A stretch of 64,000 nt of DNA from Woeseiaceae bacterium. Lineage in GTDB: Bacteria > Pseudomonadota > Gammaproteobacteria > Steroidobacterales > Woeseiaceae. Numbering within the stretch: position 1 is the stretch's first letter; each line of letters opens with the position of its first letter. The translations under genes and the position numbers were made by a program. Where the stretch lies: positions 62,001 to 126,000 of the forward strand of contig JANQGQ010000031.1 in the NCBI GenBank assembly GCA_028277185.1, in the 5' to 3' direction. Under the pieces are notes generated by a model. The model searched no databases. It was not told where the DNA came from and saw nothing but the letters and a program-made list of their open reading frames with translations. This document shows, piece after piece, positions 1-64,000 of this stretch.

Positions 1-317
1 GCGGGACGTCCGTCGACGATGATCTCCTCTGGCCCGCGCTTGTCCACGCCGCCTTTCGTCGCGATGAGCACGTTTTCGGCGTATGGCGCGAGTGCGTCGG
101 CGATCAGCCGGTCGGCCCACTCAGGGCCATAGGCGCGCGCCGAGTCGAAAAACTCCACGCCGAGTTCCACGGCGCGCCGGAGCAGGGCCTTTCCGTGTTC
201 CCAGCGTGGATACGGGCCGAAGTTGCCGGGCTGGCCCGTGAGCCGCATGGCGCCGAAACCGAGGCGGTTGACGTCGCGTTCGCCGCCGAGCCGGAAGGTC
301 TGTTTGTGAGTCGTCAT
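1..317 (-). CDS. Aldo/keto reductase, 5' part (gene runs off the window)
   Basis: This is the N-terminal 105 or so residues of an NAD(P)H-dependent aldo/keto reductase, a TIM-barrel enzyme that reduces aldehydes and ketones. Three of the four family catalytic residues are visible: Asp58 and Tyr63 in FFDSARAYGP, and Lys88 in IATKGG. The catalytic His lies beyond the window edge. The motif GFGAMRLTG near residue 21 is typical of the first strand. The start is the ATG whose complement lies at 315-317. The gene diverges from a LysR regulator that starts 98 bp away, so that regulator probably controls it. Substrate unknown. Confidence 0.85.
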   Translation of the reverse strand, partial: MTTHKQTFRLGGERDVNRLGFGAMRLTGQPGNFGPYPRWEHGKALLRRAVELGVEFFDSARAYGPEWADRLIADALAPYAENVLIATKGGVDKRGPEEIIVDGRP

Positions 318-415
318 GGCGTTCTCCGTGTTTTGTTTGCGGGTGGAGATACTGTGCTGCCGAACCCTGTGATTTGGTAGACGACTGTTATAGATATTTG
401 TTATACGTAATATGT
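318..415. promoter_or_regulatory. Divergent promoter region between aldo/keto reductase and LysR genes
   Basis: A 98-bp spacer between two divergent start codons. Its right half is AT-rich, unlike its surroundings, and contains two copies of TGTTATA about 15 bp apart (near 386-408), just upstream of the LysR ATG. LysR proteins usually bind the spacer they share with a divergent target. This location and composition fit such an operator, but no classical T-N11-A palindrome is clear. Confidence 0.4.
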
Positions 416-1330
416 ATGAGTAAGCCTCTCGACCGACTCACGCTGCTCGAGACCTTCGTCCGCATTGCCGATGCCGGCAGCATCAGTGCGGCAGCGCGGG
501 ACCTGGGTCTGTCGCAGCCTTCGGCGAGTCGGCAGCTTGCGGAACTGGAGACGCGGCTCAGGACGCAGCTCATGCGCCGCAACACGCATTCCCTGGCACT
601 GACCGGAGCCGGCCTCGCGCTGCTGGCCGATGCCCGCGGGCTGCTCGACGGCTGGGAGGCGCTGGAGGAAAAGCATCGGGAGGGGGAAGGCGGACCGGCC
701 GGGACGCTCAAGGTGGTCGTGCCGGTCGCGCTGGGGCAGACCCGATTGGGGGATCTGGCCTGGCGATTTCAGAAGATGTATCCGGAACTCAGCCTGAACT
801 GGCTGCTGGAGGATCAGCCGATTCGGTTCCCGGAACTGGGCGCTGACTGCTGGATCAGAGTTGGGCCGGTGCCCGACGATACCCTGGTGGTCAGGCCGCT
901 GGGCACCGTCGAACGACTGCTCGTCGCGTCGGCCGATTTCGTGGCACGGCACGAACCCTGCGATTCGCCGTCGGCCGTCGGCAAGCTCGATCTGCTCGCG
1001 GTAGCGCCATTCGAGGGCGCGAAGCTGTCATTGCACGACGACCGTGGCCGGAACCTGAGCATCGAGCCGCCGCTAAGGCTTCAGTCGAACAACATCGCGG
1101 CGGTCAAGGCAGCGGTTGCAAGCGGGCTGGGCATGGCGGTCCTGCCCCGCTGGTTTGTCGCCGAGGAACTCGAACGTAACGCGTTCGTCGATCTCCTGCC
1201 GGGCTGGCGGGCGCCGTCGTTGACGATTCACGCCGCCTACCTGCCGGGGCGGCATCAGCCGGAGCGGCTGCGGGTTTTCCTGGACTACATGGCGACCGAG
1301 ATTCCGCAGATTCCCGGAATCGGGTTTTAG
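416..1330 (+). CDS. LysR-family transcriptional regulator
   Basis: A 304-residue LysR-type regulator, the normal length for the family. The N-terminal winged helix-turn-helix is clear: LLETFVRIADAGSISAA, then LSQPSASRQLAELE, within residues 7-45. A periplasmic-binding-protein-like effector domain follows from about residue 90. The chosen ATG at 416 begins MSKPLDRLTLLETF. An upstream in-frame ATG at 374 would add 14 residues with no family resemblance. The divergent aldo/keto reductase gene is the likely target. lexA follows 87 bp later on its own promoter. The effector is not predictable. Confidence 0.85.
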   Translation: MSKPLDRLTLLETFVRIADAGSISAAARDLGLSQPSASRQLAELETRLRTQLMRRNTHSLALTGAGLALLADARGLLDGWEALEEKHREGEGGPAGTLKVVVPVALGQTRLGDLAWRFQKMYPELSLNWLLEDQPIRFPELGADCWIRVGPVPDDTLVVRPLGTVERLLVASADFVARHEPCDSPSAVGKLDLLAVAPFEGAKLSLHDDRGRNLSIEPPLRLQSNNIAAVKAAVASGLGMAVLPRWFVAEELERNAFVDLLPGWRAPSLTIHAAYLPGRHQPERLRVFLDYMATEIPQIPGIGF

Positions 1331-1354
1331 GTTTTCCGATCTGCTCAGCCAGCC

Positions 1355-1406
1355 TTGCGCTGCTCGCCTTACTGTATATAATCTCAGTTACTGTGAATCT
1401 GTACAG
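1355..1406 (+). promoter_or_regulatory. lexA promoter with two SOS (LexA) boxes
   Basis: A sigma70-like promoter is visible: TTGCGC at 1355-1360, a 16-bp spacer, and TATAAT at 1377-1382. The -10 element sits inside a first LexA box, CTGTATATAATCTCAG (1372-1387). A second box, CTGTGAATCTGTACAG (1391-1406), has the exact CTGT-N8-ACAG form of the E. coli-type operator; the first differs at one arm position. LexA bound here would block RNA polymerase, giving autorepression and DNA-damage induction of lexA and the three genes behind it. The start codon is 11 bp past the second box. Confidence 0.85.
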
Positions 1407-1417
1407 GACCCGATGAA

Positions 1418-2035
1418 ATGCAGGAATTGACTCCCCGACAGACACAAATTCTTGAAGTTATTCAGGACTTTATCGCCGAAACCGGCATGCCGCCCACACG
1501 CGCGGAGATCGCCCGGGAGCTGGGTTTCAAATCGGCGAACGCCGCCGAGGAGCACCTCCGGGCGCTGCAGCGCAAGGGCGTGCTGGATCTCGTGCCCGGC
1601 GCGTCGCGCGGCATCCAGCTCAAGGATTCCCTGCGCGAGCAAATCGGGTTGCCGCTGGTGGGTCGGGTCGCCGCCGGCAATCCGATTCTCGCGCAGGAAA
1701 ACATCGAGGCGCACTATCGCCTCGACCCGGCGCTGTTCAACCCCAAGCCGCACTACCTGCTGCGGGTGCACGGCATGAGCATGAAGAACGCCGGTATCCT
1801 CGACGGCGATCTCGTCGCCGTGCACCGCACGCCGGAAGTGCGCAGCCGGCAGATCATCGTGGCGCGCCTCGAAGACGAGGTCACGGTCAAACGCTATCGT
1901 CAGGACGGCCGCCTGGTCTGGCTCTTGCCCGAGAACGAAGACTTCGAACCGATCGAAGTCGATCTGGCCGAGCAGGCGCTCGTGATCGAAGGCGTCGTCG
2001 TCGGCGTCATCCGCGACGGCATGCCGCTGCATTAG
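1418..2035 (+). CDS. lexA: LexA repressor, SOS regulator (S24 self-cleaving protease)
   Basis: LexA represses SOS genes and inactivates itself by autoproteolysis when stimulated by RecA filaments. The 205-residue protein has the usual length. The winged-helix DNA-binding domain (about residues 1-70) carries [14 protein letters not shown], close to the E. coli recognition helix, which agrees with the CTGT-N8-ACAG boxes upstream. The cleavage site is Ala86-Gly87 in GRVAAGNPI. The catalytic dyad is Ser121 (HGMSMKNAG) and Lys158 (VTVKRY). The ATG at 1418 gives the conserved N-terminus MQELTPRQ. imuA begins 19 bp after the stop, so lexA heads a damage-inducible operon. Confidence 0.96.
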
Positions 2036-2054
2036 GCTCCGGCTCCCAGGGTGA

Positions 2055-2726
2055 ATGATGTCGCGCGATGCCCCTACGCTGGATACCGTGCTGGAGAATC
2101 CGCGAGTCTGGCGCGGGCAGAGCGGGCGACAAGCGGCAAGCAGTCTGCCAACGGGTTATCCGGCGCTCGACCGCTGTTTGTCCGGCGGCGGCTGGCCGGA
2201 TGCCGCACTCATCGAGATTCTGACCGACGCTTACGGCATCGGCGAACTCGAACTGTTGATGCCGGCGCTGGCGGCGCTGTGTACTCCGCCGCTCTCGCCG
2301 GATGAGGAACCCGGCTGGATTGCCTGGGTAGCGCCGCCGTTCCAGCCCTATCCGCCGGCGCTCAGGGACTGGCGTGTCGATCTCGAACGTCTGCTGATCG
2401 TACGGCCCAAAAACGCCGACGAAGTCCTGTGGTCGGCAGAGCAGGCGCTGTCGTCGGGGACCTGCGCGGTCGTGCTTCTGTGGCCCGGGCGTTTCGACGA
2501 TCAGGTCAGCCGCCGCCTGCAGCTTGCGGCCGGTAAGGGCTTGAGTCGGGCGTTTGCGTTTCGACCGGTGAGCGCCCAGCGTGAGCCGTCTGCCGCGGCC
2601 TTGCGGCTCAGGCTGACGCCGGAAGCGGACGGCACCGAACTCGCCGTCGTCAAGAATCGCGGTGGCCGTCCGGTCGTATTCAAACGATTTTTCCAGACCG
2701 GGCGCGCTTCTCCCGAGTCGCCCTGA
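2055..2726 (+). CDS. imuA: ImuA, translesion synthesis accessory protein
   Basis: ImuA is a RecA/SulA-fold accessory factor that works with ImuB and DnaE2 in damage-induced mutagenesis. The 223-residue product has the family opening (LPTGYPALDRCLSGGGWP near residue 32, then ALIEIL) and lacks a canonical Walker A P-loop, as expected. A second half with PVSAQREPSAAALRLRL and a basic C-terminus (GGRPVVFKRF) completes the family pattern. ATGs at 2055 and 2058 are both possible starts. It sits between lexA (19 bp) and imuB (1 bp), so translational coupling is likely. Confidence 0.9.
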   Translation: MMSRDAPTLDTVLENPRVWRGQSGRQAASSLPTGYPALDRCLSGGGWPDAALIEILTDAYGIGELELLMPALAALCTPPLSPDEEPGWIAWVAPPFQPYPPALRDWRVDLERLLIVRPKNADEVLWSAEQALSSGTCAVVLLWPGRFDDQVSRRLQLAAGKGLSRAFAFRPVSAQREPSAAALRLRLTPEADGTELAVVKNRGGRPVVFKRFFQTGRASPESP

Positions 2727-2727
2727 C

Positions 2728-4368
2728 ATGCCGCGCTCTCGCCGCAAGCCTGCGTTTCGCCGGGAGGAGGGCCTGACGGCGGCCGATATCGGACCGGCCC
2801 TCCTGAAGCGTCCGCCGGGCGACAGCCAGTACCGTCTGCCGCTTGCCGAGGCATCGCCGTCGGGGGTCCCCTCGGTACCGTTCCGGTCCGGCACCAGTGA
2901 GCGTCTGTGGTTTGCGGTTTATCTGCCGTCTCTGCCGCTCGACGCGATGCCGTCGTCAGACCGGCCGCGGGTGCTCGTCGAGGAACGACAGGGCATTCAC
3001 CGCGTGCTCCTGGCCGATACCGAAGCGCTCGGGGCTGGTGTCATGGCGGGTCAGTCGGCCAGTGCGGCATTGGCGCTCATGCCTGACATCGAATTACTCG
3101 AGCGCAGCCTGTCCGCTGAATGGGAAGCGCTGGAACGACTGGCGGGCTGGCTCGAACGCTTTTCGTCCTGCGTATCGCTGGCGGGACCGGACATGATCGT
3201 ATTGGAGATTGCCCGGAGCCTGCGCCTGTTCGGCGGACTCAAGACATTGCGGCGGCAAATAGCCATGGGGCTCGACGCACAGGGCTACGGCACCGGACTA
3301 GCCATTGCGCCGACTCCGCTCAGCGCCATCTGGCTGGCGCGCGACGGCCGCCGTGCCTGCATCCGCGATACCGCGAACATATTGCCGGCACTACGGCAGC
3401 TACCGCTTGCTCGTCTCGACTGGCCCGCGTCGGTGACGGCGGCGCTCGAGGGCATGGGCGTTCGTACGGCCGGCGAGTGCCTGCGCTTGCCGCGTGAAGG
3501 TTTCGCGAAGCGATTCGGTCGCTGTCGGCTCAGGGAACTCGACCAGGCGCTCGGCCGTCTGCCCGATCCGCGCCGGGCATGGCGGGCGCCGGAGCGCTTC
3601 GTTGCCGACTACGAGATGACCGGGGAGCAGAGTGACCGGGAACTCCTGCTGACTATCTGCAAGTCGCTGCTCGAAGAGCAGGAGCGTTTTCTGCTGCTGC
3701 GCCAGCAGGGTACTCAGCAGATTTGCTTTGAGTTTTTTCATCTGCGCGCTCCGGCAAGCCCGCTTAAGGTCGGTGCAGCCGAACTCGAGCGCAGTGCGCA
3801 TCATTGGTCCGAACTGCTGTCGATTCGTTTCGAGCAGCTGACGCTGCCGGAGCCGGTCATTGCCGTCCGTCTTCAGAGCGGCGAAGGGCGTGCATTGAGC
3901 CGGCAAAGTGCGTCGCTGGCGCTCGGCAGGGAGCCCGGGCGAACGCTCAACTACTCCATGCGGCAGCTTGCGGAACGTCTGGCCGCACGTCTCGGCAGTG
4001 GTTCCATACACGGCGTGCACACCGTGGCGGAACACCGTCCCCAGTATGCGTGGCGAATCGCCGACGTTCTGACCGGCATAGCGCTGTCGCCGACAGAGGC
4101 CATGTCGTGCCGGCCGTCGCGGCCGCTGTGGATGTTGCCGGAGCCTGCGCCCCTGGCGATGCGCGAGGGCTGTCCATGGCATGGGGGACCGCTGAAATTC
4201 CTCTCGGGCCCCGAGCGTCTCGAGACGGGCTGGTGGGATGACGATGGTATCTCCCGGGACTATTACCGGGCCTGTAGCCCGCACGGCCGGCGCCTGTGGG
4301 TGTTTCGTGTGCGGGAACGTCGTCATGCCGACGCCGGGAACTGGTACCTGCATGGCTATTTCGGCTGA
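2728..4368 (+). CDS. imuB: ImuB, Y-family polymerase-like mutasome protein
   Basis: ImuB is a Y-family-related protein that links the beta clamp to the error-prone polymerase DnaE2. The start is the ATG at 2728, immediately after the imuA stop, giving 546 residues; an in-frame ATG at 2662 would overlap imuA. The core begins RLWFAVYLPSLPLDAM near residue 55. The acidic catalytic residues of true DinB/UmuC enzymes are absent from that position, as is usual in ImuB. The helix-hairpin region around LPLARLDWPASVTAALEGMG and a long little-finger/C-terminal part follow. Its end overlaps the dnaE2 start by 17 bp. Confidence 0.92.
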   Translation: MPRSRRKPAFRREEGLTAADIGPALLKRPPGDSQYRLPLAEASPSGVPSVPFRSGTSERLWFAVYLPSLPLDAMPSSDRPRVLVEERQGIHRVLLADTEALGAGVMAGQSASAALALMPDIELLERSLSAEWEALERLAGWLERFSSCVSLAGPDMIVLEIARSLRLFGGLKTLRRQIAMGLDAQGYGTGLAIAPTPLSAIWLARDGRRACIRDTANILPALRQLPLARLDWPASVTAALEGMGVRTAGECLRLPREGFAKRFGRCRLRELDQALGRLPDPRRAWRAPERFVADYEMTGEQSDRELLLTICKSLLEEQERFLLLRQQGTQQICFEFFHLRAPASPLKVGAAELERSAHHWSELLSIRFEQLTLPEPVIAVRLQSGEGRALSRQSASLALGREPGRTLNYSMRQLAERLAARLGSGSIHGVHTVAEHRPQYAWRIADVLTGIALSPTEAMSCRPSRPLWMLPEPAPLAMREGCPWHGGPLKFLSGPERLETGWWDDDGISRDYYRACSPHGRRLWVFRVRERRHADAGNWYLHGYFG

Positions 4369-7300
4369 ATACGCCGAACTGCACGCGCTCAGCAACTTCA
4401 CGTTTCTGCGCGGTGCCTCGCATCCCGAGGAACTGGCGGCGACCGCCGCGGACTTAGGCTACCGCGCGCTCGCCATTACGGACGAATGCTCGCTCTCCGG
4501 TATCGTTCGGGCGCACACGGCGGCCAAAGCGCACGATCTCAAACTGATCGTCGGCACGGAGATCGGGCTCGACAGCGGCCGGAAGCTGGTGCTGCTGGCC
4601 CGGAATCGTGCCGGCTATGCGTCGCTTTGCCGGCTGATCACGACACTGCGCCGCGCGGCAGACAAGGGCGAGTATCGATTTTCACGCCAGGCCTTCGCGG
4701 ACGGAGTGCCGGACTGCCTCGCGCTTTGGATACCCAATGCAGAATGTGCGCTCGACGTCGAGGATCACTGGCTGCGTGCGACGTTTCGCGACCGTTTGTG
4801 GATCGCCGTGGAGCTGCTGGCGGACGGCCGCCAGGAAGAACGCCTCGAACGGCTTTCCGTGCTCGGGCGCCGACTCAATCTGCCGCTCGTGGCGTCGGGT
4901 GACGTCCACATGCATCGTCGCGGCCGACGCATCCTGCAGGATACGCTGACCGCCATTCGCAACCGTACGACGATTCATCGGGCCGGACGGTATCTGTATC
5001 CGAATGGCGAGCGGCATCTGCGCAGCCGTGAGGTTCTTGCGCATATTTATCCTCCGGCATTGCTCGACGAAACGCTGAACATTGCGGCGCAGATCGATTT
5101 TTCGCTCGACGAGCTGCGTTACGAATACCCCGACGAGATCGTGCCGCCGGGCGAAACGCCGGCCAGCTACCTGCGGAAGCTCACCGGGACGGGTATGCGG
5201 AAGCGCTGGCCCGACGGTGCGCCTGAGCGTGTCGTCATGCTCGTCGAGCACGAGCTCGCACTGATTGCGGAACTCGAATACGAGCCGTATTTCCTGACGG
5301 TTTACGACATCGTCGCGTTTGCGCGCTCGCAGAATATCCTTTGTCAGGGTCGCGGGTCGGCCGCCAATTCGGCCGTATGCTATTGCCTGGGAATTACCGA
5401 GGTCGATCCCGAGCGCCTGGCTCTGCTCGTCGAGCGCTTCATCTCCAAAGAGCGTAACGAACCGCCCGACATCGACGTGGACTTCGAGCACGAGCGTCGC
5501 GAAGAGGTCATTCAGTACATTTATCGCAAGTACGGCCGGCAGCGCGCGGCGCTTGCGGCTACCGTGATTACCTACCGCCCGCGCAGCGCGCTGCGCGATG
5601 CCGGCAAAGCCCTTGGTTTGTCCGAGCTGCAGGTCGGCCGGCTGGCGCGGTCGATGCAGTGGTGGGACGGGCAAACGGTCGACGCCAGCCGTATTCTCGA
5701 GGCGGGCCTCGATCCCGAGAGCCCGGTTGTGAGACGTCTCATGTTTCTCGTCGGCGAACTGATCGGCTTTCCACGGCACTTGTCACAGCATGTCGGCGGC
5801 TTCGTGATTTCCAACGGGCCGATGTCGGAGCTGGTACCGATCGAGAATGCCGCGATGCCCGAGCGTACGGTCATCCAGTGGGAGAAGGACGATCTCGAGG
5901 ATCTTGGTTTGCTCAAGGTCGATGTGCTGGGTCTCGGGATGCTGACCGCGATTCGTCGCGGCTTCGAGTTGATCCGCCGCTTCGACGGTCGCGAGTACAC
6001 CCTGGCCAGCGTGCCGGCCGAGGACCCCGCCGTCTACGACATGATTTGCGCGGCCGACACGATCGGCGTGTTTCAGATCGAATCGCGCGCACAGATGTCC
6101 ATGCTGCCGCGGCTCCGGCCGCAGAACTACTACGACCTGGTCATCGAGGTCGCCATCGTCCGGCCCGGACCGATCCAGGGCGACATGGTGCATCCGTACC
6201 TGCGTCGCCGAAACGGCGAGGAGGCCGTTGAGTATCCGAGCGAGGAGGTCAGGGAGGTGCTCGAGCGCACGCTGGGCGTGCCGATCTTCCAGGAGCAGGT
6301 CATGGCGCTGGCCGTCGTCGCGGCCGGTTTTACGCCCGGCGAGGCGGATCGGCTTCGCCGGGCCATGGCGGCATGGAAGCGGCGCGGAGGGCTTGGGCCG
6401 TTCGAGGACAAGCTGATCGAGGGGATGCGCCAGCGCGGTTATCGTGACGACTTCGCGCGGCAGATCTTTCGCCAGATCGAGGGCTTCGGCGAGTACGGCT
6501 TTCCGGAGTCGCATTCAGCGAGTTTTGCCCTGCTGGTTTACGTGTCCTGCTGGCTCAAATGTCACGAACCGGCAGCGTTTACCTGTGCGCTGCTCAACAG
6601 CCAGCCGATGGGGTTTTATTCGCCGTCGCAGCTCGTGCAGGATCTTCGCCGTCACGGCGTCGAGGTTCGGCCGGTCGACGTCACGATAAGCGGCTGGGAC
6701 TCGAGTCTCGAAGCGGACGCGGACGGCAGGGCATGTCTGCGTCTGGGCCTGCACATGGTTAAAGGTTTGAGCGAAGAGGCCGCGGCACGCATCGTCGACG
6801 GCCGTATTCGAGCGCCTTATCCGAACGTTCAGGCGCTTTCCGAGCGGACCGGGCTTACGCGGCGCGATCTGGACCTGCTGGCATCCGCGGGTGCGCTCAA
6901 GCGTATCGCCGGGCATCGGCATTCGGCGCGCTGGCAGGTTGCGGGCATCGAAAAACCTCTGCCGCTATTGCCTTCGGCGGACCGCTACGAACCGACGCCG
7001 CTCCTGTCGAAGCCCAGCGAGGGGCAGGACATTGTGGCGGACTACCAGAGCACCGGTTTGTCTCTGGAACGTCATCCGCTGGCCTTGCTGCGGCATAGCC
7101 TCGAGCGACATGCCTATCGTCCGGCGCGCGACCTTCCGGCGCTTGCCAATGGTCAGCCCGTCGGTGTTGCCGGTCTCGTCGTGACCAAACAGCGGCCCGG
7201 GACGGCCAGCGGCGTCACGTTCGTAACGCTCGAGGACGAGACGGGCTGCGTTAATCTGGTGGTCTGGAAAACGCTCGCCGAGCGCTTTCGGGCGCCGCTG

Positions 7301-7435
7301 CTCAATGCACAGCTGATGGGCGTGCGCGGTGAGCTGCAGATCGAAGGTGAGGTCATACACGTCGTCGCGCGGGAACTCGTGGATCACACCGCGCTGCTCG
7401 GTGGGCTGTCCGTACGTTCGCGCGACTTTCGCTGA
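4352..7435 (+). CDS. dnaE2: Error-prone DNA polymerase DnaE2
   Basis: DnaE2 (ImuC) is the C-family polymerase that performs lesion bypass in the ImuA-ImuB-DnaE2 mutasome. The 1027-residue protein starts at the ATG at 4352 (MAISAEYAELHALSNF), inside the 3' end of imuB. An N-terminal PHP domain begins at residue 5. The palm carries PPDIDVDFEHERREE at about 371-385 with the catalytic aspartates. The finger/thumb motifs include FQIESRAQMSMLPRLRP and GEYGFPESHSASFALLVY. A C-terminal OB fold (GVAGLVVTKQRPG, near residue 935) binds single-stranded DNA. It is the last gene of the SOS operon. Confidence 0.95.
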   Translation: MAISAEYAELHALSNFTFLRGASHPEELAATAADLGYRALAITDECSLSGIVRAHTAAKAHDLKLIVGTEIGLDSGRKLVLLARNRAGYASLCRLITTLRRAADKGEYRFSRQAFADGVPDCLALWIPNAECALDVEDHWLRATFRDRLWIAVELLADGRQEERLERLSVLGRRLNLPLVASGDVHMHRRGRRILQDTLTAIRNRTTIHRAGRYLYPNGERHLRSREVLAHIYPPALLDETLNIAAQIDFSLDELRYEYPDEIVPPGETPASYLRKLTGTGMRKRWPDGAPERVVMLVEHELALIAELEYEPYFLTVYDIVAFARSQNILCQGRGSAANSAVCYCLGITEVDPERLALLVERFISKERNEPPDIDVDFEHERREEVIQYIYRKYGRQRAALAATVITYRPRSALRDAGKALGLSELQVGRLARSMQWWDGQTVDASRILEAGLDPESPVVRRLMFLVGELIGFPRHLSQHVGGFVISNGPMSELVPIENAAMPERTVIQWEKDDLEDLGLLKVDVLGLGMLTAIRRGFELIRRFDGREYTLASVPAEDPAVYDMICAADTIGVFQIESRAQMSMLPRLRPQNYYDLVIEVAIVRPGPIQGDMVHPYLRRRNGEEAVEYPSEEVREVLERTLGVPIFQEQVMALAVVAAGFTPGEADRLRRAMAAWKRRGGLGPFEDKLIEGMRQRGYRDDFARQIFRQIEGFGEYGFPESHSASFALLVYVSCWLKCHEPAAFTCALLNSQPMGFYSPSQLVQDLRRHGVEVRPVDVTISGWDSSLEADADGRACLRLGLHMVKGLSEEAAARIVDGRIRAPYPNVQALSERTGLTRRDLDLLASAGALKRIAGHRHSARWQVAGIEKPLPLLPSADRYEPTPLLSKPSEGQDIVADYQSTGLSLERHPLALLRHSLERHAYRPARDLPALANGQPVGVAGLVVTKQRPGTASGVTFVTLEDETGCVNLVVWKTLAERFRAPLLNAQLMGVRGELQIEGEVIHVVARELVDHTALLGGLSVRSRDFR

Positions 7436-7822
7436 AGTCTTGCGGCGTCTGTTTTTACGCACGCTCATGGAGCGGCCGGCGGTGGGGTGCCCTCTGCCGG
7501 AATGGCTCCCTGCGGTCCGCCTTATTTCCGGCAGAGGGCACCCCACCACCAGCCGCGGCGCGTCGTTTAGTCCCGCGTCCGCTCGACAGTGCCGTTACTC
7601 CAGATCGGTTCGTGTCCGGGTCGTTCACCCCGGAACGGCATCCAGGTAGTGGCGCACCGTCAGCGATGCCGAAGTAAAGGCGATGTCTATTCTTCAGGAC
7701 AATCGTGCGGCCGGACGGGTATCCGCCACCGCCATGCGAGGCAGCCTACGATGGCTTCGCGGCTGCAGCGGGCAGGCTCCACCGGGAAGCCGTTAGGTCG
7801 CACAGTGTTTTTGAGACCGCTG
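7436..7822. other. Intergenic stretch with a palindromic element and no gene
   Basis: 387 bp between the dnaE2 stop and the end of a minus-strand gene. The left third holds a long perfect-core inverted repeat, listed separately. The rest (about 7557-7822) has short overlapping frames on both strands but no start with a ribosome-binding site and no recognisable protein. I see no gene in it. Confidence 0.6.
7472..7556. repeat. 85-bp palindromic (REP/MITE-like) element downstream of dnaE2
   Basis: The two arms are 7472-7502 and 7526-7556. The inner 22 bp (GGTGGGGTGCCCTCTGCCGG plus AA, 7481-7502) are perfectly complementary to 7526-7547. The outer 9 positions pair except for two mismatches, so 29 of 31 positions match. 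The loop is 23 bp. Such structures are typical of REP-type repeats or short non-autonomous transposon relatives. On transcription it would fold into a very stable hairpin, so it could also end the dnaE2 transcript, although no U-tract follows directly. No second copy was noticed in this window. Confidence 0.75.
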
Positions 7823-8101
7823 CTAGAGGTCTTCGTCGAGGTTGAAGTTGTAGGTACTGTCGATGTTCTTGAGCGCCTCTTGTTCCTCGCGCAGCTCATC
7901 GAGCCGGTGCCGGATCTGACGCTGCCGATCGAGATCGTCCTTCGGCGTACTCTCGAGTTTGGCTACGAGTTCCTCGACGTTGACTTCGCCCGTCAGGTCC
8001 GAAACGTCCTCGCCGTCATCGGATACGACGACGTCTTCATCGTCCTCGACGTCATCCACTTCGTCGACGTCGTTGCTGCCGTCACTCTTTTCAGTGTTCA
8101 T
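7823..8101 (-). CDS. Small, highly acidic hypothetical protein
   Basis: A 92-residue protein with a strongly acidic N-terminal half (runs such as DEVDDVEDDED between residues 12 and 35) and a C-terminal charged helical half (DLDRQRQIRHRLDELREEQE) ending STYNFNLDEDL. I do not recognise the family with confidence. The C-terminal half loosely resembles short gammaproteobacterial proteins of the PA3496 type. The start at 8099-8101 is chosen over a longer form because AGGG lies about 9 bp upstream and the extension has no acidic character. It lies 175 bp downstream of gspF on the same strand and probably has its own promoter. Confidence 0.6.
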   Translation of the reverse strand: MNTEKSDGSNDVDEVDDVEDDEDVVVSDDGEDVSDLTGEVNVEELVAKLESTPKDDLDRQRQIRHRLDELREEQEALKNIDSTYNFNLDEDL

Positions 8102-8255
8102 TGCGATCGCCCTGAGCAACAAAAACCGTGCAACAAAAAAAGATTTTTCGGCTCGTTGCAGAACGGCCGACACGTTGCGCTTATATACCCCGAAATTCGA
8201 GGCCCTGCAAGACGGCTCTCACAAAACACAGAGTTGTGTGCACGACTCCGAAACC

Positions 8256-8273
8256 GACGCCCGGGGCGGCGTC
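8256..8273 (-). terminator. Stem-loop just after gspF, possible terminator
   Basis: GACGCC (8256-8261) pairs perfectly with GGCGTC (8268-8273) around a 6-nt loop, 3 bp beyond the gspF stop codon. The minus-strand transcript continues GGTTTCGG, so the U-tract is poor. It may be a weak terminator or a 3'-end stabilising hairpin for the gsp transcript. Confidence 0.35.
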
Positions 8274-8276
8274 CGG

Positions 8277-9494
8277 TCAGGCGATCAGGTTGTTGATTTC
8301 AAAGATCGGCAGGAGGATCGCGAACACGATCATGAGGACGACCAGACCCATCAGGATGACGAGCAGGGGCTGCAGCAGGCCAAGAAGCGTTGCTATCAGA
8401 CTGTCCACTTCCCGCTCCATGCTGGACGCGGAGCGGGCAAGCATGTCGTCGAGCCGTCCGCCGGCTTCGCCGCTGGAGATCATGTGCATGACCATGGGCG
8501 GGAACAGTTTGCTGGCGCCGAGCGACTGCGCGATGGACGCGCCCTCCCGGACGCGGTCGGCCGCCTCGATCACGGCTTCGCGCATCGGCAGGTTTTCGAT
8601 GACCTCGGCCGAAATCTTCATGCCGTCGAGCACCGGTACGCCGCTGCCGGCGAGAATACTGAAGGTTCGGGTAAAACGCGCCGTGTTGATTCCCCGCGTC
8701 AGCCGCGACGTCAGCGGTAGTCTGAGCAGCAGCCGGTGGTAGGCTCGTCGCGGCCCTTGCTGCTTGAGCAGCCGGTTGATGCCGAACACGACGCTTACCA
8801 GAACGATCGCGATGGCGGCCCAGTAGTCGCGGACGAAGTCGCTCACCGCGATCAGTCCGCGGGTCAGGAGCGGCAGTTCCGCGGCCGTGCTCTCGAACAC
8901 GCCGACTATCTTGGGTACGACGGAGGCCAGCATGAAAACGATGATCGCTACGGCAAAGGAGATCAGCGCGATCGGATAGATCATGGCGTTCGAGATCCGC
9001 TGGCGCAGCTCCTGGCGTGCTTCGGTGTAGTCGGCCAGGCGCTCGAGAACCGTGTCGAGGTGGCCCGAAGACTCGCCGGCCGCCACCGTGGCGCGGTACA
9101 GGTCCGGGAACGCCTGCGGAAACTCGCCGAGTCCATCGGCAAGCGTGTGGCCTTCCATTACCTTGCCGCGCACGCCCATCAGAATGCTCTGGGTTCGGGG
9201 AGTGTCGTTCTGCTGAGATACCGCAAGCAGCGATTCCTCGAGCGGCAGGCCGGATTGGGCCAGCGATGCAAGCTGGCGCGTCACGAGAGACAGTTCCGCG
9301 GCCGACAGCCCGCGGCCGGTGCGCAGTCCCGGCCTTTTGCCGCCCGCCGACTTGTCGGCCACTTCCGTGACGGCGACGGGTACCAGGTTGCGCTCGCGCA
9401 GTTGCTGGCGGACGTGCTTAGCGGTATCGCCCTCGATCAGTCCCTTGGATTGCTTGCCGCTACGGTCGAGCGCCGTGAATTCGAAGGCAGCCAT
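8277..9494 (-). CDS. gspF: Type II secretion inner-membrane platform protein GspF
   Basis: GspF is the polytopic inner-membrane protein that couples the GspE ATPase to pseudopilus assembly. The 405-residue product has the N-terminal signature MAAFEFTALDRSGKQ, two repeated cytoplasmic T2SF domains (about 70-190 and 270-390) and three hydrophobic segments near 168-190, 220-240 and 370-400. The repeat hallmarks are visible as PLEESLLAVSQQ and GVPVLDGMKIS. It is the last gene of the C-D-E-F set, starting 24 bp after gspE. Confidence 0.93.
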   Translation of the reverse strand: MAAFEFTALDRSGKQSKGLIEGDTAKHVRQQLRERNLVPVAVTEVADKSAGGKRPGLRTGRGLSAAELSLVTRQLASLAQSGLPLEESLLAVSQQNDTPRTQSILMGVRGKVMEGHTLADGLGEFPQAFPDLYRATVAAGESSGHLDTVLERLADYTEARQELRQRISNAMIYPIALISFAVAIIVFMLASVVPKIVGVFESTAAELPLLTRGLIAVSDFVRDYWAAIAIVLVSVVFGINRLLKQQGPRRAYHRLLLRLPLTSRLTRGINTARFTRTFSILAGSGVPVLDGMKISAEVIENLPMREAVIEAADRVREGASIAQSLGASKLFPPMVMHMISSGEAGGRLDDMLARSASSMEREVDSLIATLLGLLQPLLVILMGLVVLMIVFAILLPIFEINNLIA

Positions 9495-9518
9495 GGTTAC
9501 CGTCAGCCAGCTTTGCCG

Positions 9519-11036
9519 TCAGTCTTCGCGAGTGACGCGCAGGACTTCTTCGAGCGTCGTGCTGCCCTCCAATACGCGCCGCCGTCCGTCGGCACGGATG
9601 CTGGGCCCCGACAGGCGTGCATGACGTTCGAGATCCTGCTCGGATACGCCGTTGTGGACCATGCCGCGCATGGCTTCGTCCACGGCAATGAGCTCGTAGA
9701 TGCCGGTCCGGCCGATGAAGCCGCCGCCCGGTGCATTGACGTCTGCGCGGTGCAGCGTCGGTGGATTCGCCGGGTCGGCGCCGAGCAGATCGCACTCGTA
9801 GTCGGTTGCGACGTAGGGGATTTTCGTTTCGTCGTCGAGCACGCGAACGAGTCGCTGTGCCAGCACGCCGATGAGGCTCGACGATAGCAGAAAGGGTTCC
9901 ACGCCCATGTCGCGCAGGCGCGTCACTGCACCGGACGCGGTATTGGTATGTAGCGTGGACAGAACGAGATGCCCGGTAAGACTCGCCTGCACGGCGATTT
10001 CAGCGGTCTCGAGGTCGCGGATCTCGCCGACCATGACGACATCGGGATCCTGTCGGAGGATCGCGCGTAAACCCCGGGCGAAGGTCATTTCTACTTTGGT
10101 ATTGACCTGCGTCTGGCCGATGCCGTCGATGAAATACTCGATCGGGTCCTCGACGGTCATGATGTTGCGGCTGTTGTCGTTGATGCGTTCGAGCGCCGCG
10201 TAGAGCGTCGTCGTCTTGCCGGAGCCGGTCGGGCCGGTTACCAGGATAATGCCGTGCGGCTTGTGGATCAGAGCGTCCATCTTCTTCATGTCGCTCGTTT
10301 CCATGCCGAGCGACTTGAGATCGAGACGGCCGGCCTGCTTGTCGAGCAGACGAAGCACGACGCGTTCGCCGTGGCCGGAAGGCAGCGTGGATACGCGGAC
10401 GTCGACGGCGCGTCCGGCGATGCGCAGCGAAATCCGTCCGTCCTGCGGCAGGCGTTTCTCGGCTATGTCGAGTTTTGACATGACCTTGATACGCGATACG
10501 ACCAACGGCGCCAGCGCCCGGCGGGTCTTCAGAACCTCGCGCAGCACGCCGTCGACCCGAAAGCGTACGCCGAGCCGGTTCTCGTAGGGTTCGATGTGCA
10601 CGTCCGAGGCGTTTTCCTTGACTGCTTCGGTCAGGACGGCGTTGATGAAACGAATGATGGGCGCATCGTCCGCGCTTTCCAGGAGATCCGACGGCTCGAG
10701 TTCCTGCGCAACCTGGCTCAGGTCGAACTCGTCGTTCAGGCCGTCGACCATCTGCATCGCGTTTTCGGAGCCTTGCTCATACGATGCCTGCAGCAGGGCG
10801 TCGAACTCCTCGTTCGTCACCTGGGTAAGCTGGAGCGGCCGATGGGCGTAGCGACGGACTTCGGCGAGGCTGAGCGCCGTTGCCCCCGGGCGTACTACGG
10901 TGTCGGCCTTGCCGTCGGCGATGTCGCGAATCAACACGCCGTGTCGCTTCGCAAACGCGAAAGGCAGGGCAACGGGCATTGCCTGTGCTTCCGTCTCCGG
11001 CTCCGTACCGGGCAGGTTCTCGGGGTCGGTGGCCAT
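9519..11036 (-). CDS. gspE: Type II secretion ATPase GspE
   Basis: GspE is the cytoplasmic hexameric ATPase that powers pseudopilin assembly. Its motifs are complete: Walker A GPTGSGKTT (268-276), Asp box TVEDPIEY (294-301), Walker B around RQDPDVVMVGEIRD (328-341) and His box STLHTNTA (360-367). The length of 505 residues is normal. One oddity is that the C-terminal zinc-binding tetracysteine motif of most GspE proteins is absent; only Cys415 remains between the His box and GRTGIYE. The start ATG shares one base with the gspD stop, implying translational coupling. Confidence 0.94.
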   Translation of the reverse strand: MATDPENLPGTEPETEAQAMPVALPFAFAKRHGVLIRDIADGKADTVVRPGATALSLAEVRRYAHRPLQLTQVTNEEFDALLQASYEQGSENAMQMVDGLNDEFDLSQVAQELEPSDLLESADDAPIIRFINAVLTEAVKENASDVHIEPYENRLGVRFRVDGVLREVLKTRRALAPLVVSRIKVMSKLDIAEKRLPQDGRISLRIAGRAVDVRVSTLPSGHGERVVLRLLDKQAGRLDLKSLGMETSDMKKMDALIHKPHGIILVTGPTGSGKTTTLYAALERINDNSRNIMTVEDPIEYFIDGIGQTQVNTKVEMTFARGLRAILRQDPDVVMVGEIRDLETAEIAVQASLTGHLVLSTLHTNTASGAVTRLRDMGVEPFLLSSSLIGVLAQRLVRVLDDETKIPYVATDYECDLLGADPANPPTLHRADVNAPGGGFIGRTGIYELIAVDEAMRGMVHNGVSEQDLERHARLSGPSIRADGRRRVLEGSTTLEEVLRVTRED

Positions 11037-13024
11037 CAGGGTGTCGGCTCCTCGCCGCTCTCGGGCGGGCTGGTGAGGCTCTCGAGCGGCGGGATCGTGG
11101 CGCGTTCAACGTCAGGCATGAGCTGCACGCCCCGGCCGCGTTGACCCTCGAGCAGGTCTTCCATCATCCGGTACTTGGCGTTGGTTTCGGTGGCGATGCT
11201 TGCCGCGTCGCGCAGGATCTTGGGCCGGATGAACACGAGGAGGTTCGTCTTTATCGCTTCGGTGCGGCGGGCCCGAAACAGACTGCCCAGGAGCGGTAAC
11301 CTGCCGAGCACCGGTACGCGTTGCTCGCTCTCGCGGAGCTGGTCTTCGATCAGGCCGCCGAGCACGAGGATCTGCCCGTCGTCCACGATGACCGTCGTCT
11401 CGATGATGCGCTGATTCGTGATCAGGTCGACGGCGCCTTGGGCCGATTGCGCGATGCTCGATATCTCCTGCCGGATATCGAGCAGGAGCGAATTACCTTC
11501 GTTGATCTGCGGCGTGATGATCAGTTCGATGCCGACCTGCTGCCGCTGAACCGTCTGGAACGGGTTGACCGTCCCGCCGCCCTGGCCGCCCGTGTTGGTA
11601 AACGAGCCGGTGACGAAGGGTACCTCCTGACCGACGTTCAGCGTCGCTTCCTCGTTATCGGTCGTCACGACCGACGGGGTGGACAGTATGTTTGTGTCGG
11701 CATTGCCCTGCAGTGCCCTGAGCACGGCGGCGAAACTGATTCCGGAGTCGCTCAGCCGGCCCAGCCCAAAGGTGGCGCCCTCGCCGATGAGTCCGGTTGG
11801 ATCGGTAATGTTGCCGTCGCCGGCCGCGGCGGCGCCGGCCAGCTGCGTGACGCCGGGGCCGAAATCCGGAAAATTCGTCAGACTGATCGGCGTACTTGCG
11901 CTGTTGTCGTCGAAAACGGCCCAGGTCACGCCGAGATCGGCGGTCCGGTCGGCAATCACTTCGACGACGATCGCCTCGACCTGCACCTGCGCGCGCCTTA
12001 TGTCGAGCTTGTCGACGACGGTCATCATCGAGCGCATGATTTTCGGCGGCGCGTCGACGATCAGGGCGTTGGTTTGAGTGTCGGCCCAGACGCTGATCAG
12101 TTCGGCGCCGGGGCCGCCGGGGGCGGCGCCGGCACCCGCTGCGCCGGCAGTGGCGGCGCTCGCATACTGTTGCTGTAGCTTGGTCGCGAGCTCCTCGGCA
12201 TCCGCGTAGCGAAGGTAGCGAACCTGGGTATCGCCGCCTTCTTCGAGCGGCGTGTCGAGGTGCGCGACGAGAGTGCGCAGCCTGAGGCGCCCGCTCTTGT
12301 CGCCACCGATCAGGACGCTGTTCGTGCGCGCGTCCGCGACGAGGCTTGTCGTGACCGGTGCGCCATCGGCGCGCGGTGCCTGCGTCAGCGCGGTCAGCAC
12401 GCGGACGACTTCGGCCGCAGACGCGTTCTGCAGCGGCACGACCTCGATGTCGTCGTCGCTCGACTGGTCGATCCGCCGGATGATGCTGATCAGGCGTGCG
12501 ACGTTGCCCGCGCGGTCGGAGAGGATCAGCATGTTCGAACCCTGGTGCGCAACCATGTGCCCGTATTGCGGGATCAGCGGGCGAAGAATCGGTACGAGCG
12601 CCGTGGCGCCGACGTTTTCGAGCTGAATGACGCGCGTCACGATGTCGTCGTAGCCGGCCGTACCGCCTGAGCCCAGCGTGCCCCCGTACTGCCGCGCCGA
12701 TGCGTTCGGGATGATCTTGATGACGTCGCCGCTGCGCGCGGCGGTGAGTTGGTGTACCTCGAGAATGGACAGGAAGGCCTCGTAAAAAGCCTCCGGCGTC
12801 ATCGGCGTCGTCGACAGCATCGTTACGTTCTGCGCATTGACGCGCGGATCGATGATGTAGTTCTCCTGGGTGACGGCACTGACGGCTTCGACGATTTCCC
12901 GAATGTCAGCTTCCTTGAAGTTGGGCGTGATCGTCGCTGCCTGCTGCGCGAAGGCGCTGCCGGCCGGTGTCAGGATTGCCGTGAGCCAGAGCAGCAAGAT
13001 CTGCATTCGTAGATGTCGGGTCAT
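11036..13024 (-). CDS. gspD: Type II secretion outer-membrane secretin GspD
   Basis: GspD forms the multimeric outer-membrane channel through which folded proteins exit. The 662-residue precursor has a clear signal peptide (LLLWLTAILTPAGSAFAQQ, residues 10-28). The N0/N1-N3 periplasmic domains follow (N0 from about 33; N1 near VTRVIQLENVGATALVPIL). The C-terminal secretin domain (about 430-600) includes VPFVTGSF and VPVLGRLPLLGSLFR. A Gly/Ala-rich linker near residue 290 is a common disordered loop. It overlaps gspC by 4 bp and gspE by 1 bp. Confidence 0.95.
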   Translation of the reverse strand: MTRHLRMQILLLWLTAILTPAGSAFAQQAATITPNFKEADIREIVEAVSAVTQENYIIDPRVNAQNVTMLSTTPMTPEAFYEAFLSILEVHQLTAARSGDVIKIIPNASARQYGGTLGSGGTAGYDDIVTRVIQLENVGATALVPILRPLIPQYGHMVAHQGSNMLILSDRAGNVARLISIIRRIDQSSDDDIEVVPLQNASAAEVVRVLTALTQAPRADGAPVTTSLVADARTNSVLIGGDKSGRLRLRTLVAHLDTPLEEGGDTQVRYLRYADAEELATKLQQQYASAATAGAAGAGAAPGGPGAELISVWADTQTNALIVDAPPKIMRSMMTVVDKLDIRRAQVQVEAIVVEVIADRTADLGVTWAVFDDNSASTPISLTNFPDFGPGVTQLAGAAAAGDGNITDPTGLIGEGATFGLGRLSDSGISFAAVLRALQGNADTNILSTPSVVTTDNEEATLNVGQEVPFVTGSFTNTGGQGGGTVNPFQTVQRQQVGIELIITPQINEGNSLLLDIRQEISSIAQSAQGAVDLITNQRIIETTVIVDDGQILVLGGLIEDQLRESEQRVPVLGRLPLLGSLFRARRTEAIKTNLLVFIRPKILRDAASIATETNAKYRMMEDLLEGQRGRGVQLMPDVERATIPPLESLTSPPESGEEPTP

Positions 13025-13962
13025 TGGGTGTCTTCGCCGTCCAAGTCGAGTTGGCTGGTTTTTAGTACCAGAGACTGCGGTTGCCCGTCGCGCTCGACGG
13101 TCACGGATACCTGATCGGCCGTGCCGAGTTCCTGGAAGATTCTCATCGCCTGGGTCGGATCGGTGAGCGCCTGGCCGTCGATGTCCTTTATCAGGTCACC
13201 GGGGCGCAGACCGAGGGCTGCGAACTGCCGGCGATCGCGGCCGGGATACACGCGATAGCCTTGCTGCTGGCCGTTGACGAAATACGGCGTCGGCCGGATG
13301 ACGTCCGCGAGGCGCGACACGTTCTGCGCGACGACGGACTGAATGCTTTGTGCAGGCGCCGGCCGCTGCTGCGCCGGTCGCGTCGCGCGCCGGACCGGAG
13401 CTCGCTGGGTCGCAAATTCCGCGGGCAGCACGAGATTCGTGAGCCGGCCATTCTCGTTCAGGACCACGCGGAGCGGAAACACGGCGTGGAGCGAGACGCC
13501 CGAGGCGATCGCGTCGCCGATCTGGTAGGTCCTTTCGTCGTTGGTCGGGTCCTCGATGATGGCGGCCGACAGCCCCGGTTCGGTCGCCGCGACGATACCC
13601 TTGAGAGTCAGATTCTGGCGCGTTTCCTCGAGGTCTTCGAGCTCGTCCGGCAGCGGTCCCGCCGCAGCCTCTTCTTCGGCGTCGTCCTCCGCCGCCTCGC
13701 CGAACAGGTGTGCCGCTGCAATTGTTTCCGCAATGAACCCCGCGTCCGCCTCCGGTGTCGAAGTCATGGTGCCGGACGGGATCGTCACGGGATCGCCGGC
13801 GGCCGGCCCCGGGACGAGATCCCAGGCAATTCTTGCAAGCTGCCAGCCGATGACGACGACCAGGACGAGGCTGACCCAGCCGGGCAGGAGCTGACTGGCC
13901 GCCGCGAGGGTTCGCGGACCGTCGAGGCTCTTGAGATCGGACCATTTTGCGGTATCGGACAT
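13021..13962 (-). CDS. gspC: Type II secretion inner-membrane protein GspC
   Basis: GspC connects the inner-membrane platform to the GspD secretin and helps select substrates. The 313-residue form from the ATG at 13960-13962 has a cytoplasmic N-terminus, one membrane segment (GWVSLVLVVVIGWQLARIAW, near 28-47), the homology region (LTLKGIVAATEPGLSAAII) and a C-terminal PDZ domain (GLRPGDLIKDIDGQAL). A GTG at 13992 would add ten residues and has a comparably weak ribosome-binding site, so the start is uncertain. It is the first gene of the gspCDEF operon and diverges from clpS. Confidence 0.9.
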   Translation of the reverse strand: MSDTAKWSDLKSLDGPRTLAAASQLLPGWVSLVLVVVIGWQLARIAWDLVPGPAAGDPVTIPSGTMTSTPEADAGFIAETIAAAHLFGEAAEDDAEEEAAAGPLPDELEDLEETRQNLTLKGIVAATEPGLSAAIIEDPTNDERTYQIGDAIASGVSLHAVFPLRVVLNENGRLTNLVLPAEFATQRAPVRRATRPAQQRPAPAQSIQSVVAQNVSRLADVIRPTPYFVNGQQQGYRVYPGRDRRQFAALGLRPGDLIKDIDGQALTDPTQAMRIFQELGTADQVSVTVERDGQPQSLVLKTSQLDLDGEDTQ

Positions 13963-14233
13963 CGAGGGGGTCGGATTTACCTGAAATTCCACCGGTTTAA
14001 ACGCGGCAGGCGGATGATACGGGTTCGGGGATTTCCGTCACAAGCGGGAAACGCGGGAATTGCGTGACCTTGGGGGCCACAGAGCCGTAATGCGGCGGAA
14101 ACCCGGGGGATCTGGAAATTTGTGAGGCGGCCTTAAAAATGCCCCGAACCGCCCCTATATAATGTCTTCGGCGCGCCCCGGACAGGCCGCCGGGGGCGGC
14201 AATGCCCGACGGGCCAGAAACGGCGACGGAATC
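13963..14233. promoter_or_regulatory. Divergent intergenic region between gspC and clpS
   Basis: About 270 bp separating the minus-strand gsp operon from the plus-strand clp genes. Promoters for both must lie here. A TATATAAT block at 14154-14161 makes a good -10 candidate for clpS, 72 bp before its start. I see no operator palindrome and no gene. Confidence 0.4.
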
Positions 14234-14563
14234 ATGAGCGAGCACGAACACAGCACGGAGCACCACGGCAGCCACGATGTGGCCGTCGAGGAGGCGAAGC
14301 CGAAGATCAAGGAGCCGCCCATGTACCGGGTGGTACTGATCAACGACGACTACACGCCCATGGAGTTCGTCGTCGATATTCTGCAATCGATTTTCGGCAT
14401 GGAGCGAACGCAGGCGACACAGGTTATGCTAGAGGTCCACACCAAGGGCAAGGGCGTCTGCGGCGTTTACAACTTCGAGATTGCCGAAACCAAAGTTGCT
14501 CAGGTAATGGGCATCGCCAAACAGCACCAGCATCCGTTGCTGTGCACAATGGAAGAATCCTGA
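14234..14563 (+). CDS. clpS: ClpS, N-degron adaptor of ClpAP
   Basis: ClpS binds proteins with destabilising N-terminal residues and delivers them to the ClpAP protease. The 109-residue product has a flexible charged N-terminus and the conserved core [18 protein letters not shown] from about residue 35. MEVH-type metal/N-degron pocket residues are present in [12 protein letters not shown], followed by [13 protein letters not shown] at the end. The ATG at 14234 is preferred over one at 14162, which would add 24 non-conserved residues. clpA follows after 24 bp. Confidence 0.95.
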
Positions 14564-14587
14564 TTTCTCAGGCCTTAAGGAGACGTA

Positions 14588-16864
14588 ATGCTATCGAGCG
14601 AACTCGAGTTCTGTCTCAACGAAGCCTTTCAGCGCGCGCGCGACCGGCGTCACGAGTTCATGACTGTGGAGCACCTGTTGCTGGCGCTCCTCGACATACC
14701 GCGCGTCCACGAAATCATCAAGGCATGTAACGGCAACATCCCGGAGCTCCGCCGGCAGCTCAGCGAGTTCATCGACGAGCAGACACCCTTGCTCGACGAA
14801 GACGATGAGAACGACGTTCAGCCGACGCTCGGATTCCAGCGCGTGCTTCAGCGCGCCGTTTTTCACGTGCAGTCCAGCGGTAAGCAGGAGGTCTCCGGCA
14901 GCAACGTGCTGGTCGCAATCTTCAGCGAGAAGCAGTCGCAGGCGGTGTATTTTCTGAATCTCCAGGACATCACCCGCCTCGATATCGTCAACTATATTTC
15001 GCACGGCATGCCGCAGGTCCAGAACGACGGCGCCGAGCAGGAGCGCGAAGCGACCGAGGAGCACGAAGCGGAGCCTGACGAAACGCCGCTCGAGCGCTTT
15101 GCTACCAATCTCAACGCGGAGGCGGAAGCCGGCCGGATCGATCCGCTGATCGGCCGCGAACTCGAGATCGAACGCACGGTCCAGATACTCTGCCGGCGCC
15201 GCAAGAACAATCCGCTCTACGTCGGCGATGCGGGCGTCGGTAAGACGGCGCTTGCCGAGGGCCTTGCTCGCATGATCGTGGAAGAACGGGTTCCCGAGGT
15301 GCTCAAGGACAGCACGATCTACGCGCTGGACATGGGCACGCTGATTGCGGGCACCAAGTACCGCGGCGACTTCGAGAAACGCCTCAAGGGCGTCATCAAG
15401 GAGGTGCGGGAAGACCCCGGCGCCATCCTCTTCATCGACGAAATTCACACGGTCATCGGTGCCGGCGCGGCGTCGGGCGGCGTCATGGACGCAAGCAACC
15501 TGATCAAGCCGGTTCTGGCAAGCGGTGAGATCCGCTGTATCGGCTCGACGACCTACGAGGAGTATCGGGGCATCTTCGAGAAAGATCATGCGCTCGCGCG
15601 CCGCTTCCAGAAGATCGACGTACCCGAGCCGAGCATTCCCGAGACCATCGCGATACTCAAGGGTCTGAGCAGCCGCTTCGAGGAGCATCACGGCGTAAGC
15701 TACGACGAGGAAGCGCTCGTCGCGGCCGCTGAACTGGCGGCCAAACACCTGAACGATCGGCGTCTGCCGGACAAGGCGATCGACGTCATCGACGAGGCGG
15801 GCGCCAATCTGCGGCTGCGTCCGGTTGCCGAGCAGACGCAACGCGTTACGGTCGAGCACATTGAGACCATTATCGCGAAGATGGCGAGAATACCGCCGAA
15901 GAGCGTGTCGGCTTCGGACCGCGACTCGCTGCGTACGCTGGAGCGCGATCTGAAACTCGTCATTTTCGGCCAGGATCCCGCGATCGAAGCGCTTGCCTCG
16001 TCTATCAAAATGTCGAGATCCGGGCTGCGCGAGGAAGACAAGCCGATCGGCAGCTTCCTGTTCGCGGGTCCGACCGGTGTCGGCAAGACCGAGGTCACCC
16101 GACAGCTTGCGCTGCAGATGGGCGTCGAGCTGATCCGGTTCGACATGTCGGAGTACATGGAGCGGCACACGGTGTCACGGCTGATCGGTGCTCCCCCGGG
16201 CTACGTAGGCTTCGATCAGGGCGGTTTGCTGACCGAGGCAGTAACCAAAAATCCGCACGCGGTCGTGCTGCTCGACGAAATCGAGAAGGCACATCCGGAA
16301 GTGTTCAACCTGCTGCTGCAGGTCATGGATCATGGCACCCTGACGGACAACAACGGGCGCAAAGCCGATTTTCGCAACGTCATTCTCGTCATGACGACGA
16401 ATGCCGGCGCTCAGGAAATGAGCCGCGCGTCGATCGGTTTCACGGCGCAGGACCACTCGAGCGACGGCATGGCCGTCATCAGGAAGTCCTTCTCGCCCGA
16501 ATTCCGCAACCGTCTGGACGCGATCATCCAGTTCGATTCACTGGACCTCGATTCGGTCAAGCGCGTCGTGGACAAGCTGATCGTCGAACTCGAGGCGAAG
16601 CTCGGCTCGAACAACGTCACGATCGAACTCGACGACGCGGCGCGGATCTGGATTGCCGAACGCGGCTACGATCCGAAGATGGGCGCGAGGCCCATGGCAC
16701 GGCTGATCTCGGAGCGGATTAAGCGCCCGCTTGCTGAAGAACTGTTGTTCGGTGTTCTTGCCGACGGCGGCCACGTGCGTGTGGGTGTCGGCGACGACGA
16801 CGAGCTGACGCTCAATGCGGAACCGTTGCTAAAAGAACTCGAGCATCTCCGTTCGGACGATTGA
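14588..16864 (+). CDS. clpA: ClpA, AAA+ unfoldase of the ClpAP protease
   Basis: ClpA unfolds substrates and threads them into ClpP. The 758-residue protein has the Clp N domain (1-140). The first AAA module has Walker A DAGVGKTA near 214-221 and Walker B ILFIDEIH. The second has Walker A GPTGVGKT near 495-502, Walker B VVLLDEIEKAH, and a ClpP-binding loop region in the C-terminal part. A ribosome-binding site, AAGGAG, lies just before the start. With clpS upstream and aat nearby, the set forms the leucine/phenylalanine N-degron pathway. The clpP gene is not in this window. Confidence 0.96.
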   Translation: MLSSELEFCLNEAFQRARDRRHEFMTVEHLLLALLDIPRVHEIIKACNGNIPELRRQLSEFIDEQTPLLDEDDENDVQPTLGFQRVLQRAVFHVQSSGKQEVSGSNVLVAIFSEKQSQAVYFLNLQDITRLDIVNYISHGMPQVQNDGAEQEREATEEHEAEPDETPLERFATNLNAEAEAGRIDPLIGRELEIERTVQILCRRRKNNPLYVGDAGVGKTALAEGLARMIVEERVPEVLKDSTIYALDMGTLIAGTKYRGDFEKRLKGVIKEVREDPGAILFIDEIHTVIGAGAASGGVMDASNLIKPVLASGEIRCIGSTTYEEYRGIFEKDHALARRFQKIDVPEPSIPETIAILKGLSSRFEEHHGVSYDEEALVAAAELAAKHLNDRRLPDKAIDVIDEAGANLRLRPVAEQTQRVTVEHIETIIAKMARIPPKSVSASDRDSLRTLERDLKLVIFGQDPAIEALASSIKMSRSGLREEDKPIGSFLFAGPTGVGKTEVTRQLALQMGVELIRFDMSEYMERHTVSRLIGAPPGYVGFDQGGLLTEAVTKNPHAVVLLDEIEKAHPEVFNLLLQVMDHGTLTDNNGRKADFRNVILVMTTNAGAQEMSRASIGFTAQDHSSDGMAVIRKSFSPEFRNRLDAIIQFDSLDLDSVKRVVDKLIVELEAKLGSNNVTIELDDAARIWIAERGYDPKMGARPMARLISERIKRPLAEELLFGVLADGGHVRVGVGDDDELTLNAEPLLKELEHLRSDD

Positions 16865-16938
16865 TGAGCGGCGCGGCAGGGTAGGCCGCTTCCGTTTGAC
16901 TTCGCTCGGATGACTGATGCGCGGCGCGGCAGGGCGGC

Positions 16939-17157
16939 TCAACGACCCCGGTAGACGATGCGTCCCTTGCTGAGGTCGTACGGGGTCAGTTCGACCGTGA
17001 CTTTGTCGCCGGTCAGGATTCGGATGTAGTTCTTGCGCATCTTTCCCGAGATATGCGCGGTCACGATGTGGCCGTTTTCGAGTTCGACCCGAAACGTCGT
17101 GTTCGGCAGCGTCTCGGTAACGACGCCTTCCATCTGAATGGCTTCTTCTTTAGCCAT
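16939..17157 (-). CDS. infA: Translation initiation factor IF-1
   Basis: IF-1 occupies the ribosomal A site during initiation. The 72-residue protein is full length and has the S1/OB-fold sequence [35 protein letters not shown] and the end [10 protein letters not shown]. The gene sits between clpA (convergent) and aat (upstream on the same strand, 75 bp away), a common gammaproteobacterial order. Confidence 0.97.
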
Positions 17158-17232
17158 TGCCTGCCTTGTGGGGTTTGAAGGCTGGCGATTGTGCAGAAAC
17201 GGGCGCGTTTTTGCAATGCAGCAGGAGTGCGG

Positions 17233-17961
17233 TCAAAGCAACTCGGCGGCGCGCAACCCGTCAGGAGGCCAGCCGGTGAATCTGGCACGGCCCCTCGTTT
17301 CGACGGCGAGAATCGCGACGAAGCGTTGCCGCGGCATCAGCGTCGCGCCGAGCGTGTGCAGATGAGCCGATGCCACCTGGCAGTCGATGAGTGCGAAGCC
17401 GCTGTCGGTCAGCACGCGGCAGAGTGCAGCCAGCGCGATTTTCGAGGCGCCGGTTTCGGCGCTGTACATCGACTCCGCGAAAAACATGCGGCCGATGGCG
17501 AGTCCGTATGCACCCCCGACGAGGCGTTCGTCGTTCCATACGTCGACGGAATGTGCGAAGCCGGCCCGATGGAGCGCCTGATAGGCGGTGCGCATGTCCG
17601 CGGTGATCCAGGTGCCCGGCTGGCCGTGCCGCGGGGCGGCGCAGCCGTCGATGACGGCGTCGAAGGCCCGATTGAAGCTCACGCAGGCGCGGCTGGTTTT
17701 GAGGTCGCGCCGAAACCGCCGCGACATGTGGTACGCGGTGGGTGCGAGCACACAGCGCGGATCCGGCGACCACCAGAGTATCGGCTGTCCGACGTCGAAC
17801 CAGGGAAAAATGCCGCGCGTATACGCTTCGACGAGCCTCTCGACGGACAGGTCACCGCCGGCGGCGAGTAAGCCGTCCGGTTCTACGAGCGCCGTCTCGA
17901 CGGGCGGGAACGCGTTCGGAGGATCGCCGGGCCTCAACCATGCGATGCGGTTGTTGCTCAT
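17233..17961 (-). CDS. aat: Leucyl/phenylalanyl-tRNA--protein transferase
   Basis: Aat transfers Leu or Phe from aminoacyl-tRNA onto proteins that start with Lys or Arg, creating degrons recognised by ClpS. The 242-residue product has family motifs in order: EPDGLLAAGGDLS (near 26-38), AYTRGIFPWF, ILWWSPDPRCVL, and the C-terminal MYSAETGASKIALAALCRVL. It acts upstream of ClpS-ClpA encoded 3 kb away. The start codon overlaps the stop of the preceding GNAT-like gene by 4 bp (ATGA), so the two are probably co-translated. Confidence 0.96.
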   Translation of the reverse strand: MSNNRIAWLRPGDPPNAFPPVETALVEPDGLLAAGGDLSVERLVEAYTRGIFPWFDVGQPILWWSPDPRCVLAPTAYHMSRRFRRDLKTSRACVSFNRAFDAVIDGCAAPRHGQPGTWITADMRTAYQALHRAGFAHSVDVWNDERLVGGAYGLAIGRMFFAESMYSAETGASKIALAALCRVLTDSGFALIDCQVASAHLHTLGATLMPRQRFVAILAVETRGRARFTGWPPDGLRAAELL

Positions 17962-19106
17962 CGGACGGGAGACTTACCGGCCGCCTTGTACGGGGAATGG
18001 GCGTCCACGGCGTGCATGTAGCGCTCTACATGCCGTTCTTCCTGCTCCAGATAGTCGCCGATCGCCGCGAAGAACTCCGGTTGCCTGAGCCAGTGGGCGG
18101 ACCAGGTCGTCGTCGGCTCGAAGCCGCGGCTGACTTTGTGCTCGCCCTGCGTTCCGGGCTCGAAGCGTTCGATGCCGTGCTCGATGCAAAAGTCGATGCC
18201 CTGGTAGTAGCAGGTCTCGAAATGCAGGGCGTTGATGTCGGCATCGGCGCCCCAGTAACGTCCGTATAGTGCGCGTTCGCCGCGAAAGAAGACGGCGGCG
18301 GCGCGCATCCGCTCGTCGCGAAAGCCCGCGATGACCAGAAAGTGCTCCGGCTGGCTCCGAACGATGCGCCGAAAGAACTCGAGATCGAAGTAGGGCATTC
18401 CTCCCCGTCGGAGAAAGGTCAGACTGATCAGCCGGTATACGTCGTGGAGCGCCTCGTCGTCGAGCGTTTCGCCGCTCAGCCGCCGATAGCTGACACCTGC
18501 TTCGGCAACGTGCCGCCGGTCCCGGCGCGCCTTCTTGCGTTTCTTCGAGCTGAAGCTCTCGAGGAAGTGGTCGAAGTCGCGAAAGCCGCGGTTGGTCCAG
18601 TGAAACTGGCAGTCCTTGCGCAGTTTGAATCCCCCTGAACGCAGCAGATCGAGTTCCGTCCGATGCGGGAACAGGACATGCACCGAGGAGCAACCCGAGT
18701 CGCCGGCCAGCGCCGTGGCCCCTTTGAGGAGCATGTCGGCCGCTTCCGCATCGCCTGCGTCGCGCAGGAGCAGCCGCGGGCTGGACGCCGGTGTGAACGG
18801 CACCGTTGCAACGAGTTTCGGGTAGTAGTCGATGCCCGCCCGCCGATAGGCGTCGGCCCAGGCCCAGTCGAAGACGAACTCTCCCCAGGAGTGCGATTTC
18901 TCGTAGACGGGCATGGCGGCGCGCAGGCCGGCCGCGTCGCGCAGCGCCAGATGTCTGGGTTGCCAGCCGGTTGCGGCTGACACGCAGCCCGTCTGCTCGG
19001 CCGCAAGCAGGAATTCGTGGCGCAGGAAAGGGTAGTCGGAGCCTGCGAGGCGATTCCATTCGGTCGCCGGGATGTCGGACAGCGAGGTGTGGCGCTCGAC
19101 GTCCAT
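17958..19106 (-). CDS. GNAT/DUF482-family protein (FemAB-like acyltransferase fold)
   Basis: A 382-residue protein of the DUF482 family, large GNAT-fold proteins annotated as putative acyltransferases or peptidoglycan-related. Visible family features are SFSSKKRKKARRDRR near 190-204, YWGADADINALHFETCYYQGID and the end region GFEPTTTWSAHWL. No biochemical role can be assigned from sequence. It is translationally coupled to aat, which uses a GNAT-like fold to modify N-termini; the pairing is suggestive only. trxB starts about 1 kb upstream and ends 33 bp before it. Confidence 0.8.
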   Translation of the reverse strand: MDVERHTSLSDIPATEWNRLAGSDYPFLRHEFLLAAEQTGCVSAATGWQPRHLALRDAAGLRAAMPVYEKSHSWGEFVFDWAWADAYRRAGIDYYPKLVATVPFTPASSPRLLLRDAGDAEAADMLLKGATALAGDSGCSSVHVLFPHRTELDLLRSGGFKLRKDCQFHWTNRGFRDFDHFLESFSSKKRKKARRDRRHVAEAGVSYRRLSGETLDDEALHDVYRLISLTFLRRGGMPYFDLEFFRRIVRSQPEHFLVIAGFRDERMRAAAVFFRGERALYGRYWGADADINALHFETCYYQGIDFCIEHGIERFEPGTQGEHKVSRGFEPTTTWSAHWLRQPEFFAAIGDYLEQEERHVERYMHAVDAHSPYKAAGKSPVR

Positions 19107-19139
19107 TAGTACTCCAGGCAGGAGACGATATCGATGAGT

Positions 19140-20430
<1,291 letters not shown>

Positions 20431-22764
20431 ATGCCGAGAGCGACTAAAACCGCCGATCCGCCCGCGACGCTGTCCGCGCCGGTGAGCCGCGCGCTGCGCG
20501 AAGGCGCGCTGTACGTGTTCGGCGCGCTGGCGCTGATTCTGTGGTTCTCGCTGTACACCTACAGCCCGGACGACCCCGGTTTCTCGCAGGCGGCCGCCAG
20601 CGGCAACGTCGCCAACGGCGTCGGTCGTGTCGGCGCCCTCACGGCCGATCTGCTGTTCAATGCCTTCGGCTTGCCCGCCTATCTGTTCTCGGTGATGGTG
20701 TTCTATCTGGGCTGGATGCTGTACCGCGAGCAGAAGACCCGTCAGCCGCTCACATGGACCGATTTCGTTCTGCGGTTCACCGGCTTTCTGCTCACCCTGA
20801 CAACGAGTTGCGGCCTCGCAACGCTGCATTTCTCGCCGGACGGCTTCAACGAGACGGCCGGCGGCATCCTCGGGCAGATCGTCGGCCTCGGTCTGGTCGA
20901 GTTCATGAAGCTGCTCGGGGCCAGCGTGCTGCTGTTTTTCGTATGGGTCGCCTCGATCTCTCTGTTTCTCGGGATTTCCTGGTTTGCCGTCATGGATATG
21001 ATCGGCAGGGCGTGCCTGAACGCGGCCGACGGCATGCGTTCGCGTCTGATCGATTGGCGCGACGCGGGCCGCGATCGTCGTGAAGCGCGCCGCCTCAAGG
21101 CCGAACGTGAGGATTTGCAGAAGGTCGAGAAGCAGCGTAAGGCCGGCAAGTCGCGGCCCAGGATAGAGCCGGTCCTGCCGGCACTCGAACCGAGCGTTCG
21201 TGCCGAGAAGGAACGGCAGGTGCCGCTGTTCGATCCGCCGGCAGCCGGCGAACTGCCGCCGCTGGCCCTGCTCGACGATCCACCGGCACAGACCAAGGGT
21301 TACTCGGCAGACGCGCTCGAGGCGATGTCGCGGCTCGTCGAACTCAAGCTCCGGGATTTCGGTGTCGAGGTCGAGGTCAGGTCCGTATCGCCTGGCCCGG
21401 TGATCACCCGCTTCGAACTCGATCCGGCGCCGGGGGTCAAGGTCAGCCAGATTGCCAATCTCGCGAAGGACCTGGCCCGCTCGCTGTCGGTGGTCAGCGT
21501 GCGCGTCGTGGAAGTTATCCCCGGCAAGTCGTTCGTCGGTCTCGAGATACCGAACGAGAACCGCCAGCTCGTGACGCTCGGTGAGATCCTCAAGTCGGAG
21601 GCCTACGACAAGCAGTCCTCGCCGCTGACGCTTGCTCTCGGCAAGGACATCGGCGGCAATTCGGTCGTGGCGGACCTCGCCCGGATGCCGCATCTGCTGA
21701 TCGCCGGCACGACCGGATCGGGTAAGTCCGTCGGCATCAATGCGATGATCCTGTCGGTCCTTTACAAGGCGCGCGCGGACCAGGTCAGGCTGATCATGAT
21801 CGACCCCAAGATGCTCGAGCTGAGCGTCTACGAGGGCATTCCGCATTTGCTGTCCCCGGTCGTCACGGACATGAAGGAAGCGGCCAACGCGCTGCGCTGG
21901 TGCGTCGCCGAAATGGATCGCCGCTATCAGCTGATGGCCGCGCTCGGGGTCCGCAACATCGGCGGCTACAACCGCAAGGTGCGCGAGGCGATCGACGCCG
22001 GCGAACCCATCGACGATCCGACCTGGACGCCGCCCCCGCTCGAAGATCCGGACAAGCCCGTCGAGCGTCCGACGCTGACGACGCTGCCGTTCATCGTCGT
22101 GGTCATCGACGAACTCGCCGACATGATGATGATCGTCGGCAAGAAGGTCGAGGAACTGATCGCGAGGCTGGCTCAGAAGGCCCGCGCATCCGGCATTCAC
22201 ATGATCCTCGCGACGCAGCGACCGTCCGTCGACGTCATCACGGGGCTGATCAAGGCCAACGTGCCGACCCGGATCGCTTTCCAGGTCTCGGCAAAAGTCG
22301 ATTCCCGGACGATCCTCGATCAGATGGGCGCCGAAAACCTGCTCGGTCACGGCGACATGCTGTACCTGCCGCCCGGTACTTCATTGCCGGTCCGCGTGCA
22401 TGGGGCGTTCGTCGCGGATCACGAAGTCCATGCGGTGGTGAACAGCCTGCGCAATGCCGGCTCGCCGCAGTACATCGACGAGATCCTCGAGGGACCCGCC
22501 GTGGCGACGCCGGGCCTGACCGGGCTCGACGCGCCGGCATCCGAAGGCGGCGATGCCGAGCAGGACCCGCTTTACGACCAGGCCGTGCAGGTAGTGATGG
22601 AAACGCGCAAGGCGTCGATCTCGGGCGTGCAGCGACGACTCAAGATCGGCTACAACCGCGCAGCACGGATGGTGGAGTCCATGGAGGCGGCCGGACTCGT
22701 CGGTCCGCTGCAGCCCAACGGCTCGCGGGAGATTCTGGTGCCCGCACCGACCGATGAGGCCTGA
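20431..22764 (+). CDS. ftsK: DNA translocase FtsK
   Basis: FtsK is the septal DNA pump that clears and aligns chromosome termini at division. The 777-residue form has four N-terminal membrane segments (about 25-175), a short charged linker, a motor domain with Walker A GTTGSGKS (426-433) and Walker [13 protein letters not shown], and a C-terminal gamma winged helix (near 715-770) that reads KOPS. The linker is much shorter than in E. coli (1329 residues), as in many other species. It is followed by lolA, with the stop only 4 bp before the lolA start. Confidence 0.96.
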
Positions 22765-22768
22765 AGCT

Positions 22769-23479
22769 ATGACGGGCGACGGACCGGGTCCGAAAGCCGT
22801 CCTGCGTCGAGGCAGTGTCATGGCGGCTCTGCTGTGGTTGACGCTTCTCGCGCCGATCGCATCGGTCGCCGACGAGTCGGCGAACTCCGAGGCGTCGGTG
22901 GAGCTTCTCGACCGCCTCCTGCTCGATCTCGATAGTTTTCGTGGTGACTTCGAGCAGTCGGTGATCGACGCCGACGGCGCCGTCGTCGACCGCTCCAGAG
23001 GTTCGCTGGAGATCGACCGTCCGGGCCGGTTTCGCTGGATGACGTTCGAACCCTATGAGCAGTGGCTTCTCGCCGACGGCCTCAACGTCTGGAGCTACGA
23101 CGTCGATCTTGCACAAGTTACCGTGAAACCCCAGTCGGAAGCGCTGGCCAATACGCCGGCGCTGTTGCTCGGCGGCGGGCGGGATGCGCTCGACACATTC
23201 GCGGTAGAGGCTCCGGTCAGCGGCAGCGGGTTTACGTCCGTGCGCCTCGTTCCCGAAGATCGGCAGAGCGGTTTTCGCTCGGTCGACCTGGTGTTCGCGG
23301 GCGATACGCTGGCGCGGATGGTGTTTCTCGACAACCTCGAGCAGCAGACGATCGTGAGCTTCACGGCGGTAGAGACCAATATCTCCCTCCCACCAGAACG
23401 TTTTGTGTTCGTCGTGCCTGAAGATGCCGATCTGGTCGGGACCCCGGCGTCCGCCGGGACGCCGCCCGAGACGCTGTAG
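22769..23479 (+). CDS. lolA: Outer-membrane lipoprotein carrier protein LolA
   Basis: LolA ferries lipoproteins across the periplasm from LolCDE to LolB. The 236-residue precursor has a signal peptide (hydrophobic MAALLWLTLLAPIASVAD, cleavage near residue 34) and core motifs DSFRGDFEQSV, PGRFRWMTFEPYEQWLLADG and LDNLEQQTIVSF. The ATG at 22769 has GAGG 9 bp upstream and is preferred over an ATG at 22754 inside ftsK. The ftsK-lolA-rarA-serS order is conserved across gammaproteobacteria. Confidence 0.92.
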   Translation: MTGDGPGPKAVLRRGSVMAALLWLTLLAPIASVADESANSEASVELLDRLLLDLDSFRGDFEQSVIDADGAVVDRSRGSLEIDRPGRFRWMTFEPYEQWLLADGLNVWSYDVDLAQVTVKPQSEALANTPALLLGGGRDALDTFAVEAPVSGSGFTSVRLVPEDRQSGFRSVDLVFAGDTLARMVFLDNLEQQTIVSFTAVETNISLPPERFVFVVPEDADLVGTPASAGTPPETL

Positions 23480-23482
23480 CCG

Positions 23483-23893
23483 ATGCTCGACCTTCGCTAC
23501 GCGCGTGCGTGGCGCGCGGCCAGCATCGCGCTCCTTCTGGGGGTCCTCGTCGCAACGTTGATGCCGGTGATATGGTTCGACGCCAGCCGAACTCAGGTCG
23601 CCGGCTGGCTCGCGCACGTGGACAAGTGGACTCACCTGCTGGCCTTCGTGGTGCTGACCGTGTGGTTCGCGGGATTGTATCGCCGCCGCAGCTACTGGCG
23701 GGTCGCGCTCGGGCTTCTCGCCTTCGGCGCGCTGATCGAACTCTGTCAGCGTGCCGTCGGCTATCGGTCCGCCGAGTGGCTGGATCTGGCCGCCGATGCC
23801 GCGGGGATTGTGGCCGGACTGGGTATCGCCCTGGTGGGTGCCGGCGGCTGGTGTCAGCGCGTCGAGGCCTGGCTTGCCGCGAGGACCGGTTGA
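23483..23893 (+). CDS. VanZ-like small membrane protein
   Basis: A 136-residue protein with four predicted membrane segments (ALLLGVLVATLMPVIWF, LLAFVVLTVWFAGLY, VALGLLAFGALIELCQ, AAGIVAGLGIALVGAGG). The pattern HVDKWTHLLAFVVL...ELCQRAVGYRSAEWLDLAADAAG matches the VanZ-like family, named after a teicoplanin-resistance protein; most members have unknown function. It starts 3 bp after lolA, an unusual insertion in the otherwise conserved lolA-rarA pair. No resistance role should be inferred. Confidence 0.75.
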   Translation: MLDLRYARAWRAASIALLLGVLVATLMPVIWFDASRTQVAGWLAHVDKWTHLLAFVVLTVWFAGLYRRRSYWRVALGLLAFGALIELCQRAVGYRSAEWLDLAADAAGIVAGLGIALVGAGGWCQRVEAWLAARTG

Positions 23894-23918
23894 ACGGCCC
23901 GCGTAGCTGGAACGCGTT

Positions 23919-25220
23919 TTGAAGGATCTGTTCGAGGACAGCAGCAAACCGGAGCGGCCGCTGGCCGACCGCATGCGACCGACCGTGCTCGCCGACCTGG
24001 CCGGGCAGGCGCACCTCGTCGGCGAGGGCCGGCCGCTGCGGCAGGCAATCGATACGGGTCGTCCGCACTCGATGGTGCTCTGGGGTCCGCCCGGAACCGG
24101 CAAGACGACACTCGCGCGCATTGTCGCGGCTACCGCCGACGCGCACTTCATCGCGCTCTCGGCTGTGATGGCGGGCGTCAAAGACGTTCGCCAGGCGGTC
24201 GCCCAGGCGCAGCAGGTTCGCGCAGCCTCAGGCCGGCAGACGCTCCTGTTCCTCGACGAGGTTCATCGTTTCAACAAGAGCCAGCAGGATGCGTTCCTGC
24301 CGTTCATCGAAGACGGCACGCTGTTATTCGTCGGTGCGACGACGGAGAATCCGTCGTTCGAGCTCAACAATGCGCTGCTGTCCCGGGCGCGCGTATACGT
24401 CCTGCGGGCGCTGGACGCGGCGGGAATTCAATCGATCCTCGAAAACGCGGTTTCCGCATCGCACGGTCTTGCCGGAAGCGTAGGATTCAGCCAGCAAGCC
24501 ATCGAGCTGCTGGCAGTGGCAGCGGACGGCGATGCCCGACGCGCTCTGAACTTCCTGGAGATCGCCGCCGGCCTCGCCGTGGACGGTCAGGTCGACGAGT
24601 CGGTCGCCCGCGAAGTGACGAGCGGTTCGGCCCGGCGTTTCGACAAGCGCGGCGACGCTTTCTACGATCAGATCTCCGCGCTGCACAAGTCGATTCGCGG
24701 CTCGGATCCCGACGCCGCTCTGTACTGGCTTGCGCGGATGCTCGACGGAGGTTCTGATCCGCTGTATGTCGCGAGACGGATGATCCGCGTCGCGTCCGAG
24801 GACATCGGCAACGCCGACCCGCGGGCGCTGACACTGGCGCTCAATGCCTGGGAGGCGCTCGAGCGTCTCGGCGAGCCGGAAGGCGAACTCGCGCTGGCGC
24901 AGGTCGTGGTCTACCTGGCGGCGATGCCGAAGAGCAACGCCGTCTACCGCGCGTTTGTCGCTGCACGCGAGGATGCCGCGAAGTACGGCTCGATGGACGT
25001 GCCGCTGCATCTCCGGAACGCGCCGACGGCGCTGATGAAAGATCTGGGTCACGGCGAAGGCTATCGCTACGCGCACGACGAAGACGACGGCTATGCCGCC
25101 GGCGAGGGCTACTTTCCCGACGACATGCCCGCGCAGAGGTATTATCATCCGGTGCCGCGCGGTCTGGAGCAGCGAATCGCCGAGCGACTCGAGGAACTCC
25201 GTAAACGCGCCGCGAAATAA
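23919..25220 (+). CDS. rarA: Replication-associated recombination protein RarA (MgsA)
   Basis: RarA is an AAA+ ATPase related to clamp-loader subunits that acts at stalled forks and binds SSB. The 433-residue protein has the N-terminal [18 protein letters not shown], Walker A GPPGTGKT (56-63), Walker [17 protein letters not shown] (about 109-124), sensor 1 [12 protein letters not shown] and the C-terminal tetramerisation part ending [18 protein letters not shown]. The predicted start is TTG at 23919. It lies 15 bp upstream of serS in the same transcription direction. Confidence 0.95.
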
Positions 25221-26519
<1,299 letters not shown>

Positions 26520-26522
26520 GGC

Positions 26523-27182
26523 CTACCAGGGCAGGCGGTAGCCTTCCGCGTGCCAGAACCCGCCGGACTCCTCGAGCGTCAACTCGTCGATGCGTTGGAT
26601 AAGGCCGCGTGCTGCCTCACCTGGCTCGATTCCGTTGCCGCCCGTCATGTCCGTCGCTACGAGACCGGGATGTAACAGCGCGACGGCGATCCCCCGCGGT
26701 TTCAGATCGTGCGCGAGGTTGGTGCCGATCTGATTGACCGCGGTTTTGGACGCGCGGTAACCATAGTTGTTGCCCGAGGCATTGTCTTCGATGGAGCCTA
26801 CCCGGCTCGTTACGATGGCGACTTTGGCGCCGCTGGCGAGATTCCCGTCCAGAGCCCTCGTGACCCGCAGCGGCCCGAGGGCGTTGACCTCGTATTGCTC
26901 CAGCATCGCATCGAAATCGAGCGATTCGTAACGGTCGCCGCGCAGAATCCCCGCGTTGTTGATCAGGATGTCGACGGGTTTTCCGCTCAGCGCGGCCGAC
27001 AGTCTGTTTAGCGACGCGGCGTCCGTTACGTCGACCCCGTCGATCGTTTCAACGTCGAGCTGGTCGAGTTCGGCGTTGGAGCGGCGGCAGACGGCCGTGA
27101 CGGACTCCCCGCGTTCCGCAAGCTGCCGGACGAGTTCGAGTCCGATGCCGCGATTACAGCCGGTTATTACGACGTGAGCCAT
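26523..27182 (-). CDS. Short-chain dehydrogenase/reductase
   Basis: A 219-residue NAD(P)-dependent SDR oxidoreductase. The Rossmann glycine motif TGCNRGIGLEL is at about 7-17, NNAG is at about 78-81, and the active-site pair is YGYRASK (Tyr and Lys, near 142-148). The Ser of the catalytic triad is expected near VTSRVGSIED. The start MAHVVITG (ATG complement 27180-27182) is chosen; a longer frame upstream would overlap the next gene and has no SDR similarity. Substrate unknown. It lies 19 bp downstream of the deacetylase gene and could be the last gene of that operon. Confidence 0.85.
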   Translation of the reverse strand: MAHVVITGCNRGIGLELVRQLAERGESVTAVCRRSNAELDQLDVETIDGVDVTDAASLNRLSAALSGKPVDILINNAGILRGDRYESLDFDAMLEQYEVNALGPLRVTRALDGNLASGAKVAIVTSRVGSIEDNASGNNYGYRASKTAVNQIGTNLAHDLKPRGIAVALLHPGLVATDMTGGNGIEPGEAARGLIQRIDELTLEESGGFWHAEGYRLPW

Positions 27183-27201
27183 GCGTTGGTCTCCAATAGA
27201 G

Positions 27202-27945
27202 TCATTGCGGCTGCGCCTGTACGTCGGTGGGCGCGTCGTGGTAGTAGCGGTCCTGCCAATCCAGCCGCAGCAGACGGCGGAAGTCGTCACCGAGCAGCAG
27301 CTCGGGATCGGACGGATGAACCGAAAACCTCACCGGCCCGCTGCCGACAGCCAGATTGAAACGATTCCAGGCGCGGCAGGCAAGCGCACGGAGCGGCGTG
27401 TCCGCTTCGAAGCCAATCATCGGGGTTCGCGACCAGCGGCCCGTAGCCGAGTCGTAGACGCCGCTCAGCGTTTCGTAGAGCCGGTAAGGCAGCTCGTCGA
27501 AATCCGCTTTCCGAACGTCGCCCATGGCCCACGCCGGCGGCACGTAAAGCGAGGGCGGCGGGAGGTCGTTTGCACCGAACCACGCGAAACAATCGTGCAT
27601 CAGCGCCAGACAGCCTTGCCGGTCGAGCGCCAGATGCTCAGCCACATCGCGCGAAATCAGCAGGCTGTGGAGCCGGTGCCTGAGGTCGCGAATGCCCGCG
27701 ATTCGATGCCGCCAGCCGTGCCCGGCGAGAACCGCCCCGCGGTGCGTCAGGTTCCTCAGCCGGGCAAGCGTCGCCGTGTCCCAGCCCGTATCCGGAACGA
27801 CGAGCAGCGTCACGCGTTCGATGCCCGCCGCGGCAAGCTCGGAGGCTATCCGCTCGGTCGCATCGAGCGTAGACGGCATGACGTCGTGAATGGAGAAGAG
27901 CGCCGGCCGAGGTGGCACGTCAGTCCGTCCGTGAATCCGTGGCAT
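27202..27945 (-). CDS. DUF2334-type polysaccharide deacetylase-like protein
   Basis: A 247-residue protein of the polysaccharide-deacetylase-like DUF2334 group, predicted to act on N-acetyl sugars. The metal-binding Asp motif ALFSIHDVMPST is near residue 15, and a His motif GHGWRHR is near 75. An FAWFGANDLPPPSLYVPPAW segment matches the barrel core. The start at 27945 lies inside the end of the glycosyltransferase gene (26-bp overlap). Alternative in-frame starts farther in would lose the first beta-strand. The overlap with the glycosyltransferase and sulfotransferase genes points to a shared glycan or glycolipid substrate. Confidence 0.75.
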   Translation of the reverse strand: MPRIHGRTDVPPRPALFSIHDVMPSTLDATERIASELAAAGIERVTLLVVPDTGWDTATLARLRNLTHRGAVLAGHGWRHRIAGIRDLRHRLHSLLISRDVAEHLALDRQGCLALMHDCFAWFGANDLPPPSLYVPPAWAMGDVRKADFDELPYRLYETLSGVYDSATGRWSRTPMIGFEADTPLRALACRAWNRFNLAVGSGPVRFSVHPSDPELLLGDDFRRLLRLDWQDRYYHDAPTDVQAQPQ

Positions 27946-29083
27946 CCGCCGACAGCATGTTCAACCAGTGGACGATACTGCTTTCGTTGAGCTTGAGCGC
28001 GGCCGAGCGGGCAGCACGGGCGATACTCTGACGCTCGCTGCCGTTCATCGCCGCGATTCTGCGAATTGCCTGGGCTACGGTTTCCGCTTCGCCGATCGTG
28101 AACAGGTTGTCGGCGAGTTCCGGCCAGTCGATGATGCCGCAGTTTCTCGACACCAGAGTGAGTCGTTCGCGTGACATGGCCTCGAGTGCCACGGTACCGA
28201 AGGATTCCACGGTCGAGGGCAGGACGAGCAGATCTGCCGCGTCCATGGCGTCCAGAAGTTCCTGGCGGCTGACCCAGCCCATCGAGCTCAGGTTGTCGAG
28301 CGATGCAGCCTCGCGTTCGATCTCAGCCTTGAGCGGCCCGTCGCCGGCAATCGTGAACTGTATGTCGGGCAATTCCCGGGCGGCATCGACGACCAGATTG
28401 ACGCGTTTCTCCGGCGCGAGCCGACCGGCAAACAGCACGCGCGAGAAACCGGGCCTCAGTGGCGTGCTTGCCGCCAGCGCCGCAGGTGGCAGCAGAGTTC
28501 CCATGACTTCGACGTTCGCCGCGCCCAGCGACGATGCGAGTTCGACCATCTGATCCGAGTTGGCGAGGATCTGATCGCCGTATCTGAACAGTACGTTGTC
28601 CGCGATATTGAAATAGAAGCGGCTGAAGCCGCGTAACCAGCGGTTGCTGTAGAGGTCCGTGACGCTCGAGAAATGGGTGTGGAAGCCGACGATAAGACGC
28701 GCCCGCAGCTGCTTCGCCCAGAATGCTCCCAGTAGTCCGAAGGGTCCTGGCGTGCCGACCACAATCGCGCTCGGCCGGATCGAGCGCATCGCCCGGCGAA
28801 AACGAATCAGCGACGGCAGGTAGACGGTTTGGGTGGAATCGCCGGGCAGCGGAAACTTGAGGAGTTGCCACTTATCGGGATTGGGGCAGAGAAACGTCGT
28901 CGTGTAGCCGCGATCGTCGAGCTGGTCGAGGAGATCCTTGTAGTAGGCGCCAACGCCGTTTCGCTCGGGTAACGCATCGGAGATGATCACCACAGGTCCG
29001 ATGTCGCCGCTCGGAGCAGCGAGTCCGGCGTTCATGAAATCTTTGACGGACAGAGCCGTGGCCGGATGCGGGGTTGCGCTCAC
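27920..29083 (-). CDS. Glycosyltransferase, GT4 family
   Basis: A 387-residue GT-B fold glycosyltransferase of the GT4 type, which uses nucleotide-sugar donors. The N-terminal acceptor half includes ISDALPERNGVGAYYKDLLD (about 34-53). The donor half has LFAGRLAPEKRVNLVVDAA, FTIAGDGPLKAEIE and the EX7E element ESFGTVALEAM near residue 300. The overall form resembles glycolipid mannosyl- or glucosyltransferases. It overlaps the sulfotransferase gene by 4 bp upstream and the deacetylase gene downstream, so the three are translationally coupled. Confidence 0.87.
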   Translation of the reverse strand: MSATPHPATALSVKDFMNAGLAAPSGDIGPVVIISDALPERNGVGAYYKDLLDQLDDRGYTTTFLCPNPDKWQLLKFPLPGDSTQTVYLPSLIRFRRAMRSIRPSAIVVGTPGPFGLLGAFWAKQLRARLIVGFHTHFSSVTDLYSNRWLRGFSRFYFNIADNVLFRYGDQILANSDQMVELASSLGAANVEVMGTLLPPAALAASTPLRPGFSRVLFAGRLAPEKRVNLVVDAARELPDIQFTIAGDGPLKAEIEREAASLDNLSSMGWVSRQELLDAMDAADLLVLPSTVESFGTVALEAMSRERLTLVSRNCGIIDWPELADNLFTIGEAETVAQAIRRIAAMNGSERQSIARAARSAALKLNESSIVHWLNMLSADATDSRTD

Positions 29084-30255
29084 TCGTCGCCTCGGGATGC
29101 GGCCGGCAGGCCGACGTTGAATTCGAAGCTAGCATACACTGCCCGGAAGCGGGATCGAATGCCGGCTTCGTCGAGGCCGAACTCCTCGAGCGTGTAGCTA
29201 TGCGTGGATGCCTTGGTCGTCGTGTCGGGCGTTGGATCGGCGAGGCGTTCCAATAGCGCTGACGAGGGCTCCAGTCCGAGTTCCTCGTAAGCGCGCCGTA
29301 CCGACGGTTCGAGGCGATGGCGGAGTTCCGAGTTGTCGATGAACGCCAGCCGCCCGCTGTGCCGGCGTGCACACGCGGCGAGATTGAGATAGTAGTGCTC
29401 CAGCAATGCCAGCATGTTGTCCTGAAAACCGCCCGGCAGGGCGGCAAAGCCAGAGGCTCTGAAACCGGGCCTGAGAGCGCTGAGTTGCGATGGCACGACG
29501 CTCACGGGGTCCCGGACCGTCGCGATGATTCGCGCGTCGGGGAACTCCCGAAGCAGGCAGTCGATGCTGCCCGCGAACGAGGCGTTCTTGGAGAGAAAGG
29601 TTCTGTCCCGGCCGAACACGTAGAGGTGACGCTGAATCGCGCGGCGGTAGAAGCCCAACAGGGCATCCTGCTCGGCTCGCGAGAGGTCCGTATCCGCCCG
29701 GGCTATCCGATACAGCCAGCGAGCCCGGGGCAGCGGTACGATCAACAAAAAGCAGGCAAAGACAGGCATCAGGCTAAGGAAGTCTTCCTCGGGGTCGCCG
29801 AGCCGGACCGGGTGAATGTCGTCGAGCGAGCCAGCGACTTTTTGCAACAGCCAGCCACCGAAACGCGACAGCGGCGCGCCGAGCCAACGATGCAGGCGCG
29901 CCATGCCGATGCCGACGTAACGCAGGCTGACAGACATTGCGAACAGGCATTCCCAGGTGCGAAACGTGGTCGTTCGCGGGTCGCTGGCCAGCACGTGATG
30001 CAGAAACGTCGTGCCGGTCCGCGGTGGGCCGATTACGAACACCGGCGCCCGGATCTCGACGCGCCGATACCCGCGGAACAGAAGGTTGTCGATGAGGAGC
30101 CCCAGCAGCTGGATGAGCTGCGAGACGATGAACAGCGGCATGGCTAACAGAATCAGGAGGCCGCCCGACACGCGCCGGCCGCGTTCAAAGGGCGCCCAAA
30201 GTGCGTTCGCGATGATTAACAGCGCTCGCCACAAAGTGATAAAAAACAGGGACAT
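29080..30255 (-). CDS. Sulfotransferase family protein, membrane-anchored
   Basis: A 391-residue protein with a PAPS-dependent sulfotransferase domain. The 5'-phosphosulfate-binding loop FVIGPPRTGTTFLHHVLAS is at about 73-91. The 3'-phosphate motif is IIATVRDPVSVVPSQLSALR (near 240). The N-terminus has hydrophobic stretches (LWRALLIIANALWAPF; LLILLAMPLFIVSQLIQLLG) that should anchor it to the membrane. The ATG at 30253-30255 is used because the upstream extension has no family similarity. It is the first gene of the sulfotransferase-GT4-deacetylase unit and suggests synthesis of a sulfated glycolipid or polysaccharide. Confidence 0.82.
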   Translation of the reverse strand: MSLFFITLWRALLIIANALWAPFERGRRVSGGLLILLAMPLFIVSQLIQLLGLLIDNLLFRGYRRVEIRAPVFVIGPPRTGTTFLHHVLASDPRTTTFRTWECLFAMSVSLRYVGIGMARLHRWLGAPLSRFGGWLLQKVAGSLDDIHPVRLGDPEEDFLSLMPVFACFLLIVPLPRARWLYRIARADTDLSRAEQDALLGFYRRAIQRHLYVFGRDRTFLSKNASFAGSIDCLLREFPDARIIATVRDPVSVVPSQLSALRPGFRASGFAALPGGFQDNMLALLEHYYLNLAACARRHSGRLAFIDNSELRHRLEPSVRRAYEELGLEPSSALLERLADPTPDTTTKASTHSYTLEEFGLDEAGIRSRFRAVYASFEFNVGLPAASRGDE

Positions 30256-30385
30256 ATTGACCGAGCGGGCGCAGGAACGCGGGAGTATGGCATACCCGGG
30301 AGAACGCAGCCATGACAAGCGGGGCGGCCGGTCCGGTAGAATGCGGCGGCCAGCCATCTGCGAGCCGAGTCAAAGACAAGAAAGC

Positions 30386-30402
30386 ACAGATAACAAATCT
30401 GT
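30386..30402. promoter_or_regulatory. Inverted repeat in the sulfotransferase/phosphate-transporter spacer
   Basis: ACAGAT (30386-30391) and ATCTGT (30397-30402) form a perfect 6-bp inverted repeat with a 5-bp spacer, in an AT-rich patch of the 227-bp divergent region. It is 81 bp upstream of the transporter start. It could be a dimeric regulator site. It does not match the 11-bp-spaced direct repeats of a Pho box. Confidence 0.3.
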
Positions 30403-30482
30403 AACAAAGACTTGCTTACTATCAGGCGCGCGGCGTTTTTGCGTCCCGACCAGTTCATTATCGTCTACACGAGTTTTCCGGT

Positions 30483-31742
30483 ATGACCGACACCGCCGCC
30501 GCGCCCGACAGCAACGCTCCTCACAATCACGCCCACGACAAGGGCATCTCGGTCGTGACGTGGCTCGGCGTCGTCGGGCTCGTCTATACGCTGCTCGTCG
30601 GCGTCGGGATCATCGGCGACGGCTTCCGCTTGCTCTCCGGCGGCTCTGCGGGCGCCGAACGGATTTTCGCCTTCGCCAGCAATCCCATAGTCGGCGTCAT
30701 TCTGGGTACGCTCGCGACCGCGCTCGTTCAGTCGTCGAGTACGGTCACGTCGGTGATCGTCGGCCTCGTCGCAGGTGGCGTGCCGGTCGAGATCGCCGTG
30801 CCGATGATCATGGGCGCCAACATGGGCACGACGATCACGAACACGATCGTAAGCCTCGGCAATCTGGGTAACAAAGGCCAGTTCAACAGAGCCTTTCAGG
30901 CAGCTACGGTCCACGATTTCTTCAACCTGTACAGCATCCTGATCTTTTTGCCGATCGAGATGCTGTTCAAGCCCCTGCAGCGGACGGCGGAGGGAATGGC
31001 GACGTGGTTCGTGGGCACCGGCGATGCTTCGATCAAGGATCTGAACTTCCTCGGGGCGATCACGAAGCCAGTCGCCAAGTGGTTTGTCTCGCTGTTCGAC
31101 GCGCTGCCTTCCACGCTCGGCGGTACGCTGATCATCGCGCTCGGCATCACCCTGGTCATCCTCTCGGTACTGTATCTGGGCAAGATGCTGCGCGCGGTCA
31201 TGGTTGGCAAAGCGCGGAACATCGTCAACAAGGCGATCGGCGGCGGACCCGTGATCGGTGTTGCGTCGGGAACCGCGATCACCATACTCGTCCAGTCCTC
31301 GTCGACGACGACCAGTCTGATCGTTCCGCTGGCGGGCACGGGCGTCCTGACGACACGTCAGGTGTTCCCCTTTACGATGGGCGCCAACATCGGAACCTGC
31401 ATAACGGCGCTGCTTGCAGCGACGGCGATCAGCGGCGGCAACGAGATCTTCGCACTGCAGATCGCGCTGGTGCACTTCCTGTACAACGTCGTGGGCGTCC
31501 TCGTGTTCTCACTCGTTCCGTGGATCAAGGACTGGCCCGTCGCATCGGCCGTCTGGCTTGGCGACAAAACCGAAGCGAACCGGGGCTGGGCGTTTGCCTA
31601 CATCCTCGGCGTGTTCTTCGTGCTGCCCGGATCCGTTTTTGCCGGCGAGTTCCTCTTCTCGGAACCCGACGAGGAGATGCGGCCCGCTATCGAGGAACAG
31701 CTCGAGGACGAAGTGCAGGAAGAGGAACTGATCATCGAGTAG
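30483..31742 (+). CDS. Na+/phosphate cotransporter family protein (NptA/PNaS)
   Basis: A 419-residue membrane protein of the PNaS family, which moves inorganic phosphate with sodium. The two inverted-repeat signature motifs are both present: LVQSSSTVTS (QSSS at 83-86) and LVQSSSTTTS (QSSS at 271-274). Each is followed by a glycine-rich GANMGTTITN/GANIGTCITA loop. About eight to ten hydrophobic segments fill residues 22-380. The C-terminus is strongly acidic. The regulatory PhoU-like domain found in some relatives is absent. mgtE follows after 80 bp. Confidence 0.88.
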   Translation: MTDTAAAPDSNAPHNHAHDKGISVVTWLGVVGLVYTLLVGVGIIGDGFRLLSGGSAGAERIFAFASNPIVGVILGTLATALVQSSSTVTSVIVGLVAGGVPVEIAVPMIMGANMGTTITNTIVSLGNLGNKGQFNRAFQAATVHDFFNLYSILIFLPIEMLFKPLQRTAEGMATWFVGTGDASIKDLNFLGAITKPVAKWFVSLFDALPSTLGGTLIIALGITLVILSVLYLGKMLRAVMVGKARNIVNKAIGGGPVIGVASGTAITILVQSSSTTTSLIVPLAGTGVLTTRQVFPFTMGANIGTCITALLAATAISGGNEIFALQIALVHFLYNVVGVLVFSLVPWIKDWPVASAVWLGDKTEANRGWAFAYILGVFFVLPGSVFAGEFLFSEPDEEMRPAIEEQLEDEVQEEELIIE

Positions 31743-31822
31743 CGGCGGTTCGCGGTTGCCCGGAGCCGGTTGAACGCGCATCATGCCGTCGCGTAAGCAC
31801 ATCTGACGCGCGGAATGCCGCT

Positions 31823-33250
31823 ATGGCCGAACTCCAAACAGACCCCGCACGTGACGACGCCGGTTTCGAAACCCCGGAAGGTCCCGACCGGGAACTCCTG
31901 GCCGGCATCGAGGACTGCATCCGCAAAGACCGTCACAAGAACGCGTTGCGACTGCTTGCGGACCTCCACGCCAGAGAAATCGGCGAGGTCCTGATCAATC
32001 TTCCCCTGCGGCGCGCGCGCGTGCTCTACGGCTGGATTCCGGAGGACCTGGCCGCGGACGTGCTCGTGGAAATCAGTCCCGAGCTCCGGGCCGGCTTGGT
32101 ACAGGACGCGAGTATCGAGCGCGTCGCGGCGATTGCCGATCAGCTGGAACAGGACGATGCGGTCGAGCTGCTCGGGGATCTTCCCGGGGAGACCAGCGAG
32201 GCGGTTCTGGCTGCCATGCCGGCGCCCGAAGAGCTTGAGGATCGTCTCGCTTTCGACGACGACACCGCCGGCGAAATCATGAGCAACAAGTTCGTGGCGG
32301 TACTCGACGACTGGGATGTAGGCACCGCGACGCGGATGATTCGGCGCAAGGCGGGCGACATCCGCAAGTTCTACGAGATCTACGTCGTGGACGAGGATCG
32401 CCGGCTCGTCGGGCGCCTGAAGCTCCGCGATCTGCTGCTCAACGATCGTGAGGCCGGTATTCACGACATCATGCGCTCGCTCCCCGTGAGCGTTCGCCCG
32501 GACACCGATCAGGAGGACGTACTGGAGCTTGCAAACCGCTTCCGGCTGCAGGCAATTCCGGTCGTGGACGAGGAGGGTCGGGTGATCGGTCGCATCACGG
32601 TTGACGAGCTGACCGAAGTCGTCCGCGACGAGGCTGAGGAAGACATGATGCTCATGGTGGGCGTGGCACCCGATGCGCTGCCGGACGACTCCGTGCGACG
32701 GATCATTCGCGCGCGCCTGCCGTGGCTGATCGGCGGGCTCGTCGGCGCATCACTCGCCGGCGCGGTGGTCGGTTCCTTCGAAGTCGAGCTGCGCCAGGCG
32801 GCCATTCTTGCCAGTTTCATCCCCGTCGTCATGGCGATGGCGGGCAATGCGGGCATCCAGGCGTCGACGATAACGGTACAGGGACTCGCGGCAGACAACG
32901 TGTGGCACGGCGATGTCGGCAGCCGGCTCGGCAAGGAGTTTCTCGGCGCCCTGATCAACGGCTCTCTCGTGGCGCTGGTGTTGGCAGCGCTCGTGTTGCT
33001 GGCCGCGCAGCTCGTAACGCTGGAGTCGCCCGTGAGGCTTGCAGTCGCCGCGGGTTTGTCGGTAGCGACGGTGACCGTGATGGCGGCCACCTTCGGCGCG
33101 GCCATACCGCTCGTGCTGAAGCGCTTCGGGTTCGATCCGGCGGTTGCGTCGGGTGTGTTCATCACGACGGCGAACGATATCTTTGGCGTTGTCGTGTACT
33201 TCCTGATTGCGTCGTCGATCTACCTGACTCAGCTTACGTCCGGCGCCTGA
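31823..33250 (+). CDS. mgtE: Magnesium transporter MgtE
   Basis: MgtE is a dimeric Mg2+-gated channel. The 475-residue protein has the N-terminal MgtE-N superhelical domain (about 40-150), a CBS pair (about 155-275) and five membrane helices in the C-terminal domain. That domain carries the signature MAMAGNAGIQASTITVQGLA near 348-367 and SVATVTVMAATFGAAIPL. The start is the ATG at 31823 (MAELQTDPARD); the frame is open far upstream but that part is antisense-like noise over the phosphate transporter. The last 22 bp overlap the convergent VOC gene. Confidence 0.93.
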   Translation: MAELQTDPARDDAGFETPEGPDRELLAGIEDCIRKDRHKNALRLLADLHAREIGEVLINLPLRRARVLYGWIPEDLAADVLVEISPELRAGLVQDASIERVAAIADQLEQDDAVELLGDLPGETSEAVLAAMPAPEELEDRLAFDDDTAGEIMSNKFVAVLDDWDVGTATRMIRRKAGDIRKFYEIYVVDEDRRLVGRLKLRDLLLNDREAGIHDIMRSLPVSVRPDTDQEDVLELANRFRLQAIPVVDEEGRVIGRITVDELTEVVRDEAEEDMMLMVGVAPDALPDDSVRRIIRARLPWLIGGLVGASLAGAVVGSFEVELRQAAILASFIPVVMAMAGNAGIQASTITVQGLAADNVWHGDVGSRLGKEFLGALINGSLVALVLAALVLLAAQLVTLESPVRLAVAAGLSVATVTVMAATFGAAIPLVLKRFGFDPAVASGVFITTANDIFGVVVYFLIASSIYLTQLTSGA

Positions 33251-33603
33251 TGCAGCCCGAAAGGGACGCCGCCCGGATCCCTGCAATTGCAGAAGCGTCC
33301 GAAGCCGGGCTCGTGTGGGCCGGGTTCGTCCGCGTGACCGCCTGCGGCCCGTACCCTGGCGACGGCGGCCTCGAGATCCGGCACGGAAAAGTACACGCCG
33401 ATCTGCGGTTGCGGATCGTTGCCGTGCAGGCCCACCCTGATCGTCGGCGTTTGAAACCATCCGCCATCCTGCCCGGCCCCGGTGTAGGTCCAGTCGAACA
33501 CGGCTTTGAAGAACTCAGCCGAGGCTGCGGAGTTCTTCGTTCCTATTTCCAGATAGGTCGGGGTCGTATGCACGAGGTCTCCAGCGGTGATCCGGGCTTG
33601 CAA
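33229..33603 (-). CDS. VOC-family (glyoxalase/bleomycin-resistance fold) protein
   Basis: A protein of about 124 residues with one VOC domain (two beta-alpha-beta-beta-beta repeats). Visible are YLEIGTKNSAASAEFFKAVFDW, VYFSVPDLEAAVARVRAAGG and FCNCRDPGGVPFGLHQ. Members are metal-dependent enzymes or binding proteins; the ligand is unknown. The start is ambiguous: TTG at 33603 or GTG at 33573, with no clean ribosome-binding site for either. It lies 42 bp downstream of an AraC regulator gene on the same strand, which may control it. The 3' end overlaps mgtE. Confidence 0.75.
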   Translation of the reverse strand: MQARITAGDLVHTTPTYLEIGTKNSAASAEFFKAVFDWTYTGAGQDGGWFQTPTIRVGLHGNDPQPQIGVYFSVPDLEAAVARVRAAGGHADEPGPHEPGFGRFCNCRDPGGVPFGLHQAPDVS

Positions 33604-33645
33604 TGGTCGTACGCTGGCCGGGCGCCGTCTTGAACGTATCGGAAC

Positions 33646-34479
33646 TCAGCCTCGCAAGTCCTGGTTCCCGGTAAAGACGTCCGGGAGGAGGGCGCGACGC
33701 ACCGCAGCGGGAGACGCTCCCGACAGTGCTTTGAACTCCCGGTTCATATGGCTTTGGTCGCTGAAGCCCGTGTCCGCGGCAATCGACGCCAGTGGGTCGG
33801 CTGAAGCGATTACCCGGCGGTAAGCCAGCGAAAACCGGGCCAGCCTGGTTGCGGCTTTCGGCGCCAGTCCGATGTCGTTCCGAAAGCGACCGGCGAGGTG
33901 CCGTTCGCTCCAGCCGATTTCGTCCGCGAGGCGCCGGACGGAGATCCTTCCAGCGCTCTGCACGATGCGGCGCCACGCCCATTGGATTTCGGACCGGACG
34001 TGCGTCGAATCGTCGGCGAGGCGGCACGCGAGCAGTCGGACGACCTCGGCGACGAGTCTTTGCGGATCGCTCTCCTCCGCCGCGCTGTCTATCAGCGGGC
34101 CGGCGGCTCTTTGCCCCAGCAGTGTGTCCAGGTCGATCGCGCCGTCGCTGCCGGAAATCGTCGTTCGGAACAGCGCCCGCGCCACCGTCGGCGGCAGCCT
34201 TATCTCGAGGCAGCCGAACGGTCTCTCGCTGCCAGCCGCGAGAGGCCGCATCCCCAGTCCGGCGGCGAAGGCGCGATGCGATCCTGCCGGTTTCGACGGA
34301 GCGGCTATCCGCCACCGGCTATCGTTGCCAAAGCCGATAACGACGACGACGTCGATGGCCGCGGGCTCGACGCTACGATAGCTGCCGCCACCGATGTTGC
34401 GATAAGTCATGACGTCGACCCCCAGACGCGCGAGTTCCGGAGGCAATATCTGACGCTGAACGGTCCAGGTAGTCGGCAT
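33646..34479 (-). CDS. AraC-family transcriptional regulator
   Basis: A 277-residue regulator with a C-terminal double helix-turn-helix of the AraC/XylS type. The first HTH is ISVRRLADEIGWSERHLAGRF (near 178-198). The second is PLASIAADTGFSDQSHMNREFK (near 230-251), with the family GFSDQSHMNREF signature. The N-terminal 160 residues have no obvious ligand domain but resemble the DUF6597-like beta-rich sensor parts of related regulators. The VOC gene downstream is the likely co-transcribed partner. The LysR gene lies 33 bp upstream on the same strand. Confidence 0.85.
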   Translation of the reverse strand: MPTTWTVQRQILPPELARLGVDVMTYRNIGGGSYRSVEPAAIDVVVVIGFGNDSRWRIAAPSKPAGSHRAFAAGLGMRPLAAGSERPFGCLEIRLPPTVARALFRTTISGSDGAIDLDTLLGQRAAGPLIDSAAEESDPQRLVAEVVRLLACRLADDSTHVRSEIQWAWRRIVQSAGRISVRRLADEIGWSERHLAGRFRNDIGLAPKAATRLARFSLAYRRVIASADPLASIAADTGFSDQSHMNREFKALSGASPAAVRRALLPDVFTGNQDLRG

Positions 34480-34512
34480 AACGGGGGCAGTATATTCGCC
34501 CGCGGCTGCGAC

Positions 34513-35424
34513 CTACACGGCGGCGACGTCCTTGAGGAGCCGCCGCAACCACAAGTGGCCCGGGTCCGCGTCGTATCGGGCATGCCAGGTTTGAACGACT
34601 CGAAAGCTCGGGATATCGATGGGAGGATGAAACAGTTTGAATGCGAAGTGACCGGCGAGCGGTTCCAGCAGCCGGCGCGGCTCGGTCACGATCAGCTCCG
34701 TGGAGCCCGCCAGCACGGGCGCCATGAGGAAATGGCCAACAGTGGCAGCTACGTGCCGCTTCAGCCCTTGCTCCGAGAGAACGGCGTCGACATAGCCGCG
34801 AGCGCGGCCCTTGGTAGATACATTGAGGTGGCGAAACGACAGGTAACTGTCGAGTCCACCGGGCCCGGTGAAGGCGGAATGATCGTCGCGGCACGCGCAC
34901 AGGAAGTCCTCGTCGTAGAGCAACTCCTCGTTCATGTGCGTTGGCGGTTCCGGGAAGTGACCGGCGATGAGTTCTACCGATCCGTCCTCGAGCATAGGCA
35001 GCCCGACGTCATGGCTGGTACTGCGGACCAACAGGGTAACTCCGGGAGCTTCGTCGTCGAGCCGGGCCATGAGACGGGGTAGCAATACGAGAGCGGCGTA
35101 GTCCGACAGTCCCAATACGAACTGGCGGTCGCTTTGCCCGGGCGTGAAGGAGCGCTCGGCGCGAAGGATACCTTCGACCTGTTCGAGGACCGAACGGATG
35201 GCGGGTTCGGCTTCCAGCGCCAGCGGCGTGGGCACCATCCCTCGCGATGAACGCACGAAGAGGGGGTCCCCGAACAGTGCGCGCAATCGCTTCAGCGCAT
35301 GGCTCGTCGCGGGCTGGGTGAGCCCGATCCGCGCAGCGGCGCGGGTAACGTGTCGTTCCGCAATCAGTGCATCGAACACGACGAGCAGGTTGAGGTCGAC
35401 TTTAGCGAGATTCATAGTTTTCAT
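34513..35424 (-). CDS. LysR-family transcriptional regulator (NodD/SyrM-like)
   Basis: A 303-residue LysR protein. The DNA-binding domain is MNLAKVDLNLLVVFDALIAE plus LTQPATSHALKRLRALFGD, and FVRSSRGMVPT follows. This arrangement (VDLNLLVVFDAL, DPLFVR) is typical of the NodD-type branch that often binds aromatic compounds. It diverges from a carboxymuconolactone-decarboxylase-like gene, with an inverted repeat between them. It probably regulates that gene. Confidence 0.87.
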   Translation of the reverse strand: MKTMNLAKVDLNLLVVFDALIAERHVTRAAARIGLTQPATSHALKRLRALFGDPLFVRSSRGMVPTPLALEAEPAIRSVLEQVEGILRAERSFTPGQSDRQFVLGLSDYAALVLLPRLMARLDDEAPGVTLLVRSTSHDVGLPMLEDGSVELIAGHFPEPPTHMNEELLYDEDFLCACRDDHSAFTGPGGLDSYLSFRHLNVSTKGRARGYVDAVLSEQGLKRHVAATVGHFLMAPVLAGSTELIVTEPRRLLEPLAGHFAFKLFHPPIDIPSFRVVQTWHARYDADPGHLWLRRLLKDVAAV

Positions 35425-35448
35425 GGGGCAGATGCTAAATATGAATTG

Positions 35449-35462
35449 GATTAATTTTAATC
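35449..35462. promoter_or_regulatory. Inverted repeat, likely LysR operator
   Basis: GATTAA (35449-35454) and TTAATC (35457-35462) form a perfect 6-bp inverted repeat with 2-bp spacing. It lies 25 bp in front of the LysR start and 103 bp before the divergent gene. It is embedded in the only AT-rich patch of the spacer, which suits a promoter-overlapping operator. Confidence 0.4.
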
Positions 35463-35564
35463 ATGCCGACACTATCGGTGCTGGTCCGGCCGGGAGGCCG
35501 GTTGTTTCTTGAGAGTTGCGAGGAAAGGACTGTGCAATACCAACACGAACGTACGAAGGGCCTC

Positions 35565-36074
35565 ATGGCGACGAAGCTTGCGGCGCTCTGTCTCGCAGTG
35601 ATTCTCCTGTTGCCCGGAAATGCCGCCATGAGCCAGTCGCCGACCGCCGCCGTATTATCAGTCGATACCGAAGTCGATACTGACGACCGTCGATCCGCTG
35701 ACGAGCGCTATCAGAGAGGTTTACAGCGCCTCAACGATATAACGCGCGGTGATGGGCAGGCCGTACTCGATGCGCTATCGCGTATTTCGCCGGATTTCGC
35801 GCGCTACGTCATCGAATACCCTTACGGCGACGTGTTCTCCCGCGGCACGCTCTCCGACCAGCAGCGCCAACTCGCGACGATCTCCATGCTGGCCGCGTTG
35901 GGATTTGCGCAGCCTGAGCTCAAGGTGCACATCAACGGCGCGTTGAATGTCGGCGTCAGCGAGGACGAGGTCGTCGAGACCATGATCCTCGTATCCGTTT
36001 ACGCTGGATTTCCGGCATCGATTCACGGTCTCAGAGCGGCTCAGGAAGTATTCGACGAACGCGCCGCCGAATGA
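35565..36074 (+). CDS. Exported carboxymuconolactone decarboxylase-like (AhpD-fold) protein
   Basis: A 169-residue protein with a signal peptide (LAALCLAVILLLPGNAAMSQ, residues 5-24) followed by a carboxymuconolactone-decarboxylase domain. Its core QRQLATISMLAALGFAQPEL...HINGALNVGVSEDEVVETMILVSVYAGFPA matches the family. The CxxC redox pair of AhpD is absent, so it is not an AhpD-type peroxidase partner. Export to the periplasm is less usual for the family. The ATG at 35565 is chosen because it gives a proper signal peptide and has GAAGGG upstream. Its stop overlaps the next ATG (ATGA). Confidence 0.8.
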   Translation: MATKLAALCLAVILLLPGNAAMSQSPTAAVLSVDTEVDTDDRRSADERYQRGLQRLNDITRGDGQAVLDALSRISPDFARYVIEYPYGDVFSRGTLSDQQRQLATISMLAALGFAQPELKVHINGALNVGVSEDEVVETMILVSVYAGFPASIHGLRAAQEVFDERAAE

Positions 36075-36886
36075 TCGCAAGCAAGGCCGCGTCGAAATCG
36101 CCCGCAGCGATGAGCGCCTTCACGATGACAGGCGCGTATATTGCGTATTCCCGTACTGCGTATTGCCGATGGGCCAAAGCGATGCCTGACAGAATGCTGT
36201 CGACCATGGATGTCCTGACCGAAGGGACGATTGCCGCTCACCGGCATCGGGATGCCTATGCCGCGGTCGTTCGATCCGGGTCCTATGCCGAGACTGCCGT
36301 AGACGGATGCATCGAGGTCAGGACGGCCATGATCGTTGTTCATCCTGCGCTGCACTTGCATGCCAACGTGGTGAATGATGCCGGTCGTGTCTGGAACACG
36401 CCGATTCAGAAGCAGGCTGTTTCATTATGGGGCGCGTTTGCGGGACGCGGCGCCGAGCGGCTCGCCGGGCTCGACAGGCGCCCGATGGACGACGAAGTTC
36501 TCGAGGCGCTCGAAACCTGCAGCCGCGTGGCGCGGATGCGGATGCCGGCATGGCTGAGCGATCTGACGACCTTGGGTTTCAAGCGCTTCGACGTGGCGCG
36601 GAAGGATGTCAGCCGGGAGCACGCCCATCGCGTTTTCAAAGCCTACTTCGGTATGTCTCCGGGCCGCTGGCGGCGCGAGCGCCAGCTGCAGTGTGCGCTC
36701 GCACGACTGGCGGGCGGGGCGTCGCAGGTGCAGGCAGCCGTCGACGCGGGTTTCTCGGATCAGAGCCACATGTGCCGCGTGTTCAGGACCGAACTCGGAG
36801 CGACGCCGGGTCGGTTCTCAATTGCGGGCGGCCGGTCCGCCGGCACATCACACTCGTTCAATACGGCGAGCGATTCAGGGTACTAA
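36071..36886 (+). CDS. AraC-family transcriptional regulator
   Basis: A protein of up to 271 residues with a C-terminal AraC helix-turn-helix pair. Visible are REHAHRVFKAYFGMSPGRWRRERQLQCALARLAGG and the second HTH QVQAAVDAGFSDQSHMCRVF. The N-terminal part has a small cupin-like stretch (EGTIAAHRHRDAYAAVVRSG) typical of ligand-sensing AraC proteins. The start is uncertain: the ATG at 36071 overlaps the previous stop, while internal ATGs at 36110 or 36182 would remove a basic leader with no family likeness. It is probably co-transcribed with the decarboxylase-like gene. Confidence 0.78.
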   Translation: MIASKAASKSPAAMSAFTMTGAYIAYSRTAYCRWAKAMPDRMLSTMDVLTEGTIAAHRHRDAYAAVVRSGSYAETAVDGCIEVRTAMIVVHPALHLHANVVNDAGRVWNTPIQKQAVSLWGAFAGRGAERLAGLDRRPMDDEVLEALETCSRVARMRMPAWLSDLTTLGFKRFDVARKDVSREHAHRVFKAYFGMSPGRWRRERQLQCALARLAGGASQVQAAVDAGFSDQSHMCRVFRTELGATPGRFSIAGGRSAGTSHSFNTASDSGY

Positions 36887-36895
36887 GGTCGGGGC

Positions 36896-38119
36896 ATGAG
36901 CCCGACTAACCGACGCGAAGTCATTCTGACGAGCCTGGCGGCTTTGCTGGCCGTTTCCTTTCCGTCGCGACCCGATGCACGATCGACCGCAGGAACACGC
37001 TGGACGATAAAGACGGCAATCGGTCTCGATGCCTGTTTCGCTCTCACCATTGCTGCCGCGGACGAGAGCGTCCTGCAGGTCCGCCATCACATGGACCGGC
37101 GTGGCGCGCTGCGTGAAGCGTTGGGATCCCGCGCCGTCGAGGCTGCCGAAACGCTCATCGCGGCGCTGCGTGCGACCGGTCGAGTGCATACGCCGGGAGC
37201 CGCACTGGCCCTGATGGCATCGGCGGGCCCGCTCGATTCCGTCGAATCGGTTGCCATGACGTTCCGTGACGACGGCGCCCTGCTGGCAGGGTTCGAGGGG
37301 ACGCAGTTTTTCCAGACAGATGAGGCCCGGGCAGACCTCGAGGTGCTGCGCGCGCCTGCCGCCGAAGCGTTCCTCGCAGCGGCGGAGTCAGACTTCCCGG
37401 AATTCTGGCGATCGTCCTGGCTTCGGCGGCTGCAGGCACACGCTCGTCTCTTGGTCGCGGATCTGGATTCCGTCGACGTCATCATCGAGCTGCGCCGGTA
37501 TCTGCGCCGGGAACTGGAGCCCGATATCGTCGTGTTCCTGACCGAACTCACGGAGCCACACGGCATCCGGGTCGCCGGACAGCGTTTCGTCACGAGCCCC
37601 AACTGGCCGCAGGCGATCGTTCGCCGAAACGCGGTCCATGAGATGATCCACCCCTTCCTCGAGGTGCATCGCGCGGAGTCCGACGCGATTGTCGAAACGC
37701 TGAGCACAGACCCGCTTGTCCGCGCCGTGTTGCGGAAGTCAAATCCATCGTTCGGCTATTCCACGGCGCGCGGTGTTGTAGAGGAGGGGGCGACCCAGGC
37801 ACTCGAGGCCATCGTCAACGAGCGGTTGGGGCACGGCAGATCAGTCGACGAGTACTGGCGTCAACACGACGGCGGCATGCACCTCCTCGCAGCGGCGATC
37901 TACGCACGCATGAAGCAAAGCGGCTTCGCCGACACCGGCGGGGACGCGCTCGCGTGGCTCGACGGCGAAATCCGGTCCGGGCGCTTGCGGGACGCGTCAC
38001 TACGGGATTTTGCCGCGGGCGTTGTCGGTGCGCATCACGTCCGCAACTGGGTCGGGCACTCGACCGCGGTTCTGATCAGAAGTAGCGAGGGTCGCCACCG
38101 CCGGACCGAACTACCGTAA
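36896..38119 (+). CDS. Predicted exported zinc metallopeptidase (HEMIH motif)
   Basis: A 407-residue protein that I cannot assign to a named family. The N-terminus has a twin-arginine-like leader (NRREVILTSLAALLAVSFPS, residues 5-24). An HExxH zinc motif is at 248-252 (VHEMIH). A GVVEEGATQALEA helix around 293-305 places Glu296/297 where gluzincin peptidases keep their third zinc ligand. The spacing of about 45 residues fits. The beginning of the mature part is Ala-rich and helical. It is 10 bp downstream of the AraC gene, so it may be its target. Secreted peptidase is an inference. Confidence 0.6.
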   Translation: MSPTNRREVILTSLAALLAVSFPSRPDARSTAGTRWTIKTAIGLDACFALTIAAADESVLQVRHHMDRRGALREALGSRAVEAAETLIAALRATGRVHTPGAALALMASAGPLDSVESVAMTFRDDGALLAGFEGTQFFQTDEARADLEVLRAPAAEAFLAAAESDFPEFWRSSWLRRLQAHARLLVADLDSVDVIIELRRYLRRELEPDIVVFLTELTEPHGIRVAGQRFVTSPNWPQAIVRRNAVHEMIHPFLEVHRAESDAIVETLSTDPLVRAVLRKSNPSFGYSTARGVVEEGATQALEAIVNERLGHGRSVDEYWRQHDGGMHLLAAAIYARMKQSGFADTGGDALAWLDGEIRSGRLRDASLRDFAAGVVGAHHVRNWVGHSTAVLIRSSEGRHRRTELP

Positions 38120-38161
38120 ACTGTACGCTGGTAACGTGCAGCCCGTTTTCGGAGACGTGCA

Positions 38162-38482
38162 ATGAGGGAAGTGTGCCTGGTGTTGGTGGTGCTGGCAATC
38201 ACCGTGGTCCATGCCGACCCAATGGGGGAAGAGAGGGACGCAAAGCAGGCTGAACTGGATGCTGCCTGCGAAGAAGCCCGAGAGAAGAAGATAGCGCTCG
38301 AGCGCGCAAGGCACATCGAGGAATGTGTGGAAACCGAGATGTTCGCCGACCGGGAAACCTGTGAGCGCTTCTATGCAAACTACGGCGAAAGTGCGGCTGG
38401 CCGGGCACCGCTATATTACGACCTGCCGGAGTGCGAGGAAGCACATGAGTACAGGAACAGTTACAGAAATCCCGACAGGTGA
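38162..38482 (+). CDS. Small secreted cysteine-containing hypothetical protein
   Basis: A 106-residue protein with a signal peptide (VCLVLVVLAITVVHADP, residues 4-20). The mature domain is helical and charged, with four evenly placed cysteines (in AACEEA, EECVE, ETCERF and PECEEA). These could form two disulfides in the periplasm. No known family is recognised. It lies 42 bp after the metallopeptidase gene in the same direction. Confidence 0.55.
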   Translation: MREVCLVLVVLAITVVHADPMGEERDAKQAELDAACEEAREKKIALERARHIEECVETEMFADRETCERFYANYGESAAGRAPLYYDLPECEEAHEYRNSYRNPDR

Positions 38483-38512
38483 GACTCCGGCCTGGAGGCT
38501 GCCAGCCCGCTC

Positions 38513-38980
38513 CTAAGTTCGCGCAATCGATAGGGAGCGTCGGTCGGCCTCGCTATTCGCACCCTGTCGTTCCGCAATACTATCCGCCAGGTCGAGCAGC
38601 AGCATCCGCGCGCTGTTTCCCGCCAGATCCTCCGGCCGGAATTCGTCGTGACCCGAGTAGCGCAGCAGGCGTACCCGATTCACTGCGGTATCGCCGACAT
38701 AGGCCATACTCCAACTCGGGAAATCCCGATGTTCGATCTCCTCATACCTCAGGATTTCCGCTCCTGCATGCCGACGATCGATCAGTATCCTGCGGTATAT
38801 TTCGTTGACCGCAGAGCGCGAACCCTCGAGGCATTGAAGAAAGCGCTCAGCTGAAAAGCAAAGCAAGCCGGTAACATTGGCGCCCGCATTGAATTTACGA
38901 GCTCCTTCCAGAATGCTTTCTACGTCATCGGGGCCGATACCTGTGGACCGACTTGAATATATGAGTTGAATCAGTTTCAC
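38513..38980 (-). CDS. BLUF-domain blue-light photoreceptor
   Basis: A 155-residue protein consisting of one BLUF domain, which binds FAD and senses blue light, plus a short tail. The key residues are present at the expected spacing: Tyr8 (LIQLIYSSRS), Asn31 (KFNAGANVTG), Gln49 (FLQCLEG), and Trp90-Ser-Met92 (FPSWSMAY). No attached output domain is present, so it would act through a partner protein, as YcgF-like or PixD-like short BLUF proteins do. It converges with the small Cys protein. No partner is obvious nearby. Confidence 0.9.
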   Translation of the reverse strand: MKLIQLIYSSRSTGIGPDDVESILEGARKFNAGANVTGLLCFSAERFLQCLEGSRSAVNEIYRRILIDRRHAGAEILRYEEIEHRDFPSWSMAYVGDTAVNRVRLLRYSGHDEFRPEDLAGNSARMLLLDLADSIAERQGANSEADRRSLSIART

Positions 38981-39149
38981 GACGCACCTCGAGCATGGCT
39001 GAACGCGGGATTTGCTGCCAGATTGGACCGCCTTGCCCCTATATCGGCCAAAATTGCGCCGACTTTAGAGAAGTCTGTCGAAAGCGGAAATCGAGTACCC
39101 CAGTCGGCTCATGGTCTGACAGAGATTCAATCGAAATACGGCGCGCTCA
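38981..39149. other. Spacer at the left edge of the metal-uptake module
   Basis: 169 bp with no gene. I compared it by eye with the 3' end of tRNA-Ser (49393-49483), looking for the second copy expected if an island had integrated there, and found none. Confidence 0.4.
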
Positions 39150-40616
39150 TCATCTCCTGCGCCGTAAATCGAGCATGAGTCCTATCCCACCCATCAAGAC
39201 CAGACAAAACAGAACCACAAGCGACACGATCAAGTTCTGCGCCTCGCGCCCGAGCGGAAACAGGAAGTTCCATTTGTGGAGATAGGAAAAGCTCCATTGT
39301 TCTGGTTTCGCATGGTCGGGCGTGCGGTCGGCGAGCACGCCGCTCGTGGTGTCGACGAAGATCGTCGCGTTGACCGGGGCGCCATAGTCAAGCCGCCAGA
39401 CCGGCAGACGCTTGTTGCGGAAATCGTATTGCGGCCCAAACCGGGTGACGAGTTCGGCGTGGTGGATCGCGCTTCGTGAGACGCCGGTGAAGCGCTCGCC
39501 CAGCTGCAGAGCGATCTCGCGGTCGCCATCCTCGAACGGTGCGCCCGTCGCTGCGTCGATATATAGCGCTGGCCCTGAACGCTCGACGCCGTTAAAGCGG
39601 GCGTTGCGGATCTCCGACGGAGTTTCGGGGCCGCCGCGGCGGGGCGGCGCCAGCCCCAGGCGATAAAGAAGCCGCCCTTCGGCGTCTTCGATGATGGAAA
39701 CCGTCGATATGTTGAGCCCGGCGCTCAGTTCCGCCCATTGGTCCTCAATGGGGAATGTGACGCCAGCGAGGGTGATCGGCGGTGAAAGCGTAAGGGTTTT
39801 TACTGGCGGCGTCGCTGCATACTGAATGAGGTGAAAGAGTCCGCTCGACGCAAACATTAAAAGCGGCAGCGCCGCCGCGTAACCGGCGATGCGGTGCCAG
39901 CCGCGCATGCCGGGCGCGCGCGCCTTGCGGCGGATTAGCGCGATCATGGCGATTCCGGTGACCGCCAGCGCCAGGAGCGATCCGACGAACAGCCCCATCA
40001 GGATGACCCGCGCCCAGTCCGCCTGGGCGGGAAACCAGCTCCAGGTGTGAAACCAGCGAAAGCCGGTTTGCAGGACGGTTTTGAAGCTGTTGTCGACACC
40101 CGCCGCCGCATTGGTTTCCGTGTAGACATAGATGGCGAGATTGTCGGGCCTGTCGAAGGTGACCTTGTAGACCGGCAGCAGGCGATTGACCCATGGGTAG
40201 CTCGGCGTGAAATCGTGGATCCACTCGACGGCGCGCACCGGCGCCGTTGCGCGCGTGTAATGGCGCGCGAGAAACACGGCATGCGCTTCGTCATGGTTCG
40301 CAAGTTCCGCGCCGTCCTCGAGACGGAAATAGCGCCGCGGCGTCTGGGGGTCTTCCGTCACCTGCAGGAGGCTCCCGTTCTCCCCAGGGACGATGCGGAT
40401 GGCGGCGGCCTGCGTGACGCCCGCTTCGGCCAGAGTTTCATGGATCGGCCGGACGCCAGCGAGATCGACCGGATGAGAGGGCGGGTAGAACACCGCCTGC
40501 TGGGGCCCCCAGGTGGTCATGATCGGATGCAGGAGACCCGAGCCGCCCCAGAGCAACAGCCCGGTCCCGCCGAGTATGGCGAGGAGACGGTGCAGTTTTA
40601 TCGACAGGATGCGCAT
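39150..40616 (-). CDS. PepSY-domain membrane protein (metal-uptake associated)
   Basis: A 488-residue PepSY-associated transmembrane protein. Membrane segments are near 10-32 (LHRLLAILGGTGLLLWGGSGLL), 197-220 (VILMGLFVGSLLALAVTGIAMIA), 240-260 and 465-485. Large periplasmic loops carry PepSY units. Such proteins accompany TonB receptors and are thought to reduce or release metal from its carrier; paired His residues in the membrane segments (for example LHPIM and HLIQYA) could bind haem. The ATG at 40614-40616 has GGAGAG upstream and is preferred over a longer frame. It ends a minus-strand run behind a TonB receptor (29 bp). Confidence 0.8.
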   Translation of the reverse strand: MRILSIKLHRLLAILGGTGLLLWGGSGLLHPIMTTWGPQQAVFYPPSHPVDLAGVRPIHETLAEAGVTQAAAIRIVPGENGSLLQVTEDPQTPRRYFRLEDGAELANHDEAHAVFLARHYTRATAPVRAVEWIHDFTPSYPWVNRLLPVYKVTFDRPDNLAIYVYTETNAAAGVDNSFKTVLQTGFRWFHTWSWFPAQADWARVILMGLFVGSLLALAVTGIAMIALIRRKARAPGMRGWHRIAGYAAALPLLMFASSGLFHLIQYAATPPVKTLTLSPPITLAGVTFPIEDQWAELSAGLNISTVSIIEDAEGRLLYRLGLAPPRRGGPETPSEIRNARFNGVERSGPALYIDAATGAPFEDGDREIALQLGERFTGVSRSAIHHAELVTRFGPQYDFRNKRLPVWRLDYGAPVNATIFVDTTSGVLADRTPDHAKPEQWSFSYLHKWNFLFPLGREAQNLIVSLVVLFCLVLMGGIGLMLDLRRRR

Positions 40617-40645
40617 TATTTCTCTCCGTATGCGGAAGGGTTTCG

Positions 40646-42805
40646 TCAAAACGCGACGGAGAGGCCGCCGAAGACGGCGCGTCCCTGTCCCGGCGTGAAG
40701 ACCCGGGCGTTTTCGAGGGACTGGTTAGCGACGGTCGAGACGTTGGAGATATAGACCTCGTCGGTCAGGTTCTCCGCAGACACGAACAGGCGCGCATTGT
40801 CAGTGATGTCATAACCCGCCGTGACGCCGACGAGCTCATATCCGGGAACCTCGACCGTATTGGCGAAGTCGACGAACGGCCCTTCCGGAATCCATCGGAA
40901 GTTAACGGCGGCATACCAGCGGTCTCTTTCAAGGCGCAGTTCGGAGACGTGAACCTGCTCCGGGACGCCCGCGAGACGGTTGCCGTCGAAGGCGAACACC
41001 TGGTCATTGAGGTCCCGGGGATCACTTGCGAAGAAGAAGTCGTTATAGGTGTAGATGTTGCGCCAGATCAGCTCGCCGCCCGTCTCCTCGAGGGCTGCCG
41101 GCGTCAGAACGAGATCGACGCCAAGCTCGATTCCCTGATGGACCGTTTCATCGGCGTTGAAAGTGGCGGAGACGAAGCTGCCGAAGCGCGGTTGCGCCAG
41201 ATCGATGAACTCGTTCTCGACCCAACTGCGGTAGACGGAGAAATCCCATGCGATCCGGCCTTGTTGCCCGCGTGTCCCGGCCTCGACGGTCCAGGCTTCC
41301 TGCGCTTTGAGCGGGGTGAAGTCGAGCACGCCGCCTGCTGTGAGGTCCGATATCCCCGCCGGTTCGAAACCGCGGTTGACGTTGAAGAAAAGCTGGGCGT
41401 TGTCGTCGACGTCCCAGAGCAGGGCAAAGCGGGGATTGATCTGGGATTCGGTCACTTCGCCGTCGACGGCGTTGAGGACATTGTCGCTGTCGCGACGGGT
41501 GTTGAGATACTGAAGGCCGATAATGGCGGTTACGTCTTTGGTGAGCGAAATCTCCGCCTGTCCGTAGACCAGCACATTGCGGGCGTCCTGATCGCTGCGG
41601 CTCGAAAGAGTGCCGCGTTGGCCGAAGTCGTTCTCGAACCGGCGGGCATCGTTGTCGGACGCGGCGATCTCTGCGCCGATGACCCAGTCGACATAGACCC
41701 CCGCGACGTCGCTGTCGCCGGCAAGCCGCAGGAAGCCGCCAATCTCATGCTCTTCCTGCACGATAATGCCGGCGAACCGGGTGATCGCGTGATCGAGATC
41801 GCGCAGCGCATACCATGCGCCCGCCTCCAGCGTCAGTGCATCGAGCGGAACGACCGTTTTGTTGGCGATGCGGAAGACATCGAGATTCCGGTCCCAGTCG
41901 TCCGCTTCGGGACCCGGGTCCAGCACCGTCACCGGCCCCCTTGGAAAGAAGGGACCGATCGTTACCGGACGGCCCGCCGCCGTTGGATTGGCGAGAGCGT
42001 CGTCGAGCGCCTGGCTCCCCGCCAGTTCGAAATTGTCGCTGAGCGCGGTGAGATAGACGCGCGTTTCGGCGCCGTTGTCGAACTTGCGGCCAAGATTGGA
42101 ATGTCCGTACACGCCGCGCACATCGGAGTGGTCGCGATAGCCGTCCGAGCGCAGGCCCGTCACGCCACCATAGAAATCCCACTTGTCTCCGGCGTGGGCG
42201 ACGCTTGCGCTCGCGCGTGCCGTGGCGAAACTTCCCCCTTCGGCGCGAAACGTGAAGGCCTCCTCGCGCGTGCGGCCCGTGGGCGTGACGATATTGATCG
42301 CGCCGCCGAGAGATGCCGCGCCGTAGCGCAGGCCGTTAGCGCCCTTGAAGACTTCGATATAGTCGATCGTCAGCGGATCGACTTCCTGAAATTCCGTGCT
42401 GCCGCTCGCCCGCGAGATCAGCACGCCGTCGCGACGCACGCTGATTCCCCGCCGCTCGAAACTGGAGTTGAGGCCTGATCCCCGGATGGAGATGCGGGTT
42501 TCGCGTTGCGCCGACGTGTCGGCAAAGACGCCAGGCGTGAAGATCAGCGTATCGCCGATGCTCTGGGCGAAATCGTCGAGAAAGACCTTCGCCTCCACCA
42601 GCCCGACGCCGCCGGGCACGCGTTCCAGTACATCGCGAGCCGCCGCCGCCCTTGGCGCGGTCAGGGAGGGTCGCTCTCCGATAACGGTGATTTCATCGAG
42701 GACGGTCTTCTGGCCGACGCCTTGCGCAAAAGTGCTGGCCGGCAGGTAAACGATAACGGCGCCGACAAGAAGGCGGGCCGCGAATGCAGCAGGTTTCGTA
42801 GTCAT
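40646..42805 (-). CDS. TonB-dependent outer-membrane receptor
   Basis: A 719-residue receptor. It has a signal peptide (LLVGAVIVYLPASTFAQ, residues 12-28), a TonB box (LDEITVIGE, about 36-44), a plug domain with RISIRGSGLNSSFERRG and IEVFKGANGLRYGAASLGGA, and a 22-strand barrel ending in Phe (GGLSVAF). No STN signalling domain is present. Position between a DUF2946 gene and a PepSY gene points to a metal chelate as substrate. The Zur-like operator upstream of the DUF2946 gene makes zinc the best guess; copper or an iron chelate remains possible. Confidence 0.88.
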   Translation of the reverse strand: MTTKPAAFAARLLVGAVIVYLPASTFAQGVGQKTVLDEITVIGERPSLTAPRAAAARDVLERVPGGVGLVEAKVFLDDFAQSIGDTLIFTPGVFADTSAQRETRISIRGSGLNSSFERRGISVRRDGVLISRASGSTEFQEVDPLTIDYIEVFKGANGLRYGAASLGGAINIVTPTGRTREEAFTFRAEGGSFATARASASVAHAGDKWDFYGGVTGLRSDGYRDHSDVRGVYGHSNLGRKFDNGAETRVYLTALSDNFELAGSQALDDALANPTAAGRPVTIGPFFPRGPVTVLDPGPEADDWDRNLDVFRIANKTVVPLDALTLEAGAWYALRDLDHAITRFAGIIVQEEHEIGGFLRLAGDSDVAGVYVDWVIGAEIAASDNDARRFENDFGQRGTLSSRSDQDARNVLVYGQAEISLTKDVTAIIGLQYLNTRRDSDNVLNAVDGEVTESQINPRFALLWDVDDNAQLFFNVNRGFEPAGISDLTAGGVLDFTPLKAQEAWTVEAGTRGQQGRIAWDFSVYRSWVENEFIDLAQPRFGSFVSATFNADETVHQGIELGVDLVLTPAALEETGGELIWRNIYTYNDFFFASDPRDLNDQVFAFDGNRLAGVPEQVHVSELRLERDRWYAAVNFRWIPEGPFVDFANTVEVPGYELVGVTAGYDITDNARLFVSAENLTDEVYISNVSTVANQSLENARVFTPGQGRAVFGGLSVAF

Positions 42806-42888
42806 GGGAACAGGTTTCTCTCTTCATCGCACGCAAGCGGGCACAGCGGCTCAGCGCGCGATATGAACGGTAAAGGCGATGGAAGGGT

Positions 42889-43293
42889 TCAGAGAGAAAT
42901 AGAGGGAGGCGCCCGCAGGCCCAGCGGCGGCCCTTGCGGGCGATAAACGAAGTCAATTTCAAAGCATGACGGCGTTATGTCCTGACGCACCAGGACGAGG
43001 ATGTGAGACGCCGGTTGGTATTCCGGCAACGGAACACCCTGGACGAGGATGCAGAGCGGACAATGCGTGGTATCGGGATGATCGTCCTGCTGTTCACCGA
43101 AGAAGTCCCGCAGCATGGCTTCGGCTTCGGCGCGCGCCTCTTCGGAAACCGCTCCCGAAGGCACGCAGAAAAAGCCGCTGATATCGAGGTTCGGGCGGGC
43201 GGCAAGCGCCATCGGCGTCGCCAATTGCGCAAAAAGCGCAAGGACGACGAGAAAGTGTCCCCAAAAAGAAAAGAGATTTCTACGCCCGCTCAA
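42889..43293 (-). CDS. DUF2946-family protein
   Basis: A 134-residue protein of the DUF2946 type. It has an N-terminal hydrophobic segment (HFLVVLALFAQLATPMALAA), a CPLC motif in THCPLCILVQG and a conserved C-terminal tail of Pro and Arg residues (RPQGPPLGLRAPP). Family members usually sit beside TonB receptors for metals and are thought to be periplasmic or membrane-tethered. The start is TTG at 43291-43293, supported by GGAGG six bases upstream; no in-frame ATG is available. The gene is 83 bp before the receptor and opens the minus-strand arm of the module. Confidence 0.75.
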   Translation of the reverse strand: MSGRRNLFSFWGHFLVVLALFAQLATPMALAARPNLDISGFFCVPSGAVSEEARAEAEAMLRDFFGEQQDDHPDTTHCPLCILVQGVPLPEYQPASHILVLVRQDITPSCFEIDFVYRPQGPPLGLRAPPSISL

Positions 43294-43763
43294 CCCACGC
43301 CTCCAACAACGACATGATATGGCGCTTACAATCGCATAGGGATACTACGCTCACTATTGTTGCCGCGGCTGATGACGACGTGCGTTGTGAACGCCGCAGT
43401 CGAGGCGTTGACGATGGTATACCGAAAGTCCCGCCCGAATGTAGCTGATTTTTTCCCAAGACGCCGATCCGGGCTCGCCTCTTCAACGCCACCTGTACGG
43501 CATAGATTCGTTATGTAATAATATAACATTACGCTGTCGGGTGTACTTGGTTTGATGCATGGGCGAGGGGCGGCAGCGCACGATAAATGCACCGCAAACG
43601 ATCCAATGACTGACAAATAAAGCCGCGTTCATATTTGCCGGTTTGCGTCTGGCTCTCTCTTCGGAATTCGGAACGGTGCAACCACACGCCGCCCCGCTCG
43701 GGGCGCGCCGCTAACCATCCACGTTCAAACTCACTCTCTGACTAACTGGGAATAACTAAGAGC
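43294..43763. other. Divergent regulatory region of the metal-uptake module
   Basis: 470 bp with no convincing gene; only short frames with no family resemblance or ribosome-binding site. It contains the Zur-like palindrome listed separately. A perfect hairpin (CGCCCCG, CT, CGGGGCG) also lies at 43690-43705, about 60 bp before the plus-strand receptor. Its AT content around 43500-43560 is well above the neighbouring sequence, as expected for promoters. Confidence 0.6.
43510..43532. promoter_or_regulatory. Zur-box-like palindrome (zinc uptake regulator site)
   Basis: The left half GTTATGTAATA (43510-43520), centre A43521 and right half TATAACATTAC (43522-43532) form a palindrome with 9 of 11 paired positions. 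The known E. coli Zur operator has halves GAAATGTTATA and TATAACATTTC. The right half here matches at 10 of 11 positions and the left at 8 of 11. It lies about midway between the two divergent transcription units, 217 bp from the DUF2946 start and 231 bp from the receptor start. Zur with zinc would repress both arms. Confidence 0.65.
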
Positions 43764-45698
43764 ATGCGTATTAAAGGACATAAAATACTGCTGTCCGGCG
43801 TCGCCATTTTGCCGCTTTGCGGCGCTGCGTTCGCGATGGAAATGGTAGCCGTTGAAGAGATTGTTGTTACCGCAACGACTCGGGAAGCCAATTTGCAAAC
43901 TGCACCGGCGAGTGTTTCTGTTGTTGATCAGGAAGAATTGATACTGCGGGCCGCGGCCGATCTTGCGCAGGCCTTGCAGGGCGAAGCGGGCGTACAGGTT
44001 TCCGGCGTAGGTCAATCGCGTAACGGCATCAGCCTGCGTGGGATGCATGTTGAGCATACGCTGTTCCTGCTCGACGGGCGCCGCATTGCATCGACGAATG
44101 CGATTATTGCGCATAGTGACTTCGAATTGACGTGGCTGCCGCCGGCGGCTATTGAACGGATCGAGGTTGTGCGTGGCCCGCTTTCGTCGCTCTACGGTTC
44201 TGACGCGCTTGGCGGTGTGGTGAATGTCATCACGAAAAGGCCGGGTGATGAGCTGACGGGCGCAATCAGTCTCAATAACAGTACGCCTTACAATTCCATA
44301 GGTGGCGAGGAAGTTAACGCCAATTTTTATGTGTCCGCACCGCTGGTCGAAGGCAAACTGGGCGTTTCTGTTTTTGGCGATTACTTCGATCGCGCCGAAC
44401 TTGCAAGCGATCTGAATGATGCAGTCTCCAACGTTGAAGCCCGCGAAGCGGCGACTGGACGTGTCAACCTTGTGTTTACGCCAACAGATAATCAGCAGGT
44501 CGATCTTATCTACTCGATCAGCGACGACCAGCGCTGGCGCAACTTTCAGCAGGGGGCTTCAGTCTTTCGCGGTGAAGATGATGTCACCATGGAGCAAATG
44601 GTTTTGAGCCACAAAGGCGACTGGAGCTGGGGCGGCACGCAACTCAACATCTATCGCAACGATGCGCTGCGCATCAATCAGCGCGATGGCATGCCAGGCA
44701 CCCGCGATCAGCAGGTGATTGACACCGCCATTGACGGCTACACCAATTTCAGTATTGGCGACAGGCATCACATTACGATTGGCGGGCAGGTTCGCGATGA
44801 GTTGCTTGAAGACGAGTATGTTGCGGAAGACGGTGATATTCGAGCGCAGCATCGCGCTGTCTTTATCCAGGATGAGGTCCAACTGACTGATCAGTTATCG
44901 CTGGTCGGCGGCTTTCGGGCGGACCATCATAGTTTCTTCGGCTGGGAGACCAGTCCGCGTGCTTACATCGTGTACGAACCGATTGATGGGCTTGTAGTAA
45001 AAGGCGGTTACGGTGAAGGCTTCAAAGCGCCTAGCTTGCGTGACCTGTCTCCGGACTTTGACGTCGCCATCGCCGGCGGCGCCATCAGGGTGATCGGAAA
45101 TGAAAATCTGCAGCCTGAACTTTCAAGAACCTACGAAGCGAGCATTAGTTATCAAACGGATACGTGGTCCGTTTCCGGCGGCGTTTTCAAGAACGAATTG
45201 GAAAACCTGATAGACACAACATGTATCGCCGGCAATTGCGGCGTGTTTTTTGGTCGTACGCTGCAATTCAATAATGTCGATCTCGCGGAGATTCTTGGCG
45301 TTGAGGTGTCATTTAGCGCTGCATTGCCGGCGGGTTTTTCCATCGATGCCAACTATACGCATCTCGATACGGAGGATACGGCTACAGGGGAGAGGCTGCC
45401 AAACCGCGCTCGGCATAGCGCTTATGGCGCTTTGACGTGGACCGGCCAAAACGATCTGATGGTTCGGCTGCGTGCTCAGTATACCGGCGTTCAACGGGCC
45501 GAGGCTTTCGGCCCGGTGCAAATGTTGCCCGACTACGTTTTCGCCTTCGCGGAAGTGGCCTATCCGCTTCTCGATAACCTTCGGTTTGTCGCCGGCATAG
45601 ATAATGTCACGGATGTGCGGCTTGCAGAAGAATCGCCGCTGTTTGGCGTGAACATCCCGGGGCGTGAGTATCGCCTGTCCCTGTCATACGACTTCTAG
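43764..45698 (+). CDS. TonB-dependent outer-membrane receptor (probable zinc-uptake receptor)
   Basis: A 644-residue receptor of the vitamin B12/colicin-type group. It has a signal peptide (ILLSGVAILPLCGAAFAM, residues 8-25), a TonB box EEIVVTATTRE (about 31-41), a plug with ISLRGMHVEHTLFLLDGRR and IERIEVVRGPLSSLYGSDALGG, and a barrel ending YRLSLSYDF. Paired histidines in predicted loops (DRHHIT and DHHSFFG) could bind a metal. Its base composition is visibly more AT-rich than the 20-35 kb region. It starts 231 bp after the Zur-like site and is followed 37 bp later by an ABC transporter operon. Confidence 0.88.
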   Translation: MRIKGHKILLSGVAILPLCGAAFAMEMVAVEEIVVTATTREANLQTAPASVSVVDQEELILRAAADLAQALQGEAGVQVSGVGQSRNGISLRGMHVEHTLFLLDGRRIASTNAIIAHSDFELTWLPPAAIERIEVVRGPLSSLYGSDALGGVVNVITKRPGDELTGAISLNNSTPYNSIGGEEVNANFYVSAPLVEGKLGVSVFGDYFDRAELASDLNDAVSNVEAREAATGRVNLVFTPTDNQQVDLIYSISDDQRWRNFQQGASVFRGEDDVTMEQMVLSHKGDWSWGGTQLNIYRNDALRINQRDGMPGTRDQQVIDTAIDGYTNFSIGDRHHITIGGQVRDELLEDEYVAEDGDIRAQHRAVFIQDEVQLTDQLSLVGGFRADHHSFFGWETSPRAYIVYEPIDGLVVKGGYGEGFKAPSLRDLSPDFDVAIAGGAIRVIGNENLQPELSRTYEASISYQTDTWSVSGGVFKNELENLIDTTCIAGNCGVFFGRTLQFNNVDLAEILGVEVSFSAALPAGFSIDANYTHLDTEDTATGERLPNRARHSAYGALTWTGQNDLMVRLRAQYTGVQRAEAFGPVQMLPDYVFAFAEVAYPLLDNLRFVAGIDNVTDVRLAEESPLFGVNIPGREYRLSLSYDF

Positions 45699-45735
45699 GG
45701 CCGGCGCGGCACCAATAGAAAGGAAGCGAGAGATC

Positions 45736-46461
45736 ATGCTTGAAGCGAAGAATCTGTCGAAGTCGTTTGGCGCGGTGAACGCGCTGAACGATCTGAACCT
45801 CAGCGTTCAGGAAGGTGAAATCCTGTGCCTGTTGGGCGCCAATGGCGCTGGAAAGACCACGGCAATCAATTTGTTTCTTGGCTTTCTCGAGCCAAGCTCG
45901 GGCGAGGCGCTGATCGACGGTGTCGCTGCGCATCAGGACCCGGCAGGCACGAAAGCCAAACTCGGCTATATCCCTGAACAGGTTGCGCTTTATCCGCAGC
46001 TTTCCGGCCTCGAGAACCTCGATTACTTCCTCCGCCTTGCCGGGGTGAAGGCGAAAGAGACCGAGCTTCTGGAAGCGCTGGAAGCGGCCGGGCTCGAACG
46101 CGCCGCCGCCCGGCGCAAAGCGGGCACGTATTCCAAGGGCATGCGCCAGAAGGTGGGCATTGGTATTGCGCTCGCCAAAAAAGCGCCGGTGTTGTTGCTC
46201 GATGAGCCGCTCTCCGGTCTCGATCCGTCTGCGGCCAATGGTTTGTGTGGATCGTTACGACAGCTACGCGATAACGGGCGCGCGATTTTGATGGCCACCC
46301 ATGATGTATTCCGCGCCAAGGAAGTCGGCACAAGGATCGGCATCATGAAAGGCGGGTACCTTGTTGATCAGCTTGAAGCCGACAAACTGGATGCGCGCGA
46401 AATTGAGCAGATCTATCTCTCCCATATGCATGACGGCGCCGACGCCGCAGATGCAGCGTAG
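45736..46461 (+). CDS. ABC transporter ATP-binding protein
   Basis: A 241-residue ABC ATPase. It has Walker A GANGAGKTT (34-42), Q-loop near IPEQVALYP (79-87), the signature YSKGMRQK (132-139; a diverged LSGGQ), Walker B PVLLLDEPLSGLD (151-163) and switch His ATHD. The diverged signature is typical of ABC-2 type systems such as NosF/YhaQ. The start at 45736 has GGAAGCGAGA upstream. It is followed by two DUF3526 membrane proteins, and no periplasmic binding protein gene is present. The receptor upstream suggests a trans-envelope metal uptake unit. Confidence 0.9.
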   Translation: MLEAKNLSKSFGAVNALNDLNLSVQEGEILCLLGANGAGKTTAINLFLGFLEPSSGEALIDGVAAHQDPAGTKAKLGYIPEQVALYPQLSGLENLDYFLRLAGVKAKETELLEALEAAGLERAAARRKAGTYSKGMRQKVGIGIALAKKAPVLLLDEPLSGLDPSAANGLCGSLRQLRDNGRAILMATHDVFRAKEVGTRIGIMKGGYLVDQLEADKLDAREIEQIYLSHMHDGADAADAA

Positions 46462-46473
46462 GGAGGGACGGTG

Positions 46474-47898
46474 ATGATATCCGCGATTGCTCATAAAGAG
46501 CTGAAAACCTATTTGCGCAGCGGAGTCTTTCTTGCGGTAGCGGCGGCGCTGACCGGGCTGATCGTCATGTCCGTCATTCTGTCCGTTCAACGTGTAACCG
46601 CGTTTGAACATGAACGCGCAAGCGCCGTGGCTGCTGACCGCACTATCTGGGACGAGCAAGGCGTAAAGAACCCCCATGGCGCTGCGCATTTCGCTCGCTA
46701 TGCGTTCCGGCCGACGCCGACGCTGGCGGCCTTTGATCCGGGTGTTTCAGATTACGCCGGCATGGCCCTTTGGATGGAAGCGCATTATCAGAATCCGGCC
46801 GTTTTCCGCCGGGCTGAAGAGCGGGGAGATACCGGCTGGATCGCGTCGCTGTCGCCGGCCTGGATCCTGCAGACGATGACGCCGTTATTCATTTTTCTCG
46901 TGTTGTTCGGCGCCATCGCCGGGGAACGTGAAAGTGGGACCTTGCGCCAGAATGCAGCGCTCGGCGTCGGTCCGCGCGTCCTTGCCGGCGGCAAGCTTGG
47001 CGGCGCGGCGCTCAGCCTTGGCGTCGTTATTGCGCCGGTATTGGCAGGGGCGTTGTTTGTCGCCGCGGGTGCGGACGGGGCCGTAACCCTCGAGGACAAT
47101 GCGCTGCGGATCGCAGGCCTTACGCTCGCCTATGGGGTGTTTCTGTTGGCGGCCGGCGCTATTGCGATCGGTGTCTCCGCTCTCTGCCGGGACCGGCGCA
47201 GCGCGCTGATTGCGCTTGTCTCAATCTGGGCGGTGAGCTTTGTCTTTACGCCGCGCCTTGCCGGCGACATCGCCGCGAGCGCCCATCCTGAACCAGACGC
47301 CGGTGCGCTCACCGCGGCGCTACAGAAAGCGGCGCGTGGGCTCGGCGCCGATGCGGAGGCGATGGCGGCGTTGCCATCCGACGCCATGGCTGAATACGGC
47401 GTTGCGCAGATGGAAGACCTGCCGATCAACTTCCTCGGTTATCGCCTGCAAAGAGCGGAGGAGTACGCCTATGATCTGTTCGCAGAGATTTATGGGCAGC
47501 TTGGCGCAGTTCATGATGCGCAGGAGCGTATTTTGGATGCGGCGTCGGTCATCTCACCGGTGATTGCCGTAAAACGTCTGTCGAGCGGGCTTGCCGGTGT
47601 CGACCGTCTGCATCAACAAGCTTTCATTGATGGTGCTGAAGAGCATCGCCGCAAGATTGTCGAACAGCTCAATCGCGATTTCATGATCAATGGCGCAGAT
47701 GCGGTGGGCGCTGCTTATACCGCGGACGAAGATTTGTGGCGCCAGATCGAGGATTTTGATCATAGGGCATTGTCGTTCAGGGTTGTCGCGGGAAGCTACG
47801 TATCCAGCGCATTGGTCCTGCTTGCCTATCTGCTGGGGAGTATTGTCTTTGTCCGTTGGGCAGTGGCGCGCGCACAAAAGCGAGTAGTTCAGTCATGA
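46474..47898 (+). CDS. ABC transporter permease, DUF3526 type (first of two)
   Basis: A 474-residue ABC-2-like permease. An N-terminal helix (SGVFLAVAAALTGLIVMSVIL, about 17-37) is followed by a large extracytoplasmic domain. Helices then run between 140 and 270 (LFIFLVLFGAIAGERESGTLRQ marks the conserved coupling region), a second soluble part follows, and a last helix lies near 445-465. The DUF3526 architecture with an extracytoplasmic insert is seen here. The ATG at 46474 has GGAGG 7 bp upstream; a GTG at 46471 is less likely. Its stop overlaps the next start (ATGA). Confidence 0.82.
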   Translation: MISAIAHKELKTYLRSGVFLAVAAALTGLIVMSVILSVQRVTAFEHERASAVAADRTIWDEQGVKNPHGAAHFARYAFRPTPTLAAFDPGVSDYAGMALWMEAHYQNPAVFRRAEERGDTGWIASLSPAWILQTMTPLFIFLVLFGAIAGERESGTLRQNAALGVGPRVLAGGKLGGAALSLGVVIAPVLAGALFVAAGADGAVTLEDNALRIAGLTLAYGVFLLAAGAIAIGVSALCRDRRSALIALVSIWAVSFVFTPRLAGDIAASAHPEPDAGALTAALQKAARGLGADAEAMAALPSDAMAEYGVAQMEDLPINFLGYRLQRAEEYAYDLFAEIYGQLGAVHDAQERILDAASVISPVIAVKRLSSGLAGVDRLHQQAFIDGAEEHRRKIVEQLNRDFMINGADAVGAAYTADEDLWRQIEDFDHRALSFRVVAGSYVSSALVLLAYLLGSIVFVRWAVARAQKRVVQS

Positions 47899-49322
47899 AA
47901 TCGATCACTTACTTTCTGGAGCGCAGAACCTTTTTGTTCGCCGCGCCGGGAATTGCGCTTGTCGCGTCGCTGTTCATCCTGGGCGGTTATGCAGCTTACA
48001 GCGGCAAGTCGCAGGTAGCGCGCATAACGCAAGCCCAGGCCGATTACGTGCAAATCCGTGATGATGCTCTCGACGCCTGGCGTGACGAGCTGGTCAGGGT
48101 TGAAAGCGCGTCGGGTGCGTCCGCGCCGGCCTATGCCGCAAGGCCGATGAATATCCGCAAGCCGGCTGTGGCGCCGGCCGCGCCGCTCGGCGATTTTGCA
48201 ATCGGGGCGAGTGATCTGTTGCCGGCGCAGACGGAGCTTTCCGCCTGGGTGAATCCGGCCGATCTCTTCAATGAATATGAATTCGCCAACCCCACATTGC
48301 TCAGTGTCGGACGTTTTGATCTGTCGATGATGGTGGTGCTTTTGTTGCCTTTGCTGATGGTCGCCGCGTCATTCGATATCTGGTCTGCAGAACGCGAAAG
48401 CACGCGGGCGCGATTGGTCGCGGCGCAGGTCGGCGCCGTGAAGCCGCTGATATGGAGCCGGCTGATATTCCGCAATGCGCTGATCTGGGGCGTCTTCACG
48501 TTGGTTGCGCTGGCAGCCGGGTTGATGGCGCCGGGGGCTGCGGGGCTTTCTTCGGCCCGGCTTGCCAATCTGGCGGGCTGGATTGGCGCAGCCTGGATCT
48601 ACGGCGCTTTCTGGTTTGCGCTCATCGCGTTTGCGGTGGCTTACTTCCGCCGCAGCGAGACCATTGCGGCCACGCTGTTTGCCCTCTGGGCGGGCTTTGT
48701 ATTTCTCACCCCCGCCATTGGCGGGGCGGTTAGCGAGGCGCTTTATCCGCCGCCGTCAAAGCTTGCGGCGCTTTCCGAAATGCGTGACGCGAAGTCTGAG
48801 GCGGGGAAGGCGACTGCCGAGTTGACCAAAGGGTTTCTCGCCGACCATCCGGAGATGACCGTGAGCGATGACGATGTGCCTTTCTACTATGCCGGCACAT
48901 GGCTCGCAAATCGCGAGGCGGCCACACGCACAGCGCCAATCATGCGCGCTTTCGAAGAAAGCCGCCAGCAACGCCAGGAGACTATCAATCTGTTGCAGTA
49001 TCTGTCGCCAGCGGTGATCGCAAACAGAGCGCTTCTATCCTTTGCAGGCGGCGACGTGGATCGCTATCGCGCCTATCAGGCCGAAGCGCGCGCTGCGCTG
49101 GCTGACTTATCGGGGCGGATTGGCCCGGCGGTCGTTGCTAAACAGCGTCTGTCATTGGAGGCATATGATGCGATAGCGCCTTTCGCCTTCACGGAGACCA
49201 ATGCGGGCGACAAAGCCCGCAATCTCGCCGCGCCGGCTGCATTCCTGTTGGCCCTTGCCCTTGCACTTGGGTGGGGTGCCAGGCGCAGATTAGGCGCGCC
49301 TTTGGAGAAAATATTGCTCTAG
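47895..49322 (+). CDS. ABC transporter permease, DUF3526 type (second of two)
   Basis: A 475-residue paralogue of the preceding permease with the same layout: N-terminal helix (LFAAPGIALVASLFILGGYAAY), periplasmic domain, a helix cluster with MMVVLLLPLLMVAASFDIWSAERESTRARLV (conserved ERE-S-R coupling motif), a second soluble domain, and a final helix before a basic tail. Both proteins presumably pair to form a heterodimeric channel with the ATPase. It is the last gene of the plus-strand metal unit and ends 71 bp from the tRNA-Ser gene. Confidence 0.82.
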   Translation: MKSITYFLERRTFLFAAPGIALVASLFILGGYAAYSGKSQVARITQAQADYVQIRDDALDAWRDELVRVESASGASAPAYAARPMNIRKPAVAPAAPLGDFAIGASDLLPAQTELSAWVNPADLFNEYEFANPTLLSVGRFDLSMMVVLLLPLLMVAASFDIWSAERESTRARLVAAQVGAVKPLIWSRLIFRNALIWGVFTLVALAAGLMAPGAAGLSSARLANLAGWIGAAWIYGAFWFALIAFAVAYFRRSETIAATLFALWAGFVFLTPAIGGAVSEALYPPPSKLAALSEMRDAKSEAGKATAELTKGFLADHPEMTVSDDDVPFYYAGTWLANREAATRTAPIMRAFEESRQQRQETINLLQYLSPAVIANRALLSFAGGDVDRYRAYQAEARAALADLSGRIGPAVVAKQRLSLEAYDAIAPFAFTETNAGDKARNLAAPAAFLLALALALGWGARRRLGAPLEKILL

Positions 49323-49389
49323 ACCTTTGGCGTCCTCAGGCCGCCTGGCAATCTCGATATTGAGGCCGTCCATGTTCAGCACGGAGTGG
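49323..49389 (-). pseudogene. Apparent IS5-family transposase C-terminal scar
   Basis: Read on the minus strand, this short stretch encodes MDGLNIEIARRPEDAKG in one open frame. It resembles the conserved region of IS5-type transposases just before their VLPRRWVVERT motif, where the usual pattern is EIVRR..DAKGF. The frame continues into the permease's 3' end with unrelated sequence, so only about 17-22 codons of the transposase are left. It fills the gap between the last permease stop and the tRNA 3' end. The match is short and judged by eye. Confidence 0.35.
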
Positions 49390-49392
49390 AAT

Positions 49393-49483
49393 TGGCGGAG
49401 AGGGTGGGATTCGAACCCACGAAGGGCTATTAACCCTTGCTGGTTTTCAAGACCAGTGCATTCAACCGCTCTGCCACCTCTCC
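49393..49483 (-). tRNA. tRNA-Ser (anticodon UGA)
   Basis: The minus strand folds as a class II tRNA: acceptor GGAGAGG/CCTCTCC, D arm, anticodon stem CTGGT/ACCAG with loop CTTGAAA (anticodon TGA), a long variable arm (AAGGGTTAATAGCCCTT) and a T arm containing GGGTTCGAATCCC. A G discriminator and an encoded CCA (49393-49395) complete 91 nt. It reads UCA and related serine codons. Its 3' end faces the accessory metal-uptake module. Confidence 0.97.
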
Positions 49484-49610
49484 GTGGCGTGATCGCGCAT
49501 TGTGGCTGCAGCAGAATGTTGATTCAACTCGCGGCGTCAAGCTGCGCATGGCATGCCGCGGCGTTGTTGAGCGGACTCGGAACGAAAGTTTATATGAATT
49601 CTCTAAGTGA

Positions 49611-49639
49611 ATTCTAAATTACTGATATGTATTTAGAAT
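49611..49639. repeat. AT-rich inverted repeat beside tRNA-Ser
   Basis: ATTCTAAAT (49611-49619) is perfectly complementary to ATTTAGAAT (49631-49639) across an 11-bp spacer. A second GAATTC lies just upstream. The AT content stands out from the surroundings. It could be a regulator site, or a remnant of a mobile element end near the tRNA locus. I cannot decide. Confidence 0.4.
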
Positions 49640-49765
49640 CAATGGTCTACTTCGGCATCGGTGACTACGATCCGGACGTGCTGTCGGCAGACGACCTTGT
49701 GTTACGCCGTGCCGCCCCAATGTCGTGCGACAATCCGTGTTTCCCCGAGGCTCCCGGAACCCCGC

Positions 49766-50089
49766 ATGCGATACAGCCAATATCGATTGAAGCTCAGGCC
49801 CGGCAATCCACTGGTGAACGCGCTCGTCATCGTGCTTGGTGCGCTGGCCATTGCCGCATCGTTGGTGTTGGGTTTCTTCGCGTTCGTCGTGCTTGGGACC
49901 GTCTTCATCATGTTCGCGGCGATCGTCGGCATTCGCTTGTGGTGGCTCAACTGGCGTTTCGGTCGGCGCCAGACGGGCGATACGAGCAAGCCGGGCGCCG
50001 TGAGCGCCGAACTCATCGAAGGCGAGTACCGCATCCTGCGCTCCGAGCAACGCGAGACCCTGCGTCCGGGGCGTAGTCAAAATACCTAA
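49766..50089 (+). CDS. Small membrane protein, hypothetical
   Basis: A 107-residue protein with two adjacent hydrophobic segments (NALVIVLGALAIAASLVLGFF, then LGTVFIMFAAIVGIRLWW) and a polar C-terminus ending LIEGEYRILRSEQRE. The C-terminal EGEYR pattern is common in small gammaproteobacterial membrane proteins of unknown function. The ATG at 49766 is preferred; a longer frame from 49661 adds a Cys/Arg-rich leader with no membrane character. It may be co-transcribed with the phosphatase gene 21 bp downstream. Confidence 0.6.
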   Translation: MRYSQYRLKLRPGNPLVNALVIVLGALAIAASLVLGFFAFVVLGTVFIMFAAIVGIRLWWLNWRFGRRQTGDTSKPGAVSAELIEGEYRILRSEQRETLRPGRSQNT

Positions 50090-50110
50090 AACTGCGTAAA
50101 GTCGCGCCCC

Positions 50111-50719
50111 ATGCGCAACACCACGCCTGAGCAGGACGCCAAACGCCGCCGCCGGCGCCGTCGCCTGCAGATACTGATCGTCTACACCGCAATCGCCATC
50201 GGGCTGGCCTGGTTTTTCGAGTCGCAGGCTACTACGACGATGATCTTCGTGCGTCACGCCGAAAAGGCGGAGTTCCCGGCTGGCGACCCCGGATTGAGCG
50301 ACGCCGGGCAGCATCGGGTCGCCGAGCTGACCCGGCAGCTCGTGGACGCCGACGTCGTTGCCGGCGTCGATGCAATCTACGTCACCCAGTACCGGAGGGC
50401 CGAGGAGACCGCCCAGCCGCTGGCGGATGCGCTCGATCTGCCGATCAATCGCTACGACGCCGCCGATACCGAAGTGATTCTCGAGACTATCCTCAAGCGT
50501 CACAAGGGCAAGATCATCCTCGTCGTCGCGCACGGCAACACGCTGCCGGTGCTGATCGCCAACCTGGGCGCGAGCAAGAAAGTGCCGCCCATTGCCGAGG
50601 ACGAGTACGACAACATCTACATCATCTCGATCCCCTGGTTCGGCAAGACCAAGACGATCAGGCTGCGCTACGGCGAACCCTATCGGTCGGCCATTGACCT
50701 GGACGTGGGCGCGACATGA
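50111..50719 (+). CDS. Histidine phosphatase family protein, membrane-anchored
   Basis: A 202-residue member of the phosphoglycerate-mutase-like histidine phosphatase family. The catalytic RHAEK is at 48-52 (FVRHAEKAEF). A second conserved His lies in VVAHGNTLPVL near residue 142, and GLSDAGQHRVAEL follows the RHG motif. A basic N-terminus and one membrane helix (ILIVYTAIAIGLAWFF, 21-36) should place the domain at the membrane. The substrate is unknown; SixA-type phosphohistidine phosphatases are one relative. It overlaps the YjbQ-like gene by 4 bp. Confidence 0.85.
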   Translation: MRNTTPEQDAKRRRRRRRLQILIVYTAIAIGLAWFFESQATTTMIFVRHAEKAEFPAGDPGLSDAGQHRVAELTRQLVDADVVAGVDAIYVTQYRRAEETAQPLADALDLPINRYDAADTEVILETILKRHKGKIILVVAHGNTLPVLIANLGASKKVPPIAEDEYDNIYIISIPWFGKTKTIRLRYGEPYRSAIDLDVGAT

Positions 50720-51132
50720 TTCATCAGGAGGAAACGACGCTGGACACGCGTGGGCGCGGGACCTATGAACTGACGGGGACCGTGCAGCGCATCGTTGCCG
50801 GCTCCGGCGTGCGCACGGGCTTGTGCCACCTCTTTCTGCGACATACGAGCGCGTCGCTGATACTCTGCGAGAACGCGGACCCAGCGGTGCGTACGGATCT
50901 CGAAACGTTCATGGCGCGGACGGCACCGGACGGCGATCCGGCCTACACGCACACGGCAGAGGGGCCGGACGACATGCCGGCGCACATCCGCAGCGTGCTG
51001 ACGCAGAACGACCTGAACCTGCCGGTCCGCGACGGCGTTTGTGCGCTCGGCACTTGGCAGGGCGTGTTTCTCTGGGAGCACCGGACCGCGCCCCACCGGC
51101 GCTCGGTGGTGGTGACGGTGACGGGAGACTAG
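50716..51132 (+). CDS. YjbQ-type protein (secondary thiamine-phosphate synthase/UPF0047)
   Basis: A 138-residue protein of the YjbQ/UPF0047 family, which has weak thiamine-phosphate synthase activity in some members. Visible signatures are GTVQRIVAGSGVRTGLCHLFLRHTSASL (near 21-48), YTHTAEGPDDMPAHIRSVL and LGTWQGVFLWEHR. The metal-site His residues of the family are in RHTSAS and EGPDDMPAH. The 4-bp overlap suggests co-translation with the phosphatase. It converges with the peroxiredoxin gene. Confidence 0.88.
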   Translation: MIHQEETTLDTRGRGTYELTGTVQRIVAGSGVRTGLCHLFLRHTSASLILCENADPAVRTDLETFMARTAPDGDPAYTHTAEGPDDMPAHIRSVLTQNDLNLPVRDGVCALGTWQGVFLWEHRTAPHRRSVVVTVTGD

Positions 51133-51587
51133 GCCGAGTCCCGCATGGCAATCGCCCGGTCGATGAACGCCCGGTGCTTGCCGATTCTGAGATCCGCCTG
51201 AACCGCGTCGGCGACGCGGCCGTCCTGGTCGATCAGGTAGGTCACGCGGCGCACGCCGACGCCGAAGGGACCGTCGACGTCGTATTGCCGAATCACCGTC
51301 TTGTCGGGATCGCACAGCAGCGTGAACGGCAGCTCGTATTTATCCCGAAACTGCGCATGGCTTGCCGCGTCCTGGGGGCTGACGCCGGCGACGCGCAGGC
51401 CGACGGCCTGGATCTGTCCGTGCAGATCGCGGATGTCGCAGGCTTCCCTGGTACAGCCCGGCGTGAAATCGGCGGGGTAAAAGTAGAGGATCAACGGTCT
51501 GTCCGAGAGCAGGTCGCGAAGCGACGTCGCCTCGCTGTTCTCGTTCTCCAGCGTGAATTCCGGGGCTTGGCTGCCAGTTTCGAGCAT
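51129..51587 (-). CDS. bcp: Peroxiredoxin (Bcp/PrxQ family)
   Basis: A 152-residue thiol peroxidase that reduces H2O2 and organic peroxides with thioredoxin as electron donor. The peroxidatic Cys45 and resolving Cys50 lie in FTPGCTREACD, the spacing of the atypical 2-Cys PrxQ group. LYFYPADFTPGCT is the catalytic core. Other family residues include GVSPQDAASHAQF and the later LLCDPDKTVIRQY. The thioredoxin reductase gene of the window (19140-20126) could feed it. A 4-bp convergent overlap with YjbQ exists. Confidence 0.92.
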   Translation of the reverse strand: MLETGSQAPEFTLENENSEATSLRDLLSDRPLILYFYPADFTPGCTREACDIRDLHGQIQAVGLRVAGVSPQDAASHAQFRDKYELPFTLLCDPDKTVIRQYDVDGPFGVGVRRVTYLIDQDGRVADAVQADLRIGKHRAFIDRAIAMRDSA

Positions 51588-51609
51588 GGTCTTACCTGTC
51601 GTTCAAGGG

Positions 51610-52068
51610 TCAGGAACCGAACATCGATTCCATGACGAGATAGTTGTCTTTTGACATGCCGAGTGCCGTGTAGGTCGTTTGCGCCCGACGATTGCCTTTC
51701 TCGACGTACAAACGCAGGCCGCAGACGTCATCCGTGCGGCGGGCGATGTCCTCGACGTGCCGGTACAGTGCCGTGAAGACGCCCTGGCGTCGATACTCCG
51801 GGTGCACGTAGACGCTTTGTATCCACCAGATTGTCGCGTTGCGCCAGTCGCTCCATTCGTAGGTCACCATGATCTGACCGACTACGCGTCCGTCACTCTC
51901 GGCAACCCAATACCTGCCTTTGCGCTCGTCTTTGAGCAGCGCGGCGACGCCCGCACCGATGCGTTCCGATGCGAGTGCCTTGCCTTCGGTTTCCTGTGCC
52001 ATTGCCGAGTTGAAGCCGGCGATCGTAGCGGCGTCGTCGGGCTTCGCTTCGCGTAGGGTGACGGGCAT
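51610..52068 (-). CDS. GNAT-family N-acetyltransferase
   Basis: A 152-residue GNAT protein. The acetyl-CoA-binding motif A is WIQSVYVHPEYRRQGVFTAL (about 81-100), with Q/RxxGxx/A fitting RRQGVF. The N-terminal beta-strand starts VTLREAKPDDAATIAGF, and the C-terminal strand includes LRLYVEKGNRRAQTTYTALG. The substrate cannot be predicted. It lies 22 bp upstream of the peroxiredoxin gene on the same strand. Confidence 0.87.
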   Translation of the reverse strand: MPVTLREAKPDDAATIAGFNSAMAQETEGKALASERIGAGVAALLKDERKGRYWVAESDGRVVGQIMVTYEWSDWRNATIWWIQSVYVHPEYRRQGVFTALYRHVEDIARRTDDVCGLRLYVEKGNRRAQTTYTALGMSKDNYLVMESMFGS

Positions 52069-52129
52069 CGGGCTCCGGTCTCCGATCGTTCGTCTTGTTC
52101 CTCGGTAGACTATCAGAAGCCGGGCTGTT

Positions 52130-52498
52130 TCAGGTGCCGCTTTGTTGGTTGCCAGTGTCGGGGTTCCTGGACCCGGCGGCCGGATAGCTCGTCAGTACCT
52201 CGTAGAGATTCACTCCTTCGGTCGGGTCCTGGGAATTCATCTCCATCACTGCAAAGAAGCGCTGGCACGCTTCGCTATTGGCAGCTTTGTCCATAATGGC
52301 AGTCGCTGCTTCCACGCTGTCCCAGCGAACGATGTCGGCATAAGAGCCGTCGTCCGTGCGTACCAGATCGCGGCCGATAAATCCTGGTTGCGCCGACAGA
52401 AACTCATTTTGGAAGCGTTCGGACGCGGCCAACAAATCCTGCACGGTCCGACCTTCCGCCAGCCTGATTTCAGCGATTTCGATAACGTTGTTGCTCAT
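52130..52498 (-). CDS. Antibiotic-biosynthesis-monooxygenase-fold (ABM-like) protein
   Basis: A 122-residue protein predicted to have a dimeric alpha/beta barrel fold (VIEIAEIRLAEGRTVQDLLAAS, then GFIGRDLVRTDDGSYADIVRWDSVEAATAIMDK, about 38-70). This pattern matches ABM-like or stress-response barrel proteins of unknown activity. It diverges from a WYL regulator, with a palindrome between them, and is probably the regulated target. Confidence 0.65.
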   Translation of the reverse strand: MSNNVIEIAEIRLAEGRTVQDLLAASERFQNEFLSAQPGFIGRDLVRTDDGSYADIVRWDSVEAATAIMDKAANSEACQRFFAVMEMNSQDPTEGVNLYEVLTSYPAAGSRNPDTGNQQSGT

Positions 52499-52546
52499 TG
52501 CGAATCCCCTGGTTGGTTTGGGTAGAAACCGAACGCTCTGAGAAAA

Positions 52547-52565
52547 TACGTCATTTCATGACATA
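52547..52565. promoter_or_regulatory. Operator-like palindrome between ABM-like and WYL genes
   Basis: TACGTCATTTCATGACATA (52547-52565) is a palindrome around TTC. The inner GTCAT/ATGAC arms are perfect, and the outer positions give 8 of 9 pairs. It lies in the 75-bp spacer between divergent genes, 48 bp before the ABM start and 8 bp before the regulator start. A binding site for the regulator itself is the simplest reading. Confidence 0.5.
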
Positions 52566-52573
52566 TTTATTCG

Positions 52574-53311
52574 GTGACCGGGGCAACGACACTATCGCGG
52601 CTGCAGCGGCTCGATCTTCTGACTGCGAGACTCAAGACCGATGCGCCACTGGTCCTCAGAAACCTCGCTGCAGAGTTCGACGTAAGCCAGCGCACTCTCA
52701 GCCGGGACGTCGACATCCTGAGGGAACGTGGCCTGCCGATTGAAGCATCCCGGGGTAGGGGCGGGGGTATTCGGCTGCATTGGAGTTGGGGTATCGGGCA
52801 GATCGCTCTCAGCTATCGCGAAGCCGTCGACTTGTTGGTGAGCCTGGCCGTTGCCGAGCAGATGGACTCGCCGATTCTGATGGCGAACCTCGCGCCGATT
52901 CGTCGAAAGTTGATGGCGTCGTTCTCGCCCTCGGATCAGTCCAGAATCAAGCGGTTCAAATCACGAATCCTGATCGGACAGGCCGCGTCCGTGTTTGTGC
53001 AAACGGGCTACAAGTTGCCGTCGCCGTTACTGGTGGAACGGTTACACACGGCGTTCCTGATGACCAGAGTCGCAAACCTCCGGTACGACGATGAGCGTGG
53101 TCAGCGTACCGAGCGAACGATTGAGCCGCACTACCTGTTGCTCAACTACCCGGTTTGGTACGCGCTGTGCTGGGACCGGACCAGGAATGCTGTCCGGACG
53201 TTTCGATGCGATCGGATGTCGTCGATATCAGTTGTTGATGAGGGCTTCGGTCTTCGTCCTTACTCCGATTTTCACACTGCGTTGGAGGGCGATAACATCA
53301 TACTGCCTTAG
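52574..53311 (+). CDS. YafY/WYL-family transcriptional regulator
   Basis: A 245-residue protein with an N-terminal helix-turn-helix (RLQRLDLLTARLK, then LRNLAAEFDVSQRTLSRDVDILRE, residues 9-52) and a wing GRGGGIRL. The C-terminal WYL domain is seen in IEPHYLLLNYPVWYALCWDRTRNAVRTFRCDRM. WYL domains bind nucleic acids or small ligands. The predicted start is GTG at 52574. A palindrome immediately upstream would suit autoregulation together with control of the divergent ABM-like gene. Confidence 0.82.
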   Translation: MTGATTLSRLQRLDLLTARLKTDAPLVLRNLAAEFDVSQRTLSRDVDILRERGLPIEASRGRGGGIRLHWSWGIGQIALSYREAVDLLVSLAVAEQMDSPILMANLAPIRRKLMASFSPSDQSRIKRFKSRILIGQAASVFVQTGYKLPSPLLVERLHTAFLMTRVANLRYDDERGQRTERTIEPHYLLLNYPVWYALCWDRTRNAVRTFRCDRMSSISVVDEGFGLRPYSDFHTALEGDNIILP

Positions 53312-53383
53312 CCGGACGTTGCGTTACCAGAGGCGACCGGCTAACAGCGCTGGGCAGAATACTCCACGTGAACGAAAAACCTC

Positions 53384-54632
53384 GGGCTCTACATCATTAA
53401 CCGGGGGACACCGGCGTTCATTAAACTGATTTTGCGACGATCAATTTAATGGAGAACACCGATGTCCCACGCGAGCATGACTATAGGCATACCGGGCCTG
53501 GAAGTTGTACGAGTAAAAAGCAGGCGCTGTGTCGATGTCTGGGCCAGACCCTATCGCCGTCAGTCGGCTTGCAAACACTGCAACGGTACCCGGTTGCGGA
53601 TCAAGGCCACCCACCGACGCACCGTCAAGCACACACGGCGCGGTAATCAGGTCATAGTGCTGCACCTCAAGGTGCCCAAGTATCACTGCCAGACCTGCGG
53701 ACGCTACTTCCGTCATGTCTTTACCGGCCTCAGGCCCCGATACAGAGCGTCGGATACCTACCGGATGGAAGTGTACGAAGCCCATCAAGGCGGCGTGACA
53801 CAGCGTATGCTTTCACAGACACACCGGATCTCCGGTGCCACGGTGGAGCGATGGTATCGGGATCACCTGAGCATCCGACACTCGGAGACGGACAGACGCT
53901 CCTGCCCACGAGTGCTCGGCATTGACGAGCATTTCTTCACCCGCAAGAAGGGCTTCGCCACGACCTTCGTCGACCTGAAGAACCACAACGTCTTTGACGT
54001 GAAGCTGGGCCGCTCAGAACCCAGTTTACGCCCTTATTTGAAGAACTTACGGGGTCGTAGCAATGTCCAGGTGGTGGTCATGGATCTGTCGGAGACCTAC
54101 CGCCGGATCGCCCGGCGATACTTCCCCAGCGCCACCATCGTCGCCGACCGCTTCCATGTGGTTCGCCTGATCAATCAGCACTTCCTGAAGGTCTGGAAGC
54201 AGCATGATCCGGACGGCCGCAAGAATCGAGGCCTGATCAGCCTCATGCGCCGTCATCAATGGAATCTGAACGATGCGCAGCACGCCAAACTGATGCAGTA
54301 CCTCGCAGACTACCCAGTATTGCAGCAGATCTATGTCGCCAAACAAAAGCTGATGCGCCTGATGCTGTTGAGAACGCTTACAGCACGCCGCACCAGGGCC
54401 AAGATACCCCAGCTCTTTGAGTTACTGGATCAACTCCGTGAAAGCCTGCTACGAGCCTTGGCGAAGACGCTGACAAGCTGGCTGGAACCGATTGTCGCCA
54501 TGTGGCGATTCAGCAAAAGCAACGGCATCACCGAGGGCTTCCACAACAAGATGGAAATGATATCCAGAAGCCTACCGCTTTGGAAACTTTGAAAATTATC
54601 GATTGAGAGTACTGACCCACTGTGGATGGTCA
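53384..54632 (+). mobile_element. ISL3-family insertion sequence, right end missing
   Basis: The left end is probably at 53384, where GGGCTCTACATCATTAACCG starts; GGCTCT termini are typical of ISL3 elements. The transposase occupies most of the element. No inverted copy of the left end was found to the right before the sigma factor gene, so the right terminus is gone. The element runs into a truncated isochorismatase-like gene at about 54632-54640. It marks the left border of the iron-uptake module. Confidence 0.6.
53462..54592 (+). pseudogene. ISL3-family transposase, frameshifted near its end
   Basis: A 376-residue ISL3 transposase. It has two zinc-binding CxxC pairs at Cys37/Cys40 and Cys76/Cys79 and the catalytic triad Asp155 (LGIDEHFF), Asp208 (VVMDLSE) and Glu358 (GITEGFHNKMEM). 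It stops prematurely with SLPLWKL. In the +1 frame, the nucleotides from 54567 read EAYRFGNFENYRLRVLTHCG, the expected family C-terminus. A one-base insertion or two-base deletion at about 54566-54570 has therefore altered the end. The catalytic core is intact, but activity is doubtful because the IS right end is missing. Confidence 0.85.
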
Positions 54633-54635
54633 GCG

Positions 54636-54975
54636 CGACGGAGGGTGTCTCTGCTACACCGGCGATTACCAATGCGGGGTGGTTATAGCATTCAAGTTGT
54701 GACAGCAATTCACCCCCATCCCAAGGACTGACTGTTTCGCGCCATATGACCTGGCAGCCATCGCTTTCGATCCTCGTGCCTTCGATCAACTCAGCGGTGT
54801 CTCCATTAACCCCGAGCGCCGAGACAACGACGGCGATATTCAAGCTGGTCGCCGCGCTGACAAGCGCGGTGGTTTTCGCCTCCCGCTCTTTCTTTATCGA
54901 TGGATTAATGCCAGAGGCGATCGACTTTAGAGGGTCGACAACAATCACGACCGAATTTCGCGGCGATAAAAGCAT
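54636..54975 (-). pseudogene. Truncated isochorismatase-like hydrolase
   Basis: On the minus strand from 54975, a frame begins MLLSPRNSVVIVVDPLKSIA, the N-terminal strand of isochorismatase-family hydrolases with the catalytic Asp. It continues with an ETVSPWDGGELLSQL segment and VIAGVAETPSVAL, where the family usually reads AG..TE.C. The catalytic Cys is replaced by Ser. About 110 of the usual 180-200 residues are present; the rest was lost where the ISL3 sequence now abuts. A fortuitous frame extends further both ways but is not part of the gene. Confidence 0.5.
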
Positions 54976-55341
54976 GCTGCTCGAAGAGCATGCCGATTTC
55001 CTTACGCTTCGCACCCAGAGGCCGGACTTTTTCGTTTCCTTCCTCTTCATTGGCCATGAATTCGCCCTGCCGGTTCCCATTTCCGCAACAAATGACCTGA
55101 TCAACAGCTTGATCTCACCACCGCACTCGAAGCGTGATGCAAGCGATGCGGTCACAAGTATGACTGGTGCGGCGGCCGGTTTCCCCCCAAGCGTCAGGGC
55201 ACTCGTCGATGGGATTCCTTCTATTGAGAATGACTCGCATCTGTCATAGGGTAGGTTTTTCACCGCTTTGAACGAACACGGACGGGTCGACGTTGCAGGT
55301 GACGTCGGCGCATTCGGTGTGGGTTGAACACGGCCAATGGA
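54976..55341. other. Stretch without a recognised gene before the ECF sigma gene
   Basis: 366 bp with only short or fortuitous frames. It should contain the promoter of the sigma gene. A Fur-like sequence, TGAGAATGACTCGCA (55225-55239), matches the 7-1-7 Fur pattern TGATAAT-G-ATTATCA at 10 of 14 arm positions. That is weak evidence for iron control, about 100 bp before the start. Confidence 0.35.
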
Positions 55342-55857
55342 ATGACGCAGCTCCGGTTCAATACTTTGGCGCAGGCTGTCGAAGCCTACTATGAGGATTT
55401 GCGCCGTTTCGTCCGACGCCGAACCGGCTCGGAGAGCTTGGCTGACGACGTTGTACAGGACACTTGGGTTCGCGCAAGCACCAGCGCCGCCGCGATGCCG
55501 GAGAACGCCAAGGCCTATGTCTTCCGCATGGCGAGCAACCTGGCGATCGATCACCTGAAGCGTGAAACCGTACGGTCCGATCGAGAAGCGGGAATTGCGG
55601 CCGATCAGACGGTATGCGATGTCCTGTCGCCGGAGACGCAAGCGGCGGCGCGGCAGGAACTCGCGATCCTGGCCGCGGCGGTCCGGGAGTTACCCGCCAA
55701 GCGCCGGCATATCTTCATTCTCTATCGGGGCCAGGGGTTGACGATGCGCCAGATCGCCCAGCGGCTCGGCATCTCGGAAAAGACCGTGGAAAACCAGATT
55801 GCGCGAGCCATGGTTCATTGCCGGAAAAGGCTGAGAGATGCGGGGCGCGAGTTTTGA
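55342..55857 (+). CDS. ECF-subfamily RNA polymerase sigma factor (FecI-like)
   Basis: A 171-residue iron-starvation-type ECF sigma factor. Region 2 reads YYEDLRRFVRRRTGSESLADDVVQDTWVRAS (near residues 14-44). Region 4 reads ELPAKRRHIFILYRGQGLTMRQIAQRLGISEKTVENQIARAM at about 115-156. The following fecR and TonB receptor genes make a classical cell-surface signalling set. The ATG at 55342 is used; a TTG at 55324 would add six residues. It would direct RNA polymerase to promoters in front of fecR and/or the receptor. Confidence 0.9.
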   Translation: MTQLRFNTLAQAVEAYYEDLRRFVRRRTGSESLADDVVQDTWVRASTSAAAMPENAKAYVFRMASNLAIDHLKRETVRSDREAGIAADQTVCDVLSPETQAAARQELAILAAAVRELPAKRRHIFILYRGQGLTMRQIAQRLGISEKTVENQIARAMVHCRKRLRDAGREF

Positions 55858-55904
55858 TGCGCCGGCGTGTGTCAATTTTTCAGTACGTGTACTTTTCGGC
55901 TTGG

Positions 55905-55933
55905 GGGGGATTTGCATGCGCGGAACCGTTATA
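55905..55933 (+). promoter_or_regulatory. Promoter-like motif in front of fecR
   Basis: GGGGGATTTGC (55905-55915), 12 bases, then GTTATA (55928-55933). The same pattern with identical spacing occurs upstream of the TonB receptor at 57068-57096. The shared blocks may be the recognition elements of the ECF sigma factor encoded just upstream. It lies 85 bp before the fecR start. Confidence 0.5.
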
Positions 55934-56017
55934 GAAGCAGCAGTTCGATGTGTTTGAGAAAAACGCCGCCAAGCTACGGCGACAGTCTTACATCGCTCTT
56001 CGCGAGAACGGCATGGC

Positions 56018-57022
56018 ATGACGTCTGAAAGTCGAAGAGGCAAACCGGAAGAGCTTCCGGACATCATTCTGGAAGCTGCGGCCATCTGGCACGCGCGTCT
56101 GCGAGAACCCAGAAGCGATCCTGCCGCGGCGGCGTCCCAACGGGCTCAATTCGATCAATGGATGGCGGCCGACCCTCGTCACGCGCGGGCCTTCGAGGAA
56201 ACCAAGAGTCTTTGGGATACGCTTGAAGCGCCCGTCAAACAGGTGATCAATCAGAAACCTGCGCTTACCAGGCGGGAACCGTCCGGCTTCGGAGCATTTC
56301 CACGCGGACCAGCGGTCCTGGCCGCCTGTCTGGCCATCGTGATGATGACGGGCGTGATTTACCGCAATGACGTCATGATCCGACTGAATAGCGACCATAT
56401 GACATCGGTCGGCGAGCGCACACCGCTCACTCTGGTGGATGGCAGCCGGGTTACGCTGAACACGGACAGTGCGATTTCAGTCAACCTGGAGCTAGACGAG
56501 CGGGTGGTCCACCTGCTGCGCGGCGAAGCCTGGTTTGACGTAAGCCCGGACGGAGACCGTCCCTTCTTGGTAGAGATGACGGAAGGCCATATCCGCGTCA
56601 CGGGCACAAGTTTCGGCGTGCGTCTGGAAGACGATGGAGCAATCGTGACGCTGACCGAGGGACAGCTTGAACTCTCCGCCAAGCCGGACCGTGGCGCCCC
56701 CTCTTATCTTGCTTTGAATGCGGGGCAACAAGCACATCTGTCCGATGGCGCAATCTCCGACCCGATCACCCTGAACAAGACCACCGCCACGGCGTGGTTA
56801 CGCGGTCAACTCGTTTTCTTCAACACCCCCCTGCGCGAGGTCATCGCCGAGCTGAACCGGTATCGCGGCGGGCACATCGTCATCGTAGACGGCGGCCTTG
56901 ACGATCTGAAGGTTAGCGGTGTGTTCGCAACCGACGATCCGGACGTCGCGCTTGGGGTCATCGCCGACACACTACCTGTGCGCGTGAACCACATGACGGA
57001 TTTTCTGGTGCTGCTGCGCTAA
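56018..57022 (+). CDS. FecR-type anti-sigma/signal transducer
   Basis: A 334-residue FecR family protein that relays receptor occupancy to the ECF sigma factor. The cytoplasmic N-terminus holds the DUF4880-like segment (AAAIWHARLREPRSD, FDQWMAADPRHARAFEETKSLWDTLE, about 19-66). A membrane helix is at about 95-113 (AVLAACLAIVMMTGVIY). The periplasmic FecR domain includes LTLVDGSRVTLNTDSAISV and GEAWFDVSPDGDRPFLVE. A C-terminal STN-like segment (VFFNTPLREVIAELNRY) precedes the end. It is followed 127 bp later by the receptor gene. Confidence 0.9.
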   Translation: MTSESRRGKPEELPDIILEAAAIWHARLREPRSDPAAAASQRAQFDQWMAADPRHARAFEETKSLWDTLEAPVKQVINQKPALTRREPSGFGAFPRGPAVLAACLAIVMMTGVIYRNDVMIRLNSDHMTSVGERTPLTLVDGSRVTLNTDSAISVNLELDERVVHLLRGEAWFDVSPDGDRPFLVEMTEGHIRVTGTSFGVRLEDDGAIVTLTEGQLELSAKPDRGAPSYLALNAGQQAHLSDGAISDPITLNKTTATAWLRGQLVFFNTPLREVIAELNRYRGGHIVIVDGGLDDLKVSGVFATDDPDVALGVIADTLPVRVNHMTDFLVLLR

Positions 57023-57067
57023 GCGCCGCCGCTTTCTACCCCCTCTAAAAAAAGTCTCTCGCAGCTA

Positions 57068-57096
57068 GGGGGATTTGCCCTGTCTCACCGGTCATA
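57068..57096 (+). promoter_or_regulatory. Promoter-like motif in front of the TonB receptor
   Basis: GGGGGATTTGC (57068-57078), 12 bases, then GTCATA (57091-57096), the second copy of the motif found before fecR. It lies 53 bp upstream of the receptor start, a distance suited to a promoter. Sharing within one signalling operon supports use by the local ECF sigma factor. Confidence 0.5.
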
Positions 57097-57101
57097 TCAG
57101 T

Positions 57102-57121
57102 GATGCGAGTGCTTCTCATTC
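57102..57121 (+). promoter_or_regulatory. Fur-box-like site before the TonB receptor
   Basis: GATGCGAGTGCTTCTCATTC (57102-57121) resembles the iron-regulator Fur pattern in its right part (TTCTCATT). The left half is diverged. It lies just downstream of the promoter-like motif and 28 bp before the start codon, where Fur would block transcription. Visual match only. Confidence 0.35.
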
Positions 57122-57149
57122 GTATTTTTGTGGGAAAGGAGACAAGGAC

Positions 57150-59564
57150 GTGGTTTCAGTTGCGGGGGGCGTAAGGGATATTTGGTGTGTTTGGTTGCTG
57201 GCGGGCGCATCAGCGCTGGCATTGACGGCGGCATCGCCGGCTGTGGCGCGGAGTCAGGTTGATGAGGCGGGCGCTGGCGCCGTCCGCTTGGCGCGGGCCG
57301 AACAGACTTACGAATTCGATATCCCGTCCAAACCCTTGCCGCGGGCCATCGCCGACTTCTCCGCCGTAACCGGCCTGCAGGTGCTCTATACCGAAACATC
57401 GACATATGATCATACGGCGCCGGCACTCCGTGGGGCCTTTACGGCCAAACAGGCGCTTGACCGGCTGGTGGCAGGCAGTGGCCTGAGTTACCGCTATACC
57501 AGCGCCAATGCTGTCACGTTGGAACGCAACGCGGCGGAAGAGAGCGATGACGGCATCATCCAGCTCGGGCCGATCACGGTGGAAGGCAAAACGCCAGAGC
57601 GCAGTTACAAGGCGAGCACGTCCATCGTTCGCGGCAATCGGCTGGGACAAACGGTGCTTGAAACACCACGGGCCGTCAGCGTGGTCACACGGTCCCTTCT
57701 CGATGATCAGCAACCTGATAACGAAGTCGATGTCTTGCGCAACGTCAGCGGCGTCAGTCGCACGAATGACTTCCAAGGAACCTATCAGCGATTCCAGTTG
57801 CGTGGCATCGATGCAGACAATGCGCGCACCTATCTGCGCGACGGCTATCGCTTCACGCATCAATCTGACCCCGGACTGTACAACATCGAACGGATTGAAG
57901 TGATCAAGGGGCCGAATGCGATCGATTTCGGGCAGTCGACGCCGGGCGGCTTCATCAACTACGTGACCAAAAAGCCTCGCGATGAAGAACGATATGCGCT
58001 GGAACTAACCGCCGGCAGTTTTGACCAGTATCAAGGGGCTATCGATCTGACCGGCCCGCTCAATGAGGCCAAAACCGTCCTCTATCGGCTGACCGCCGGC
58101 TATGAAAGCGGAGGAGCGTTTACCGAGCATGTGGACCCGTTGCGCCGCGGCGTCGCCGGTGCGTTGAGCTGGTCCATCACGCGGCAAACGCAATTGAACC
58201 TGACCGGCGAATATCAGAAGACCGAAAGACTGGCCAACCCAGGCTGGCCCGTACCCGACCCCACGCGCCTGGAGTCAGCAGACGCGATTCCGGACGATGC
58301 CTTCTACGGCGACGGGAACCTCGAGTACGACATGGAAGAATACCGTTATACGGCGGAGCTATTGCATGATTTCTCGGACGATTGGCAATTCCGCGCCCTA
58401 TTCGCGCAAGACCGTATTACCCGAGACAACAATTTCATCTCGCTCCGTGGTTTGACAGACGACGGTATCGAAACCACACGGCGTCTCTTCCAGCGCCTCG
58501 GTTCCGAGCGCGACTCGATCACGACACGTGCGGATGTCCGTGGCAAACTTAAAACGGGGCGTATCGAGCACGAAATCGTGACTGGCGCCGACTATTATCG
58601 ATTTGCGTCGACTGACACTCCCTTCCTGAACATTGCGCTACCCAATCTGCCGGTATTCGACCCGCCATTCCGCGCGACGGAGATACCGACTGGTAATACT
58701 GAGGCCACCAGCACTAAAGACAGTGCGTATGGTTTCTTCATACAGGACAGCATTGATTTCGGCGGCGGCTGGGGGCTTCAAGTCGGCGTGCGGCACGACG
58801 TGCTGGAAAACGACGCGACGTCCGAGGATGTCAGCCAAACATCTCCAAACGCCGCTATCACATATGCCCCCACTGAGAATTCTCTGGTCTACGCCAGTTA
58901 TTCACGCTCCTTCGAGCCGAATTGGGACGTCGACCTTTTGGGCGGCGGCGTAGCGGATCCCTCCGAAGGCGAACAGTTTGAAATTGGTTTTAAGCACGGA
59001 TGGTTCGATGGCCGCTTTACCACGACGGTTGCGTTATTCTCGCTTAAGAAAAGCAATATCGTGGTGGGCGATCCGGAAAATCCCGGTTTCGAAATCTTGA
59101 CCGGCAAGGCTGAGGTTCAAGGCATCGAATTTGAAGCGGCGGGAGAACTCCTGCCCGGACTGAACTTGTCGGCTCAGGTCACGCTGCTCGATAGCGAAAT
59201 CGCCGCAGATACGGACGAGACCATTGTCGGCAACCGTCTTCCCGGTTCCGTGGAATCGACGGCGAGCTTGTGGGCGACATATCAACTGCCTGGCGATCTC
59301 TTCAAATGGACAATCGGAGGGGGCGTTTTTTACACAGGAGATCGCGTCCTCAACGAAAGCAACACGCTATCGCTGCCGAGCTACGTTACCGCTGACGCTT
59401 TTGTTGGCTACCAGATTACCGAAGCCGTCAGCGCCCAGCTCAATATCACCAACATCGCCGACAAACGATACTACGTGAATGCAAGCACCAGTGGCGACAC
59501 TTTCCGGAGCACTTTTCCCGGAGAGCCAAGAGCCGTTTCGTTCACGCTTCGGGCGTCATTCTAG
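57150..59564 (+). CDS. TonB-dependent siderophore receptor with STN signalling domain
   Basis: An 804-residue transducing receptor (FecA/FpvA type). A hydrophobic signal peptide (VWLLAGASALALTAASPAVA) is followed by an STN domain (FDIPSKPLPRAIADFSAVTG, about 51-120) that contacts FecR, a TonB box region (IQLGPITVEGK), a plug (FQLRGIDADNARTYLRDGYR, IERIEVIKGPNAIDFGQSTPGG) and a barrel ending VSFTLRASF. The GTG start at 57150 is chosen because AAGGAG lies 8 bp upstream; the frame is open from 57075 without such a site. It imports a ferric siderophore of unknown identity. Confidence 0.9.
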   Translation: MVSVAGGVRDIWCVWLLAGASALALTAASPAVARSQVDEAGAGAVRLARAEQTYEFDIPSKPLPRAIADFSAVTGLQVLYTETSTYDHTAPALRGAFTAKQALDRLVAGSGLSYRYTSANAVTLERNAAEESDDGIIQLGPITVEGKTPERSYKASTSIVRGNRLGQTVLETPRAVSVVTRSLLDDQQPDNEVDVLRNVSGVSRTNDFQGTYQRFQLRGIDADNARTYLRDGYRFTHQSDPGLYNIERIEVIKGPNAIDFGQSTPGGFINYVTKKPRDEERYALELTAGSFDQYQGAIDLTGPLNEAKTVLYRLTAGYESGGAFTEHVDPLRRGVAGALSWSITRQTQLNLTGEYQKTERLANPGWPVPDPTRLESADAIPDDAFYGDGNLEYDMEEYRYTAELLHDFSDDWQFRALFAQDRITRDNNFISLRGLTDDGIETTRRLFQRLGSERDSITTRADVRGKLKTGRIEHEIVTGADYYRFASTDTPFLNIALPNLPVFDPPFRATEIPTGNTEATSTKDSAYGFFIQDSIDFGGGWGLQVGVRHDVLENDATSEDVSQTSPNAAITYAPTENSLVYASYSRSFEPNWDVDLLGGGVADPSEGEQFEIGFKHGWFDGRFTTTVALFSLKKSNIVVGDPENPGFEILTGKAEVQGIEFEAAGELLPGLNLSAQVTLLDSEIAADTDETIVGNRLPGSVESTASLWATYQLPGDLFKWTIGGGVFYTGDRVLNESNTLSLPSYVTADAFVGYQITEAVSAQLNITNIADKRYYVNASTSGDTFRSTFPGEPRAVSFTLRASF

Positions 59565-59637
59565 CTAGACAGGCGCGGGCCGAGCTTCCGTCCGCGCTGC
59601 GCGCAATGACTAATCGCTGCAAGCTCTATTACTCACA

Positions 59638-61239
59638 ATGAAACCGTCTTTCCGACAATCAACAGCGCTGGTGCATACATGGGGCGGTTTGCTTGTCGGT
59701 TGCGTGTTGTTTTTCATCTTCCTGACGGGAACCTTCGGTTATGTGGACGATGAGATCGATCAATGGATGCAGCCCGAAGGGCCAAGAGCGTCGTTGTCAG
59801 CCGCGTCTGTCTTGTTACCGAAAGCGGAAGACTGGCTTACGCGCGAAGCCGCCGACTCGCAGAGCTGGTTTGTTTACTTTCCCGCCAGCTCGCGCAGCGG
59901 GGCGTTTGCCGTCGGTTGGCGGGCCTGGCCCGAGGGGGATACGCGCTTTGGCAAATTCACGCGACAGACCCTCGATCCTTTAACCGGTAATACACTGAAT
60001 GTCTCCGGACGCGAAACGGGCGGTGGTCAGACGCTCTACCGTATGCACTATCGCCTGCATTACGTGCCCTATGATCTTGCCGTTCTGATTGTCGGCGTCT
60101 GTTCGATGTTCATGCTGGTGGCGATCATCAGCGGCGTGATCATACACAAAAAAATCTTCAAGGACTTCTTCACCTTCCGTCCAGGAAAGGGCCAACGAAG
60201 CTGGCTGGATGGACACAACCTTTTGAGCGTCTCAGCGCTACCGTTCCACCTGATGATCACTTGGTCGGGACTGATTTTTTATATGTTCACCTATATCCCA
60301 ACAGCGGTTGATGCGCTCTACCCAAAGGGTGAAGCGCGGGATCGATTTTATGCCGAGGTTTCAGGAGAAGTAAGCATCTCGCCGGGAACAAAGGCGCCAT
60401 ACGCTGAGACTGCGGATTTAGACGCCCTGCTGACATACGCGGAGCAAAGCTGGGGGCCGGGTGAGACCACACTCATGCGCATTGAGAGTCCAGGCCGTGC
60501 GAATGCTCAGGTTTTGATCTACGCGCGCAACAGCGGCATCAGCCGCGCGCAGCGAACGCTGCTGTTCAACGGTGTCACGGGCGCGGTGCTGGACGCGGGG
60601 CCGAAAGGCGGAACCGCCTCTGGTGGTTTCGAGCAAATCATGCTCGGCCTGCATGAAGGGCTCTTCGCCGGTCCGGTTTTGCGCGCACTCTACGTGATCG
60701 TCGGACTTTCCGGCACAGCGATGATCGCGACAGGGCTTCTGCTGTGGGCGAAGAAGCGCGAAGCCCGAATGGTGAAAACCGAAGCGACGCATTTCGGGAT
60801 GGCAGCGGTCAATATACTCAATCTCGGCACGATCATCGGTCTACCGATTGGAATCGCCACATACTTCTGGGCGAACCGTTTGCTGCCCATGGGAATGGAA
60901 GGACGCGGTGATTGGGAGGTCCACCTTATGTTTATGACGTGGGGACTTTCCTACATCTACGCTATCTGGCGGCGCTCTAGCCGCGCCTGGTTCGAACTAT
61001 GCGGTCTTGCCGCCGCAGCATACGGCTTTCTTCCCGTCCTTAACGCCTTGACAACCGACCGTGGTCTGATCGCCTCCCTTTCACAAAGTGACTGGGTTTT
61101 CGCCGGATTCGATTTGTCTGCGCTCGGCGTGGGCCTCTTTTTCGTATTTCTCGCTTGGCAAGTTCGACGCAACCCACAATGGCGCGGTATTGAAAGCACC
61201 GAGCGCCTTTCTGCAAAGGAAGTGGAGACGGCGTCTTGA
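59638..61239 (+). CDS. PepSY-domain membrane protein (siderophore-iron reductase-like)
   Basis: A 533-residue PepSY_TM protein. An N-terminal helix is LLVGCVLFFIFLTGTFGYV (19-37). Conserved histidines at MHYRLHYVPYDL and DGHNLLSVSALPFHLMITW could bind haem. Further helices are near 140-163, 200-220, 345-372, 385-412 and 470-520. Proteins of this type next to siderophore receptors are thought to reduce ferric-siderophore complexes in the periplasm. It starts 73 bp after the receptor and overlaps the next gene at TGATG. Confidence 0.83.
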   Translation: MKPSFRQSTALVHTWGGLLVGCVLFFIFLTGTFGYVDDEIDQWMQPEGPRASLSAASVLLPKAEDWLTREAADSQSWFVYFPASSRSGAFAVGWRAWPEGDTRFGKFTRQTLDPLTGNTLNVSGRETGGGQTLYRMHYRLHYVPYDLAVLIVGVCSMFMLVAIISGVIIHKKIFKDFFTFRPGKGQRSWLDGHNLLSVSALPFHLMITWSGLIFYMFTYIPTAVDALYPKGEARDRFYAEVSGEVSISPGTKAPYAETADLDALLTYAEQSWGPGETTLMRIESPGRANAQVLIYARNSGISRAQRTLLFNGVTGAVLDAGPKGGTASGGFEQIMLGLHEGLFAGPVLRALYVIVGLSGTAMIATGLLLWAKKREARMVKTEATHFGMAAVNILNLGTIIGLPIGIATYFWANRLLPMGMEGRGDWEVHLMFMTWGLSYIYAIWRRSSRAWFELCGLAAAAYGFLPVLNALTTDRGLIASLSQSDWVFAGFDLSALGVGLFFVFLAWQVRRNPQWRGIESTERLSAKEVETAS

Positions 61240-61541
61240 TGGTTGCGATACGAACAACGTGCACATGGTCTATCGCCTCTCGCATAGTGGCCGCCATTAT
61301 CGGCGGCTATGCGCTGACCTCTCTTATCACGCTCGCTCTGTCCTTGGCGCTCCCTTGGGTCGGCGTTGGCGAAGCCGAAGCGGTACAGCTAACAACACTC
61401 CTTAGCTTCCCTCTCTACGCCGCGATCATCATAGCCGCATTCCATACGCGCTCGGCGGCGCGGGTCTGGATGGGCCTTGCGGTCGCAACGCTGCCCTGCG
61501 TTCCGATCGTGCTCGCCGCCAGGATATGGGGAAACTACTGA
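61239..61541 (+). CDS. DUF3649-family small iron-uptake membrane protein
   Basis: A 100-residue membrane protein with three predicted helices (IVAAIIGGYALTSLITLALSLALP; LLSFPLYAAIIIAAFHTRS; LAVATLPCVPIVLAARI). The GGYALTSL and LLSFPLYAAIIIAAF patterns match DUF3649, found between PepSY and DUF3325 genes in siderophore operons. Function unknown. The ATG at 61239 overlaps the PepSY stop (TGATG), with GGAG upstream. Confidence 0.72.
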   Translation: MVAIRTTCTWSIASRIVAAIIGGYALTSLITLALSLALPWVGVGEAEAVQLTTLLSFPLYAAIIIAAFHTRSAARVWMGLAVATLPCVPIVLAARIWGNY

Positions 61542-61852
61542 TGCTTGTGCTGCTAGCCTTCATTCTCTCCTGCATGGGTTTCGCTGCCCTGGCGCTATCC
61601 TCGACCCGCCACTTACGCGATGTCGTTAGCCCTGTGCCGGCGAACGGCAAACGGATGGTGTTGCAGCTTTTCGGATGGGCTTTGCTCGCGCTTTCAGTAT
61701 GGGTTTCTAATTCAACGTGGCGCGATTCCATCGGCGTCGTCGGCTGGTTCGGCCTTGCGGCTGTCGCAATCTCAGCCGTGACGATGGGCCTGGCTTACGC
61801 GCGATCCGTCAAAAAACGAACAACTCCTATGTGTAAAGGAGATCGCCCATGA
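61526..61852 (+). CDS. DUF3325-family small membrane protein
   Basis: A 108-residue protein with three hydrophobic segments (LLMLVLLAFILSCMGFAALALS; LQLFGWALLALSVWVS; VVGWFGLAAVAISAVTMGLAY). GFAALALSSTRHLRDVV and FGWALLALSVWV match DUF3325, the usual companion of DUF3649 in iron-uptake operons. It overlaps the previous gene by 16 bp. Confidence 0.72.
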   Translation: MGKLLMLVLLAFILSCMGFAALALSSTRHLRDVVSPVPANGKRMVLQLFGWALLALSVWVSNSTWRDSIGVVGWFGLAAVAISAVTMGLAYARSVKKRTTPMCKGDRP

Positions 61853-62020
61853 ATCGTAAAACGGCGTTCGGTTGCCTTCAGGCAAAGGGCAAAAAACGAT
61901 GGCGCAAACCTGACAGCTCAGCAGTGCCTAATATTGGACGTTCTGGCCTGGGCATCGGCTATGGGTATTGAACGCACTGGTCAATGTTTATGACAACCCA
62001 ATAGAAAGAACCAAGTAGTT
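61853..62020. other. Spacer before the exbB gene
   Basis: 168 bp with no gene seen. The last 40 bases before exbB are AT-rich. No copy of the promoter-like motif of fecR/receptor was found here, so exb-tonB genes either continue the upstream transcript or use an ordinary promoter. Confidence 0.35.
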
Positions 62021-62911
62021 GTGAAAGTGTTTTGTGGGGATCGATTAAATCGCAGGAGTGTCTGGGAGACGCCTCTTCTTTGTGCGGTAATATTCTGTGC
62101 GCCGCTTGCATCTCCTGTGCAGGAGAGCGAGGCGCAAGAAACGACTGCGAGCAGAGATGCCGCCGGTGCCGTGCTTTCCGAAGATGGACTGAGCGAAGCT
62201 ACGGCGTCGGCGACTGAGGGTGGCATCAGTGGCGCGCTTAGCCTGCTGCAAGCCGGCGGCCCGGTGGTCATGATCCTGATCGCCATGTCGGTGCTGGCGA
62301 CGGCGGTGACCCTCTTGAAACTGTGGCAGTTCAGCCGGACCAATGTGGGTCGGAGCCGCAACGGCCGCAAGGCGCTTCATCTGTATAAGGAAGGCAAGAC
62401 ACAGGAAGCCCTCGCGACGGCTAAACGCGCCCGCAGCCTAGTCGGCGAGGTGCTGGCTCGGGCGATCCGCGGTTTGCAGTGCGGCGTACCCGAAGCGAAA
62501 ATCCGCGAGGAACTCCTCCGCTACGGCGGCGAAGTGCTCGAGAACCTCCGTGGTGGGTTTCGGATTCTGGAGGTGATCGCCTCTCTCGCGCCGCTGCTCG
62601 GTCTGTTCGGCACGGTGCTTGGGATGATCGAAGCGTTTCGCCAGCTCGAAGCCGCGGGCAACCAGGTCAATCCGGCCATCCTATCGGGCGGTATTTGGCA
62701 GGCGCTCCTGACCACCGCCGTGGGCCTCGCCGTCGCCATTCCTGTCGTCGCGGTGCTGAACTGGCTGGAACGCCGGGTCGATGGGCTCGCGCACGAAATG
62801 GACAATCTGGTCACGCAACTGTTCACGGAGGACTTGTCCGAGGACGCCCTCAAAGAGAAAGACGCGCATCATGAACGGCCCGGTCTTCCCGCCACCGCTG
62901 CTGCTGAGTAA
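62021..62911 (+). CDS. exbB: ExbB/TolQ-type proton channel protein
   Basis: A 296-residue proton-channel subunit that energises TonB. A signal-peptide-like hydrophobic leader (LLCAVIFCAPLASPVQ) and a periplasmic extension precede the first core helix (GPVVMILIAMSVLATAVTLLKLW, about 85-107). The MotA/TolQ domain has the conserved GFRILEVIASLAPLLGLFGTVLGMIEAF and ALLTTAVGLAVAIPVVAVLNWL. The N-terminal extension is longer than E. coli ExbB and common in other proteobacteria. The start is GTG at 62021. The 3' end overlaps the first exbD by 41 bp. Confidence 0.9.
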   Translation: MKVFCGDRLNRRSVWETPLLCAVIFCAPLASPVQESEAQETTASRDAAGAVLSEDGLSEATASATEGGISGALSLLQAGGPVVMILIAMSVLATAVTLLKLWQFSRTNVGRSRNGRKALHLYKEGKTQEALATAKRARSLVGEVLARAIRGLQCGVPEAKIREELLRYGGEVLENLRGGFRILEVIASLAPLLGLFGTVLGMIEAFRQLEAAGNQVNPAILSGGIWQALLTTAVGLAVAIPVVAVLNWLERRVDGLAHEMDNLVTQLFTEDLSEDALKEKDAHHERPGLPATAAAE

Positions 62912-63308
62912 GCCTGCGAAGAAACGGCCGCTGGTCAGCCTCACGCCGCTGATCGATGTGGTGTTCATCCTCCTCGTCTTTTTCATGTTGGCGACGAGCT
63001 TTCTCGACTGGCGCGCGATCGATTTCTCCGCCCCCGTACAGGCCGCCGCCGGTCTGTCCGCCGAGGGCGACGTCCTGCTGATCGAGATCTTGCCGGACGA
63101 GCTGCGGTTTGCATCCGAGCCTGTCTCCCTCAATACGCTGACGGCCCGCGTTGCCGACCGCCTCGCGGACGCGCCTGAACAGCGCGTCCTCATCAAACCA
63201 TTGACGGGCGTGCCGTTGCAGCGCACCGTCGCCGTGCTCGACCGCGTGAAGGCGGCCGGCGCCTCCGATGTGACGCTGATCCGCGGCGCCCAACCGTCCG
63301 GGGAGTGA
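62871..63308 (+). CDS. exbD: ExbD/TolR-type protein (first copy)
   Basis: A 145-residue biopolymer-transport subunit. A single membrane helix (VSLTPLIDVVFILLVFFMLATSF, about 20-42) carries the conserved proton-pathway Asp in PLIDVVFILL. A periplasmic domain follows. The ATG at 62871 lies inside exbB. The frame is open further upstream but reads as antisense-like basic sequence. It is one of two adjacent exbD genes. Confidence 0.88.
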   Translation: MNGPVFPPPLLLSKPAKKRPLVSLTPLIDVVFILLVFFMLATSFLDWRAIDFSAPVQAAAGLSAEGDVLLIEILPDELRFASEPVSLNTLTARVADRLADAPEQRVLIKPLTGVPLQRTVAVLDRVKAAGASDVTLIRGAQPSGE

Positions 63309-63318
63309 GGCCGAGCCC

Positions 63319-63735
63319 ATGCGTTTCGATCCACCCCGGCCCAAAAACGATGACGAGCGCATCCTGCCGCTGATCAATGTTGTCTTCCTGCTGCTGATCT
63401 TCTTTATGCTGACGGGACAACTGTCCGCTATCGACCCGATCGAGGTGACGCCGCCGATCTCGGCCAGCGGAGGCGTGGTCGAGGCGCGGGAGCTGTTGGT
63501 CATGCTGGGCGCCGACGGACAGCTCGCCCTCGACGACGCAGTGATCGACGAAGAGGCGCTGAAAACCGCGCTGGAGGAGCGGATGGAAGCGGCTCCCTCG
63601 ACACAGGTCTGGCTTAAGGCGGACGGAGCCGCGGACTCGGCGGATGTGATCGCGCTCATGGAGATGCTGCGCGAGGCGGGTGTCGAGCGTTTGAAACTCC
63701 TGACCGTGCCGGCCGCAACCGATGGGGCCGGCTGA
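63319..63735 (+). CDS. exbD: ExbD/TolR-type protein (second copy)
   Basis: A 138-residue ExbD paralogue. The membrane helix is ILPLINVVFLLLIFFMLTGQLS (about 15-36). The conserved Asp of PLIDVVF is replaced by Asn (PLINVVF), an important difference from the first copy, which keeps Asp. The periplasmic part has RELLVMLGADGQLALDDAVI. The TGA stop shares a base with the next ATG. In two-ExbD systems one copy can be specialised. Confidence 0.85.
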   Translation: MRFDPPRPKNDDERILPLINVVFLLLIFFMLTGQLSAIDPIEVTPPISASGGVVEARELLVMLGADGQLALDDAVIDEEALKTALEERMEAAPSTQVWLKADGAADSADVIALMEMLREAGVERLKLLTVPAATDGAG

Positions 63736-64000
63736 TGCGGATGAAAAGCCGGCACTGGATGACTGCGGTTGTCATGGCCATCGCGCTTCACGCAGGTGTC
63801 GCCGCGGCGATGTTCTGGCCGCGCGCCGACGAAGGCGCGCAGGCACCGGGGATCGGCGGTATTGAGATTGCACTCGGCCCCGCCGGCGGCGCACCCGGCG
63901 GACCGGAAAACACGCCGGAAACGCCGGACCTCGAAGAGCAGCCGGAAGAACCGAGAGAAGCCCCTCCGATCGAGGAGACCGCGGAACAGGAGCTGCCTGA
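63735..64000 (+). CDS. tonB: TonB-like energy transducer, N-terminal part (runs off window)
   Basis: The first 88 residues of a TonB-family protein. A membrane anchor (MTAVVMAIALHAGVAAAMFW, about 9-28) contains the His of the TonB SxxxH pattern position (ALHAG). It is followed by a Gly-rich patch and a Pro/Glu-rich spacer (ENTPETPDLEEQPEEPRE). The C-terminal domain is outside the window. It overlaps exbD by one base, so exbB-exbD-exbD-tonB is one transcription unit that would power the receptor encoded upstream. Confidence 0.8.
   Translation, partial: MRMKSRHWMTAVVMAIALHAGVAAAMFWPRADEGAQAPGIGGIEIALGPAGGAPGGPENTPETPDLEEQPEEPREAPPIEETAEQELP

Follow-up and report, generated by a model that had tools for sequence, protein, structure and literature searches.

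The 23-bp palindrome at positions 43510 to 43532 of the window, by which we mean the whole 64,000-nucleotide stretch of DNA that was analysed, is very probably a Zur operator belonging to the rightward of two divergent metal operons, a predicted zinc module that is probably shared with alphaproteobacteria by horizontal transfer. The leftward, predicted copper operon appears to be separate and merely adjacent, and the two arms are probably neighbours rather than one regulon. The site is 216 bp from the start of the DUF2946 gene that heads the left arm (43293) and 231 bp from the start of the TonB receptor gene that heads the right arm (43764). Two registers of the operator were recognised:

43510 to 43532, no strand assigned: Zur-type operator, a 23-bp palindrome reading GTTATGTAATAATATAACATTAC
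43505 to 43527: weaker overlapping register of the same operator, 5 bp leftward

The earlier note on this DNA had counted 18 matches to the Zur consensus in 22 positions and 9 palindromic pairs of 11, and direct counting of GTTATGTAATAATATAACATTAC against GAAATGTTATANTATAACATTTC gave the same values. On the informative positions of ATGTTATANTATAACAT the site scored 15/16. Its core, TGTAATA-A-TATAACA, has the 7-1-7 arrangement of the 23-bp Zur palindrome (TGTTATA-N-TATAACA) and agrees with the Zur half-sites at 13 of 14 positions. When the whole 4.41-Mb genome was scanned with up to three mismatches to ATGTTATANTATAACAT, three matches were obtained. One is the window site, with a single mismatch, and the others are overlapping registers of a second place. 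These are also the only two genomic places at which 13/16 or more was reached, and the window site is the top Zur-type site of the genome. The reversed control pattern likewise gave three matches at this setting, so the scan discriminates only at zero or one mismatch. Because the control equals the hit number at three mismatches, we place the evidential weight on the one-mismatch match and its context. Palindromy by itself is commonplace, since 23 of the 23-mers in the window attain 9/11, and this could suggest an AT-rich palindrome that arose by chance. We find chance scarcely credible as an explanation, given that a first-order Markov model predicts 0.0007 sites at the 15/16 level in 4.41 Mb and that the site is retained in another organism, as described below.

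As a further measure we built a weight matrix from eight boxes beside zur, ZnuD-like and ZigA genes of several genomes, with the window site excluded. The ZigA assignments exceed the strict NCBIfam cut-off. The window site scored 30.9, within the range of the training sites (28.3 to 38.7); elsewhere in the window the highest-scoring separate place reached 14.3. The training boxes had first been located by consensus search, which makes the matrix partly circular, and the score of 30.9 is corroboration of the site, short of a fully independent test. Together, the core match, the matrix score and the genome-wide rank bear out the earlier identification of the palindrome as Zur operator-like.

The genome encodes three Fur-family proteins: a typical Fur, an Irr/PerR-like protein and one for which Zur is the best NCBIfam model. 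The earlier note had named the absence of a zur gene, or a differing sequence at other Zur sites of the genome, as grounds for giving up the identification. A zur homologue is present at C7:317957-318316; its score of 100 bits, under the strict cut-off of 167, counts against our preferred reading, although Zur is its top model. Nor do the other sites differ, as the same box is found before the zur operon (L037:6125-6147) and, as a double overlapping box (L037:11708-11735), upstream of an adjoining TonB receptor gene that begins at 11803. We call this receptor ZnuD-like on the basis of its best model, NF038289, with 308 bits under a strict cut-off of 950. The proposal to rank the window site against known targets could be followed in part. 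The site ranks first genome-wide, but the comparison with znuABC and a second L31 lacks its targets, as ZnuA and CobW_C are absent from the genome and L31 is single, with no second copy.

The zur homologue comes after genes for a MerC-like protein, an ABC ATPase, a permease of the MacB/FtsX type in which a long stretch is rich in His, and a DUF3299 protein. These genes and zur (L037:6273-10359, G000:C7) are co-directional behind the Zur-type box as a merC-zrg-DUF3299-zur operon, the permease stretch being rich in HDH, and likely form a second zinc transport operon. We take this operon to resemble the zrg genes of Vibrio. In two Woeseiaceae MAGs a small gene lies between a Zur box and DUF3526 ABC genes (L094:3336-3791 and L098:586-1041). 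It belongs to the MerC family in L094 (Pfam) and is near-identical in L098. The zrg-zur operon in the genome of the window is arranged likewise, and MerC may recur as a companion of Zur.

We also considered that a different member of the Fur family, either Fur itself or the Irr/PerR-like protein, might bind the box and that it would control iron or peroxide genes. The genome does encode Fur and an Irr-like protein, and the right-arm receptor is CirA-like, of the siderophore-receptor class. Classical Fur 7-1-7 half-sites served as the comparison standard for the core, which agrees with them at about 7 of 14 positions as against 13 of 14 for the Zur half-sites. The occurrence of the same box before zur, ZnuD-like and ZigA genes also argues against this explanation, and we regard it as very unlikely.

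The right arm, to which we assign the Zur operator, consists of four genes:

43764 to 45698, plus strand: TonB-dependent receptor in the ZnuK position, CirA-like, 644 aa (Plug and barrel; 84% identical in Eilatimonas)
45736 to 46461, plus strand: ABC ATPase in the ZnuG position (PF00005; 88% identical in Eilatimonas)
46471 to 47898, plus strand: ABC-2/DUF3526 permease 1 in the ZnuH position (PF12040, PF12679; 89-93% identical in alphaproteobacteria)
47856 to 49322, plus strand: ABC-2/DUF3526 permease 2 in the ZnuI position (PF12040, PF12679; 88-91% identical in alphaproteobacteria)

The true start of permease 2 is probably the ATG near 47895. The best PDB match of the receptor was the colicin I receptor. 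A TonB receptor is thus accompanied by an ABC ATPase and two ABC-2/DUF3526 permeases, and a Zur box is kept in the promoter region of the orthologous module in Eilatimonas (L090:5937-5959). The layout and the box support the prediction of a Zur-type zinc module, of the znuK-znuGHI type, for the right arm. Among 14 control genomes, DUF3526 was found in Caulobacter only, and none of the papers in the library searched mentions DUF3526 together with zinc. The same genome carries a second module of a TonB receptor, an ABC protein and two DUF3526 proteins (L041:6719-12620, G000:C20), which is without a Zur box.

DNA similarity to Eilatimonas starts at about 43504, roughly 6 bp to the left of the box, covers the box and its right flank, and runs rightward only. 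In the alignment TGTWATAANNTAACA is retained in both the window and Eilatimonas, and the box is conserved ahead of the orthologous operon despite a diverged surrounding leader. This comparative evidence already contradicts a chance origin. Because the homology starts next to the box and continues rightward, we assign the operator to the right-arm cassette; because the Eilatimonas box is, in addition, at the same place, the operator probably arrived together with that cassette. In Eilatimonas, boxes precede the orthologous module, ZigA and a second module of the DUF3526 type, and another box lies between zur and the gene for a ZnuD-like receptor. In other lineages boxes occur before DUF3526 modules at L045, L046, L049, L094, L098, L156 and L159. 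L106 has a box upstream of its module, and L092 has one that separates a zur-like gene from a divergent DUF3526 module. In an automatic scan of 72 DUF3526 modules, six had at least 14/16 matches, the window module being one of them, compared with none for the reversed pattern. By the automatic test a strong box was absent from 65 of the 72 scored modules, including the second copy in this genome. Since most scored modules lack a strong box, this module type is not uniformly under Zur, and this counts against our reading, as does the result of a promoter scan, which found no consensus sigma-70 promoter between the two arms.

The host is gammaproteobacterial, though the right arm is nearly unchanged relative to alphaproteobacterial loci. 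Its DNA is 87% identical to that of Eilatimonas milleporae and 92% identical to that of an alphaproteobacterial MAG (L089), with protein identities of 84-89% and 91-97%, respectively; the DUF3526 permeases of sampled relatives are just 26-43% identical to those of the right arm. The simplest reading is that the cassette was probably acquired by horizontal transfer, with the donor and the direction of transfer presumed from these identities. In relatives, serS, an SDR gene, tRNA-Ser(UGA), a phosphoglycerate-mutase-like gene, YjbQ and Bcp are close together. In the window, about 22 kb (27290-49393) lie between the SDR gene and the following tRNA gene, and both arms are inside this interval:

49393 to 49483, minus strand: tRNA-Ser(UGA), 3' end towards the right arm, edge of an island hotspot (ARAGORN; synteny in relatives)

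The synteny predicts that 27290-49393 is a variable island at the 3' end of tRNA-Ser(UGA). No attachment repeat, that is, no copy of the tRNA 3' end, was found within the window, and no integrase was identified in the island. In L089 the module likewise adjoins tRNA-Ser(UGA). Contamination of the contig was rejected as the source of the alphaproteobacterial match on the basis of genus-typical synteny on both flanks (ftsK-rarA-serS-SDR on one side and tRNA-Ser-PGM-YjbQ-Bcp on the other). Two genomes of the same genus have partial tRNA-Ser(UGA) duplicates beside the intact gene (L173:8512-8584 and L178:14350-14422), which suggests repeated integration at this tRNA.

The left arm consists of three genes:

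42889 to 43293, minus strand: cruR-like DUF2946 gene, a predicted copper-responsive upstream ORF (PF11162)
40646 to 42805, minus strand: TonB-dependent receptor in the crtA position (Plug and barrel; 81% identical in the same-genus genome G138, with the same neighbours)
39150 to 40649, minus strand: PepSY_TM protein in the crpH position (PF03929; 73% identical in G138)

The DUF2946 protein has CPLC at residue 78 and RAPP at residue 127, with 45 residues between them and RAPP 4 residues from the C terminus. It is encoded by the first gene of an operon with a TonB receptor and a PepSY_TM protein, and the order is the same in G138, where the three-gene operon is elsewhere in the genome (46, 81 and 73% identical for DUF2946, receptor and PepSY_TM protein). 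In a PDB search the receptor matched YncD/PqqU best, with no CrtA entry among the matches returned, and we liken it to CrtA by its position in the operon. The PepSY protein had no meaningful PDB match. Upstream of the G138 operon (locus L081), the closest relative of the left arm, there is no Zur box, the best score being 4.1 compared with 28-39 for the model sites. A perfect 8-3-8 inverted repeat, TTTGTATT-TTC-AATACAAA, is present upstream of the G138 cruR homologue (L081:8480-8510). Because of the CruR motifs and their spacing, the operon order and the box-free relative, we favour a copper reading of the left arm, which is better explained as a predicted copper operon of the cruR-crtA-crpH type than as a zinc operon.

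The earlier note had proposed instead that the shared operator represses both divergent arms and unites them into a single zinc-starvation regulon. The position of the site, roughly midway between the first genes, fits this proposal; an AT-rich palindrome could overlap -10 elements on both strands, and CruR operons also need a promoter, possibly near the site. Against it are the presence of both functional CruR motifs at conserved spacing, the lack of a box before the same three genes in G138, the rightward-only homology of the box region with Eilatimonas and the behaviour of the Bordetella counterpart, which is copper-responsive and hardly affected by zinc (PMC9426467). We consider joint repression of both arms unlikely. 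The zinc reading of the two arms is supported for the right arm, as a Zur-type module, and not supported for the left, and the operator gives insufficient reason to drop the copper reading there. There is also a small chance that the Zur operator of the cassette later came to govern the cruR promoter too, so that initiation would be under zinc control by Zur and elongation under copper control by CruR.

In the explanation that we prefer, zinc-loaded Zur would occupy the operator and keep the rightward operon's promoter blocked; under zinc scarcity it would be released, so that the znuK-znuGHI-type zinc-scavenging module would be made. The distance of 231 bp between box and receptor gene implies a long leader, which counts against this explanation. 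Operator and module would have entered jointly, by horizontal transfer shared with Eilatimonas-like alphaproteobacteria, into the island beside tRNA-Ser(UGA). The left arm would be a copper-starvation operon controlled after transcription start by a copper-sensing nascent DUF2946 peptide. The sequence itself shows the site, the regulator gene, the shared box, the boundary of homology and the CruR motifs, and it is from these that we infer binding, repression, the responses to zinc and copper, and the direction of transport. A lineage without ZnuA, in which high-affinity zinc uptake is otherwise hard to assign, is thereby provided with a clear predicted Zur site and a predicted zinc-uptake module, and an operator seems to have moved from one proteobacterial class to another along with its operon. 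The locus also warns that a single operator between divergent metal operons does not prove a shared regulon.

Both arms can be compared with known systems. In Caulobacter crescentus, znuK (a TonB receptor gene) and znuGHI (ABC-2 type), CC1517-CC1520, lose their repression when zur is mutated, and Zur binds them in vitro (PMC4176598). The ABC-2 pair, which might import metal, serve metallophore traffic or have some other role, is termed a putative uptake system in Caulobacter. The earlier note had supposed that without the site the ABC arm would normally be called an unknown exporter; this name was not needed, as the layout of TonB receptor and ABC-2 genes is a known Zur target in Caulobacter. 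The right arm resembles znuK-znuGHI in layout and family, with a TonB receptor beside an ABC ATPase and two ABC-2 permeases and a Zur box upstream. In Caulobacter, znuK and znuGHI are described as having their own promoters around the Zur box (PMC4176598), whereas in the right arm the receptor and ABC genes are co-directional behind a single box. The module of Eilatimonas milleporae (L090) has the same gene order as the right arm, the protein identity given above and a Zur box at the corresponding position, but neither a copper operon nor a tRNA-Ser gene adjoins it. In Bordetella pertussis, CruR is a DUF2946 protein in which 45 residues separate the CXXC motif from RAPP. It heads an operon with a TonB receptor and a PepSY_TM protein, cruR-crtA-crpH, which copper turns off via Rho termination and on which the zinc effect is slight (PMC9426467, PMC12914433, PMC13038864). 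The left arm has a DUF2946 upstream ORF, a TonB receptor and a PepSY_TM protein in identical order, and differs in the gap after cruR (83 bp compared with 162 bp in B. pertussis) and in the distance from RAPP to the protein end (4 residues compared with 3).
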